A stretch of DNA of 64,000 bases, taken from positions 47,238,719 through 47,302,718 of the forward strand of contig CM034533.1 in the NCBI GenBank assembly GCA_020002185.1, in the 5' to 3' direction. Numbering within the stretch: the first letter of the stretch is position 1; each line of letters opens with the position of its first letter. Origin of the DNA: Paraescarpia echinospica. Taxonomy: Eukaryota; Annelida; Polychaeta; Sabellida; Siboglinidae. Shown here in pieces: positions 1-64,000 of the stretch. The notes beneath the pieces are model-generated. The model saw nothing but the letters and a program-made list of their open reading frames with translations, made no database searches and was not told the origin of the DNA. The position numbers were made by a program, and so were the translations under genes.

Positions 1-1078
1 AACTGGATAGAAAAATGGCTGATTGACAGAAGACAACGGGTAGTTGTTGATGGGGAGGCTTCAAACTGGAAATCAGTTTTGAGTGGGGTTCCACAGGGAT
101 CAGTACTGGGACCTATATTATTCTTAATATATATAAACGATTTGGACGATAATATAGCTAGCAAGGTGTTGAAATTTGCAGATGATACAAAAGTGTTTAG
201 AAGGATTAAAAGTGATGGGATAGACAGCATTTACAAGATGATCTTGACAGGTTGATCAAATGGTCTGAAAAGTGGCAAATGTTGTTCAATTTTGGGAAAT
301 GTAAATGCCTCCACACAGGACATGGGAACGAATATGTAGAATATACAATGGGGGGAACTGTACTAAGTACTACTGTAAAAGAAAAAGACTTAGGGCTGAC
401 AATTAGTGCTGACATGAAGGTTTCAGAGCAGTGTGGAATTGCAGCTTCAAAGGGAAATCAAATCCTTGGATTGATTAGGCGAAATATAGCATATAAAGAA
501 AAAGAACTAATAATACCGCTGTACAAAACAATAGTTAGGCCTCATTTAGAATATTGTATACAAGCGTGGAGGCCATACCGCAAGAAGGACATATATATGC
601 TAGAAAGAGTACAGAGGAGAGCGACTAAAATGATATCAAAACTGAGGGAGCTTAGTTATGAAAAACGCCTAAAAGAATGTGGTTTAACAACACTAGAGAC
701 CAGGAGATTGAGAGGAGATCAGATAGAAGTGTTTAAAATATTGAATGGTTATGAAAATATTGATAGAAATATGTTTTTTTCAGTTAAGAAAGATAGAAAG
801 ACTAGAGGACATGAAGTTACATTAGTAAAGGAGCAGTGTAGATTAGACGTGAGAAAGTTCTCATTTTCACAAGGACTGTGAATGAATGGAACAGATTATC
901 TGATGATTGTGTGGGTGCTAGTAGTGTGAATATGTTTAAAAATAAAATCGACACATACCTCAGAAGGGCTGGATATATGTAGATAAAAGGGTTGGACTCT
1001 CGATAAGCCAAAGGGCTTCCTTGTCCACCCAATTTTCTGGATGGCAATCTTGTTAAATCTTGTTAAATCTTGTTAAAT
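1..1078 (+). mobile_element. CR1-type LINE, 3' end (RT C-terminus and 3' UTR), decayed
   Basis: The window opens inside the reverse transcriptase of a CR1-clade non-LTR retrotransposon. The first ~220 bases read through the palm, including the PQGSVLGP block and the FADD catalytic motif. A small indel near position 220 shifts the frame, and a second frame (252-881) carries the thumb and C-terminal region. Compared with the copy at 24619-25869, an A is missing in the run just before position 875, which ends the frame early. The 3' UTR ends in three tandem copies of a 10-bp unit, CTTGTTAAAT (about 1045-1076), the tail used by every CR1 copy in this window. The 5' part lies outside the window. 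Confidence 0.9.
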
Positions 1079-2109
1079 TTGTAAGAACTATATCGAAAAC
1101 TGGCTATAAACAAACCGGTATAATCCTTTGACCTATAACATTAGCTAACATACGACATTTGTACTTACCAGACTTTGTATCAATATCGAAATAGTTAACA
1201 CTCTTTTGTGAGAAGGTGGTTGGCTCTGAAAAGAACCGTTTAAATTTAAATAAATCTTAAAAAACAACTAAAACTGCTAAAACGTTACGTATTTAGTAGA
1301 AGATGTCGCCAAGAAGACCTCCAACTTGTTATTCATCATTCGACATTCGACATGGCACACAACGAGGCAAGACAAGGGAAACTTCACTTGTCTTGGATTC
1401 ACATATGCAGAAGCGTCCAGAGGGGCTCCAAAAACAGCGGTGAAAGAAGCCAAGAAGACCTCCAACTTGTCATTCGTATCACGACGACAGTATGGATAAC
1501 TTCACTCGAACTGGGTTCACATATGCAGAAGACCTCCAACGCTTCAAAAACAGCCACAAAAGGGACAAAATAAGTCGTGACGAGATGGACGACAACGAAT
1601 AAAATAAGTCACCAGGTAATGTGTATAATTTCTTTTCATAGCAGTTCGATGAAACATAAAGGTCATGTGGGCGTGCCGAAAGATTATGGATTGTAGGATA
1701 GTACATTAAGGTCACGTGGGCGTGCCGAAAGATCACTGACTTCAGAGTGCAAACTACACATGCGCAGACGATAGATTAGAAAATTCAAGCATGGACTGCA
1801 GAGTAAAACCATCTTTCAACACAAACACATCGTACTGTAAGCAAACTGGTTCAAAACTGATTTGAAACGGTATTCCCTATTCAAGTCTTATCTGTGTTTC
1901 ATCTGCATCTAGAGATCAACAGTAGTGTTTCAACCTTCTATCATGCTATCATTCTTAATCCACACGTATGTACGTATGTAAAGAGGTAAACACAATCGAT
2001 GCGCTGTGTGCGAGACACGATGTCAACTTGGTGGCCTTGACACCAAACTTATCGATTGAAGGATTGGTTGCAAATCTCTTTTTAGAATCAGGCGGGTAAC
2101 AAAGTGAAG
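1078..2109. repeat. Left arm of a ~1.03 kb inverted repeat
   Basis: This block is the reverse complement of 6759-7784 at high identity, with small indels. It starts directly after the CR1 tail. It contains short internal duplications: a 'gaagacctccaac' unit occurs three times between 1310 and 1540, and an 'aggtcaYgtgggcgtgccgaaagat' unit twice between 1655 and 1735. No credible coding region was found. The short frames in it mirror those in the other arm and have no recognisable domains. Confidence 0.85.
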
Positions 2110-2719
2110 CGTTATGATAGAACAGTACAGGAACATATATCCTTCCAGATAGGATGTACCAGTATTTATATAGTTTACCGTATTAAGGATCAAGTGTACA
2201 AATGCCCATTAGAACGTTTTTTATCTTTATTCCATACTGTAGTGTTTAAAGTCTTGCTTCTTCGGTAAAACCTTTCAAACTTGCTTCTGTCGTAAAACTC
2301 CTAACCTGGCATCGGTAACTGAAAACGAACTCATATATATATATATATATATATACATAGAGATATACATAGATACATACATACATACATAGATACATAC
2401 ATAAAGTGTCGAACAGCTGTGTAATATCAATACTTGGTTGCAAGACTCCGTTTCAAACAGAGGCGAAACACTATGAAACATATGGTTCTGAGAGTAATGG
2501 AGGGTGATCTGTAAAGAACTTTCTTTTGTCTTGTACACGATTAAACTTTGCAAGACTCTGTATCAATGTATAATCTCTGGTTCTTGTAGTTATGGAGTGT
2601 GACGTGTCAATACGTTTGTGTTGTACATGAATAAAAGGTGCAAACTTCATCTTGTGTCTTTTTCATAGTGTAATGCAAAGCATACGTTGGGAACCTTACT
2701 AATAGCCTTATAATTTACA
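2110..2719. other. Intervening sequence with AT/GATA-type microsatellite
   Basis: No gene is seen. Positions about 2332-2402 are a (TA)n run followed by TACATAGA/TACATACA octamers, the inverted counterpart of the longer tract at 6160-6495. Two loosely similar segments (about 2430-2520 and 2540-2640) share the words 'gcaagactc' and 'tgtacacgattaa', suggesting an old local duplication. Confidence 0.6.
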
Positions 2720-3545
2720 AGGCAATTGACCAAGATACACGGGTAAATTCAGGCAAATTCATGCAAATCGATCAAGATTTCAGGCAAATTCATGCAAATC
2801 GACAAAGATTTCAGGCAAATTCAGGCAATCGACCAAGATTTCAGACAAATTCAGGCAATCGACCAAGATTTCAAACAAATTCAGACAATCGACCAAGTTT
2901 TCAAACAAATTCAGGCAAATCGACCAAGATTTCAAACAAATTCAGGCAACTCGACCAAGATTTCACGCAAATTCAGGCAAATCGACCAAGATTTCAGGCA
3001 AATTCAGGCAAACCGATCAAGATTTCAGACAAATTCAGGCAATCGACCAAGATTTCAGGCAAATTCAGACAATCGACCAAGATTTCAGACAAATTCAGGC
3101 AATCAACCAATATTTCAGGCAAATTCACGCAAATCGATCAAGATTTCAAACAAATTCAGGCAATCAACCAATATTTCAGGCAAATTCACGCAAATCGATC
3201 AAGATTTCAGACAAATTCAGGCAATCAACCAAGATTTCAGGCAAATACAAGCAATCGGCCAAGAATTCAGTCAAATTTAGGCAATCGACCAAGATTTCAG
3301 GCAAATTCAGGCAAATCGACCATGATTTCAGGCAAATTCAGGCAAATCGACCATGATTTCAGGCAAATACAGGCAAATCAATCAAGATTTCAGATAAATT
3401 CAGGCAATCGACCAAGATTTCAGGCAAATTCAGGCAAATCGATCAAGATTTCAGACAACCTCAGGCAATCGACCACGATTTCAAGCAAATTCAGGCAATC
3501 GACCAAGATTTCAGACACATTCAGGCAAATCAACCAATATTTCAG
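2720..3545. repeat. 30/31-bp minisatellite
   Basis: About 26 degenerate copies of a unit like 'caaattcaggcaatcgacca' plus 'agatttcag'. Units alternate between 30 and 31 bp through 'gcaatc' versus 'gcaaatc'. A 30-bp period leaves reading frames open by arithmetic, so the long frame starting at 2761 (repeated Q-I-D-Q-D-F style peptides) is best read as a by-product of the repeat. Confidence 0.9.
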
Positions 3546-3546
3546 G

Positions 3547-3975
3547 CAAATCCACTCACTCACTCACTCACTCACCCAATCCCTCACTCACTCACTCACA
3601 CAAGCCCTCACTCATTCACTCACAAGCCCTCATTCACTCACTCACACAAGCCCTCACTCACTCACACAAGCCCTCACTCAATCAGTCACACAAGCCCTCA
3701 CTCACTCACACAAGCCCTCACTCACTCACACAAGCCCTCACGCATTCACTCACTCACGCACTCACTCACTCACGCACGCACTCACTCACTCACTCACACA
3801 AGTCCTCACTCACTCACACAAGCCGTCACTCACTCACTCACATAAGACCTCACACACTCATTCACACCAGCCCTCACTCACTCACTCACTCACTCACTCA
3901 CACAAGCCTTCACACACTCACTCACTGATTCACTCACACAAACCCTCACGCACACACTCGCACAAGCTCTCACGC
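3547..3975. repeat. Degenerate (CTCA)n tract with a 'cacaagcc' spacer
   Basis: Blocks of the tetranucleotide ACTC/CTCA are separated by 'cacaagccctcac'. The same spacer occurs in reverse complement ('gagggcttgtgtg') in the GAGT tracts at 5369-5400 and 6575-6595. This tract and those are therefore inverted copies of one composite repeat. Confidence 0.9.
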
Positions 3976-3979
3976 ATTC

Positions 3980-4500
3980 ACGTAACTTCCTGTACGTCAT
4001 CACTTCCGGCGCAGCGCCCCCTAGTGGATAATTGACGTACTACATCACATGATGGTGCCATCTAGCAGGTAAAAATATATAAATAGGTTAGATAGAGAAA
4101 AAAGTTGGGGTTAATCTCGCGAAAATTTAAACAACCACCAATGTGGTTGCATAAATGTTCTTAAAATTTAATGTTTTGTCCCAAAGGGACAAAACATAAA
4201 ATTTTCGCGAGCTTAACCCCAACTTTTTTTCTCTATCTAACCTAATCATATATTTATACCCGCTAGATGGCAGCAATATAATTAGGTTAGATAGAGAAAA
4301 AAGTTGGGGTTAAACTCGCGAAAATGTAAACAACTTGGTGGTTGTATAAATTTTCGCGAGCTTAACCCCAACTTTTTTTCTCTATCTAGCATAATTTTAT
4401 ATTTTTACCCGCTAGATGGCACCATCATGTGATGTAGTACGTCAATTATCCACTAGGGGGCGCTGCGCCGGAAGTGATAACGTACCGGAAGTCACTTGAA
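3980..4500. mobile_element. Foldback/MITE-like element with nested hairpins
   Basis: The outer arms (about 3980-4100 and 4380-4500) are near-perfect inverted repeats containing 'gcgccccctagtggataatt' and its complement. Inside are two consecutive hairpins, about 4087-4250 and 4284-4390. Each has arms built on 'agatagagaaaaaagttggg' and 'ctcgcgaaaat'. No reading frame is present, so a non-autonomous foldback element or MITE is most likely. A clear target-site duplication was not identified. Confidence 0.8.
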
Positions 4501-4860
4501 TGTCATGGCGACCTGTCATGGCGGCTTCTATGGTTCCACCATTTCCGGAAGTGTGTCGACGAATAGAGATCTGTCATGGTCGGTAGATGGACGCCATCGT
4601 GTGGGGTAGTACTCCGATTATCCACTAGGGGGCGCTACGCCAGTTGTGACATCATACCGGAACTTACTTGATTGTCATGGCGGTTTCTACTAGGGGCCTT
4701 TACGTTGGAAGTAACGTCGAACCGGAAGTTACTTGAATGTCATGACGACCTGTCATGGCAGCCTCTACGATTTTACCATTTCCGGAAGTGTGTCGACGAA
4801 TAGAGATCTATCATGGCCAGTTGATGGCGTTATTCTGAGTAGTTACATCGCTATCCGTTG
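4490..4860. repeat. 237-bp tandem duplication next to the foldback element
   Basis: 'gaatgtcatggcgacctgtc' at about 4497 recurs at about 4735 with the same following text ('ccatttccggaagtgtgtcg', 'acgaatagagatct'), giving a 237-bp period. Each unit also includes a decayed 'ccactagggggcgct' motif from the foldback arm, so it probably grew from that element's end. Confidence 0.75.
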
Positions 4861-5391
4861 GGGCCATCGGATGTCACCTGTCTCATGAACGTGCACAGTT
4901 TTTGTGTTAAGGGAAGTCACGTGATGTACGTTCGGTCTGATTGGTTATGCAAATGAGATGACGCCAAAAACTAGTGTGTATATACCGTGCTTCCGACGAT
5001 TCTGGTCTTTCCTTTTTCGACTCTCGAGAAGGTCGTATCGTATCTGGTCGCTCGCACTATTTGAAAATATTGAATTGTTACGTTGTAAAGACGGGTGCTT
5101 CATATACATATGTTTTCTGTTAAAAGAAGCGATACCTTATACGAGTCCTATATTCGCCTCGTTGGATGTGAATCCGAACAGATGATCGTCTCTTGACATG
5201 AAAGAATGTGATGTTTGGCACCTCAAACTCAAAATGTCGTCGTATGCCTTTACGATCCATCGAGTTGACGTTTATCATGGAGAAAATATATTATCTTTTA
5301 ACATGGGGAAACTTCCTGTCCTTTAACATGGAGAAAATGGCCTATTCTATAACATGGGGAAACTTCATATGTGAGTGAGTGAGGGCTTGTT
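4861..5391. other. No gene seen; short 'taacatgggga' repeats at the right
   Basis: No domain or reliable frame is visible. From about 5215 to 5365 the text resembles 8690-8790: 'cctttacgat', then 'taacatggggaaactt' and 'taacatggagaaaatg'. This is the 26-bp minisatellite family that is better developed at 8600-9050. Confidence 0.5.
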
Positions 5392-5811
5392 TGAGTGAGT
5401 GAGTGAGTGAGTGAGTGAGTGAGTGAGTGAGTGAGTGAGTGAGTGAGTGAGTGAGTGAGTGAGTGAGTGAGTGAGTGAGTGAGTGAGTGAGTGAGTGAGT
5501 GAGTGAGTGAGTGAGTGAGTGAGTGAGTGAGTGAGTGAGTGAGTGAGTGAGTGAGTGAGTGAGTGAGTGAGTGAGTGAGTGAGTGAGTGAGTGAGTGAGT
5601 GAGTGAGTGAGTGAGTGAGTGAGTGAGTGAGTGAGTGAGTGAGTGAGTGAGTGAGTGAGTGAGTGAGTGAGTGAGTGAGTGAGTGAGTGAGTGAGTGAGT
5701 GAGTGAGTGAGTGAGTGAGTGAGTGAGTGAGTGAGTGAGTGAGTGAGTGAGTGAGTGAGTGAGTGAGTGAGTGAGTGAGTGAGTGAGTGAGTGAGTGAGT
5801 GAGTGAGTGAA
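5392..5811. repeat. Perfect (GAGT)n microsatellite, about 105 units
   Basis: Roughly 420 bases of uninterrupted GAGT with no substitution seen. Read on the minus strand it is (ACTC)n and gives an artificial S-L-T-H repeat frame. Such purity over this length implies very recent expansion, or collapse/overextension in assembly. Confidence 0.98.
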
Positions 5812-6159
5812 AAATTGTCTTGGAACGTTTGTTTGGACGTTCGTTAGTGCAACTTTGCAAGTTTGTTAGGTAAAAAGTATGTTTGTACGTTTGTTTACAC
5901 GTTTGTCAGTGCAAGTTTGCAAGTTTGTTAGTTTAAAAGTGTGTTGGTACGTTTTTTTTCGTCCGTTGTCTCATTTATTGTCTTGTCCGTAGTCTCATGT
6001 GATGTCTCGTCCGTAGTCTCATGTGATGTCTCATCCGTAGTCTCGTGCGATATCTCGTCTGTAGTCTCGTGTGATATCTCGTCCGTTGTCTCGTCTCTTG
6101 TTTCGTCCGTTGTCTCGTCTCTTGTCTCATCCGTACTCTCATGTGAAGTCCCATCCGTA
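5812..6159. repeat. Short degenerate repeats (gtttg.acgtttgt and gtctcgtccgta)
   Basis: About 5820-5945 repeats 'cgtttgtt.g' and 'gcaagtttg' words. About 5960-6160 repeats a 9-18 bp 'gtctcRtccgta' word. No gene is seen. A valine/serine-rich frame across this stretch comes from the repeat. Confidence 0.6.
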
Positions 6160-6331
6160 TATGTCTGTCACTATGTTTGTATCTATGTATGTATCTATAT
6201 ATGTATCTATGTATGTATCTATGTCTGTCTCTACGTATGTATCAATGTGTGTCTCTATGTATGTGTCTACGTATGTATCTATGTCTGTATCTATGTATGT
6301 GTCTATGTATGTCTCTATGTATGTATCTACG

Positions 6332-6366
<35 letters not shown>

Positions 6367-6495
6367 CTCTATGTCTCTCTCTATGTGTGTATCTATGTAT
6401 GTCTCTATGTATGTATCTATGTATGTATCTATGTATGTATCTATGTATATATCTATGTCTGTCTCTATGTATGTATATATGTCTGTCTCTAAGTA
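6160..6495. repeat. (TATGTATC)n octanucleotide microsatellite
   Basis: Imperfect tandem copies of TATGTATC/TATGTCTC with a (TA)n core at about 6333-6361. It is the reverse-complement counterpart of the short tract at 2332-2402. Several overlapping frames on both strands are open across it and are artefacts. Confidence 0.9.
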
Positions 6496-6546
6496 CTATC
6501 AACTCGAAAAATTTATTAGTCCAACCAACTAGAAAAGTTATATGTG

Positions 6547-6757
6547 GTTGAATGAGTGCGTGAGTGAGTGAGTCAAGGAGTGAGGGCTTGTGTGAGTGAG
6601 TGAGTGAGTGAGTGAGTGAGTGAGTGAGTGAGTGAGTGAGTGAGTGAGTGAGTGAGTGAGTGAGTGAGTGAGTGAGTGAGTGAGTGAGTGAGTGAGTGAG
6701 TGATGGCTTGTGTGAGTGAGTGAGAGAGGCCTAATGTGAGTGAGTGAGGGAGTGAGG
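6547..6757. repeat. Second (GAGT)n tract
   Basis: A pure GAGT run at about 6592-6703, flanked by imperfect units with 'gagggcttgtgtgagtgag'. Same family and orientation as 5392-5811. Confidence 0.95.
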
Positions 6758-6758
6758 G

Positions 6759-7784
6759 CTTCACTTTGTTACTGATTCGAAAAAGAGATTTGCAACCAAT
6801 CCTTCATTCGATAAGTTTGGTGTCAAGGCCACCAAGTTGACATCGTGTCTCGCACACAGCGCATCGATTGTGTTTACCTCTTTACATACGTACATACGTG
6901 TGGATTAAGAATGATAGCATGATAGAAGGTTGAAACACTACTGTTGATCTCTAGATGCAGATGAAACACAGATAAGACTTGAATAGGGAATACCGTTTCA
7001 AATCAGTTTTGAACCGTTTGCTAACAGTACGATGTGTCTGTGTTGAAAGATGGTTTTACTCTGCAGTCCGTGCTTGAATTTTCTAATCTATCGTCTGCGC
7101 ATGTGTCTTTTGTACTCTAAAGTCGGTGATCTTTCGGCACACCCACGTGACCTTATTGTATTATCCTACAATCCATAATCTTTCGGTATGCCCACGTGAC
7201 CTTTATGTTCCATCGAACTGCTATGAAAAGAAATTATACACATTACCAGGTGCCTTATTTTATTCGTTGTCGTCCGTGTGGTCACGATTTATTTTGCCCC
7301 TTAGTCGCTGTTTTGAAGCGTTGGAGGTATTCTGCATTTGTGCACCCAATACGAGTGAAGTTATTCATACTGTCGTCGTGATACGAATGACAAGTTGGAG
7401 GTCTTCTTGGCGTCTTTCACTGCTGTTTTTGGAGCCCCTCTGGACGCTTCTGCATATATGTGAATCCAAGACAAGTGAAGTTTCCCTTGTCTTGCCTCGT
7501 TGTGTGCCATGTCGAATGTCGAATGATGAATAACAAGTTGGAGGTCTTCTTGGCGACATCTTCTCCTAAATACGTAACGTTTTAACAGTTTTAGTTGGTT
7601 TTTAAGATTTATTTTAATTTAAACGGTTCTTTTCAGAGCCAACCACCTTCTCACAAAAGAGTGTTAACTATTTCGATATTGATACGAAGTCTGGTAAGTA
7701 CAAATGTCGTATGTTAACTAATGTTATAGGTCAAAGGATTATACCGGTTTGTTTATAGCCAGTGTTCTATATAGTTCTTACAAA
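6759..7784. repeat. Right arm of the ~1.03 kb inverted repeat
   Basis: Reverse complement of 1078-2109. Just outside this arm (7795-7900) the text restarts with 'cctgtactgttctat' and 'aacgcttcactttgttac'. On the left side these lie at the inner end of the arm, so the right side looks like the start of a second tandem unit. Confidence 0.85.
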
Positions 7785-8599
7785 TGATAGCTAATACACC
7801 TGTACTGTTCTATAATAACGCTTCACTTTGTTACGCTCCTGTTTCGAAAAAGAGGTTTGACAACTTTGGTGTCAAGGCCACCGAGAATCGACATTGCACA
7901 GGGAGTGTCACTTCAAAACAGTTTGGAACCAGTTTGGAACCAGTTTTCAAGGGGCCACTCAAGTGAGATACGGCTATTAAGTATAAATGTTATATGTCGA
8001 TATCCGGCTGTTCCTCCAACACACAGAGCATTCATTACAAGTTGATACCAGTTTATACCGGTTAATTAGTAGCGTCAGTTTTGTAGTGTGGTGAAAAAAT
8101 TACCAAAGAAACTTCTAGATTGAAATTTTAGAAGGAAATTTTCCGCTCGCTATAACACGTCACTGACTCTAACGTCACATGATGGGTTTTATTTTACAGG
8201 GGAATTTTCCACTCGCTATAACACGTCACTGACCCTAACGTCACATGATGGGATTATTTTCAAGTGCGATAGCTCAAAACGATGGCTAACCAAATCACTA
8301 CCTGTTTAACCAACTCACCTCGCGTATAGATTTACTGTGCGTAGCAGTTTAATGACGTCATACAGGGTGCGCACGGTCACGCTCGCAACAAACAAACAAG
8401 TCCAGACACATCTCGAGTACGGGTTTTATAAAAGACACGAATTTAACCACTACCTAATAAAACTAGCCAATATGTTTGACCTATGATGTATGTCGGTGTT
8501 TGTGAATTGTAAGTCAATGTTTAGTACTGGTTATGTGTCGTAGGTCGGTGTATGAATGTTGTAGGTCAGTGGTTATGAGCTGTAGGTCAGATAGGCTTT
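7785..8599. repeat. Partial second repeat unit and a 66-bp tandem duplication
   Basis: 7795-7900 repeats the inner end of the 1 kb arm ('ggtgtcaaggccacc'). Positions about 8137-8270 hold two 66-bp copies of a unit with 'cgctataacacgtcactgac' followed by 'cctaacgtcacatgatggg'. No gene is visible. Confidence 0.65.
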
Positions 8600-9050
8600 A
8601 GCCCCTATGCTTTAACGTGGGTTTAGCCCCTATGCTTTTACATGGGCTATGTAGGGATAAAACATATAGGGATAAACTGGGACCTCCAAGTCCAAATATG
8701 GTCGTATACCTTTACGATAATAGCTGATATCCTGTAACATAGGGAAACCTCCTATGCTTTAACATGGAGAAAATTGGTAGGACAGGTTTCAGAGGATAAT
8801 TTGGGGTAAATTGGAAGCTCCTATCCTTTAACATGGGGTTTAGCACCTATCTTTTAACATGGGGTTTAGCACCTATCTTTTAACATGGGGGAAAAATCCC
8901 TATCTTTTAACATTGGGAATAATGGCCTATCTTTTAACCCAGGCGCGCCCCGGGGGAAATCCCTATCTTTTAACTTGGGGAAAAATGACCTATCTTTTAA
9001 CCCTGGCGCGCCCAGGGCAAATCCCTATCTTTTAACATGGGATTTCCTAC
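8600..9050. repeat. ~26-bp minisatellite (aacatggggtttagcacctatctttt type)
   Basis: About a dozen units of 'taacatgggg' plus 'cctatctttt', clearest at 8820-8940. Several units carry a GC-rich 'ggcgcgccc' insert (8941-9058). The same family appears in degenerate form at 5270-5365. Confidence 0.8.
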
Positions 9051-9096
9051 AGGGCGCGCCAACTGCCTACGCTGGACCACCTACATAACTACTACC

Positions 9097-9664
9097 TTAT
9101 CCTGAACTTTCTGTTTGCTTCGAACATAAGCATAACAAATCTTGTTTTATATTAGAAGCTAATTTTTTTTCGTAGCTTCTCTTCGAATTTCGAATTTCAG
9201 TTGTAGCTTGGTTTAGTGCTTCTTTATAAATGTTGTAGTCTTCGTCATTTCCAGTACGTCTATATGACTGCCACGTCATTTGTTTGTACTTAATTTTCTT
9301 AATCAATTTCTAATCAAATCAAATTTATTTATACACCAGATATACCTACAGAGTAGATTTAGGGTTGTTTACAAACTAAACCATGAACTAAGAACGCGTT
9401 AATGGCTTCTTTCGGTAAGTGGTTTTTTTGGGACTGTTTCCATTGTTTTTTCAAGGGAACAAATTTATTGACGATGCATTCAATTTCACTCTAAGATATT
9501 CCAGCATTCGGTTGCTGTCTTATTTTTTAGTGTGTTATTCCAGTGTATTTTTTCTAAATATTTCCTAATGTTCTTATATTTTCCTTTGTGTAATTTTTTC
9601 TGTACTGCTTTTTTCTATTCCTTTCTGGTTTTCGCTTGATGATAAAATGTATCTGGTTGTGATC
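9097..9664 (-). mobile_element. CR1 fragment, minus strand, ORF2 linker between endonuclease and RT
   Basis: On the minus strand 9306-9097 reads as the CR1 linker (YNIYKEALNQATTEIRNSKR), which matches 21880-21935 of the full-length copy. The match continues to 9664, where an RTE-like LINE interrupts it. The other side of the same copy resumes at 12560. Several frame breaks show that it is dead. Confidence 0.85.
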
Positions 9665-12559
9665 ACTACTGTAATGGATTTAAAGGTTTTATGCCCTTCT
9701 TAAAAGATGTGTTAATGGAATGTGATATACTGTGCCTACAAGAGCTTATGCTCACTAAACAAGGTTGCCATATACTAAACACCTGTCACGAAGGTTATGT
9801 GGGTTATGGTGTTTCTCCTGTAGATGCATCTTGTGGTATTTTAACTGGTAAACCGTATGGTGGTGTAGGTTTTTTATGGAAACATTCCCTTGATCAATAC
9901 ATCACCATTCTTGACCAGTGCTATGATTGGCTATGCGGCATAAGAATTTGTTGGGGTAACAAGGAGTATTATCTACTAAACGTATATTTACCTTATGAAT
10001 GCGAGGAAAACAGGGACAAGTTCAATGATTATATGTCAAAAATTGCTGTATATGTTAATAATATTAATAGCTCGTGCATCACAATTGTTGGTGATTTTAA
10101 CGCGGATATTTCCAAGAAATCAGTTTTTGGGAATATCTTAATTGATTTCTGCAAAGAATTTACTCTGGCTATATGTGATCAAGATACTCTCCCAATAGAC
10201 ACATATACATACGTTAGTTCTGCCTGGGGAACTACATCATGGCTAGACCATATCATATGTACCGCGGATGCGAAGGATTGCCTATCTAACATGTCCATAC
10301 TTTATGATGTTATTTATTCTGATCACCACCCGATATCGTTCAGCATAGACAGTGATATTCTACCAGAATGCGTTAGTGGTAGTGGCAATACTAATGAGAG
10401 TAAGCAAGGCTTACAGTGGGACAGATTAAACCCACAAGATATTGATGCATATAGAGAATGCACGAACGTTGAATTGAGCAAACTGAATGTTCCACCGGGT
10501 GTTAGATGCAATGATCCCAATTGTCATAACTGTAATCATCATGATGATCTCGATGACTTTTACAATTCTATCGTGATTACATTGAAGAGGTGTGGTCACA
10601 CACTCCGGTCAAATCGCAAAGGTGCTTATAAGTATAATGTTGTACCAGGTTGGAACGAGCGAGTGAAAGAGCTTCATTGTGCAGCCCGTGATGCTTACTG
10701 TATATGGAAAGAGACTGGTAAACCTAGACAAGGTGACATTTTTAATGTTATGAAATTATCCAGAATGAAATTCAAACAGGCGATCAGAAAATGTAAAAGG
10801 GAGAAAGAAACTATCATTGCTGATAACATTGCAGAACAGTTGTGTCAGAAAGACCACCGCAAATTCTGGAAAGAAATTAAGCACTGTACGAACAGTAAAG
10901 TAAAACTTCCGACAAACATTGATAATATACACGGTGACGTAAACATCGGGTCAATGTGGAAGCATCATTATGAACATTTATTTAATGATGTGGAGGATAG
11001 TCGATGTGATAAAGTTTGTTATGACTGTTCCACTGACAATACAGGAATGACTGTTGGTGCAGTTGAACTGATGGATATTATTAATGGACTCTCAAAAAAT
11101 AAGTCACCAGGTCTGGACGGTATCAGTGCAGAACATATTAAGTTCGCTGATTATCAACTCGCTGTGCTTTTGTCTATCCTTGTGTCTTCGATTCTGGTGC
11201 ATGGTTATTTACCAAAAGAAATGTCACAGTCTGTTATTGTACCAATTATTAAAGACAAAAATAGACGAGTAAACGACAAAGGGAATTATAGGCCAATATG
11301 TCTATCGAATATATTTTCGAAGATAATAGACACTGTTCTTTTTAACAGAATGAAAATGTACTTGGAAACCACTCCTAATCAATTTGGCTTTAAGCCTAAA
11401 CATGGAACGGAGTTATGCGTGTTTGCATTTAAGGAATTATTAAGGTTCTACACTGAACATGGTTCAGCTATGCACGTCGCATTTTTAGATGCATCAAAGG
11501 CGTTTGATCGTGTCAACCGAAATAAACTTATAACGAAACTAGAACAACGAAATGTACCGAACTATATCTTAAGAATACTCAGCAATGAATTCAATAATCA
11601 ATGTGTATGCATACGATGGGGAAATACCTACTCGGACTTCTTCTCGGTAGGCAATGGTGTTAAGCAAGGTGGGAAGTTATCCCCTTTGCTTTTTAACATT
11701 TATATGGATAATCTGAGTATACAACTGCACAAAAAACAAATCGGTTGTAGTCTTGGTAACATGGTTGTTAATCACCTTATATACGCCGATGATCTACTTC
11801 TGTTTGCACCTTCTGCTAAAGGACTACAAACACTACTAGACATGTGTTACTCATATGGATGTGAGCACGATGTGCAATACAATGCGAGTAAATCCCTGGT
11901 CATGTACTTTGAATCTAGAAAGTCAAATCTGTCTAAAGAAATGACATTAGGAGGAAAGAAGTTAAACTTTGCCACCTCTTGTAAATATCTTGGACATGTC
12001 ATTTCTAATAACTTGTCTGATGAGTCTGACATGCAAGCCAAAGTGAGACTTTTGTATGCCAAGAGTAACATGTTACGTCAAAAGTTTCACTTTTGTTCAA
12101 CTGCTGTAAAAAATAAGCTATTTACAGCGTATTTTGGTAATATCTATATGTGTGCGTTATGGGTGAACTTTAGAAAAGTTAATTTTCATCAATTCATTGT
12201 TGCATATAACAACTCTTTCAGGATATTGAACAATTTGCCCATGAGATGTAGCGCTAGCCACATGTTTGCTACAGCTAATGTCAGCTCGGGTAAATGTGTA
12301 ATCAGAAAGGCTATTTTTAGCTTAATGAATAGGATTGACATGTCTTTGAATCCCATTATTTATAGCATTAAAACTAGCGACGTGTATTGTACTTCGAAAC
12401 TGCGGCACCAGTGGGTCCGGGATTTATATAATTTTTAAACATATTGTTCTTATCTATGTATTTTTTTATTATTTACATACTTTTATTGATGTATTTGTAT
12501 ATATGGACATCATGATTGTCTGAAATAAATACATTATTATTATTATTATTATTACTACT
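9665..12559 (+). mobile_element. RTE/RTEX-like LINE insertion with 6-bp target duplication
   Basis: The element spans 9671-12553 and is bounded by ACTACT at 9665-9670 and 12554-12559. The CR1 text on both sides joins up when the element and one ACTACT are removed. The 3' end is a short UTR with 'aataaataca' and a (TTA)n tail at 12535-12553. The 5' end cuts into the start of the endonuclease, a typical shallow 5' truncation from incomplete reverse transcription. Confidence 0.9.
9691..12438 (+). CDS. LINE ORF2: APE endonuclease + reverse transcriptase (RTE/RTEX-like)
   Basis: A 915-residue frame without stops. The N-terminal third is an apurinic-like endonuclease. E18 sits in LCLQEL, D135 and N137 in GDFNAD, and the terminal D211/H212 in YSDHHP. 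Only the first few residues of the domain are missing, so the listed Met is simply the first available and not a proven start. A Cys/His cluster follows (DPNCHNCNHHDD). The reverse transcriptase runs from about residue 440, with SPGLDGI, the first Asp in FLDASKAFD, and the catalytic Y698-A-D-D701. The C-terminal 200 residues have no named domain. It would copy its own RNA at a nicked target. RTE/RTEX placement is from overall look and the TTA tail; a related clade such as Nimb is possible. The unbroken frame suggests recent insertion. Confidence 0.88.
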   Translation: MPFLKDVLMECDILCLQELMLTKQGCHILNTCHEGYVGYGVSPVDASCGILTGKPYGGVGFLWKHSLDQYITILDQCYDWLCGIRICWGNKEYYLLNVYLPYECEENRDKFNDYMSKIAVYVNNINSSCITIVGDFNADISKKSVFGNILIDFCKEFTLAICDQDTLPIDTYTYVSSAWGTTSWLDHIICTADAKDCLSNMSILYDVIYSDHHPISFSIDSDILPECVSGSGNTNESKQGLQWDRLNPQDIDAYRECTNVELSKLNVPPGVRCNDPNCHNCNHHDDLDDFYNSIVITLKRCGHTLRSNRKGAYKYNVVPGWNERVKELHCAARDAYCIWKETGKPRQGDIFNVMKLSRMKFKQAIRKCKREKETIIADNIAEQLCQKDHRKFWKEIKHCTNSKVKLPTNIDNIHGDVNIGSMWKHHYEHLFNDVEDSRCDKVCYDCSTDNTGMTVGAVELMDIINGLSKNKSPGLDGISAEHIKFADYQLAVLLSILVSSILVHGYLPKEMSQSVIVPIIKDKNRRVNDKGNYRPICLSNIFSKIIDTVLFNRMKMYLETTPNQFGFKPKHGTELCVFAFKELLRFYTEHGSAMHVAFLDASKAFDRVNRNKLITKLEQRNVPNYILRILSNEFNNQCVCIRWGNTYSDFFSVGNGVKQGGKLSPLLFNIYMDNLSIQLHKKQIGCSLGNMVVNHLIYADDLLLFAPSAKGLQTLLDMCYSYGCEHDVQYNASKSLVMYFESRKSNLSKEMTLGGKKLNFATSCKYLGHVISNNLSDESDMQAKVRLLYAKSNMLRQKFHFCSTAVKNKLFTAYFGNIYMCALWVNFRKVNFHQFIVAYNNSFRILNNLPMRCSASHMFATANVSSGKCVIRKAIFSLMNRIDMSLNPIIYSIKTSDVYCTSKLRHQWVRDLYNF

Positions 12560-13290
12560 CAACTGTGGCTCACATATCTTGACATTGTCTTACACATTCT
12601 CACCCTTGGTTGGTTCTAGCTCATGTTGAGAAATGAAACTATATTGGACTTAAACTAAAAACTTGTTGTCCTCAATCCCCTCTTTAGAGATTTCCATTGT
12701 ATATGCCCATAGCTAAAATCCCCCCATAATAATACATTCCCGTTTGCTCACTTCCCTTATACCGTTTTGTTCTTTTTCATTCTCTTCTATGCTTATGTTT
12801 GGACTTCAATAAACTAACCCAACTGGTGACGGTGAGTTTCCTGTAACTACGTAACACCAAACAGCTTCTTCGCAATCTGCTTCGCTTTCTAAATTTATTT
12901 CATCAGCCTGGCTAGATGCTTTAATATATAATATAACTCCACCTCCCTTTCTTCCAATTCTATCTTTCCTAAACATTATATATCCTGGCAGTCCCAATTC
13001 GGCATCTGATATATCGGTGGTGGCTCATGCTTCGGTTATACCTTTTATGTGAGGGCAAATTCTTCTACCATAATGTTTAGTTGATTTATTTTGTTTTCTA
13101 TGCTCTTTGCATTTAAGCAAACACAGTTATATCCAGCTTCAGAACAGTTTTTTAGACTGTTCTATGCTGATTTATTTGAGTTGTGCCTCCAGTTTCAGGC
13201 TTCTCTGCGAGTCCCCTGCGAATCTAGTTTAAATAGATGCAACCTGTCCAACTGTCAACAGATTCAACACAGTAAAAACAAAAGATAACA
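12560..13290 (-). mobile_element. CR1 fragment, minus strand, end of ORF1 and endonuclease start
   Basis: Continuation of the copy cut at 9664. The minus strand at 12997-12806 reads the endonuclease with RKDRIGRKGGGVILYIK, as in ORF2 of the full-length copy. 13130-13290 matches the ORF1/ORF2 junction, including the 'aaatagatgcaacctgtcc' text. Substitutions and frame breaks show it is inactive. Confidence 0.85.
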
Positions 13291-13814
13291 TTATTTAAAT
13301 CCACTTATTTCGATGTACTTTATGTACATATATCCAGTATTTTCTTCCATTTTTTCAAAATGTTATTTGCCTAAATCATATTTTTCAATCTTATGCTTGT
13401 TTTGTCAGGTGCCAAAACCAACATACTTCCTCATTTTCAAAACATGATCCCTCGAAAAATAGTTATTCACACCCCTCTCATATTTTGTACATTTATTATA
13501 AATGTTATTTTCCTTGGGCAAGTGTAATATTATGAAATTCAAGCTATTAATTAAAAATTGATGTAGGTCAAAATGTCATTTTTATAATAAAGTGCGTGCC
13601 CTATCCTAGATAATTGTATTGCTTCGATGGCACGAGTATACTTAAAAATGTATTACTCTAATTGAAGTGACAAGTTAACATTTCCAATTCTGCGGACTGA
13701 AAGTTGAAACATGTGCGTGTGTTGTCAGCATTGCAGTGGGCTGTGGAATTGACTTATCCATCACGTGACCAGTTGGCTAGTAAAAACTCCGTCAATCCCT
13801 CTCATACCATCAAA
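13291..13814. other. AT-rich spacer, nothing recognised
   Basis: No domain, repeat or RNA signal stands out. It separates two CR1 fragments in opposite orientations. Confidence 0.5.
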
Positions 13815-14211
13815 AAGTCATATAGACGCATTGGAAATGATGAAGACTACAACATTTATAAAGAAGCACTTAACCAAGCTACAACTGAAATTAGAAATTC
13901 AAAGAGAAGCTATGAAAAAAAATTAGCCTGTAATATAAAACATGACAGCAAGAGTATTTATGCATATGTTCGGAGCAAACAGAACATTCAGGATAAGGTC
14001 GGTCCTCTAGAATATAATGCTGGAAATATAATATCAGAGGGATTCTTAATGGCAGAAGACCTGTATGAGTATTTTAATTCGTAGTTTACAGGGAAGATAT
14101 TACTTCACTGCCAGTACCAAAGGCTAATTTCAAAGGGGCGGAATCAAACTATTTAGGACAGTTAGTTGTAATCCCGGAAATTATAGCTAAGCAAATAACG
14201 GCTATGAAGGA
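13815..14211 (+). mobile_element. CR1 fragment, ORF2 linker region
   Basis: 13815-14084 reads the same linker as 21840-22100 (YNIYKEALNQATTEIRNSKR, then SEGFLMAEDL). It stops at the TAG just before position 14084 and is then out of frame. The copy is interrupted after ATGAAGGA (14204-14211) by a hAT-like insert and resumes at 15252. Confidence 0.85.
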
Positions 14212-15251
14212 CATGGCTGCCTAACATTACGGATTTTCCTTAATCATTACGGAAATTCACCTCAGATTACCGCATTACGGAAACTGCCGCCATATTACGG
14301 GAATACAAATATCCCTTTAGAAAATGATACACATTAAAGAATTTCTAAATTGATAAATAATGCCGCTCCAGATGCCCTGAACAAACTGTCATAATTCACT
14401 TGTTACAATTTATCAACAAATGTTTTGTCCACTACAATTTCTACGAAGTCAGTACGGTGACATCATCCAATGCTGTGCCTATGTACAATGTTACAATTGT
14501 GACTGCCACCAGTCCGCTAATGACTGCCTTGGCACGTGGCAGTGAGCATATTATTATGTCTGCATACGATAGTCAACAGCAATAATTACAGCGGCCAAAA
14601 TATCAGTGTCATTAATGCGCGTCAAGACATTAATACAATGTACAGGTGTAGAATTATGTAATGAAAGAAAGAAATTAAGACGACGTTAGGTAGAACCACT
14701 AAATTACATTAAATAGTTGTAATTGCAATATAAAACTATAATATTTTATTTAACTTTGTCATTGACTGTTAGGAATAATTATAATGTTTCCTGCTGTGTG
14801 TTGTAAATTTAGAAGCTCGTTGGATGATTATTGGCTATTTACTGGCGCTGTCTTTCCCACGGTGATGCTCTACAGACATAAACACTTGGGCAAGTATGGC
14901 CATGCATGCAATTTGACAGTTTTCATTAACAAAATGTAACTTATACTGGATGTTGTGAAACAAGCATCCCTTTGAAGTACTAACCAATGACCGTAACTGC
15001 CGACATGAGTTACAGTGTAGCAACACAATAAATATGTTGATAAAAGTGTATCTACATTTGATGATTAAATTAGAAAATTCCTGGATTCCCAGGCACCGTG
15101 AACAAGCTGGACTTGTCACTGTATCTACTTCAGAGAAAGGTGTGATTGGCAACCTTGTCGACGGGGAGCGGGGCGGGATGCAACGGGGGGGGGGAGGTGC
15201 GACGAGGGGTCATTACGGAAATTGTTTTTGTCAGATAGGCAGCCCTGACCT
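14212..15251. mobile_element. Non-autonomous hAT-like insertion in CR1
   Basis: A 1040-bp insert. The left end 'catggctgcctaac' mirrors the right end 'gataggcagccctgacc', and both ends carry 'cattacgg' words. The flanks are ATGAAGGA (14204-14211) and ATAAAGGA (15252-15259), one mismatch in 8, and removing the insert restores the CR1 text. Short inverted ends of CAGGGCTGCC type with an 8-bp duplication are usual for hAT. No transposase is present. A partly deleted copy sits at the same CR1 position at 46196-46853, so it entered before the segmental duplication. Confidence 0.7.
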
Positions 15252-16690
15252 ATAAAGGATAATAAATCTCCTGGAATCGATGGGATTCCACCCAAATTAC
15301 TATAGGAAATTGTAGAACAAATTAACATACTGCTTGCAACAGTTTTCAACTTGTTGTTAGAAGAGGGAGTGAATCCTTTAGAATGGAAAGAAGCAAACAT
15401 TATACCGTTATTTAAAAAAAGGTTCGAGAAACAAGTCAGAGAACTACATATCAGTGCGTTTAACATCGGTGATTTGCAAATTATTAGAAAGGCTCATTAA
15501 AGTTGTTAAACATTTCTTGATAAACCCATCTCAACATGGATTTCTAAAAGCGAGGTCATGCTGATCAAATATGTTATGTATTTGAAGATATCACTAAGTG
15601 GGTAGACGAGGGATCACAAGTAGGTATAATCTATTTAGATTTTCAAAAAGCTTTCGACAAAGTGCCACCTCAAATATTACTGCTTAAACTAAAGGCGCTT
15701 AGCATAGGAAATGGTGTAATTAACTGGGTAGAAAAATGGCTGATTGACAGAAGACAACGGGTAGTATTTGATGGGAGGCTTCAAACTGGAAATCAGTTTT
15801 GAGTGGGGTATCACAGGGATCAGTACTGGGACCCATATCATTCTTAATATATATCAACGATTTCGATGATGATATAACAAGTAAGGTGTTGAAATCTGCG
15901 GATGATACAACAGTGTTTAGAAGGATGATGGAGATAGACAGCATTTACAAAATGATCTTGATAGGTTGATCAAATGGTCTGAAAATGGGGGGGTACTGCA
16001 CTAGTTAAGTACTACTGTAAAAGGTAATGACTTAGGGTTAGCCATTAGAGCTGATATGAAGGTTTCAGAGTAGAGTGGAATCGCAGCTTCAAATGGAAAT
16101 CAAACACTTCCATTAATTAAACGAAATATAGCATATAAAGAAAAAGAACTAATAACACCGCTGTACAAAACAATAATTATGCCTCATTGATGATATTGTA
16201 CACAAGCGTGGAGGCCATATCGCAAAAAGGACGTATATATGCTAGAGCGAATACAGATGAGAGCGACTAAAAGTATATCAAAACTGAGGAATAGATCTTA
16301 GTTACGAAATACGCTTAAAAGAATGTGGTTTAATAACACTAGAGACTAGATAGAAGTGTTTAAAATATTGAATGGTTATGAAAATATTAATAGAAGTATT
16401 TGTTCTCATTCAAGAAACATAGAAGGACTAGAGGACATGAAGTTACATTAGTAAAGGAGCAGTGTAGCTTAGATATAAGTAAGTTCTAATTTTCACAAAG
16501 GACTGTAAATGAATGGAACAGATTATCTGCTGATTGTGTGGGTACTAGTAATGTGAATATGTTTAAAAATAAATTAGACACATACCTCAGAAGGGCGGGA
16601 TTCACGTAGATAAAAAGGGTCGGACTCTCGATAAGCCAAATGGCTTCCTTGGCCACCTGCCATCTAGATTTTATTCTCTAGGTGCCAATC
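15252..16690 (+). pseudogene. CR1 RT and 3' UTR, heavily decayed
   Basis: Resumes the CR1 frame at SPGIDGIPPKL-like text and runs through RT to the 3' UTR. Frame breaks are common: a stop within the FADD region (CGDDT by nucleotide change near 15897), a large internal deletion around 15980-16010 that removes the text before 'agtactactgtaaaag', and many substitutions. It ends with the 'cttcctt...aatcttgtt' CR1 terminus. The same copy in segment B is 46854-48449 plus 56115-56610. Confidence 0.85.
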
Positions 16691-18867
16691 TTGTTAAAAA
16701 TGAATGCCGGGGTTTGGACATTTCGTCATATATTTTGTTGAAATTCTCGTCATAAAAGTGGTTGCAGTTTTTATGATAAAAACATAAAACCATACCTAAA
16801 GTGACAACGGGAATGTTTGATTTATGTGATGTAATGCAGCAATTGTAACGTAATTTAACTATATAAATGTAAGTTCTTGAAATCGCAATATTCTACATAC
16901 ATGTTACCCTATATATCTCCGTCAGTTTTGTATTTATGCGGGCTGAAATTGTGTATGGGTTAGGGTTGTTTGTCTGCTATCTAGCAGACCCATTATGGTA
17001 GTTCGTAGATTTATATTTTTCGAAATTCTTTTGGGGTTGTATGTGTTAAATTAGAGGTCAGAATTTCAAAATGGCACTTAAATCTCCGTCAGTTTCGCAT
17101 ATGTTTCCCGAAGCGTTGGGTTAAAGAATCTGGACTTGGGGTGTCACATACATCTGACTGCCTTTTTTTCGAGTAAGTCAGCTAGTATGTACACAGTAGG
17201 CCTACAACTTGCAATGTTTCTTAAATTATCTCTTTCCAAAAAATATGCTACAACATCGAAATGACGGCTTGTCATGGTCTTGATAAAAGCTCCCTGTCAG
17301 CCAAGTATCGCAGACACCAGCTCGAAGCGGCAGAATCCACGACTGGTCGACGGTTTTGCTGTTCTCTATACACCGAAGTGTGTAAACCAGACTTCTTTCA
17401 TACAATTGCTTACAATTGCTTTTACGGAGAGCAGTAGATGTACACGATCTCCATACATCAGTCTCGCTCGCTCGCTCGCACACTCAATGATGATACATCG
17501 TCCGACAGTGCCAGTCCTTCCTCACCGTCGGGATTCACCTTCTATCGGCGTCGTCTTGTCTCACACTGCCGTATACCTGCCAACTTATTTTCAATTCCGG
17601 GATATTCATATGCGGTTCAGCACGCTTCCCGTATCATGCTGCCTCATCGCGCTGTTTCAGATCGTGATATCGGAACACGAGGGGTGCTGTTGGCGATTTC
17701 TCACCGGAACGTCAGTGGTTCAGCACATCTCAGCACGACACCCGTGGTGTCGCGCTCTCTCGAAGAGGAGGAGGAGGGTGCTGTTGGAGATTGTAAGCGA
17801 AAGTCTGGGAGATTTGCCTGTATTCCGGGAGAAATTTGGGTGCAACATCAAAGAGACTCCCGGAAATTGCGGGAGAGTTGTCAGGCATACTTCCGCTTAC
17901 TGCCCCGGTTACGCTAGTCACCTCTTCTGATGATGTAGTAATCACTTTTCAAGTGGTTCTGTGAAATCATATTTGTTTCCATTAATGACACATTTAGTTG
18001 AAAGTTTAATAGAAATGAGAAGCGGCTACCTTTCTTTCTGAAATATAGCTATATAAGACACATCAATAAAAATACATGCTACAACAATATGATGGTATCC
18101 GGCACATTTAAGGACTAGTAAAACAATCACGACTAGTTATTTGTGAGTCAGCCAGTCCGACGGTCTTCTTCTCAGCTAAAACCTTTGTGCACCCTGCGAT
18201 TGGTTAAGGGAAGTCACTGGTGACCACGTCTACTGCTTTCTTCTCATCAAGAAATTTACTTAAATAGTCGAACATTTTAATTAGTTGTGTTTCTCTTGAT
18301 CTTTCGGCATGGATGCCATGTTGGTGGTCAGTCAAAATGTGACGCTGTTTACGGTGTTTTATAACAAGTGAGTAGGCCACATCGTAAGAATTACGTAGAT
18401 ATGCCAGAAAGAGTGAAGAACAGAGTAAACAGTATAACAAGTAAATGTAAATTCTTATATAGCGCAGTATGCAGTCCTTAGGACTACTCAAATTATCCCA
18501 GAACTGAGAGACTGTTACAACCGATACTGTAATAATCGTCTGATAATGTAATAAGTGCCTGATACTATAATAAAATCAATCGGTAATGTAATAAGTGCCC
18601 GATACAGTAATAACATCAACCGATTATGTAGTAAACCTCCTTCCCGATACTGTAATAATTGTTGACTTATAATGTAATTACATAGAAATTTCATTTAAAC
18701 TTTGTCAATTTCGTGGATTTCGTCCATTTCGCCTGTCATATTTTTGATGAATATTTTGTAATCGTGTTATACTCGGGCCGGGCTCGGGATTACAGTTAAG
18801 CTGTCGGGTTTGGCGTGTACTCATTTTGCGGGGCTGTGTGTTGTCTCTAACTGTTAGGTGCGGACCG
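16691..18867. repeat. Segmental duplication A, non-coding block
   Basis: Matches 56620-58345 in order and orientation. Landmarks are 'ggacatttcgtc', 'atatctccgtcagtttt', 'gtaggcctacaacttgcaatgtt', 'gaagcggctacctttctttctg', 'tatagcgcagtat' and 'gggctgtgt.ttgtctctaactgtta'. Copy A has about 410 extra bases (about 17222-17635). A degenerate 30-40 bp repeat ('gataatgtaataagtg') lies at 18520-18690. Frames at 17274-17930 share words with 57010-57537 but conserve no single frame, so coding is not supported. Confidence 0.8.
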
Positions 18868-18984
18868 GCTCAAAACACTACCACACTACCTCGTGTTTTG
18901 AGCGAACTTTCAATACATTACCGTAGTTTTTTTTAGCGTACCCTCAAAACACTACTGTTAATTCGAAAACACTACTGTTAATTG
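18868..18984. repeat. CAAAACACTAC-rich stretch at the CR1 insertion site
   Basis: Holds three forward and one inverted copy of 'caaaacactac'-like words. Three more lie just after the CR1 (25967-26015), and inverted ones are at 29672-29710 and 59272-59310. It may be the terminus of an older element into which the CR1 inserted. Confidence 0.55.
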
Positions 18985-19603
18985 AATTCGAGGCTATATT
19001 TGGCGGAGATAGATCGTTGAAATTGGTGGTGTATCAAAGTTCATAAGCAAGTGGAATTACTGATTGATAAGTATTATTCTTGCCTTAATATCATTCATAA
19101 AGTAGCAGTAAACATATATTGAGTAGCAGTTGTGCTTAAAGTTAGTTAGATAAAGTATTTTAGGACACTTTAGTCTAGTGAGTGATAATAGGGTAAGTTA
19201 GCTTACGGCTACGATAAGTTTGTAAACAAGATTTAACAAACCTCGTTATGTGGTAGAATATATAGGTGATAAAGTAACAACCATAAACTACCTACATAAG
19301 ATAATATCTGTGTAAGTCAGTACCTGCTAGACATTTTGATAAGGTAGCTTTGTTGTTAAAATTAAGCATTTGCGATAATCGGGCGAACTAAGTTTATGTA
19401 GCTAGTGTCTCTCTTATTCGCTAGGGCGCTGTATAACCTAAATAAATAAGGCAGTCTAGCGTACGCAATCTTACGAAAAGTGTAACATTTGTGCACAGAA
19501 AACAGTCTTCTTAAAGACTACATAGACAGTGAATAGTGTAAACACAGTTGACAAAACTATTTTAAATAGCTAATTAGATTATTATTATTAAATAAATTCT
19601 GAT

Positions 19604-20824
19604 ATGGCGCCTTGCAAGCGGCAAGTCAAGGCAAAGAGACACTTGGTGTGCGACGACTGCCACAGTTGGGTGGATTTTGCCTTGTCCGGCTGTACGAAGT
19701 CATGGACAGAAACCAAGGAAGAGGGATTCACCTTTCAGTGCGTGGGGTGTTGGAAGGTGAAATGTCTGGAGAAAGAGGTAGCTAGGTTGGTAGATATTGT
19801 GAAGGGGATGGAGATGAGAATCAGCAAGGAGACAGATGGAATGGAGAGAGACGACAGGGATAAAGTTGGGAATACTGTGAAACTGAAGGAGCAGAGTAGT
19901 GGCAACAAGACCGAGGAAAGGAGACTGAGAGGAGGGAAGGTGATCGGAGGGGAAGAAAGTGGAGGATCGACGGCAGGAAATGTGACAGGTGTGAAGGTGG
20001 CAGGAGAGAAAGTGACCGTAGAGAAAGAGGTAGGAGGGAAAAAGAGACGGGAGAGGAGAGAAGGAAATGCAATGGGAGGAAAGATGACGGGAAGAAAGGA
20101 AGTGAGAGTACATGTGACAGAAGAGAAGTCGGGAGGGACGATGACAGGAAGAAAGGTGACAAGAGAAACAGCGTCAGGAAAGAATGGAACGGACGAGATT
20201 GTGACGGGAGAGCAGAAGACAGGGGAACAAGATTACAACCAGACAGATGCAAACCGTAGAAAGAGCTACACTGAGGCAGTGATTGAGGGGGCAATGAGGA
20301 AAGAGAGGGTGTTTATGGGCGATTCGATTATGAGAAAGACAGATAAGACTCTAAGCGAGGGGGAGGACGTCGTTGTTTGTCTACCGGGGGCTAGGATAGA
20401 ACATGTAACTGAAAGGGTAGAGAAGGTACTGGGGCATGGCAAGGGAGGGTCTATACTAGTACATGTAGGGACAAATAACGCAGAGAGGGAGGGAACAACT
20501 GGGATAGTTCAGAAGTACAGACAGTTAGTGAAGAAGTTAAAGAAGACAAGAGTAGAACAGATTATCCTCTCAGGAATTTTGCCAGTAATGGGAGGAAGGG
20601 GGCCGACATATAGAAACTGCAAGAGGATGGCGATCAACGCACTAGTTGAGCAGATGTGTAAAGAAGAGGGGGTGGGATTCGTAGATTTATGGGGATACTT
20701 TGTTGGGAGGGAAGATATGTACATGAGAGATGGCCTACATCTAAGTGGAAAGGGGGCAGCAGTTTTCTCAGAGAACTTGCTGCAATCTGTTGACAGTGGG
20801 ACAGGCTGCATCTATTTAAACTAG
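19604..20824 (+). CDS. CR1 ORF1: PHD-like Cys cluster + SGNH esterase domain
   Basis: 406 residues without interruption. Residues ~15-50 hold a PHD-like zinc-binding pattern (CDDCHSW, GC, CVGC). Residues ~60-225 are a low-complexity, charged Gly/Lys/Glu-rich linker with T-G-x-K-V type repeats, probably disordered. Residues ~232-395 form an SGNH/GDSL hydrolase domain: the nucleophile block has G239-D240-S241, the GTNN block is at 289-292, and the D376-x-x-H379 pair sits in DGLHLSGKG. Esterase domains in ORF1 are known in the CR1 clade; their role (lipid or RNP interaction) is unsettled. The start is the first Met of the frame, 620 bp into the element. ORF2 follows at once in another frame. Confidence 0.88.
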   Translation: MAPCKRQVKAKRHLVCDDCHSWVDFALSGCTKSWTETKEEGFTFQCVGCWKVKCLEKEVARLVDIVKGMEMRISKETDGMERDDRDKVGNTVKLKEQSSGNKTEERRLRGGKVIGGEESGGSTAGNVTGVKVAGEKVTVEKEVGGKKRRERREGNAMGGKMTGRKEVRVHVTEEKSGGTMTGRKVTRETASGKNGTDEIVTGEQKTGEQDYNQTDANRRKSYTEAVIEGAMRKERVFMGDSIMRKTDKTLSEGEDVVVCLPGARIEHVTERVEKVLGHGKGGSILVHVGTNNAEREGTTGIVQKYRQLVKKLKKTRVEQIILSGILPVMGGRGPTYRNCKRMAINALVEQMCKEEGVGFVDLWGYFVGREDMYMRDGLHLSGKGAAVFSENLLQSVDSGTGCIYLN

Positions 20825-20988
20825 ATTCGCAGGGGGGATTCACAGAGAAGCCTGAAACTGGAGGCATAGATAAAGACAGCAGAAATAAATCGGCAAAGAA
20901 CAGCCTGGAAAACTGTTCTGAATCAGGATATAAATGCATTTGTTTAAATGCAAGGAGCATAGTAAACAAAAGAAGTGAACTAAACATT

Positions 20989-21642
20989 ATGGTAGAAGAT
21001 ATTGACCCTCACATAATAGGTATAACCGAATCGTGGGCCACCACTGATATATCAGATGCCGAATTGGGACTAACAGGATATGTAATGTTTAGGAAAGATA
21101 GAATAGGAAGAAAGGGAGGTGGAGTTATTTTATATATTAAAGAATCTATCCAGGCTTATGAAATAAAATTAGAAAGAGAAGCAGATTGCGAAGAAGCTGT
21201 TTGGTGTAACATAGTTACAGGAAACTCAACGTTAACAGTTGGGTTAGTTTATCGAAGTCCAAACATAAGCATAGAAGAGAATGAAAAAATACAAAACGCT
21301 ATAAAGGAAGTAAGCAAACGGAACTGTATTATTATGGGGGACTTTAACCATGGGCATATACAATGGAAATCTCTACAGAGTATGGGGAGTGAGGACCACA
21401 AGTTTTTAGTTTTAGTACAAGATAGTTTCCTTTCTCAACATGTGCTAGAACCAACCAGGGGAGAGAATGTGTTAGACTTAGTTTTGTCCTCACAGAAAGA
21501 ATTAGTTGACAATGTCAAGATATGTGAGCCACTGGGGAGTAGTGATCACAACCAGATACATTTTACCATCAAAGTAAAATCAGAAAGGAATAGTAAAAGC
21601 AGTATAGGAGAAATTTCCACAAAGGAAGGTATAAGGACATGA
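20989..21642 (+). CDS. CR1 ORF2, endonuclease part
   Basis: APE-type endonuclease that nicks the target to prime reverse transcription. Visible motifs are ITESW (catalytic Glu), RKDRIGRKGGGVILYIK, GLVYRSP, GDFNH and the final SSDHNQI. The domain really begins upstream: the open frame before the Met at 20989 already reads CICLNARSI, which belongs to the first beta strand, so translation probably starts without a conventional Met or by reinitiation after ORF1. The frame ends at 21642 because an A is missing from the run in 'aatagtaaaagc' near 21593. The minus-strand copy at 43850-43880 has five A there and stays in frame at that point. Confidence 0.85.
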   Translation: MVEDIDPHIIGITESWATTDISDAELGLTGYVMFRKDRIGRKGGGVILYIKESIQAYEIKLEREADCEEAVWCNIVTGNSTLTVGLVYRSPNISIEENEKIQNAIKEVSKRNCIIMGDFNHGHIQWKSLQSMGSEDHKFLVLVQDSFLSQHVLEPTRGENVLDLVLSSQKELVDNVKICEPLGSSDHNQIHFTIKVKSERNSKSSIGEISTKEGIRT

Positions 21643-22181
21643 GGAAATATTTAGCAAAGATAGACTGGAATAACACACTGAAGAATAAGACAGCAACCGA
21701 ATGCTGGAATATCTTAAATAGTGAAATTAAGTGCATAGTCGATAAATTTGTACCTTTCAAAAAACAAGGGAAACGGTCTAAAAAGAAACACTTATCGAAA
21801 GAAGCCATTAGAAAAATTAAGTATAAACAAATGATGTGGAAGTCATATAGATGTACTGGAAATGATGAAGACTACAACATTTATAAAGAAGCACTTAATC
21901 AAGCTACAGCTGAAATTAGAAATTCAAAGAGAAGCTATGAAAAAAAATTAGCTAGTAATATAAAACATGACAGTAAGAGTTTTTATGCGTATATTCGAAG
22001 CAAACAGAAAGTTCAGGATAAGGTCGGTCCTCTAGAAGATAGTGCTGGAAATACAATATCAGAGGGATTCTTAATGGCAGAAGACCTGAATGAGTATTTT
22101 AGTTCAGTGTTTACCATGGAAGATATTAGTTCACTGCCAGTACCAGAGGCTAAGTTCAAGGGGCAGATTCAGACTATTTAG
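21639..22181 (+). CDS. CR1 ORF2, linker between endonuclease and RT
   Basis: Same protein as the preceding entry after a one-base shift: MRKYLAKIDWNN, the basic YNIYKEALNQ linker and GFLMAEDLNEYFSSVF. It ends at 22181 because the G run in 'ttcaaggggcag' has four Gs where the minus-strand copy near 43312 has five. The next frame continues directly with LGQLVVT-like residues. Confidence 0.85.
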   Translation: MRKYLAKIDWNNTLKNKTATECWNILNSEIKCIVDKFVPFKKQGKRSKKKHLSKEAIRKIKYKQMMWKSYRCTGNDEDYNIYKEALNQATAEIRNSKRSYEKKLASNIKHDSKSFYAYIRSKQKVQDKVGPLEDSAGNTISEGFLMAEDLNEYFSSVFTMEDISSLPVPEAKFKGQIQTI

Positions 22182-22204
22182 GACAGTTAGTTGTAACCTC
22201 GGAA

Positions 22205-23539
22205 ATGGTAGCTAAGAAAATAAGGGCTATGAAGGATAATAAATCACCTGGAGTGGACGGGATTCCGCCCAAACTACTATTGAAAATTGTAGAACAAATT
22301 AGCGTACCGCTTGCAACAGTTTTCAATTTGTCATTAGAAGAGGGAGTGGTTCCTTTAGAATGGAAAGAGGCAAACATTATACCGTTATTTAAAAAAGGTT
22401 CGAGAAACAAGTCAGAGAACTATAGACCAGTGAGTTTAACATCAGTGATTTGCAAATTATTAGAAAGACTAATTAAAGATCACATGGATTTTCTTGTTAA
22501 ACATAACTTGATAAACCCATCTCAACATGGGTTTTTAAAAGCGAGGTCATGCTTAACAAATATGTTATGTTTTTTGGAAAACATCACTAGGTGGGTAGAT
22601 GAGGGATCACCAGTAGATATAATCTATTTAGATTTTCAAAAAGCTTTCGACAAAGTACCACATCAAAGATTACTCCTTAAGCTAAAGGCCCATGGCATAG
22701 GAAATGGTATAATAAACTGGATAGAAAAATGGCTGAATGACAGAAGACAACGTGTAGTAGTTGATGGGGAGGCTTCAAACTGGAAATCGGTATTGAGTGG
22801 GGTACCACAGGGATCAGTACTAGGACCCATATTATTCTTAATATATATCAACGATTTGGACGATGATATAACAAGCAAGGTGTTAAAATTTGCGGATGAT
22901 ACAAAAGTGTTTAGAAGGATTAAAAGTGATGGAGACAGACAGCATTTACAAGATGATCTTGATAGGTTGATCAAACGGTCTGAAAAGTGGCAAATGCTGT
23001 TCAATTTTGGGAAATGTAAATGCCTCCACACAGGTCATTGGAATGAAGAGGTAAAATATAAAATGGGGGGTACTGTTCTAAGTACTACTGTAAAAGAAAA
23101 GGACTTGGGGTTAACCATTAGTGCTGATATGAAGGTTTCAGAGCAGTCCGGAATTGCAGCGTCAAAGGGAAATCAAATCCTTGGATTAATTAGGCGAAAC
23201 ATAGCGTATAAGAAAAAAGAATTAATAGTACCGCTGTACAAAACAATAGTGAGGCCTCATTTAGAATATTGTATACAAGCATGGAGGCCATATCGCAAGA
23301 AGGACATAGATATGCTAGAAAGAATACAGAGGAGAGCGACTAAAATGATACCAAATCTGAGGGATCTTAGTTACGAAATACGCCCAAAAGAATGTGGTTT
23401 AACAACATTAGAGACCAGGAGATTGAGAGGAGATCACATAGAAGTGTTTAAAATATTGAATGGTTATGAAAATATTGATAGAAACATTTTTTCTCAGTTA
23501 AGAAAGATAGAAGGACCAGAGGACATGAAGCTACATTAG
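22205..23539 (+). CDS. CR1 ORF2, reverse transcriptase part
   Basis: Reverse transcriptase with the standard blocks: SPGVDGIPPKLL, NYRPVSLTS, the first Asp in YLDFQKAFDKVP, PQGSVLGPILF, and FADD at 22889-22900, followed by the thumb and C-terminal region (ILGLIRRNIAYKKKEL). It ends early at 23539 because a T run near 23490 has six Ts where the post-gap copy has seven. Relative to that copy three bases are also missing at 'cacatggattttc' (in frame). The last ~60 codons are in another frame up to the gap. Confidence 0.87.
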   Translation: MVAKKIRAMKDNKSPGVDGIPPKLLLKIVEQISVPLATVFNLSLEEGVVPLEWKEANIIPLFKKGSRNKSENYRPVSLTSVICKLLERLIKDHMDFLVKHNLINPSQHGFLKARSCLTNMLCFLENITRWVDEGSPVDIIYLDFQKAFDKVPHQRLLLKLKAHGIGNGIINWIEKWLNDRRQRVVVDGEASNWKSVLSGVPQGSVLGPILFLIYINDLDDDITSKVLKFADDTKVFRRIKSDGDRQHLQDDLDRLIKRSEKWQMLFNFGKCKCLHTGHWNEEVKYKMGGTVLSTTVKEKDLGLTISADMKVSEQSGIAASKGNQILGLIRRNIAYKKKELIVPLYKTIVRPHLEYCIQAWRPYRKKDIDMLERIQRRATKMIPNLRDLSYEIRPKECGLTTLETRRLRGDHIEVFKILNGYENIDRNIFSQLRKIEGPEDMKLH

Positions 23540-23597
23540 TAAAGGAGCAGTGTAGATTAGATATAAGAAAGTTCTCATTCTCACAAAGGACTGTAAA

Positions 23598-24597
23598 NNN
23601 NNNNNNNNNNNNNNNNNNNNNNNNNNNNNNNNNNNNNNNNNNNNNNNNNNNNNNNNNNNNNNNNNNNNNNNNNNNNNNNNNNNNNNNNNNNNNNNNNNNN
23701 NNNNNNNNNNNNNNNNNNNNNNNNNNNNNNNNNNNNNNNNNNNNNNNNNNNNNNNNNNNNNNNNNNNNNNNNNNNNNNNNNNNNNNNNNNNNNNNNNNNN
23801 NNNNNNNNNNNNNNNNNNNNNNNNNNNNNNNNNNNNNNNNNNNNNNNNNNNNNNNNNNNNNNNNNNNNNNNNNNNNNNNNNNNNNNNNNNNNNNNNNNNN
23901 NNNNNNNNNNNNNNNNNNNNNNNNNNNNNNNNNNNNNNNNNNNNNNNNNNNNNNNNNNNNNNNNNNNNNNNNNNNNNNNNNNNNNNNNNNNNNNNNNNNN
24001 NNNNNNNNNNNNNNNNNNNNNNNNNNNNNNNNNNNNNNNNNNNNNNNNNNNNNNNNNNNNNNNNNNNNNNNNNNNNNNNNNNNNNNNNNNNNNNNNNNNN
24101 NNNNNNNNNNNNNNNNNNNNNNNNNNNNNNNNNNNNNNNNNNNNNNNNNNNNNNNNNNNNNNNNNNNNNNNNNNNNNNNNNNNNNNNNNNNNNNNNNNNN
24201 NNNNNNNNNNNNNNNNNNNNNNNNNNNNNNNNNNNNNNNNNNNNNNNNNNNNNNNNNNNNNNNNNNNNNNNNNNNNNNNNNNNNNNNNNNNNNNNNNNNN
24301 NNNNNNNNNNNNNNNNNNNNNNNNNNNNNNNNNNNNNNNNNNNNNNNNNNNNNNNNNNNNNNNNNNNNNNNNNNNNNNNNNNNNNNNNNNNNNNNNNNNN
24401 NNNNNNNNNNNNNNNNNNNNNNNNNNNNNNNNNNNNNNNNNNNNNNNNNNNNNNNNNNNNNNNNNNNNNNNNNNNNNNNNNNNNNNNNNNNNNNNNNNNN
24501 NNNNNNNNNNNNNNNNNNNNNNNNNNNNNNNNNNNNNNNNNNNNNNNNNNNNNNNNNNNNNNNNNNNNNNNNNNNNNNNNNNNNNNNNNNNNNNNNN
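23598..24597. other. Assembly gap, exactly 1000 N
   Basis: A round-number run of N, so its true length is unknown. The sequence before it (about 22430-23597) and after it (24598-25757) are nearly identical CR1 text, so the gap joins overlapping rather than adjacent sequence. Confidence 0.99.
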
Positions 24598-25965
24598 AGT
24601 GAGTTTAACATCAGTGATTTGCAAATATTATTAGAAAGACTAATTAAAGATCACATGGTGGATTTTCTTGTTAAACATAACTTGATAAACCCATCTCAAC
24701 ATGGGTTTTTAAAAGCGAGGTCATGCCTAACAAATATGTTATGTTTTTTGGAAGACATCACTAGGTGGGTAGATGAGGGATCACCAGTAGATATAATCTA
24801 TTTAGATTTTCAAAAAGCTTTCGACAAAGTACCACATCAAAGATTACTCCTTAAGCTAAAGGCCCATGGCATAGGAAATGGTATAATAAACTGGATAGAA
24901 AAATGGCTGAATGACAGAAGACAACGTGTAGAAGTTGATGGGGAGGCTTCAAACTGGAAATCGGTATTGAGTGGGGTACCACAGGGATCAGTACTAGGAC
25001 CTATATTATTCTTAATATATATCAACGATTTGGACGATGATATAACAAGCAAGGTGTTAAAATTTGCGGATGATACAAAAGTGTTTAGAAGGATTAAAAG
25101 TGATGGAGACAGACAGCATTTACAAGATGATCTTGATAGGTTGATCAAATGGTCTGAAAAGTGGCAAATGCTGTTCAATTTTGGGAAATGTAAATGCCTC
25201 CACACAGGTCATTGGAATGAAGAGGTAAAATATAAAATGGGGGGTACTGTTCTAAGTACTACTGTAAAAGAAAAGGACTTGGGGTTAACCATTAGTGCTG
25301 ATATGAAGGTTTCAGAGCAGTGCGGAATTGCAGCGTCAAAGGGAAATCAAATCCTTGGATTAATTAGGCGAAATATAGCGTATAAGAAAAAAGAATTAAT
25401 AGTACCGCTGTACAAAACAATAGTGAGGCCTCATTTAGAATATTGTATACAAGCATGGAGGCCATATCGCAAGAAGGACATAGATATGCTAGAAAGAGTA
25501 CAGAGGAGAGCGACTAAAATGATACCAAATCTGAGGGATCTTAGTTACGAAATACGCCTAAAAGAATGTGGTTTAACACTAGAGACCAGGAGATTGAGAG
25601 GAGATCACATAGAAGTGTTTAAAATATTGAATGGTTATGAAAATATTGATAGAAACATTTTTTTCTCAGTTAAGAAAGATAGAAGGACCAGAGGACATGA
25701 AGCTACATTAGTAAAGGAGCAGTGTAGATTAGATATAAGAAAGTTCTCATTCTCACAAAGGACTGTAAATGAATGGAACAGATTATCTCCTGATTGTGTT
25801 GGTGCTAGTAGCGTGAATATGTTTAAAAATAAAATCGACACACACCTTAAAAAGGCGGGATACATGTAGATAAAAAGTATTGGACTCTCGATAAGCCAAA
25901 AGGCTTCCTTGTCCACCTGCCATCCAGAGTAATTTTCTGGATGGCAATCTTGTTAAATCTTAAGT
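24598..25965 (+). mobile_element. CR1 LINE, right part after the gap, with 3' end
   Basis: Starts at 'agtgagtttaacatcagtg', which corresponds to 22430, and runs to the 3' UTR and tail at 25920-25965. It restarts the RT about 1.1 kb upstream of where the pre-gap copy stopped. It is either a second CR1 copy or the other haplotype of the same one. Confidence 0.85.
24619..25869 (+). CDS. CR1 ORF2, RT and C-terminus (post-gap copy)
   Basis: Reads from LLERLIKDHMVDFLVKHN through SQHGFLKARS, YLDFQKAFDKVP, PQGSVLGPILF and FADD (about 25065-25076) to the natural C-terminus (NEWNRLSPDCVGASS, ending HLKKAGYM). It has no internal stops and is the best template for the family's C-terminal half. Against the pre-gap copy it has a two-base insertion at 'caaatattatta' (24622-24630), which breaks the link to the upstream codons, and an in-frame loss of one codon near 25575. 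The true N-terminus is missing. Confidence 0.88.
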   Translation: MQILLERLIKDHMVDFLVKHNLINPSQHGFLKARSCLTNMLCFLEDITRWVDEGSPVDIIYLDFQKAFDKVPHQRLLLKLKAHGIGNGIINWIEKWLNDRRQRVEVDGEASNWKSVLSGVPQGSVLGPILFLIYINDLDDDITSKVLKFADDTKVFRRIKSDGDRQHLQDDLDRLIKWSEKWQMLFNFGKCKCLHTGHWNEEVKYKMGGTVLSTTVKEKDLGLTISADMKVSEQCGIAASKGNQILGLIRRNIAYKKKELIVPLYKTIVRPHLEYCIQAWRPYRKKDIDMLERVQRRATKMIPNLRDLSYEIRLKECGLTLETRRLRGDHIEVFKILNGYENIDRNIFFSVKKDRRTRGHEATLVKEQCRLDIRKFSFSQRTVNEWNRLSPDCVGASSVNMFKNKIDTHLKKAGYM

Positions 25966-26229
25966 TCAAAACACTGCCCTTATGTACGCCCAAAACACTA
26001 ACCAATTTCAAAACACTACCATCAATATATTTTACAAGCCAGTAACATTAGACACCTTTTTGATAATCATCCTATGCACTAGGGTCGAGCTCGTAATCGT
26101 TGGAGCGAATTAGACACCGGAAATAAATAATTAATGTAGATGACATAAATATTAATTATGTTTAATGCCATTATTATGATGAGTTATGGTTTGCATTTGT
26201 TATCGTTGAGGTTGAGGTTAATTATATCT
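25966..26229. other. CAAAACACTA repeats, then AT-rich spacer
   Basis: 25966-26030 has three 'caaaacact' words matching the left flank of the CR1. The rest shows no gene. Confidence 0.5.
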
Positions 26230-27060
26230 TAATCTTTGGAAATAGTCAGACGACGGGTACAAATAGTTAGTGTGATAATCAGACGACTGGAATAAGTAAT
26301 TATTCATTATTGTTAAGATTATTATTATTAATATTAGTTATGGTTGGTGTCAATCGTGGTGTGTTAGGATTATATAAATATAGTCATTATAACCAATCAG
26401 ACGACAGAAATAAATAGTTAATGTGAAATATCCTTATCAATTATATTAAAGTTATTTTGATAAGCTATGTTTGGGGTTAGAGTAATCGTTGGTACCAATC
26501 AGACGACGGGAATAAATATTTTATGTGAAATGCCTTTATTCATTAAGGCTAAAGTTATTAGTTTTATTAATTATGGCTGGAGCCGGTTATGCTTAGGATA
26601 ATCGTTGGAACCAATCACATGATGGGAATAAATGGTTAATGTCAAATGTAATTATTCATATGGGTTAAGACTATCATTGTAACTAATTGTGGCTAGAGTA
26701 AGGATTTTACGATTACAATCGTTATAATCAATCAGACGATGGGAAAAACTAGTTAGTGTGAAATGGCCTTATTAATTACTTTAAGGTTTTTACCATTGCC
26801 TGTGGTTGGAGTTAGGGTAACTGTAGGAACCAATCAGACGACGAGAATAAATACTTATATGAAATGCCATTATTCATTAGGGTTAAGATTAGTATTATTA
26901 GTTATGACTGGAGTCAGTGATGATTGGGGTTAGGGTAATAGCTGGAACGAATCAGATGACGGGAATAAATAGTTAGTGTGAAATGTAATTATTAATTATT
27001 GTTAAGATTATTATTATAATTAGTTGTGGTCAGAATCAGCTATGGTTGGGGTTAGTAATA
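26230..27060. repeat. ~110-bp satellite, about 8 units
   Basis: Each unit carries 'aaccaatcagacgacgggaa', then 'taaatagttaRtgtgaaatg', an ATT-rich run and 'tggttggggttagggtaat'. Core copies start near 26246, 26276, 26395, 26496, 26611, 26728, 26830 and 26947, spaced about 100-120 bp. Segment B (58360-58720) has only three units, so the array changed size after duplication. Confidence 0.85.
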
Positions 27061-27440
27061 GCTCGGTTTGTTTATGGTTAGGGTTAAGCTCTCAACGATT
27101 ACACCGACGACCTCACTCGATGCCTATACTTATGAACTAATGTATCAAAACATCTGTTTCATTTTACTAACCTAGATCTATCCAGCCCGTAATTACTCTA
27201 ACATGATTATAAGCCTACAGCGGAGTATTTATGATCTCTGGGGAACGAAGCCATACGTGAGCCTCAAGTACATCTCCACAGCTATTAACTTCGCTCACCC
27301 CACGCAAAATTTTGAATACGAACATCCTCCGGACGTTTCCCCAGATGTCCTCTCGCCGACGATAAGCAATTTAAAATAATAAAATGACGCTACTTGACTT
27401 CGTGCACTCCATGAACTTGTCGATGACACGACAAAGTTTT
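27061..27440. repeat. Segmental duplication A, block between satellite and transposon
   Basis: Matches 58700-59080 ('cagcggagtatttatgatct', 'gaacgaagccatacgtgagc'). No gene is evident; the minus-strand frame at 27513-27295 has a counterpart at 59143-58871 but no recognised domain. Confidence 0.7.
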
Positions 27441-29393
27441 GCAGTGAAATACCTAAAAAATTGAACAGGAAGTTACTGTAAAAGCGCATGCGCGCTTTCC
27501 GGTAGGACATCATGGTAGCCGATCATGATTCTTATTGCAAGACGAAAGCAGCAGTCACTGCTCGCTTACTGGCACTGTTGTTACGGAATATGCAACAGCA
27601 ACAGCAGATACGCACACTGTGACCACATGCAAGGGGTCACATGGATAGTATTTCCCAAAAAAACATTAACAACATTTATAACACTACTATAATATTGACC
27701 ATGTTTGGTTTGTGTTTTGTGCGATAATTACCTGTTAGCAAAAAACTGTATGAATGAATGAATGCGCCAACAACAACGTTCTCGTTGCCATTCATGTTGC
27801 TTGTTGCTTTTACAGGCACCGGCTTCCACTAATTTGGCTAAAAACACCATCTCAACAAAAACAATCACACCAACTTTGATTGATGAAGAAACGCAAACAA
27901 CCTACACATGTCATGAGATGTTGTCGAGCAAGATCGATGCCATCATCCGCAAACGACAGTCTGTAAACGTCGTCAAAGAGACAGTGGGGGAGCAAACTGC
28001 CTCCAGGGACAGTTTATTGTTTGCCGATGTATCACACGATGAAGTGAAGTTCACGTTTTACTCAGGACTTTCCGTTGTGCAATGTTTGCATCTCATATCT
28101 GCTATCGGCGCTGTCGCTGATGGTTTGAATTGTTGGAGAGGTTCGCACACAACTGTGCGTGCGGTGAAGAATGCTGGGAGATGTAAATTGTCTATCTATG
28201 ATCAGCTGCTTTTAACTTTGATCAAAATGCGCCAGCCATTCCCGAATCGAGACTTAGCTTATCGCTTTCATCTTAAAGTGGGAACTGTGTCTGTGACCAT
28301 AAATACCTGGATTCAGCTGCTGTATACACACACAGCAGTGTTGAGAAAGCGGATGTTTCCATCTCGTCAAATGATCCGGAAACATCTGCCAGCGTGCTTC
28401 AAATCATTTAAAAATGTCAGAGTCATAATTGACTGTTTCGAAGTGTTTGCCCAGCAGCCTAGACATTTTTCTGAACAAGGATATGTATGAAGGCAGCATT
28501 TCCGACAAGGAACTATTTCTGAGATCAGGGCTGCTCAATTGTCTCAATCCTGGAGACCTTGTAATAGCAGACAGAGGCTTCGATATCAAGGCTATATTAC
28601 AGGAAAAATTTGTACTTTTAAATATTCCCCTTGCGAAATAGGGATGGATTGACGCCTCAAGAGACAAAACGCATAGCACGTGTCAGAATTCATGTTGAGA
28701 GAACTGTCGAACGAATGAAAAAATTTAAGATTATTAGTTGAACCGTTCCTATATCACTAAAGCCTGTCATTAGTCAATTGGTTCACATGGTTGGTTTTCT
28801 CGTTAATTACCAGCAGCCGGTTTTTAAGTAAGTAGCCAATCCCCTCTGGCTGAGTGGCTTATGTGGTTGGCGGAAATCCAGAATCAGGTGGCACTGGATA
28901 ATTACTACAATTAATTAATTAATTACGTAAATTTTGTTGATCAATGACATGGCTAAGGGCATACTTACATTTTTTGTTGACTTCATTATGCTCTTGCAAG
29001 ACTTGTGTTTCCTCCGAATAAAGTCTGTACTGGTATGATAATACGTTATATTATTAATCAGAATGTAATATTATATGATATGCATAATCATCGTCCCCTT
29101 CATACAATATTTATAGCGTACTGGTGAACATACTTCAGTGTCATACATCACACTGACACACATACTCGAACGCAGTAATTGTATAAGTATAGACTAATGG
29201 AGCACACAGTAATGATATCATAATGTTATCATAGTACTAGTATGTGTCACTGTGCACTCTGTAGGTAGTGCATAGTATAACAGGACTCAAAGTCTGAATG
29301 GTAGCAATCTTATTGGGACGCGCATTTCAAAAATCATTTGGGTCGAGCGTCACACGATAAAAAGGAGTAGAGCCAGCCATTGTATTTCACTGC
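27441..29393 (+). mobile_element. ISL2EU-like DNA transposon with 12-bp inverted ends
   Basis: GCAGTGAAATAC at 27441-27452 is matched by its exact reverse complement at 29382-29393. Segment B lacks the whole block: it goes from 'gacgaagttta' at about 59074 to 'tatagctttg' shortly after. Inside is a broken DDE_Tnp_4-type transposase. Target duplication bases are unclear. The 3' part (28850-29380) is AT-rich and non-coding. Confidence 0.75.
27762..28790 (+). pseudogene. ISL2EU/DDE_Tnp_4 transposase, internally deleted
   Basis: The first frame (27762-28490) carries a helix-turn-helix of HTH_Tnp_4 type (LSIYDQLLLTLIKMRQPFPN, then DLAYRFHLKVGTVSVTI). It then has PSRQMIRKHLPACFK and the first catalytic Asp in VIIDCFEVF (codon 28431-28433). 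About 30 codons expected before the YEGSISDKE block are missing at about 28463-28487, with a frame change. The second frame keeps the second Asp in VIADRGFDI (codon 28570-28572). The third acid, in RIHVERTVERM (Glu codon 28697-28699), lies in a third frame. The order D-D-E is the family's; the deletion and shifts make it inactive. Harbinger transposases are related, but the HTH and DDE wording fits ISL2EU better. Confidence 0.8.
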
Positions 29394-29989
29394 TGAGGCA
29401 TAACGAAATGGCGGCTGCGGCTAGTCATATGTCCTACTCGCTGAGACATGTGGGCTACGTAGAGCACTACGCAGATAACGATGACGTAGTTGTTGATCAG
29501 CGCTATAGCTTTGACTTTTTTCTTCACGTAACCCTTATTACCAAGATATCCTACTCCATGTAAAGCTTCGTATCGCTTGCCGGGAGACCACCGGCCTCCC
29601 ACCAAACGAGACATACTTTATGAATGGCTACACAAACATATAGAAATTGAAAAGTCCAGAAAAAATGTAGGGGTAGTGTTTTGAGCTTAACAGTACTACA
29701 GTAGTGTTTGCGGGGTCCGTGTATATACCGTGTTTTCCTTTTGAAATTTGCGAACAAAAAAAGCAAGCAATGTTCGTTTTTCGTTTTCATATTTCAAATA
29801 CGAAAAATGAATACAATGTATTATTTGCGGTATTTCTAATACATGTTACAAAAAATGACGATAAAACCAACCGTTTTTAGTTTTCACTGCACCAGAACGG
29901 AATACGAAATACGACTGCAGCCAGCTTCGGCTGCCTTACCGCTTGGGTTACACGGCAAACATTGGTGGCTTCGGCGGGATAATTCGGTG
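29394..29989. repeat. Segmental duplication A, leader of the OTU relic
   Basis: 29500-29989 matches 59100-59620 ('accaagatatcctac', 'accaaacgagacatacttta'). It includes the inverted CAAAACACTAC words at 29672-29710. No separate gene is seen. Confidence 0.65.
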
Positions 29990-30665
29990 CAGTTCGTATC
30001 CCCCATTACCCGGCAGAAGGAACTCAAATGGAAATCTGTTAGCGACATTATATGTTTGACCAGATATCGAGAGAAGAGGCGTCGAACCATGCGACATCGT
30101 GACATTTATTACATACCCATGAGTCCGACGAGCGAAATGAACTGGCTTGATCGTCATGACTTCTGGGTACGGTACAATCTAGAACCGAATGGAAATTGCT
30201 AGTTCGAGGCAATAGCCGACCAGCTCAGCCGCGTCGGGATTTTGAGATCTAGACGAACTACATGCAGAGATCGTCATGGACATTGAGCAGTATCCACACC
30301 CCAGGGATGGTTCATCGCTAACTAACTTCTTGGATAATCAGATTTAACGTCATATCTCCAAACGATGGCCCAATATGGTACTTATGGAGAGGTACTATGA
30401 TTTCCAATGTACAGTTTATAGTTTTGTCTGGTACTTCTGTTATTTCCACGACTGGCAGATACGACGAGCACATTCCTACACTGTATCTCATCCACCTTGG
30501 AGAAGGACGGATTAAACTTTATCTCAGCGTTGAGGGCGTGGCGAGAGTCAACTCCATATTTGACGGTGCGGGTAGTAACGATGAACAAGACAATGAGCAT
30601 GATGACAATGGAAGAACGTTGATTGACAGTGGGGACGGCCATGAAGAAGATGCAATAGTTAGCTA
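29990..30665 (+). pseudogene. OTU-like cysteine protease relic (copy A)
   Basis: Upstream of the active site the frame reads KELKWKSVSDII, RYREKRRR and WLDRHDFWVRYNLEPNGNC. NGNC followed by F-E-A-I-A-D-Q-L is the OTU catalytic Cys block. Here the Cys codon (30197-30199) is followed at once by TAG where copy B has CAG. After shifts the C-terminal half continues (YLQTMAQ, the IQRGTM counterpart, YDEHIPTLYL). The expected catalytic His of K-H-Y is Leu (CTT, 30517-30519), whereas copy B has CAT. OTU enzymes cleave ubiquitin chains; such domains are often carried by mobile elements. Both defects mark this copy as dead. Confidence 0.72.
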
Positions 30666-30865
30666 ACAGTGAGGACGAGGCCAGAGGAGGGTGGATAGTA
30701 AACAGTGAGGACGAGGGCAGAGGAGTAGGGATAGTAGACAGTGAGCACGAAAACAGAGGAGTAGGGATAGTAGACAGTGAGGACGAGGGCAGAGGAGTAG
30801 GGATAGTAGACAGTGAGGACGAGGGCAGAGGAGTATGGATAGTAGACAGAGAGGACAGTAGATAG
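30666..30865 (+). repeat. 36-bp coding minisatellite (acidic 12-residue repeat), copy A
   Basis: About five units of 'gtagacagtgaggacgaggg' plus 'cagaggagtagggata'. In the OTU frame each would encode V-D-S-E-D-E-G-R-G-x-x-I. Copy B has about eleven units. Confidence 0.85.
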
Positions 30866-32379
30866 AGTGAGCTGTTCGATCTCAAAAGCCTACTTATAAA
30901 AAAGAATTTAATGACCCGCTAATGGCTTTTGCACATCGCTGAGTCAGCAATAATGCGAGACTAATCCTATGCATAAAAAAAGATCAAAGGCTTCGTGGTT
31001 GACACTAATGAGTTTGGGAAACCTACTTATAAAAAACGTGATTGATGAGCGATGTAATTTGATACTAATTGAATGATTGACAGTACACTAGAGAGATGCC
31101 ACCTAGCGGTGAGTGCGGAGAGTATTTTAGTCCTAGCGATCAACGCCGTACCTAGAGCGCGCTGACGTAAGCAATAATGCGTTTATCGCGCTAACCACGC
31201 TAAAACCATGGAACATTCGTAGTGCTGACGTTTGTAGATTCGAGAGGACGAGGAGCGGTGAGATATAACCGGGGCAAAACCCTGCATAATCCTTGGCGAC
31301 GGTATAGCTCTCTTGAGGACGAGGGCGCCTAGGGATCGATAGTAGAGTGTTTGAACCCTAGTCGCAGCTTTTTATTAGATTCGGTGAGGACCTAGCGGTG
31401 GGGTAAAGGTCAGTCGCAAGTGGTATATAAGCGGTGGCGGTAGCGGGTGATCGGTAGTCGGTACGATGTCGCCTATAAGGTTTGGTGGATCGCGGTCGTT
31501 CTTGTCGAATATGTATATATTAGACACTGGGGCGTTCATCGAGGCTTAGATCCGTCGAGCACAATATCAGTATAGGATTTACCGGACTACGATGACGTGA
31601 AGCGCCGAAATAATCAAAAGTTTATAAAAATTACGCAGCGAAACACGCAGTTACGACATTCGACTACAGAGAATGAAAAAAAAATGGACCAGTTAGAGCA
31701 ATCACTGTTGGCGACGGGGACTTGGTGGAATGAACGCGAGTAAGGAGGGTATTCTACATAGACAATCGCGGGCGATCGGGGGAAGAACACGCCGGTAAAA
31801 TGTGATGGAACTTACGATGAGTATAAAAAGGAGTACAAAAGTGTCGTCGTTCAGTCGTGAAAAATTACATACCGTCGTTGAAGCATCTTTTAGTGAATTT
31901 AGCCTGGTCACGGGATTAAGACACAGTCGACAGGTTTGATACATCGACACTAGATCGATCCCCGCTTAGAAAATCCTGTGGTGTTACGGAGGTGCAGATC
32001 GGGCCATGTCCATGTCTTCGAAAATAGAGTTCTCACCCTGGGATCCGAAACAATGCGGAAACAAAACGCCTGACGACTCATGGAGGAACCATACAACATT
32101 TACTAAACAAAAGCATCATTGTATAGTGGTCGTAAATGTAGTCAGAACATGTTTCCGAAAGGTCGGTTAAAAATAACTCACGTGAACGCTCAATACATAA
32201 GTTCTATTCCGAGTCCTATGACGCTCAAGTGGTCACATGAGCAACAATGTACCCGGAAAGGTAACTACAATAATTTCAAAGACGCGAATCGTCGGCGTCG
32301 GATCTAATTTATCTGATAACATAACGGAAGTGGACATTTGTATTACGTGCATATTTCAGCGATGCCATCAGTACGTGTA
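30866..32379. other. No gene recognised; decayed hairpin near 32205
   Basis: Copy A and copy B diverge at about 30870. 30890-31020 repeats 'cctacttataaaaaa' twice. At 32205-32270 'ttccgagtcctatg..gctca' and 'gagcaac...acccggaaaggtaa' form a decayed version of the hairpin at 63134-63238, in the same position relative to the minisatellites. Otherwise nothing is recognised. Confidence 0.5.
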
Positions 32380-33060
32380 CGTACGGAAGGTGGTAAGGTG
32401 GTGGTGAAGGTGATCCGTCGGGGTAACAAGGTGAAGGTGACCCATCTTGGGGTAACATACGAGAAGGTGATCCCATCTTGGGGTGACAAGGTGAAAGTGA
32501 TTTTACTTGGGGTAACAAGGTTAAGGTGATCCCATCGTCACACTGAAGCTATCTTGGGGAAACAAGGTGAAATCCCATCTGGGTAAAAGGTAAGGTGCCC
32601 ATCGGGTAACAACGTTAAGTGATTACTTTTTGGCTAACAAGGTTAAGGTGATCTCATCTTGGAAACAGAGAAGGATATTGGGAACAACGGTAAGGTGATC
32701 CTATCTGGGGTAAAGGTAAAAGTGATTTTATCGGGGTAACAAGAAAGGTGATTCCATCTTGGAAACGTGAAGGAGATCCAATCTTGGGAAAGGTCAATGT
32801 GATCCCGTTAGGGTAACATTAAGGTGACCCATCTTAGTACAGGTGTACATCGGGGTAACAATGTAATTGATCATCTTCGGGTGAAAGGTTAAGGTGATCC
32901 ATCTTGGGGAACAGGTGAAGGTGATCATCTTGTGGTATAAGTGTGTGATAATCTTGACAACAATGAAGATACATAGTAGAACGTTATTTTCGGCAGAAAA
33001 GGTGATCAAATCTTGAGTCGGTACATACGATAGAAGGTGATCCCAACGGGAACAAATTGA
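32380..33060. repeat. ~30-bp minisatellite (aaggtgatcccatcttggggtaacaa type)
   Basis: About 20 strongly degenerate units, many shortened by small deletions. The same family is at 63375-63535, again just before the 31-bp family. Confidence 0.85.
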
Positions 33061-33250
33061 AGTGTGGAGGTGTCAGCGGGTGAAGGGTAACGGTGGCGTG
33101 TTAGCTGACCTCAAAGGGGCGGTGGTATGATGGGAGTGTGATAGAGACTTTAAAGAGGGCAGTTGTGAAAACCTTAAAGAGAGCAGTGGCATTTGTTGTA
33201 AACCTTAAAAGTGATTGGTGTGGTGATGACCTTAGAGGTGCAATGTGTGG
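33061..33250. repeat. 31-bp minisatellite, first block
   Basis: Degenerate units of 'ccttaaagagagcagtggtg' plus 'tggtagactga'. The array resumes at 34795 after 1.5 kb of other sequence. Confidence 0.75.
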
Positions 33251-34794
33251 CGACGGTAAAACATATACCTTTTGTATTTAGTAAAAATAACATACAACGA
33301 GATCTAAGACACGTGAGATACCTAGACTTGTTCCTTGGTTAATTAATGACATATCCACATACAATGTGTAAACATCCTCCCATTTCGAATGAAAAGTGTC
33401 TTGAAGCCGCTTGAAAAGGATTGTGACGTAATACGTCATAGCCATCAGCCTCACCACTGAGCATGGAAGTCGTATGCGAACGAACCTAACGGTGATCGTT
33501 TGTACGTCACGGAGTGGGACTGTTGTCGCATACGCGATGAACGATTGGCAATATCGTTACTCAGAAAAGTTTATTACACATAATTGTACAATGTATCGGA
33601 AAGTTTTCTGTCGTCGTCGCCGGTTACAAACGACAATTACAGATTCATGGACCGAACATAGAAAGTTTTATTGGGAACTAACAATACGTTAATGACATTA
33701 TGCAGCAGCACGAGCAACCGAAGTATTTTCAACATCTGATTCAGATACAATGTTTACACGCATAGGCATATTAGCTGTATCAAATTGCAATAGTATTAAT
33801 AATATGATACGTGCAACTGACATATTATGCAAGCTTACCATTCTCTGATTCAGTGATTTCACCTTACGCTTTGCTGTCAGTGTCACATGCGCTCGTCAGA
33901 ATGCAATAAGAGATTTCAGTCACTTCCGACGACAAGGCAGCTCGATTTATGAAAACTCTAAGTAATTCGGTTGGGCTGCGGCGATGTTGTCAACCAGGGA
34001 TCACAAGGCGATCCCATATTCAGTAACATATTCATCACAATAGTCGCAATGCAACGTGTATTGACCAGCGGGACCAACCCGTTCGAGTCGACATTTCGCC
34101 GCAGACAGCTTCGGGAGCAGGTATTGCTTTTGTTCGACCGTTATTTGTGTATGTTCATAATCCGTAGTACACTTGTGAAATATCCAATATATGTGTAATT
34201 AGTCACACCAATTTACTCATCAATGGCAGAATGTATCAAAAGAAATTCGTAAATGTGTTAGGTTGTCTACATATCTTAATATACTAAATACTCCTAACCA
34301 GGGGGGATTTAAAGTATAAACCAAAATGTAATAAACCATTTAAAGGCATTTTATTTTGTGACATTTTAATGTGATGATTTACGTAATAAAATAAAAAATC
34401 AACATGATGTCAGTGCAGTTAAAGTTGTTCAAGAACATAATATCAAAAGACCCACACCATGAGTTTTTGTTTCAAATTGGTGAACATCCTACATCAACAG
34501 AAAGCTAATTATAAAATACTAACATCACACATTATTTTTATTAAATAAAAGTAACACGTGATATTAGTATTTTATCAACTAATCTACATTATATGTTGTG
34601 TTGTCTTATTCTGTATTTATCCACTTGATATATATAATTAGTGAATAAATATACTGTTCTTGGCTTGTTCAAACACAGCATAGGCATATTAAGGCCATGT
34701 TTACTGTCAATACGTTCAATAATATACTATGAATAATATTGATCAATAACGTCAAGGAAACTGAATGATTCATGCAACGGGCACCATTCTCTGA
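33251..34794. other. AT-rich stretch, nothing recognised
   Basis: No coding domain or element end was identified. It interrupts the 31-bp minisatellite. Short frames on both strands lack recognisable motifs. Confidence 0.5.
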
Positions 34795-34928
34795 ATTCTC
34801 AGTGATTAAAGAGAGCAGTGGTGTGATAGACTCACCTTAAAGAGAGTGGTGGCGTGGTAGACTCACCTTAAAGAGAGCAGTGGTGTGATAGACTCACCAT
34901 AAAGACATTGGTGGTGTGGAAGATTCAC
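34795..34928. repeat. 31-bp minisatellite, second block, adjoining the exon
   Basis: Four units of 'gactcaccttaaagagagca' plus 'gtggtgtgata'. On the minus strand each unit contains CTTTAAGGTGAGTC, a close match to a 5' splice site (AAG|GTGAGT). The unit nearest the exon merges with that exon's own presumed donor. Confidence 0.85.
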
Positions 34929-35100
34929 CTCAAAGAGATAAGTGGGTTGGTAGATAGAGGTGGTCACACACATCTCGCGGATCGAGTGCATGCTGGGTTT
35001 TGCTGCGCCAAGGTCTATGGTGGGGATGCCAAGCTTGGCAGATATGATGGGGCCAATGGTGGAGGCGCATGGCGAGTCATTCTTCACAACAAAATCACGT
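34929..35100 (-). CDS. Exon resembling aspartyl aminopeptidase (M18), C-terminal region
   Basis: The minus strand reads RRDFVVKNDSPCASTIGPII, then a short Leu/Ile stretch, then SMHSIREMCVTT. This corresponds to the C-terminal catalytic part of M18 aspartyl aminopeptidase (DNPEP), a cytosolic zinc enzyme that removes N-terminal Asp/Glu. The His of MHS (codon 34986-34988) is the family's zinc ligand. On the minus strand a T-rich tract ending in AG precedes base 35100, and GAG|GTGAAT follows base 34929, so both splice sites are plausible. Usually invariant positions differ (CAST for CGTT; AAKPSM for SPQLAM), so it may be diverged or a pseudogene. No other exon of the gene was found here. Confidence 0.68.
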
Positions 35101-36465
35101 CTCAACAGCAGGAACCAAAAGACTAACTAATGTATGAAGAACTAACGTACTAGCTAACATATGAAGAACCAACAGACTAGGTAATGTATGAAGAGCCAAC
35201 ATACTAGCTAATATATGATGAACCAACAGATTAGCTAATGTATGAATAACCAACAGACTAGCTAATATAGGAAGAACCAACAGACTAGCTGATGTATGAA
35301 GAACCCACAGACTACCTAACATATGAAGAACCAACAGACTAGCTAATGTATGAAGAACCAACAGACTAGCTAATGTATGAAGAACCAACAGACTAGCTAA
35401 TGTGTAAAGAACCAAAAGACTAGCTGATGTCTGAAGAATCAACAGACTGCGTAGCTATGACCAACAAACAAAAAATGTACTTAAGGCATGAAGAAACAAC
35501 AGACTAGCTAATGTATGACGAACCAACAGAATGAGTAGCTATTGGATGACCAACCAACAAAAATTGTAGTTAAGGCATGAAGAAACAACAGACTATATAA
35601 TGTATGACGAACCAACAGACTGAGTAGCTACTGCATGACCAACCAACAAAAAATGTAGTTAAGGCATGAAGAAACAACAGACTATATAATGTATGACGAA
35701 CCAACAGACTGAGTAGCTACTGCATGACCAACAAACAAAAAATTTGTTAAGGCATGAAGAAACAACAGACTAGCTAATGTATGAAGAACCAACAGACTGA
35801 GTAGCTACAGGATGACCAACAAACAAAAAATGTAGTTAAGGCATGAAGAAACAACAGACTAGCTAATGTATGACGAACCAACAGACTGAGTAGCTACTGG
35901 ATGACCAACCAACAAAAAATGTAGTTAAGGCATGAAGAAACAACAGTCTAGCTAATGTGTACGAACCAACAGACTAGCAAATGTGTAACGAACCAACAGA
36001 CTAGCTAATGGACGAAGAACCAACAGACTGAGTAGCTAATGAATGACCAACCAACAAACAATATAGTTAATGCATTAAGAACAAACATACTAGCTAATGA
36101 ATGACGGTCCAACAGACTAGCTAATGTGTAAAGAACCAACATACTAGCTACTGTATGAAGAACCAGCAGACTAGCTAATGTTTGAAGAACAAACATACTA
36201 GCTAATATATGAAGAACCAACAGACTAGCTAATATGTAAAGAACCAATAGAATAGTTAATGTATGAAGAACCAACAGGCTAAATAATGTGTAAAGAACCA
36301 ATAGACTAGCAAATGTGTAAAAGAACCAAAGACTAGCTAATGTAACAAGAACCACCATACTAGCTAATACATAAAAACATCAGACTAGCTTATATATGAA
36401 GAACCAATAGAATAGCTAATAAGTAAAGAACCAATAGACTAGCTAATGTGTAAAAACCTACAGAT
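35101..36465. repeat. 27-bp minisatellite with an 89-bp higher-order unit
   Basis: About 45 units of 'agaaccaacagactagctaa' plus 'tgtatga'. Between 35450 and 36060 three basic units plus variants form an 89-bp higher-order unit marked by 'gagtagctactg' and 'atgtagttaaggcatgaag', repeated about six times. The first unit merges with the T-rich acceptor side of the exon. Minus-strand Leu-rich frames are artefacts of the 27-bp period. Confidence 0.92.
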
Positions 36466-36689
36466 CTGTCCTAAATGTTGGCCATTGCAATTATTTTGTA
36501 ACGAATAAAAGTAGTGGCACAAAATCAATGTCTAAACAACATCAACATGGCTTTTTCAGAGTATTATTGTTGTGTTAGAACAAATATATACTTCTCAGAA
36601 GTTACAAAATTAGTTTTGTTTGGACTACTTTTTGATGAGCACATTGCTGCTGGTTCCCTACAGAGGAACTTCATCCCTCCTAGCCACCT
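36466..36689. other. Spacer, nothing recognised
   Basis: A short unique-looking stretch between two minisatellite arrays; no domain seen in its only frame (36514-36696). Confidence 0.4.
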
Positions 36690-37030
36690 CGCATAGCACG
36701 ACCAGACAACACACTACACTGCACTGAATGTCAAACAACACATTACACGGCACGCAACGTCAGACAGCACACTACACTGCACTGAACATAAGACAATACA
36801 CTATACTGCACTCAACGTCAGCCAACGCACTACACTGCACTGAATGTTAAGCAACACACTATTGTGCACTCAACGTCAGACAACGCACTACACTGCACTC
36901 AACATCAGACAACACACTACGTTGCACTGAACATAAAACAACACACTACACTGCACTCAACGTTAGACAACACACTACACTGCATTCAACGTCAGACAGC
37001 ACACTACATTGCACTGAATGTCAGACAGGA
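36690..37030. repeat. 29-bp minisatellite (cagacaacacactacactgcactcaacgt type)
   Basis: About 11 units, 29-32 bp each, of 'tcagacaacacactacac' plus 'tgcactcaacg'. Confidence 0.9.
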
Positions 37031-37034
37031 AACA

Positions 37035-38193
37035 ACACCTCACTCAGAACTCAGAATCAATTTATTTGACCTACGAATACGATACATATACAACGAATAA
37101 CGTAAGTAATAAATAAGGTCGGGAGACTCCGATTAAGATATATAATATCGTTAGCACAGGAGCCACCCCATAAATATAAACAACAACAAAATTTACATGA
37201 CACAAATCAGAATAGCATATGAATTGTTTTTTATAGTTGATAACTACTCAATGTATCAACATGCATACATAATACAAGGACTGATTATATGTACTCGTGT
37301 ACACATTGACGTACATGTGGATACTTAGGTATACATTCCAATACGTATGACGAATTAGAAATAAAGCAATTATGGATACGACAATTGGATTCATAATTTA
37401 AAATAAAAAGTTTGTTGTGTATGTTAAAAAACCATATAGACTGTGGGTGTAAATTTTATTAATGATAATACTTGGTGTAACTGTCTCTAATGTGCTGTGT
37501 CTAATGCATTTTTGTGCAAATTAATGTTTGAATCTGAACATATACAAATTATTTCTTTTATGTGTGCAGTGCTGATAAATATAATAGATGTGTGTGCTTA
37601 AAAAACATTAAAGTAGTAGGATAAAAGATCGTTAATTAATGTATAATAACATTATAATTGTTGAATTTTATAAATGTCATCCAACTTTAGCAACTGAAGT
37701 CTTTTGAAAAAAAATAGGACTTGTGTGAGCATTGCATTTACTTAAGGATATTATTCGTATTGCTTTTTTCTGTAATTAATATCAGGGAGAATAAGAGAAT
37801 TGTACATAATGTATTAGGTGATAAAAAGTGTTTAAGTTTATTTCGTATGCCTATTGTTTTATATATTTTATTTGTATGACTCTGTCAGTTTTAATGGTTA
37901 TTTATTGTGATGCCTAAACAATGTACATCATTTACTCATTCAATGTATCTATTTGTAATACAGGAATTCTACTTTCTTTTGAGGCATATGAAAATCATGA
38001 ATTTCGTATTTTTTGCATTTAGTGACAGTTTATTAGCTTTCAACCAATTGCTAATATATATTAGTTCTTTGTTAATATGTTCACTTCGCATTTGGCTTTC
38101 TGAATCGTTAAATGTATTTAGTGTACTACAAAGGGTGGTGTCGTCTGCATACGTTATGTATTTGAAAAGGTCATTAGAAAGTGCTATGTCATT

Positions 38194-38225
<32 letters not shown>

Positions 38226-38241
38226 AGTCTAGATGCTGCAT
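37035..38241 (-). mobile_element. L2/Jockey-like LINE 3' fragment, minus strand
   Basis: The minus strand 38241-37969 reads a reverse transcriptase fragment: INDIALSNDLFKYITYADDT with the YADD active site, then ISNWLKANKLSLNAKNTK. Downstream the frame decays. The 3' end has a gggtggctcctgtgct...ggagtctcccgacc pair and ends 'caaataaattgattctgagt', the kind of terminus seen in L2-like LINEs. The 5' side is lost in a (TA)n run at 38195-38226. It is distinct from the CR1 family in the window. Confidence 0.72.
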
Positions 38242-39596
38242 AGGGAGACCAGTGCATACAGGAGAACGATTGGGAGACCTGGCTTATATTTTTATTTAAC
38301 ACATTTTCCAACTATATCAAATTGGAACATTGTTTGTAACACCAATTTATACCACATACTAAAATGTTGTCATATTTTAATGAATAACATATATACAAAA
38401 AATGCGGTCTCCTTAAAAACATTATGCTTAGATAACCGGAAGTTACATATATTTACGTCAAGTTACCTGTTTACGTCAGTATGACGCCGATGTGGGATAT
38501 CCCAATAGAGTACTGAGTGTATATTGACATACGAGTTATATGTTTGCAAGCTTGTTGGATAATAAACACAAAGTACTTAACAAGACTAAATTATAAACAG
38601 CGCATGATTTCCGTTGGACTGGAGCTGGGCTGGCGTCCACATACGACATGCAAGGCCCAGCCCAGGCCAAGGCCTAGGGCAAGGGTCCAGATGCCGTGAG
38701 GCTTGAGTCTTGACTCTTACAGCGTCAATGTCCAGTGGATGCCGATATTGATATAATGCATATTAATCAACAAACGACCGATATGTACCTAGTATGTGTA
38801 ATACATATCTACCTTCTCTTATAAATCATGTTTAGCTGTATGAGTATGATCTATAGCCATAGGTTAATGTGCCATTGGTGGGAGCACAAATCGTGCCTCC
38901 TAGACGTAGCTAGTGTGTTATGCCATTTAAAAAAAAAAATTACATATGATATCTATATGCTAACTCTCTAACACATATTCCGTAAAACTTGTGCAAACAG
39001 ACCATTAAAATAGTTGTTTTTAGTGAACTATTTACGAAAAGAGACCAGTTGAATCCAAATATCGTAAAAGACGCCTTGGACATGGTCAAAAACCGTGAGT
39101 AAATCGCTCTAAGCCTAAGGCCAGAACGTGTCAGTTTTGTATCAGTACTTGATCAAGCATTGCATTAAAATAGGCTAATTTAAAAGCATTAAGAACGCGA
39201 GTATTTAATTAGACAAATTATTATGATGTGCACTTTCGCGTGGCAGACGTGATGTAATTCGCGTCTGTTTCGCTTGTGCCATCCCGCACGAAATGTACCA
39301 TCACAGTTCTTTTGTAGAAGTGGAATAAATAGATATATAAATAAATTAAAATATTTAAATGAATAGATACATGTATAATTAAAATGTCCATATGATTTTT
39401 TTTTTAATATATAATAATAATCGTTAAAAAGTCAGTAGAAATTGCACTAAAAAGTAATACAAATGTAAAGAAATAATTTAAAAAGGTCAATTCCATGGAT
39501 TCAAATGATGCTTTCTTATTTTGAAATGGCCAGCCCCAATTGTCGCCACTATGGGTGGCATACGGAACACGTGCCCGAATTGACTCCATCTTGCAG
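38242..39596. other. AT-rich spacer, nothing recognised
   Basis: No gene or element ends identified. A short Pro/Arg-rich patch near 38640-38700 ('aaggcccagcccaggccaag') is low complexity. Confidence 0.5.
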
Positions 39597-40244
39597 TTAT
39601 GACAGCTTCGCTGATTGGATGGCATCGGCAACGGTGGTACAGTGCATCGTTGGAAATGCGATGTGGCCAACGGATGCCGATGATCTGGCGTAGATGACGA
39701 CGGTGGTACGCATCCAGACGATAATTTCGTGAGTCCCCATGTACCCATATTGTACGTCAGCACGGGCACAACGTTGCGCTTTAGCACAGAGCCAACGATA
39801 CCCGAAGACTACGTCGGCCGTGCTGCGTCCGCGTCGGAATCCCGATTGTGACGGCGACAGGTAGTCGTCAACTTTCGGCGCGATCCTCGATAGAACAATG
39901 AGAGACAGTGTCTTTCGGAGTACTGATAGTAAAACTATCGGACGCACACTCGTTAGTGGACCTATCGGTTTGCCCGGCTTCTGTATTAATACGAGCACAC
40001 CTTTGCCTCGGTCGAGCGGTTCGTGTTTTTCCAGCGCATCGTTGAAAATGCTGGCAATCGTGTCTGCTAGCAGGCCAGCCGTGCATTTGAAGAATTCGGC
40101 CGGTATGCCGTCTTGCCCGCTGGCTCGGCCGCTGTTCAATTTCCCGATCGCTCGCTTGACTTCTTCGGTTGTGATTGGGTTTGCCAGTCGCGATGGTCTT
40201 CCGGTGAATGCAGGCAGTTCATCTACGGCTTCTATTAGACACAT
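39597..40244 (-). pseudogene. Reverse transcriptase N-terminal fragment of another LINE family
   Basis: The minus strand reads NPITTEEVKRAIGKLNSGRA, SGQDGIPAEFFK, KPGKP, VRPIVLLSVLRKTLSLIVLS and PSQSGFRRGRSTADVVFGY. These are the early RT blocks (fingers and start of palm) of a non-LTR element, and higher in GC than its surroundings. After about 39790 the frame stays open but no longer resembles RT, and no YxDD motif follows, so the fragment is truncated. The wording resembles R4/Dong- or RTE-like elements; the clade is not certain. Confidence 0.75.
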
Positions 40245-40334
40245 ATTAAAGTTAATAAATTATCCAGTTTTGAATATATAGTATCCACGCGCATACGGTG
40301 GCGATACAGGTTAGACATGAAGTTCCATTTTCAT

Positions 40335-40425
40335 TGTGAAGTGGCTGTGGCTCTGTATCACGGTTGGTAAGGCGTTCGACGTAGAGTGATCAGGTTTTAC
40401 GATCAAATCCCGTCGGTTTTTTTTA
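40335..40425 (+). repeat. tRNA-like sequence, possible SINE head
   Basis: Contains an A-box-like 'tggctctg...ggttggtaaggc' and a B-box-like 'acgatcaaatcccgtcgg', followed by a T run that could stop RNA polymerase III. The clover-leaf is imperfect, so a tRNA-derived SINE or a tRNA relic is more likely than a working tRNA. Confidence 0.4.
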
Positions 40426-41734
40426 GGTTGGTTAGTGTTTCTTTTAGTTTTAAAATGTATTTATGCTTCTTTAAAATTGTAATAAAATTCAGCATCTACA
40501 TTATATATTTGTATTTAATTTTTTAACTGAAATTTAGAAATACGAAATTGTATGTCTTAAAACAGTAACAAATAATTCATGTATTTCTAATGATACCATG
40601 TGACCGGGAATAAAAAATGGCAACTGGAATTTAAAAAAACAATTAAATGTGATAAAATGAATTAAACTTTACTGCAACCCTGTGGCTATACAAATCATTT
40701 GCGATGTCTCCAAGGAATATGAATATATCATGTGCTTTATAAAATGATCGAGTTGCATTGGCTTTTTAATTCTCTTTCAAAAGACACAGACAAGTGAAAT
40801 GTAAAGGGCTCTAATAAGATCATATTTTTACTAGTCAAGAGTCGAGCAGCAGATGCAATCTGTTTTTCCGAGATATGGCTAGCCGGCATTCAACTATTGT
40901 AAATAATAAATAAATATACTTATATAGTGCCAACTCTAGTTAGAAACTATTCAAGGCGCTTTACATGTAAAATAGTAATAAATCCAAAAAAGTTATTAAT
41001 TAAATAAAAAAATGATATTAAAAAAGTATCTTTAAATATTAGGATTATCGTGTCATATAAACACAAGATAATTGATAAAAGCTTAATGCCAAGTCTAAAA
41101 GTCACAATTGCAGTTAAAATATTGATTAAAAGAGAGTGTTTAAAAGTGCTCTTTAAAGTCTCAGTGTTCATTACATGCATTGAAAACAAGTAGATCACTT
41201 TGTACTGTTTTCATTCAAATATTGTGAATTTATGCATGGATATGTATGAACTGGCATGCACCCAGTTTTCATATGGGGAAATGTTCTCGAAATACTGAAG
41301 TAGCTTGTCTAGCTGTATTTGAATGTTAGTTACATAATTAATTGTTAACGTCTCACAACAAGAGAAGAACATAACAAAGAGTTAATGCTATAAATTCAAT
41401 CCAAACACTTTATTCTGGAATATTATAAGAGACATACCAGATTATAATGAATAAAATCTCCACCAAGGATGGCATATAGTGGAGACGTGTATTGTCAGTG
41501 CATATTGCATTACTTGACTAAGTTATACATATGTTACAAAACCATAGCAAATTCCTAATAAACAATTTGCAAACGGTACAAACCTGGCCCTGCATTTTCC
41601 ATATAAACTCATGACACATTGTTAATCACATGTTGGTGAATGTTATGACAAATAGTGTGGCAAAATGAAACTTTCATTTCAACCATATTTCAATTGTGAT
41701 ACAACGCCATAAGAGTAAAACGAACAATCAATAA
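40426..41734. other. AT-rich spacer with a 'tatagtgcc...ggcgctttaca' repeat
   Basis: 40915-40970 ('cttatatagtgccaactc', 'caaggcgctttaca') resembles widespread invertebrate short repeats and partly the 'tatagcgcagta' text at 18450 and 57955. No coding region is supported. Confidence 0.45.
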
Positions 41735-44700
41735 TTAGATTTAACAAGATTTAACAAGATTGTCACCCATAGAATTAACTCTAGATGGCAGGTGGACAAG
41801 GAAGCCCTTTGGCTTATCGAAAGTCCAACACTTTTATTTACATATATTCAGCCCTTCTGAGGTATGTGTCGATTTTATTTTTAAACATATTCACATAATC
41901 TGTTCCATTCATTCACAGTCCTTTGTGAAAATGAGAACTTTCCTACGTCTAATCTACACTGTTCCTTTACTAATGTAACTTTATGTCCTCTAGTCTTTCT
42001 ATCTTTCTTAACTGAAAAAAAAAACATATTTCTATTGTTATAACCATTCAGTAGTTTAAACACTTCTATCTGATCTCCTCTCTATCTCCTGGTCTCTAGT
42101 GTTGTTAAACCACATTCTTTTATGCGAATTTCATAACTATGATCCCTCAATTTTGGTATCATTTTAGTCGCTCTCTTCTGTAATCTTTCTAGCATATATA
42201 TGTCCTTCTTGCGATATGGCCTTCACGCTTGTATACAATATTCTAAATGAGGCGTCACTATTGTTTTGTACAGCGGTATTATTAGTTATTTTTCCTTATA
42301 CGCTATATTTTGCCTAATTAATCCAAGGATTTGATTTCCTTTTTTAAACTGCAATTCCGCTCTGCTCTGAAACCTTCATATCAGCAGTAATGGTTGACCC
42401 TAAGTCTTTTCTTTTACAGTAGTACTTAGTACGGTACCCCCCATTGTATATTTTACCTCTTCGTTCCCATGTCCTGTGTGGAGTCATTTACATTTACCAA
42501 AATTGAACAGCATTTGCCACGTTTTAGACCATTTGATCAACCTGTCAAGATCATCTTGTAAATGATGTCTATCTCCATCACTTTTAATCCTTCTAAGCAC
42601 TTTTGTAACATTCGCAAATTTCAACACATTGCTTGTTATTTCATCATCCAAATCGTTGATATATATTAAGAATAATATAGGTCCTAGTACTGATCCCTGT
42701 GGTACCCCACTCAATACCGATTTCCATTTTTAAGCCTCCCCATCAACTAATACACTTTGTCTTTTGTCAATCAGCCATTTTTCTATCCAGTTTATTATAC
42801 CATTTCATATGCCATGGGCCTTTAGTTTAAGCAGTAATCTTTGATGTGGTACTTTGTCGAAAGCTTTTTGAAAATCTAAGTAGACGATATCTACTGGTGA
42901 TCCCTCATCTACCCACTTACTGATGTCTTCCAAAAAACATAACATATTTGTTGAGATGGGTTTATGAAGTTGTGTTTAACAAGAAAATCCAACATGTGAT
43001 CTTTAATTAGTCTTTCTAATAATTTGCAAATCATTGATGTTAAACTCACTGGTCTATCGTTCTTTGACTTGTTTCTCGAACGTTTTTTAAATAACGGTAT
43101 AATGTTTGCCTCTTTCCATTCTAAAGGAACCATTCCCTCTTCTAATGACAAATTGAAAACTGTTGCTAATTTGTTCTACAATTTCCAATAGTAGTTTGGG
43201 CGGAATCCCATCCACTCCAGGTGATTTATTATCCTTCATTGCCCTTATTTTTGTAGCTGCCATTTCCGGGGTTACAATTAATTGTCCTAAATAGTCTTAA
43301 TCTGCCCCCTTGAACTTGATCTGGTACAGGCAGTGAACTAATATCTTCCCTGGTAAACACTGAACAAAAATACTCATTCAGGTCTTCTGCCATTAAGAAT
43401 CCCTCTGATATTATATTTTCAGCACTATCTTCTAGAGGACCGACCATATCTTGAACTTTCTGTTTGCTTCGAACGTACGCATAAAAACTCTTGCTGTCAT
43501 GTTTTATATTACTAGCTAATTGTTGTTCATAGCTTCTCTTTGAATTTCTAATTTCAGCTGCAGCTTGGTTAAGTGCTTCTTTATAAACGTTGTAGTCTTC
43601 ATCATTTCCAGTACATCTGTATGACTTCTACATCATTTGTTTATACTTAATTTTTCTAATGGCTTCTTTCGATAAGTGTTTCTTTTTCGGACCGTTTCCC
43701 TTGTTTTTTGAAGGGTACAAATTTATTGACTATGCACTTAATTTCACTCTTTAATATATTCCAGCATTCTGTTGCTGTCTTATTTTTCAGTGTGTTATTC
43801 CAGTCTATCTTTGCTAAATATTTCCTCATGTCCTTATACCTTCCTTTCATAGGAAATTTCTCCTATGCTGCTTTTTACTATTCCTTTCTGACTTTATTTT
43901 GATGGAAACATGTATCTGGTTGTGATCACTACTCCCCAGTGGCTCACATCTCTTGACATTATCAACTAATTCATTCTGTGAGGACAAAACTATGTCTAAC
44001 ACAATCTCACCCCTGGTTGGTTCTAGCACATGTTGAGAAAGGAAAGTATATTGAACTAAAACTAAAAACTTGTGTTCCTCACTCCCCATACTGTGTAGAG
44101 ATTTCCATTGTATATGCCCGTGGTTAAAATCCCCCATAATAATACAGTCCTGTTTTCTTACTTCCCTTATAGCGTTTTGTATTTTTTAATTATCTTCTAT
44201 GCTTATGTCTGGACTTCGATCAACTAACCCAACTGTTAACGTTGAGTTTCCTGTAACTATGTTACACCACTAACAGCTTCTTCGCAATTTGCTTCTCTTT
44301 CTAATTTTATTTCATAAGCCTGGATAGATTCTTTAATATATAAAATAACTCCACCTCCCTTTCTTCCTATTCTATCTTTTCTAAACATTGCATATCCTGT
44401 CAGTCCCAATTCGGCATCTGATATATCGGTGGTGGTCCAGGATTCGGCTATACCTATTATATGAGGTTCAATATCTTCTACCATAATGTTTAGTTCAATT
44501 TTTGTGTTTACTATACTCCTTGCATTTAAACAAACACATTTATATCCAGCTTCAGAAGAGTTTTCCAGACTGTTCTTTGCTGATTTGTTTGTGCTGTCTT
44601 TGTCTATGCCTCCAGTTTCAGGCTTTTCTGTGAGTCCCCCTGCGAATCTAATTTAAATAGATGCAACCTGTCCCACTGTCAACAGATCACAGCAGGTTCT

Positions 44701-44945
44701 CTGAGAAAACTGATGCCTCCTTTCCACTAAGATGGAGGCCATCTCTCATGTACATATCTTCCCTCCCAACAAAGTATCCCCATAAATCTGTGAATCCCAC
44801 CCCGTCTTCTTCACACATCTGCTCATCTAGTGAGTTGATCGCCAACCTCTTGCAGTTTCTATACGTTGCCCCCCTTCCTCCCATTACTGGCAAAATTCCT
44901 GACAGAATAAGCTGGGTTAAAATCGTATTCAAAAGAAAATTCTAG
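41735..44945 (-). pseudogene. Near-complete CR1, minus strand, decayed
   Basis: Runs from the CR1 tail (41738-41760, two inverted CTTGTTAAAT-like units) back through 3' UTR, RT (PQGSVLGPILFLIYINDLDD at about 42700; FADD has become FANV), linker, endonuclease (GDFNHGHIQW at about 44137; ITESW is IAESW) and the end of ORF1 (GILPVMGGRG, DGLHLSGK). The 5' part of ORF1 and the 5' UTR are absent, consistent with 5' truncation. Many frame breaks; the catalytic Asp loss makes it inactive. It keeps five A and five G at the two homopolymers that are one shorter in the 18985-23597 copy. Confidence 0.9.
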
Positions 44946-45591
44946 ACTAGATAGACATCACACATTCATTATAATAGCCACCAAAGATATATCTAGGGAG
45001 GTCACTGGGTCATGGCTCCTCTTTGGAATATTATTGTTTCTTATATAACCCGTTGCCGCATTAATGTTGAGCTTGGAAAAAAAGTGGGTGATTAAGTGTG
45101 GCTCTTTTGGCCCCTCTCTGAGGTCCTATATAAACCACTAGAAACAACTAAGGATATATCACCATAGTAATTAATATATATTATATACAAACAATTAAAC
45201 CCACACATACTAATTTAAATTGTGTTAACATTCAACAAGATGTAAGAAAACAATATGTGGGAAAACCACGCTGTCACTGTTATACTCTATTAAGATCAGT
45301 ATACATAATTATTCCAGTAACATTCTCATATTAATAAATATATGTAACAATTAAACATCTCATTCGTGAGGTATCCATTCCTCTACACAACACTCATTTA
45401 AGCAGCTTAGCATAATTTACTTTTCAGAGTTTTCTAAATAATTGTGATTCCTTTTTGAGCTTGAGTACAATGAGTCACACTAAGGTGTGAACAGAGATCT
45501 TTCTTTTAAATATACAGTGCACATAACTAACTTACTGATTTATTGATTATAGCATTACGTTGTCTTATATTATCTTCCATCATCATCATCA
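44946..45591. other. AT-rich spacer, nothing recognised
   Basis: No domain or element end seen. Confidence 0.45.
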
Positions 45592-45752
45592 TTTTAAAAA
45601 TAAAATCGACACATGCCTCAGAAGGGCGGGATACACATATATAAAAGGGATGGACACTCGATAAGTCAAAGGGCTTCCTTGTCCATCTGCCAGCTAGAGT
45701 TAATTCTCTGGGTGGCAATCTTGTTAAATATTGTTAAATCTTATTAAATGTA
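45592..45752 (+). mobile_element. CR1 3'-terminal fragment
   Basis: About 160 bases from 'aaaaataaaatcgacaca' through 'gggcttccttgtccatctgc' to three CTTGTTAAAT-type units. A typical strongly 5'-truncated LINE copy. Confidence 0.88.
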
Positions 45753-46195
45753 CACATGTGTTTATGCGTTATGTTACATGTATATTATTCAGTCATAACA
45801 TGTATAACTGTCATAAACTAGTTATTGTATTATGCTTTGGTGACTGTAATTGATCCTATTGGATTCCTTACCCCTCAATATGTTGGTTTAACCACCAAAA
45901 TCAAAAGGCTGGGTGGTTTAGCAGCTGAGATATTGAGAAATACAGGTTTTCAGTGTCCACCATTTTAAGAATCGAAGATGGCCGCTATATATACCTTTAA
46001 AAAATGTAAACATTGGTTTTCAAATTCACTATATCATAACGTTTCCAAAAATACATAGGTTTGCAAATCTACCAAAAAAATGAACGAAAATACTTAACAA
46101 ACCTGACTAAATCCTTTTGTTTTGATGCGCCTCTGACCTTGGTTTCCAAGGATTTAGGCGCAATAGAAGTTATCTTATTCTTCTAATTATTATTA
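45753..46195. other. Spacer, nothing recognised
   Basis: No gene seen. Ends in a short ATT run at 46185-46200 where segment B begins. Confidence 0.4.
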
Positions 46196-46853
46196 TTATT
46201 AAAATACATTAAATAGTTATGGTTTTGTGAAAGATAAGAATATAATTATAAAATGTCTTAGAAGAATATAAAATGAGTATTATAATTGTTGTAAATGCAA
46301 TATAAAACCCATATTTTATTCAAAGGTTTTTCATTTGAATACAACAATTTAACTTTCTCATTGGCTGTTAGTAATAATAATAATGTTTCCTGCTGTGCGT
46401 TATAAATTTAGAAGCTCGTTGGATGATTATTGGCTATTTACTGGCGCTGTCTTTCCCACGGTGATATTCTACAGACAATAAGCACTTGGGCATGTCTGGC
46501 CATGCATGCAATGTGACAGCTTTAATTAACAAAATGTAACTTATAGGATGTTGTGAAACAAGTATCCCTTTGAAGTGCTAACCAATGACCATAACTGCCG
46601 ACATGAGTTACAGTGTAGCAACACAATAAATATGTTGAAACAAAGTATATCTACTTTTGATGATTACATTAGTAACCTCCTGGATTCCCAGGCTCCGTGA
46701 ACAGGCTGGGCTTGTCACTGTGTCTACTTCGGAGAAAAGTTTGATTGGCAACCTTGTCAACGGTGAGCGGGGCGGGATGCAACTGGTGGGGGGAGGTGCG
46801 ACGGGGGGGTCACAACGGAAATTGTATTTGTCAGGTAGGCAGCTCTGGCCCCT
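46196..46853. mobile_element. hAT-like insertion, copy B, left-truncated
   Basis: Matches 14700-15251 (landmarks 'tttcctgctgtg', 'aagctcgttggatgattatt', 'ggattcccaggc', 'ggggaggtgcgac') and ends at 'ggcagctctggcc' before ATGATGGA (46854-46861). It sits at the same position of the same CR1 copy as in segment A. The left inverted end is missing. Confidence 0.75.
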
Positions 46854-48449
46854 ATGATGGATAATAAATCCCCTGGAGTGGATTCCGCCCAAACTACTAT
46901 TGGAAATTGTAAAACAAATTAACATACCCCTTGCAACAGTTTTCAACTTGTCGTTAGAAGAGGGAGTGAATCCTTTAGAATGGAAAGAAGCAAACATTAT
47001 ACCGTTATTTAAAAAAGCTTTGAGAAACAAGTCAGATAAATACAGACCAGTGCATTTAACATCGGTGATTTGCAAATTATTAGAAAGACTAATTAAAGAT
47101 CACATGGTGGATTTTCTTGTTAAACATAACTTGATAAACCCATTTCAACATGGGTTTCTAAATGCCTAACAAATATGTTATGTTTTTGGAAGATATCATC
47201 CTCGCGCGCCAGGGGTCGCTGCATGCTCTTAATTTAAGCTCAGCCTATGAAATCGCTCACTAGATCAGTAGATCTAGGCAGGTCTATTTCAATCAACCAT
47301 GGCTCGTGTTACATGCAATGTTTAGGAAGTAGAAGCAATATTTCGAATACACAATAGCGCTCAACTGCTCGTGCTAATGGACGAACGGTTCATAATATAC
47401 TGGGATTCCCAGAAGTCGTTTATCCGTCTTCAAATTGGGACGGGTATTTGCGCTGTTCTCACAGCTAACTTCCGCACTTCGCGTAGGGGATCAGACAGGG
47501 CTAGTTTTGCACATCATCGCAAGCCCTGGCTGATCCCCTACGCATTTTCATAGGCCGAGCTTAAATTCAGAGTTTCGCAAAGCGATCAACCAGAGGGTAC
47601 TGCTGACTGGCACTGACGCAATCAGCAGCAGCGACCCCTGGCGCGCGAAGATGATTTTGCAAGACAAACAGCCCTGGCTTGCGAGGATGGGAGATATCAC
47701 TAAGTGGGTAGACGAGGGATCACAAGTAGATATCATCTATTTAGATTTTCAAGAAGCTTTCCACAAAGTGCCACATCAAAGATTACTGCTTAAACGTAAG
47801 GCCCTTAGCATAGGAAATGATATAATTAACTGGATAGAAAATGGCTGATTGACAGAAGACAACGGGTAGTATTTGATGGGGAGGCTTCAAACTGGAAATC
47901 AGTTTTTTGAGTGGGGTATCACAGGGATCAGTGCTGGGACACATATCATTCTTAATATATATCAACGATTTGGATGATGATATAACAAATAAGGTGTTGA
48001 AATTTGCGGATGACACAACAGTGTTTAAAAGGATTAAACGTGATGGAGAAAGACAGCATTTACAAAATGATCTTGATAAGTTGATCAAATGGACTGACAA
48101 TGGGGGTGTTGCAGTAGTTAAAGGGAAACATAAGGGAACTTTTTGGTGTTATGCACCTAAAATAGAAAATGGCTGATTGACAGAAGACGACGGGTAGTAT
48201 TTGATGGGGAGGCTTCAAACTGGAAATCAGTTTTTTGAGTGGAGTATCACAGGGATCAGTACTGGGACCCATATCATTCTTAATATATATCAACGATTTG
48301 GATGATGATATAACAAATAAGGTGTTGAAATTTGCGGATGACACAACAGTGTTTAAAAGGATTAAACGTGATGGAGAAAGACAGCAATTACAAAATGATC
48401 TTGATAGGTTGATCAAATGGACTGACAATGGGGGTGTTGCAGTAGTTAA
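46854..48449 (+). pseudogene. CR1 RT region, segment B, split by two insertions
   Basis: CR1 RT text from 'ggataataaatcccctgg' to the point where the Kolobok-like element enters. Interrupted at 47199-47691 by a foldback insert and carrying a 328-bp tandem duplication. Recognisable blocks are SLEEGVNPLEWKEANIIPLF, QVDIIYLDFQEAFHKVPHQR (the AFD aspartate is now His) and FADDT. Inactive. It continues at 56115. Confidence 0.85.
47199..47691. mobile_element. Foldback element with 8-bp target duplication
   Basis: A 493-bp insert between AGATATCA (47191-47198) and AGATATCA (47692-47699). Inverted arms include 'cgcgcgccaggggtcgctgc' and its complement, and 'atttaagctc.gcctatgaaa' with its complement. 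A central hairpin pairs 'gtaggggatcagacagggct' with 'agccctggctgatcccctac' (about 47484-47543). There are no coding features. The 8-bp duplication suggests a hAT- or P-type transposase in trans. Confidence 0.85.
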
Positions 48450-48490
48450 AGGGAAACATAAGGGAACTTTTTGGTGTTATGCACCTAAAA
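47834..48490 (+). repeat. 328-bp tandem duplication across a transposon edge
   Basis: 'ggctgattgacag' at 47843 recurs at 48171, and both units end with 'ttggtgttatgcacctaaaa'. Each unit holds CR1 RT text plus the first ~45 bases of the Kolobok-like element (TTAA|AGGGAAACATAAGGGAAC). The duplication therefore followed the Kolobok insertion. Confidence 0.92.
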
Positions 48491-48719
48491 GAGTTAATGC
48501 AAACTAACTATTTCCAACTATAATCATATTTTTTAACTTCAGTGGTTTACTGGTAATATTATCTCAAAGTGGAAAATTCTAACGAAATCTTCGATAACAC
48601 GAAGGCTGCCATCTTACCGATGACGCGGCGGCTTGACCAAAAGCAACCAATAAACGAGCAGCATTATTTTTACCACGCTGACTCCATGACGTAGGCAATG
48701 TTGTCAACACTGACAACAC

Positions 48720-48933
48720 ATGTTACGGCATACGCTGTACAGTTTTGAAGAAATGTGTTTCGAAGTGGATGTATTTCATCAGTTAATGGGACAAGACCCG
48801 CCGAAACGTCGGCGACGTCGGGTTTTGAAGCTTGGAGCAATGCCGACGATATTTAGTTGCAGACTACAACCGTCGAAACACCGCACATTCTCCGTCGAGC
48901 GCGCTGTCATTGGTGAAGTCAGATCGCAAGAAG
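48720..48933 (+). pseudogene. THAP-domain C-terminal exon
   Basis: Reads FEEMCFEVDVFHQLMGQ, PPKRRRRRVLKLGAMPTIF. The ending L-K-x-G-A-M-P-T-I-F matches the C-terminal AVPTIF box of THAP DNA-binding domains (codons 48835-48855), and CFEVDVF sits where the zinc-binding CxxH...F segment is expected. The first zinc pair is not in this frame, so the start is missing or shifted. The exon ends at AAG|GTTAGT (48933/48934), a good splice donor. THAP domains bind the inverted ends in P and Kolobok transposases. Its place 270 bp from the left end fits that role. Nothing downstream was recognised as the catalytic part. Confidence 0.6.
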
Positions 48934-50447
48934 GTTAGTATTGAGTATTCAGTACCTAAATGATAATCTTGTACCATTTCACATTGCAAGGATCTGACGT
49001 TATATACGTAATTATATTGTTTATAAACATCCGGCATAGTTAACTTTCAAGTTTTGGAATGGTGTCGGGAGGAACTGAACCTATGACAGACTTAGACTTA
49101 GCCTCGGCTCTGGCTTTGAGGAATGCATGCCTTCCACCGGGAATTTGACGGTTATTATTATTATTTTATTTGGTCTTACTTGGTTAGTATCACGGACGGC
49201 CGCGTGAACAAAGGCATAGATATTCTGAAATAATATAGAACTACATCACACGTTGAAGACTAAAAGAAAGCCGACGGCTAGCAAAAGTTAACGGCAATCA
49301 ATTCGCGTGAGCGATAATATAGCACTTTGATTAACGTCATCAGGCAGAAAAGTCTGGAATTGTCGCTGTGACCTCTTCAGAAGTTCAGAATGTTTTGTAA
49401 TAACATTTCAGGGCAGAATGTGTTTGTGTGTTAAATTAATTTGTTGTAAATACATTCTGTTGAACATTTGTCTTATAACAAAATAATTGACTAATGACCA
49501 TTGATAAGGGTTCCAATACCAGGATTACTAAACAACATATGTATGAGTATAAATCAAAGGACTGAATGACTATGCAGGGTATATTCTTCTTTGTTCAAAT
49601 AACTAACTGCCCATAAATCAGCAGCAGAGAAATGCTGGATAATCAGATCCCATTACATAACAGTGACAATATGCTTTTATTTCAATAAAAGTGAGCAACA
49701 ATTCTACCGGTGTATTTGGAGTGATAATTGACAATTTAACAATTTTAATTTGATTTTACAAACATTCGTAGGCTCCAGATGCACAGCTATGTTGTTATAG
49801 TTAGAGGAAAGAAAGTAACGGACACAGTGTAACAGTACACATTGTTTATATTATTATTATTACTATTTTTGTATATTATAAAAAATACTTCTGTGTGGGT
49901 GAGGTAAATCTTTATGATTTTCTGAAATGTTATGTCTTGTAATTTATTTAAATGCCAGTGAATAAGTGTCACTTTTATGATGGTGAACTTCAATCAATAT
50001 ATATACATTAGAATGTGTTATGTTTTGTATTCGCAAATTCATCACCTGTTTCTAATTTTAACAAATCATTAAGAATAATTACTTTGAAAGCCTAATCTGC
50101 AATACAGGTAATTAGCGCATCCATCACTTGGGATGCAACAAAGATCAAGTCCTTCAAACCCACTTCTCCATAAACCACGTGGTAGACAGGTACCAATTGC
50201 AACTACCAGTCAGGTTCTAGGCTGGTAATAAAACTGGTGTAAATAGGGAATTTAGGGACTGAAAGAGCAGATAAGAGAAATGCTGAACAAAGGAAACCAA
50301 CCTGGGTTATATAAAGGGACAATACAGAAGAGTTGTTGTCCTGGATTCATGTCACCCAGGTGTTATCAGGTGATAAAACTCTTTGTGTGTGTACTGGGAC
50401 TGTTATCATTTATAAATGTAAATTTATATAAGAAATGATTGTAAATA
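48934..50447. other. Interior of Kolobok-like element, nothing recognised
   Basis: AT-rich with no clear domain. Could be intron of the THAP gene. Confidence 0.4.
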
Positions 50448-50839
50448 CACTAAAGCTCACCTAAGTCGGATTCACCTAAGTCAGATCTTTGCTCAACTCA
50501 GACATCATTCTGAGGAACGGTTGATTTGTAATGCATTTCCCATACAAGTTTGTCCTTGCCTAAGTCGGATCGCAGTATTTTACAAATTCACTTGGTAAGC
50601 TATAACCTTAGAGATCCGTGCCAAAATGAAGCACACAACTTTTGTAATATTGTATGATCGTGTATGTTGCTTGTGGACATCAACATTTATAGAATTACCA
50701 CGTTATTTACAGTTACCTAAGGGCTTTTAGAGGGTTGCCTTTGGCGCTGGGATATGTCATCTGCGGCTAAGTCGGATTTTCGTGTAACTCGGATTAAATC
50801 ACTCGGTCCGATTGAATTCGACTTAGACGAGGTTTACTG
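50448..50839. mobile_element. pogo/Tigger-like MITE
   Basis: A 392-bp element between TA dinucleotides. The left end 'cactaaagctcacctaagtc' pairs with right-end complement 'cagtaaacctcgtctaagtc'. Internal 'ctaagtcggat' words repeat. Such 'taagtcgga' inverted ends with TA duplication are typical of pogo-type Tc1/mariner elements. No coding capacity. Confidence 0.75.
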
Positions 50840-52320
50840 TAATTTGTTTTGATCAGTTCATTCACTTCCAATTCAATCTGTTTCGATTTTTTATTCAAAT
50901 TTATCTGCGACAAACCATCCTTTTCACATAAGACGGGTTTAGTGGCTGTTTGTAGACTATTTAACCTAAACTCCCATTGGTGTGAACAAATATCACAATA
51001 TTATATATGTACTGGTTTTACAATGTGTACTTGAACTGATAGTTATCTGTCAACCAAGCAGCAGAGTAGCAGAATGGTTTAATTGGTTGTCAGATAACTA
51101 ACATAAAAAGTAACAAGAATTAAAGTAACACAAAAGTAACATTACTGATGTTATTATTTTATTTATTCATTATAAAAGTACTTTTGTGTTAAAAATGGTA
51201 GCAGTACATCACCAATAGATGACTACAAATTGAATAAAGTAAATATTTAAAATACTGGTTTTTTATTTAATTTTTAAACTCAACGTAATTATAAATTGGA
51301 AGTTCTAAATGTCAAATTGCTGTAGCCCCAAAATTACTGGAGCTGAGAGGCTCCTATTTTAGTTTCATGTTCATCTTCTCAAGGGATATCAATCACCAAA
51401 TTGATTATTCAAAAACTGAAGAGATGAATGCAACCAATTTCGGAATTATCGGTTACCTTCAGATAGAATGACCTACTATATGACGATGTTATTAATGATG
51501 ACAAACACTCCATAATTAATCCAGACAATTGGTATCCCTCATGTTGTGTCCCATCGAGTGCAGGGAAGTGTGATCGTATTTGATGACTGGCATACGCTGG
51601 TATAACTCTCCGTACCCTTCGGCCCAGCCTGCCATGGATCCACCAGATGAACGGTCTATATGCAGCCCATCAGAGACTTGAAATAAAATAAGGCTCAAAT
51701 AAATTTACTAACATTGCTAGCAGGTGATGTATGAACATGGGTTTGAGGTAGTTCATTTCCTTGTCAAATTGGTATATATATATATATATATATATCAACA
51801 AGCAGTGTTTGTATGAAATCATCTTAACTTTTCTTCAATTCTCACGTAGGCATGCTACTCAAAATGTTCTAGATTGATCATATGTTGTTTACTATTAAAC
51901 ATTTAAAAACGTTGGCATATTTCTACAAACTATGTCTAGTATATACAGTTTATGAAACTTCATACATATTATATTTGCTTACACATTTTAAAATTGCTGT
52001 TGCTTTGCTTGATCTTCTGGTTACTGTAGTATTATCGTCATTGTTGGTATACGCCAATAAATATGTAACAACACATTTCACTGCTATTATAACACATGAA
52101 TATATACTTACTTGTTCGTTGACGGGTCTAGACCAGTTGCCAGTTATCTAACCGAATGTGATTCATAGCAACTAGTAAATTTCATAGCACTAGCTGCTCC
52201 AAACACAAAATACCAAATCCGTGGCCATTCGTAACGCATTGTAGTCCACCTGCAACAAAGAACCAACCGTTTAAATGAAAATACTGCATGAATATAAACA
52301 AATGGGGATAGTTATTACTA
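50840..52320. other. Interior of Kolobok-like element, nothing recognised
   Basis: AT-rich. A (TA)n run lies at 51773-51794. No frame carries a known domain. Confidence 0.4.
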
Positions 52321-52475
52321 CAGCGGAACCTCGCTATATGGTCACTTTGCAATTGAGGTCACCTTAGGATAGTACACAATTATTTCCACACTCGGTATAG
52401 TATAGGATATCAGTACCGCTAGAAAGGTAACTTTTATCCAGTCCCAAGGGTGACCTTAAAAGTGAAGTTCCATTG
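52321..52475. mobile_element. Second small pogo-like MITE
   Basis: A 155-bp element between TA dinucleotides. The left 'cagcggaacctcgctatatg' and right complement 'caatggaacttcacttttaa' are imperfect inverted ends, both followed by 'ggtcac' text. Confidence 0.65.
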
Positions 52476-52701
52476 TACATTATTTCAGCAAAAAATCGAT
52501 CACTTTATGATTATCATTCTGAATGAAGCCAATTTCACAAGAAGCATGGATTAGGATTGTCTTTCTGTATTTATCCCACAAGAATTATGCCCCCTCTATA
52601 AATTAAATATCAAGCCTATTAAAAGAACAATTAATACTGCCACACATTTGTCTCATACGGTGATACACATGCATAGTCGTTACTGTAGTGTAAATGTAAT
52701 A

Positions 52702-55244
52702 ATTAGGCCTTTAGCCAGGACCCAACATTTGGGCAACCGGTTCATTTTTAGGGACGAAAGCTCATAGTGATTTTTGGCTAGGCCTACATTCCTAGAGATG
52801 GAAAATAGGTGATAGCATTGCAGTATTCCAAACTTTCTGTGAGAAATCACTCTTTTTCATACTATCCCCATATTCGCGACAACAAATATTCTATGAAATT
52901 ACTAATGGGGTGCCCATACACAAACCACTATGGACTATTTACTATACATCACAGTAAACAAAAATGTGGTTAGAACATCATGCTTTCCATACATATCAAC
53001 ATTATTTTCATATCCTGAAATTCTGGCTAATAACCACATGTATCCTCATTCGAGGTACTTATTGCACCAAAATGTTGGCTTTCATCCCTAAATATAAAAA
53101 ATATGTGATAGCACTGCAGTACATACATTCTTTTGTGTGAAATTACTCGTTTTAATCCTTCCCCATTTCCGCGAAAACTATTTTTCTATGGAAATTGCTG
53201 AAGGGGTGGTCACACACAAACCATTATACAATAGTTATACATATTATGGGTATGATAATTGTACATGATATGGCAGATGTGTCACGTGTCATACACATGT
53301 GAAAATTGTTTTAATCAGCTCAGAAAACACAGATATATTCATCATGTGCCTGGCACTCAAAGAGAACATTAGAGCCACGTTGTTCCAGAAATGTGGTACT
53401 AGAACCCGAACAAGAATCCTTCGTATTGGAATTATAGCAGCTACTGTTGGCAGAGATGTTTGTAAAGCTCTCATTGGATTGCACGCATACTATGGATGTG
53501 ACACTGTCAGTGCATTTGCTGGAAAAGGTAAGGCAAGTGCTTTGAAACTCTTGACTAGCAACAAAGAATCACAGGACTCATTCAGGATGCTGGGCGAGGA
53601 ATGGGATCGCTCTCTCCAGATCTCATGGACAAACTAGAGGCATTTACATGCCTTCTTTATGCACCAGAATCTTCTGATGTGAACGTCAATGATCTGAGAT
53701 ACCACCTGTTCTGTGCAAAGAAAGGTGAGATAGAGAGTCACCAACTGCCACTATGCAGATACTGTTTGTTGAAACATGCACAACGCGCAAACTACCAGGA
53801 TGTTTGGAGCAGGACCCAAGGACTCCGATCCCAGTTGGCAGAGGGTGGAAGTTGGAAAGAGAAGATGGGACTAAGATTCTGGTTGTACACTGGATGGAAG
53901 GTCAGCCAGCACCCGAGGCCGTGTTGGATCTGCTAGCGTGCAGTTGTCCGAGGAAGTGTGAACTGCCAAAGTGTGTCTGCTTGTCAAATGGACTGAGATG
54001 TACTGATGTGTGAAGACTCCAAGACTGTGACAATCAGGTGTCTAGTGCTGACAATGATGAAAGTGTAGCTGAGGATGAACTGGATGACGGCTGTGATTAC
54101 TAAACACTGTCTCTAACCTCAACTAAGGACATACTGAATTAAGCATGTGAAATGTTCACAATGCATAGTGTGCATCACTACAGCTACCAATCAATACTGT
54201 GTACCTGTATAATTTGAATGTCTACAACAAGTCCATTGTATGTAGGTTAGTGTTACAGTCAGAACTTTAGGTGGCTAACATAAGAAAATGTAATTTTATC
54301 TCAATGACAACAACTGCAAATTTCAATGTCATAATAATACATATAACTGCAATAAAATGTACATTATGTGTCTACATAATAAAAACTGAAGTCCAGTGAC
54401 CATTCTGTTGCAACAAGAACATAGAATGTGGATACATGAGGTTACTAACCAGACATTTAAGTGATTTATTTTGTTGAATGCGTGGATCGCATGTTGAGAT
54501 GCGGTAGATAAAATGCCATAAATTCAACATTTCTCAATGTATTAAAACAATTTTCAGATGTATGTGACAAATGACACTTCATCCAAATTACATACAATTA
54601 TTATATCCATAAGATGTATAATAACTATTGTGTAATGGTTTATGTGTGACCACCCCTTCAGCCATTTCCATAGAAAAATAGTTTTCGGAGAAATGAGCAA
54701 AGGATTAAAAAGAGTGATTTCACACAAAAGAATGTATGTATTGCAGTGCTGTCACATATTTTCCATATCTAGGGATGTAAGCCAACATTCTGGTGCAATA
54801 AGAACCTCGAATGAGGATATACGTGGTTTTTAGCCAGAATTTCAAGTGTTTTTTGTTGAAAACCTTAATGCCGTGGATTGCATTTTGAGATGTGGTAGAT
54901 AAAATACCACAACATCCACAATTCTCAAGAAATTAAAATAATTTTGACATGTCTGGAACGCATGACATTTAAACCACTTTTTATCCAATTTTCAATATAC
55001 TGAGATGTGTAGTAAATATTCCATAGTAGTTTGTGTATGAGCCCCCATTTGCAATTTCATAGAAAACTTGTAGTCGCGGATATGGGGATAGTGTGAAAAA
55101 GAGTGATTTATCACAGAAAGCTGGGAGTGCTGCAATGCTATCACCTACTTTTCCATCTCTAGGGATGTAGACCTAGCCAAAAATCACTATGAGCATTCGT
55201 CCCTAAAAATGTACCAACAAACCCTCTGGCTCATGGCCTAAATG
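52702..55244 (+). mobile_element. Foldback element with ~600-bp inverted arms and a FEN-like pseudogene
   Basis: The left arm (52702 to ~53260) and right arm (~54590-55244) are inverted repeats at roughly 85-90% identity. Each arm holds two related sub-blocks with the order 'ttggctaggcctacat/tggctttcatcc', 'gatagcattgcagta', 'tgtgagaaatcactc' and 'tttctatg.aaattgct'. Outer ends are 'attaggcc' and 'ggcctaaat'. The ~1.3 kb centre carries the pseudogene at 53287-54015. A target duplication was not resolved. It lies wholly inside the Kolobok-like element, either as a nested insertion or an internal structural part. Confidence 0.78.
53287..54015 (+). pseudogene. XPG/FEN-like nuclease fragment with Cys-rich C-terminus
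   Basis: Three frames join in order. Frame 1 has ISSENTDIFIMCLAL (a PIN-type D-T-D strand), then ALIGLHAYYGCDTVSAF followed by GKGKASALKLL. G-C-D-x(6,)-G-x-G-x-x-x-A-x-x-L is the pattern of the metal-binding Asp plus helix-hairpin-helix of XPG/FEN nucleases. Frame 2 has LEAFTCLLYAPESSDVNVND, LRYHLFCAKKGEIESHQLPL and LLKHAQRANYQDVW. Frame 3 ends with RPAPEAVLDLL-like text and a Cys-rich tail, CSCPRKCELPKCVCLSNGLR, resembling a CXC zinc cluster. The frame changes near 53605 and 53805. Many invertebrate genomes carry uncharacterised proteins of this form; the nuclease reading is inference from the motif. A T-rich tract and AG at about 53318 could be an acceptor. Confidence 0.62.
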
Positions 55245-55570
55245 GGGACACAACAGTTAACCTATTTGTTTTCTATCATAGCCGTGGACAATTTGGAACT
55301 CGGTTCCTGGAACCATTTTTAAAAGGGTGAAGGTAGAACCTTAGGTAATATTCATATAAAATGAAAAACTGCACACTCGGACATCGAGCCCACGGCACTG
55401 GCACGGAGAATGAGAACTGAGTATGAGGCGGAGTCGGGGCTGTCGTCGAACCGGTCCGAGGTGCCACCGAGCGATCGACTCACTCAGTTCATACATTTAT
55501 TTATTTACATTATTACCCAGCCCGGACCTCATAATGAGCAGCTTTTTATACTAGACACATAAATAATTAC
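55245..55570. other. Spacer inside the Kolobok-like element
   Basis: GC is higher around 55380-55500 than nearby, but no domain was recognised on either strand. Confidence 0.4.
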
Positions 55571-55840
55571 CTTCACCGACATGCTCTGCGTGCTATCAAG
55601 TCGCAGCCGTTTTCTGACAGCAGTCACCACTGACACCAGTCAGTCACGTCTCGGCTTGTTAGTCGCCTTTGCATTTCCACTTTCCGCGGGTCTTTTTTAT
55701 CAGGCTTACGGTCACCGGTGCACTCTGGTCTATCTTGCAATACTGGACCTTGTCTTTGCGGTTGAAACCGATATCCAGCTACTTCTGTATCCATTTCATT
55801 CATCATCAGACGAAGAATCATAACCGTAGCGACACGCCAT
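55571..55840 (-). pseudogene. P2RX7_C-like zinc-domain exon
   Basis: The minus strand opens with ATG at 55840 and an acidic DSSSDDE start, then a frame change leads to MDTEVAGYRFQPQRQ, RRLTSRDVTDWCQW. G-Y-R-F-x-P-x-R followed by R-L-x-x-x-D-V-x-x-W-C-x-C-G-x-C is the start of the P2RX7 C-terminal zinc domain that occurs in many short animal proteins with no channel. Here a one-base change after TGGTGTCAGTG puts GGTGACTGCTG (G-D-C) out of frame. The exon ends at GAAG|GTAATT (55571/55570), a good donor. It lies 270 bp inside the right terminus, facing the THAP exon. Two shifts make this copy inactive. Confidence 0.6.
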
Positions 55841-56114
55841 CTTGTCTAAACTCAGTTGGTAACGTAACACAATAGCGCCACCTGACGTTTTTTTAAGAAA
55901 CACTAGTACACACAAAATCCAGAAAGGTACAAAGCACTGCATACGTAATTTTCTGTTCAACAATGGCGCGATTCATGAAATTCGATAGAGGTGTGTTCAA
56001 ATTGTTTTACTAGTAAACCACTGACGTTACAAATATGATTATAGTTGGAAATAGTTAGTTTGCAATAATTCTTTTAGGTGCTTAACACCAAACAGTTCCC
56101 TTATATGTTTCCCT

Positions 56115-56610
56115 TTAAGTACTACTGTAAAAGATAATGATTTAGGGTTAAACATCCGTGCTGATATGAAGGTTTTAGAGCAGTGCGGAATTGCAGCTTC
56201 AAATGGAAATCAAACACTTGGATTAATTAGACGATATATAACGTATAAAGAAAAAGAACTATTAATACCGCTGTACAAAGCAACAATTAGTCCTCAGTTA
56301 TAATACTGTACACAAGCGTACAGGCCATATCGCAAGGACATAGACATACCAGAAAGAGGACAGAGGAGAGCGACTAAAATTATACCAAAACTGAGGGATG
56401 GATCTTAGTTACGAAATACGCTTAAAAGAATATGGTTTAACAACACTAGAGACTAGATAGAAGTGTTTAAAATATTGAATGACACATACCTCAGAAGGGC
56501 GGTATACACGTAGATAACATAGGGTTGGACGCTCGATAAGCCAAAAGGCTTCCTTGTCCACCTGCCATCTAGAGTGAATTCTCTAGGGGGCAATCTTGTT
56601 AAATCTTTTT
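56115..56610 (+). pseudogene. CR1 RT C-terminus and 3' UTR, segment B
   Basis: Continues the CR1 broken at 48449 ('aagtactactgtaaaag', ISADM-like codons, RRATKIIPKLRD-like text) and ends with the CR1 tail at ~56575-56612. A 70-codon deletion joins 'atattgaatg' directly to 'acacatacctcag' at 56480. Confidence 0.85.
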
Positions 56611-56612
56611 AA

Positions 56613-57096
56613 AAATGAATGCCGAACACTTTTGGGGTTTGGACATTTCGTCGTATATTTTGTTGAAATTCTCGTCCCAAAAGTGGTTGCAGTTTGTTAT
56701 GATACAAACATAAGACCATATATTTAAAGTGACAACGGGATTGTTTGATTTATGTGATGTCAAAACGCAATATTCTTCTTACACCGTCTGTATGTTGACC
56801 TATATATCTCCGTCAGTTTTGCGTGTTTGCGAGCTGAAATTGTATATGGGTTAGGGTTGATTGTCTGCTATTTAGCGGACCCATTGGGGTGGTTTGTAGA
56901 TTTAGATTCTTCGAAATTCTTTCGGGGATGTATTTGTTAAATTGGACGTCAGAATTTCAAAATGGCACTTAAATCTCCGTCAGTTTTGCATGTGTGGTGC
57001 TGAAATGTTGTGTGCCGGAGCGTCGGGTTTGGGAATCTTGGGGTGTCAATCACATATCACTGCCTTTTACTCCGGGCAACGCCGGGTAATTCAGCT
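56613..57096. mobile_element. Helitron-like 3' end candidate
   Basis: 57072-57096 reads 'ccgggcaacgccgggtaatt' then CAGCTAG followed by T. A short GC-rich hairpin ~10 bases before CTAG, with T after it, is how Helitron 3' ends look. The body back to the CR1 tail has no coding sequence. In segment A the hairpin is lost ('tttttttcgagtaagtcagctagt' region, about 17160). The 5' TC end was not located. Confidence 0.45.
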
Positions 57097-58359
57097 AGTA
57101 TATACACTGTAGGCCTACAACTTGCAATGTTCGTATCGCGGTGTCTCCTCGCGCTGTCTCAGATCTTGATATCGGAACACGAGGGGTGCTGTTGGAGATT
57201 GCTCACCTCTCAACGGAACGTCAGCGGTTCAACACATCTCAGCACGTCTCCCGTGGTGTCACGCTCTCTCGAAGACGACGGGGTGCTGTTGGATATATTA
57301 AGCGACAGTCTGGGAGATTTGCCTGTATTCCGGGAGACCGGGAGATACACCAAAACATCAAGGAGACTCCCGGAAATTGCGGGAGAGTTGGCAGGCATAC
57401 TGCCGCTTACTGCCGCGGTTAAACTACTGTCACCTCTTCTGATGACACGTGGTTCTATGAAATCATATTTGTTTCTATTAATGACACATTTAGTTGAAAG
57501 TTTAATTGAAATGAGAAGCGGCTACCTTTCTTTCTGAAATATAGCTATGTAAGACACATCAATAAAAATTACATGCTAGAACAATATGATGGTATCCGGC
57601 ACATTTAAGGCCTAGTAAAAAAATAACGACTAGTTGTTTGTGAGTCAGCCAGTCCGACGGTCTACTTCTCAACTAAAACCTTTGTGCACCCTGCGATTGC
57701 TTAAGGGAAGTCAATGGTGATCATGTCTACTGCTTTCTTCTCATCGAGAAATTTACTTAAATAGTCGAGCATTTTAATTAGTTGTGTTTCTCTTGATCTT
57801 TCGGCATGGATACCAACCATGTTGGTGGTCAGTCAAAATGTGACGCTGTTTACGGTGTTTCATAACAAGTGAGTAGGCCACATCGTAAGAATTACGTAGA
57901 TATGCCAGAAAGAGTGAAGATAAGAGTAAAAGTATAAAAAGTAAAAGTAACTTCTTATATAGCGCAGTATCCAGTCCTTTGGACTGCTCAAATTATCCCA
58001 GAACGTAGAGACTATTACTCCCGATACTAAATTAATCGTCTGATAATGTAATAAGTGTCCGATACAGTAATAAAATCAACTGGTAATGTAGTAAACTTTC
58101 TGCCCAATAATTTAATATTTGTTGACTGATAATGTAATAATTGTTGACCGATAATGTAATAACACAGACATGTCATGTCTTTGTCAATTTCGTGCATTTC
58201 ATCCATTTCGCCTGTTATATTTTTGATAAATACTTTTTAATAGCACTCGGGCTGGGCCCGGGATTAAAATTAAGCTGTCGGGTTGGGCGTGTGAACTACT
58301 GTTGCGGGGCTGTGTCTTGTCTCTAACTGTTAGGTGCGGACAGGTGTAGGACACTCAAA
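57097..58359. repeat. Segmental duplication B, non-coding block
   Basis: Counterpart of 17180-18867. 57280-57405 has 'gggagatttgcctgtattcc' and 'ctcccggaaattgcgggaga' followed by 'gttggcaggcatactg', which resembles the inner end of hAT-type MITEs. Repeated 'gataatgtaataa' words lie at 58030-58165. Confidence 0.75.
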
Positions 58360-58720
58360 ACAGTTATAATCAATCAGTCGATGGAAAAAACTAGTTAGTG
58401 TGAAATGGCCTTATTAATTACGTTAAGGTTATTACCATTGCTGTGGTTGGAGTTAGGGTAATTGTAGGAACCAATCAGACGACGAGAATAAATATTTGAT
58501 TTGAAATGCCATTATTCATCAGGGTTAAGATTATTATTATTAGTTATGATTGGAGTCAGTTATAATTGGGATTAAGATAATAGCTGGAACGAGTCAGATG
58601 ACGAGAATAAATAGTTAGTGTGAAATGTCATTATTAATTAGTGTTAAGATTATTATTATTATTAGTTCTGGTTGGAATCAGCTATGGTTGGGGTTGATAA
58701 TAACTCGGTTTGTTTATGGT
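58360..58720. repeat. ~110-bp satellite, three units (segment B)
   Basis: Core motifs at about 58365, 58472 and 58590. They correspond to the last three of the eight units in segment A (26728, 26830, 26947). Confidence 0.85.
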
Positions 58721-59609
58721 TAGGGTTAAGCCCTCAACGATTACACCGAAGACCTCACTGTATACCTACACTCATGAACTAATGCATCAAAATATATGTT
58801 TCATTTTATTAACCTAGATCTATCGAGCCAGTAATTACACTTACATGATCATAGGTCTACAGCGGAGTATTTATGATCTCTGGGGAACGAAGCCATACGT
58901 GAGCCTCAAGTACATCTCCACAGCTATTAACTTCGCCCAACCCAGACAATATTTTGAATACGAACATCCTGCGGACGTTTCCCCAGATGTCCACCCGCCG
59001 ACGATAAACAATTTAAAATAATAAAACGACGTTACTTGAATTCGTACACTCCATGAACTTGTCGCTGACACGACGAAGTTTATTAATAACATCAGTCTGG
59101 TGTCAATAGCTTTGTTTTTTCTTTCCGTAACCTTTATTACCAAGATATCCTACCCCGTGTAAAGCTTCGTATCGTTTGCCCGGAGACCACCGACTTCCCA
59201 CCAAACGAGACATACTTTATGAATGGCTCCACAAACACATAGAAATTGAAAAGTCGAGAAAAAATGTAGGGGTAGTGTTTTGAGCTTAACAGTATTACGG
59301 TAGTGTTTGAGGGGTCCGTGTATGTACAATGTTTTCCTTTTTCGTTTTGAAATTTGCGAACAAAAAAGCAAACAATGTTCGTTTTTCGTTTTCATATTTA
59401 AAATACGAGAAACGAATACAATGTACTATTCGAGGTATTTATAATACATGTTAGAAAAACAAAATAACACTAAAACCAACCGTTTTTAGTTTTCGCTGCA
59501 CCAGAACGGAATACGAAATACGACTGCAGCCAGCGCCACTTGTTTGTGCACTTAGGAAGTTTCGGCTGCTTTACCGATTGGGCTAGGCGCCAAATGTTGG
59601 TGGCTTCGG
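58721..59609. repeat. Segmental duplication B, leader of the OTU relic
   Basis: Matches 27061-27440 and then 29500-29989 without the 2 kb ISL2EU-like insert. No separate gene is seen. Confidence 0.7.
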
Positions 59610-60345
59610 CGGGACAATTCGGTGCAGTTCGTATCCCCCATTATCCGGCAGAAGGAACTCAAATGGAAGTATGTTAGCGACATTATATGTTTGGCCAGAT
59701 ATCGAGAGAAGAGGCGTCGAATCATGCGACATCGTGACACTTATTACATACCTATGAGTCCGACGGGTGGAATGGACTGGCTTGATCGTCATGACTTCTG
59801 GGTACGGTACAATCTTAAACCGAATGGAAATTGCCAGTTCGAGGCAATAGCCGACCAGCTCAGCCGACTCAGGATTTTGAGAACTAGACGACCTACGTGC
59901 AGAGATCGTCAGGGACATTGAGCAGTATCCACACCCCAGGGATGGTTCATCACTAAATAACTTCTTGGATAATCAGGATATAATGTTATATCTCCAAACG
60001 ATGGCCCAAGACGGTACTTATGAAGCCCATATTACCATTCAGAGAGGCACTATGATTGTCAATGTACAGTTGATAATTTTGTCGTCTTTGGGACTGCTAC
60101 TTCTGTTATTTCCACGACTGACAAATACGACGAGCACATTCCTACACTGTATCTCGCCCAACTTGGAGAAGGACGGGTTAAACATTATCTCGACGTTGAG
60201 GGCGTGGCGAGAGTCAATTCCATATTTGACAGTGCGGGTAGTGGGGACTATAACGATGAACAAGATAGTGAGCATGATGACAATGGAAGAGTGTTGATTG
60301 ACAGTGGGGACGGCCGTGAAGAAGATGCAATAGTTAGCCGACAGT
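59610..60345 (+). pseudogene. OTU-like cysteine protease relic (copy B)
   Basis: Better kept than copy A. The frame 59622-59921 reads KELKWKYVSDIICLARYREK, MDWLDRHDFWVRYN and NGNCQFEAIADQLSRL; the Cys codon is 59832-59834. After a shift near 59885 another frame gives DIEQYPHPRDGSSLNNFLDN, YLQTMAQDGTY and ITIQRGTMIVNVQ. After a further shift it has YDEHIPTLYLAQLGEGRVKH, where the catalytic His (60183-60185) is retained. The region before NGNC has no named domain. It is followed by an acidic repeat in the same sense. OTU domains occur in Helitrons and other mobile elements, so an element origin is possible. At least two shifts make it a pseudogene. Confidence 0.75.
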
Positions 60346-60735
60346 GAGGACGAGGGGAGAGGAGGGTGGATAGTAGACAGTGAGGACGAGGGCAAAAGAG
60401 GGTGGATAGTAGACAGTGAGCACGAGGGCAGAGGAGTAGGGATAGTAGACAGTGAAGACGAGGGCAGAGGAGGAGGAATAGTAGACAGTGAGGTCGACGG
60501 CAGAGGAGGGTGGATAGTAGACAGTGTGTACGAAGGCAGAGGAGTACGGATAGTAGACAGTGAGGACGGGGGCAGAGGAGGAGTGATAGTAGACAGTGAG
60601 CACGAGGGCAGAGGAGTATAGATAGTAGACAGTGAGGAAAAGGACAGAGGAGTATGGATAGTAGACAGAGAGCACGAGGGCAGAGGAGGAGGGATAGTAG
60701 ACAGTGATGACGAGGGCAGAGTAGGAAGGTTATTA
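60346..60735 (+). repeat. 36-bp coding minisatellite (acidic 12-residue repeat), copy B
   Basis: About eleven units of 'gtagacagtgaggacgaggg' plus 'cagaggaggRtggata'. In the OTU frame these read V-D-S-E-D-E-G-R-G-G-W-I and variants, with one in-frame stop near 60620. The 36-bp period keeps all frames open, so the long minus-strand frames here are shadows. Confidence 0.88.
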
Positions 60736-61173
60736 GACAGTGGGAAAGAACATATTGAAGATAGATCAGTTGACGATAAATCAAAGATCGACGATTTACC
60801 GGACTTAGATGATGGTGACGTTGACAGGACTAGAACAAGTCACGAAGTTGTTGAAATTACTCGCAGCGAAACAGTACACAGAGATTATGATGACCCAGTG
60901 AGCGATCCGTCTCTATTCCCGAACAAAATATGTTCACATATACATATGCCACTCGCATCCGATTTAACAACGTTAGGCTCCATAAATTGCGTGTCTGTAA
61001 CTTTCTGGGAATTAACAGCTCTTCGCGTAACAAACCAGTTTTTTTCGACAACTCGATTACATAGTTCGTGTACTTTATCAGAACCTTTGAACTTTGGTTC
61101 TGATTGTAACAATACTGTGAACATCAGAAGACTGGTGGGGGAGGGTTGTTGGGTACGAGAGGTGTTCGTATAG
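60736..61173 (+). pseudogene. Possible C-terminal extension of the OTU relic
   Basis: The frame continues after the repeat with acidic text (DDKSKIDDLPDLDDGDVD, then RDYDDPVSDPSLFPNKICSH) to about 61173. Both strands are open over 60857-61124, and the minus strand frame (KFKGSDKVHELCNRVVEKNW) also looks protein-like, so the coding strand is uncertain. Absent from segment A. Confidence 0.35.
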
Positions 61174-62145
61174 GGTAACTGATATTTTTGTGTGATTTGT
61201 GATCATTTCCAATAATGGATATTTCAACTATATATGCCTATAATTTGTAGAGCAATACCTTTTTATTATAATGTGTGTTGTCTATTCACGTACTTCAGTG
61301 TGCGTTAAATTCATGATGACAGTCATTTTTTGTCTCATTTGACGCATTACTAGTGCAATAGTAATCTCGTTACTTTGTGACCTTATTTATTTCAAATATG
61401 AATATGCCAATAATGACAGCATCATTATTATCATTACTTAATTTTTATACTTAATTTTGTCAAGCACATATCGTTAATTTATCTGCGAATAATGACGACA
61501 ATATAATTTTAATCGTTTGTGTCATCATGTGATCTCCGTGTTATTTTTATTTTATGTGCGAATATGATGGCAAAGCCAGTTTGGTCTCTTGACGCAGGTA
61601 TGTGATCTGCATTTGTAACGTCCGTAATACTAGCAATTAGGCTTACAAGTTGGTGACGTCAGAACATACCTCAGGGGAATATATTTAACCGTTTACTTTG
61701 AAAGAATACTACGAAATAAAATGCATTGTTTCTATTTGAGTGGAAATTGTTGGTACTCTTTAATTGATCATAATTACGCTCAAGATCATTACTTAACACA
61801 TCTTAGCTTATCATTGTAGATATGCAAGGAGTCAGAGAGTTGGTAGATCTGCTGGACAAGTCAGTTCGCAATTTTTTTACAAAGTTTTTATTTCAGGTAT
61901 TGTGACTATTTTCACGTCAATGTGAAGGGGGACTGTGCATGTTCTGGTTATAAAGTCATCTGAAGAATTGCGAAATGGACGAAACGCACGAAATGGACTA
62001 AGTCCAAGAAATCCATCAAATTTACCAAATTGACTAAGTCCACATTAATTTTCTATGTTATTATACTATCGGTCAACATTTTTTACATTATCAGGCAGGA
62101 GCAGTCCAAAATTACATTATCAGTCGATTATTACAGTATTGGTTG
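61174..62145. other. AT-rich spacer, nothing recognised
   Basis: No domain or element end seen. About 61975-62040 repeats 'acgaaat/cgaaatggac' words. Confidence 0.45.
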
Positions 62146-62462
62146 TAACGGAGACCTTAGTTTTGAAATACGCCAAAAATGTGGTTTAACAACCAACAGT
62201 AGAGACCAGGAGAATAAGAGGTGAAAAGGTAACAGTTTTTAAGATATTTACTGGTGATGAAACTACTACTAGAAGTAGTTTTATCAGGTAAGGAAGTTAA
62301 AAAGGACTACAGGATGTGAAGTAAGTTCAGTGAAGGAAAACTGTACATTTTATTTCAGGAAGTATTCATTCTCACAAACGACCAACAATAAAAGCGATAA
62401 TGTGTAGGTTCTACGGGTGCTAGCAACATAAGTATGTTAAACAAATCAACAAATATCTCTGA
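62146..62462 (+). pseudogene. Old CR1 remnant
   Basis: LSFEIRQKCGLTT aligns with LSYEIRLKECGLTTLETRR of the CR1 C-terminus. Further matches follow in shifted frames: 'gagaccaggagaataagagg', 'attctcacaaacgacc', 'gggtgctagcaac', 'agtatgttaaacaaa'. It is much more diverged than the other copies. Confidence 0.65.
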
Positions 62463-62639
62463 CATAAACGTTTACAATAACAACAACATTTCAATGCTTA
62501 TGTGTGTTTAATGATCGTGTTTTAAATGTTCGTTATTAATCCAACGTATTACTGTACGTAAAGCGCTGTAAATAAGATATGCACTAGTCGTTGATGGGAG
62601 TCTGACACAGTGGATGATGGTACAATAGTCGACAATGGC

Positions 62640-62945
62640 TTATCACATCACCATAGAAGCCATCACCCTTGGGTAGAATGCTCCACTGTGACAGTCTACA
62701 TCTTAATAGAAGCCATAACCCTGGAGTAGAATGCTCCACTAGGACTGTGTACATCTTTATAGAAGCCATAACCCTGGGGTAGAGTGCTCCACTGTGACTG
62801 TCTACATCTTAATAGAAGCCATAATCCTGGGGTAGAATGGTCCACTGTGACAGTCAAAATCTTTATAGAAGCCATAACCCTGGGGTAGAGTGCTCCACTG
62901 TGACTGTCTACATTTTTATAAATGCCGTCACCCTGGGGTATTCCT
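62640..62945. repeat. ~54-bp minisatellite
   Basis: Five to six units with 'tagaagccataaccctgggg', 'tagaatgctccactgtgac' and 'gtctacatctt', at about 62654, 62707, 62760, 62813 and 62868. Confidence 0.88.
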
Positions 62946-63133
62946 CAAACAATGCCTGAAACACAAACGTTTCGCCATCTTTATCGTGGAAACAACAAAC
63001 ATTTACGAACCACAACAAAGCATATATCGTGTGCTGATTAGATGTTTCATAACATGTAGTCACTGACACAATGTGAAAGTTATTTAGGCGATAAATCTAC
63101 ATTGTTAGAAAATAAGTTTACATGAAATTGGGC

Positions 63134-63238
63134 TTTTGAAAATATGGTAAGTTACCTTTCCGAGTCCTATGTTGCTCAGAACTGATTCCGTTTTGAGCAA
63201 CATAGGACTCGGAAACTTAACTTACCATATTTTCAAAA
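63134..63238. repeat. Long near-perfect hairpin
   Basis: Arms of ~46 bases (63134-63180 and 63193-63238). 'gagtcctatgttgctca' pairs with 'tgagcaacataggactc', and 'ttttgaaaatatggtaagtt' with its complement at the far side. The loop is about 12 bases. A decayed version lies at 32205-32270. Confidence 0.9.
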
Positions 63239-63374
63239 CTATGAATGTAACCTAGTCCGGAAGCAATTTACATGCTAATATAATGAAACAGGGCATTTGA
63301 TATGAATGCCTAATTTGTGCAGCCAGCATAATGATACATCAATACCATGGCTGATGAAACAAGGTGAACCTACC

Positions 63375-63535
63375 ATTGGGTGAAAACGTGACTTAAGGTA
63401 ATCCTATCTTGGGGTAACAAGTTGAAGGTGATCCCACCTTGTGGTATCAAGATGAAGGTGATCCAATCTTGTGGTAATACAATAAAGGTGATCCCAACTT
63501 GGGGTAACAAAATTAAGTTGGAGGGGGTCCTACCT
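63375..63535. repeat. ~30-bp minisatellite, second locus
   Basis: About five units of 'aaggtgatcccaacttgggg' plus 'taacaaaat'. Same family as 32380-33060. Confidence 0.88.
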
Positions 63536-64000
63536 TTGGGTGAAGGGAGCGGTGGCTTGTTAGACTGACCTCAAAGAAAGAGGTGGTATGATAGACTCAC
63601 ATTAAAGAGAACAGTGGTTTGACAGATTGACCTTAAAAAGAGAAGACTCACCATAAAAAGAGCGGTGGTGTAATAGACTCACTTTAGTGTGCGCGCTGGT
63701 GTGGTAGACTGACCTTAAATGAGCAGTGGTTTCGTAGAATGACCTTAAAGAGGGCAGTGGTGTGGTAGATTCACCTTAAAGAGGGCAGTGATGTGTTATA
63801 CTTACCTTAACCGAACAGTGGTATGGTAGACTGACCTTAAAGAGGGCAGTGGTGTGGTAGAATGACCTTAAAGAGAGCAGTGGTTAGTACACTGACCTTA
63901 AAGAGAGCAGTAGTGTGGTAGACAGACCTTAAAGAGAGCAGTGGTGTGGTAGACTCACCATAAAAAATGCAGTGGTGAGGTAGAATGACCTTAAAGAGGG
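63536..64000. repeat. 31-bp minisatellite, second locus, running off the window
   Basis: About 15 units of 'gaccttaaagagagcagtgg' plus 'tgtggtagact'. Units vary between 'actcacc' and 'actgacc'. Same family as 33061-33250 and 34795-34928. Confidence 0.92.

Follow-up and report, generated by a model that had tools for sequence, protein, structure and literature searches.

The window, a 64,000-nucleotide stretch of the Paraescarpia echinospica genome, carries a real transposable element at positions 48446–56118, adjoined at both ends by a TTAA duplication. Its inverted ends of ~112 bp (48446–48556 on the plus strand, 56007–56118 on the minus strand, each with its TTAA target-site copy) align with 91% identity over 113 columns, and the left one is repeated genome-wide. 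Left and right ends alike carry the terminus sequence 5′-AGGGAAAC beside the TTAA, and the termini are of the RR…YY form (AG…CT). The element interrupts a CR1 copy, and a second CR1 copy on the plus strand, at 15733–16374, spans the insertion point uninterrupted: the left-flank match stops at 16004 and the right-flank match begins at 16009, with 4 bases between them, which confirms an empty site. An initial annotation of this locus had proposed the TTAA duplication, the inverted ends and a CR1 sequence that rejoins once the element is removed, and all of these stand.

Two further features were not part of that account. A tandem duplication (47843–48171 against 48171–48499) takes in the CR1 left flank and the outermost ~54 bases of the end, so that an end stub is present outside the element. 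The window copy is also without ~1.64 kb that another copy, L039, holds at its positions 2717–4360; alignment to the copies places the deletion junction near 51527 (51520–51530). Other CR1 copies within the window have ~95 extra bases at the insertion point. From these coordinates, we read the interrupted CR1 and the copy at 15.7 kb as probably sharing an older deletion.

Near the left end, on the plus strand, an open frame (48714–48938) contains a putative exon for the C-terminal, AVPTIF-box part of a THAP domain, with the splice donor AAG/GTTAGT (GT at 48934). All 15 loci that align there share the identical donor, called a good one in the initial annotation; some of these loci represent the same place. 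The THAP call itself stood in part. The frame of the window has no Pfam match; the exon has seven homologous proteins at E ≤ 10 (best 2.3e-6), an AVPTIF-type box is found both in the window and in these homologs, and three of the five homologs scanned match THAP positions 69–87 of 87 at E 0.037–0.057, under the curated cut-off. Given the box and the weak homolog matches, the left exon is likely, though not proven, to be a THAP relic comprising the end of the domain only.

The minus strand carries two exons of a gene resembling the P2X7 ballast domain, one of them near the right end, where a P2RX7_C-like exon had been annotated. The last exon (51526–51669), corresponding to the C-terminal end of the P2RX7_C profile, matches PF20478 at E 3e-4 and 21.2 bits (curated cut-off 23.5) over profile positions 148–187 of 192, and it recurs in other copies; copy L041 matches at E 8.1e-5, slightly under the curated score. 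The N-terminal exon (55624–55845), whose start lies in a different frame at 55796–55972, has no Pfam match in the window and nine homologous proteins at E ≤ 1 (best 9.2e-37). One of the eight homologs scanned, P0129, matches PF20478 positions 53–102 at E 0.0012, under the curated cut-off, and continues into a cysteine-rich stretch. A PDB sequence search with the P2RX7_C exon gave no relevant match. The similarity to the P2X7 ballast is thus present, with every PF20478 match under the curated cut-off, and the gene is broken, a relic. In the sections of Kojima & Bao 2022 on which we draw (PMC9587614), the Kol0 lineage of Kolobok encodes a transposase and KolX, a protein that resembles P2X7 residues 476–595, and P2X7 is described as having arisen via KolX fusion; we refer to the minus-strand gene as KolX-like.

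The genome examined comprises 1.08 Gb in 3111 contigs. A first look returned 1586 candidates with the end as query, 575 with the left exon and 484 with the P2RX7_C exon, and among the 40 places scored per query, 40 of 40 matched for each. The outer-element family is common in this genome. With the window copy and its duplicate counted in, the sets of 40 scored places, which were not picked for pairing, gave at least 17 pairs in which an end lies upstream of a P2RX7_C exon, no more than 8 kb away and agreeing in order and strand; a further cross-pair links neighbouring elements. Pairs of end and left exon numbered at least 14, and pairs of left exon and P2RX7_C exon at least 11, across the three sets.

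Nine other copies were selected for paired end and P2RX7_C matches. All nine hold the left end, the left exon and the opposite-strand P2RX7_C exon in the order and orientation of the window, which bears out the view that the element is Kolobok-like and that THAP-type and P2RX7_C-type exons characterise its family. Seven of the nine retain the right exon region and six the right end; these six have TTAA on both sides and measure 5.9–9.1 kb (L039, 6025 bp; L041, 5876 bp; L042, 5959 bp; L044, 9145 bp; L045, 7344 bp; L047, 7259 bp). Full-length frog Kolobok copies are given as 6.8–13.9 kb (Hikosaka and Konishi 2018, PMC6004289, in the part cited here). By segment, the window copy matches L039 at 74–88%, whereas the other copies in the same comparison do so mostly at 85–96%, with one segment at 78%; being farther from L039, the window copy may represent a different subfamily. 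The left exon is interrupted by an insertion in three of the nine copies. These insertions in the left-exon region (L047 519–1372, L044 343–5252, L046 ~445–1267) appear, by our own reading, to be of CR1 type and to include other reverse-transcriptase-like frames.

The initial annotation had suggested an autonomous family, a claim that the coding content does not bear out. Across six frames of L041 (stops as X), Pfam models found no transposase, including none of the DDD/E type with a C/DxxH signature, and P2RX7_C was the sole match; the lists of frames for the nine copies show no obvious long frame of transposase type, and we read the long frames there as probable retrotransposon insertions. 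Compared with the majority reading, the P2RX7_C exon (144 bases, 33 places) shows 24 synonymous and 69 non-synonymous differences, four of the latter being stops, with a pN/pS of 0.83. The exon drifts almost neutrally, and retained function in the family was rejected on these figures. No transposase together with near-neutral drift fits a non-autonomous family with relics, and the outer element is apparently non-autonomous, decayed and internally deleted. The same two observations would suit a non-autonomous element that captured the P2RX7_C and THAP exons once from the host and was then amplified; we consider this very unlikely, since just such a protein has been published as Kol0's second gene (PMC9587614) and a THAP domain is the norm for Kolobok transposases (PMC6004289).

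Because a Kolobok transposase was not found, placement in a lineage rests on the ends and the relics. The TTAA target, the RR/YY termini and the P2X7-ballast-type (KolX) gene are those of Kol0 as set out in the cited sections of PMC9587614, and the probable THAP-type relic recalls Kolobok transposases, which, according to part of PMC6004289, usually contain DDE and H2CH motifs along with a THAP that has an AVPTIF box. The element differs from Kol0 in that the examined copies are decayed, with no transposase found, and in that the window copy carries a nested insert and has lost 1.64 kb internally. A few piggyBac families, which are TTAA-specific too, encode a KolX-like C-terminal part (PMC9587614), and this counts against the Kol0 reading. 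Nevertheless, a piggyBac-type element bearing a KolX-like protein, to which the TTAA target site would be equally suited, seems very unlikely here: RR/YY termini are the mark that separates Kolobok from piggyBac in that source, the left exon has an AVPTIF box, and a KolX-like N-terminal exon is also present. The best explanation, which we hold with high confidence, is a decayed, internally deleted and apparently non-autonomous copy of a Kol0-type (transposase plus KolX) Kolobok that later received a nested insertion. Taken together, the statements in the cited parts of the two papers mean that the combination of THAP and a P2X7-ballast gene in a Kolobok is already known; the initial annotation had been aware of no description of the gene trio, and for the P2X7-ballast part it is superseded by the account of KolX.

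Between the KolX-like exons lies the nested insert, which spans 2,537 bp (52704–55240), has the termini TAGGCC…GGCCTA and is no part of the Kolobok family. Comparison with empty sites defines AAT target-site copies at 52701–52703 on its left and 55241–55243 on its right. Its inverted arms lie at 52739–53326 (plus strand) and 54530–55215 (minus strand); direct repeats with spacings of ~296 and ~390 bases are found inside them. The insert holds a FEN/XPG-like and CXC pseudogene (53311–54013, plus strand), of which only the C-terminal part remains, in three broken frames.

At 25 other distinct places (29 loci, four of them repeats), the site of the nested insert is uninterrupted. The P2RX7_C exon was located at 34 distinct places. 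Two of them, the window and its duplicate, have the arms, 23 read straight through the site, and the remaining nine, which are not judgeable at the site, have no match to the insert; two more continuous places came from the end search. The arms occur in two of the 47 loci tested, namely the window locus and its segmental duplicate, and the insert sequence was matched in none of the nine other fetched copies. The AAT copies and the 25 empty sites therefore identify the nested insert as a later, independent insertion, and the FEN/CXC piece is foreign to the Kolobok family.

The initial annotation had favored a single composite autonomous family with the THAP, P2RX7_C and FEN-like genes all as cargo, and in the window copy all three pieces do lie between one pair of ends. 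We give this reading almost no credence: the FEN insert has its own AAT copies and arms, the other 25 places are empty there, and no other fetched copy matches it. The trio arose through nesting, and its third member belongs to a separate insert with its own duplication. Recurrence in long copies accordingly divides, the left exon and the P2RX7_C exon returning in place and the FEN-like region being absent. Profile searches divide as well, with PF20478 recovered on the last exon and in L041, and no Pfam match for the left exon, the right exon or the FEN pieces. As cargo of the Kolobok element, the FEN/CXC piece is ruled out.

Neither the FEN piece nor the FEN alignment had a relevant match when searched by sequence against the PDB. 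The relatives of the FEN/CXC piece have a predicted FEN/EXO1/XRN-like fold. In Foldseek searches against the PDB, a first FEN-CXC model (P0038) matched nothing at E ≤ 0.001, and the best 50 entries included none of FEN type; against viral models, it gave weak FEN/XRN matches, none at E 0.001. A second model (P0017) had Rad2 as its best match at E 1.1e-3, none at E ≤ 0.001, with SUMO-E1 and tRNA synthetase at similar E. A viral-contig scan with the FEN alignment yielded 22 pattern matches, 0 of them confirmed. FEN-CXC proteins are many in fish, snails and metagenomes, mostly without a Pfam assignment.

AcademX transposons have a nuclease of XPG type and YR termini, and the TA…TA termini of the nested insert presumably fit this group. 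AcademX elements also make 3- or 4-bp target-site duplications and encode a nuclease, as stated in the cited part of PMC10045372; the insert resembles them in its AAT duplication, established from the 25 empty sites, and in its FEN/XPG-like pseudogene. Unlike AcademX, it has long inverted arms with internal repeats, and no Academ transposase was seen in its 2.5 kb, where the frame list holds no long frame. With no Academ transposase in view, assignment to AcademX stays a guess, and the chances that the nested insert is an AcademX-like derivative are about even. Clearly less probable, we think, is that it represents a perhaps undescribed group of DNA transposons, in which a fusion of a FEN/XPG-fold nuclease and CXC (tesmin/TSO1) sits between long inverted arms.

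The whole locus is present a second time, in a segmental duplicate (L001, L009, L048) ~46.8 kb downstream on the same contig that is the counterpart of window positions 47361–63998. Duplicate and window show zero mismatches over 47361–50070 and 49900–53210 (one gap), 99.5% identity over 54500–60640 and 97.3% over 60448–63998, a comparison that leaves out 53210–54500 (~1.3 kb).

The ends, the target-site copies, the empty sites, the recurrence of the exons and the nesting are direct observations, and around them we propose a history of the locus. A Kolobok element would have inserted by cut-and-paste at a TTAA within a CR1 copy, with a Kolobok transposase presumably supplied in trans from elsewhere. 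Its left exon would be what is left of the THAP part of an original transposase gene, and its minus-strand exons the relics of KolX, from which, according to the cited sections of PMC9587614, the P2X7 ballast domain derives. After the outer element had lost function, a second DNA transposon, possibly akin to AcademX and with long inverted arms flanking a nuclease pseudogene of FEN/XPG type, would have landed at an AAT between the KolX exons. Segmental duplication would then have copied the entire locus.

The FEN-CXC family is widespread and ownerless, and here one member lies within an element whose target-site copies are clean; if the nested insert does stand for an undescribed group, the FEN-CXC proteins of fish, snails and metagenomes would be products of that group. 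For the outer element, the locus points to a large Kolobok family that is decaying within one genome and retains relics of KolX, in agreement with the published transposon origin of the P2X7 C-terminal domain.
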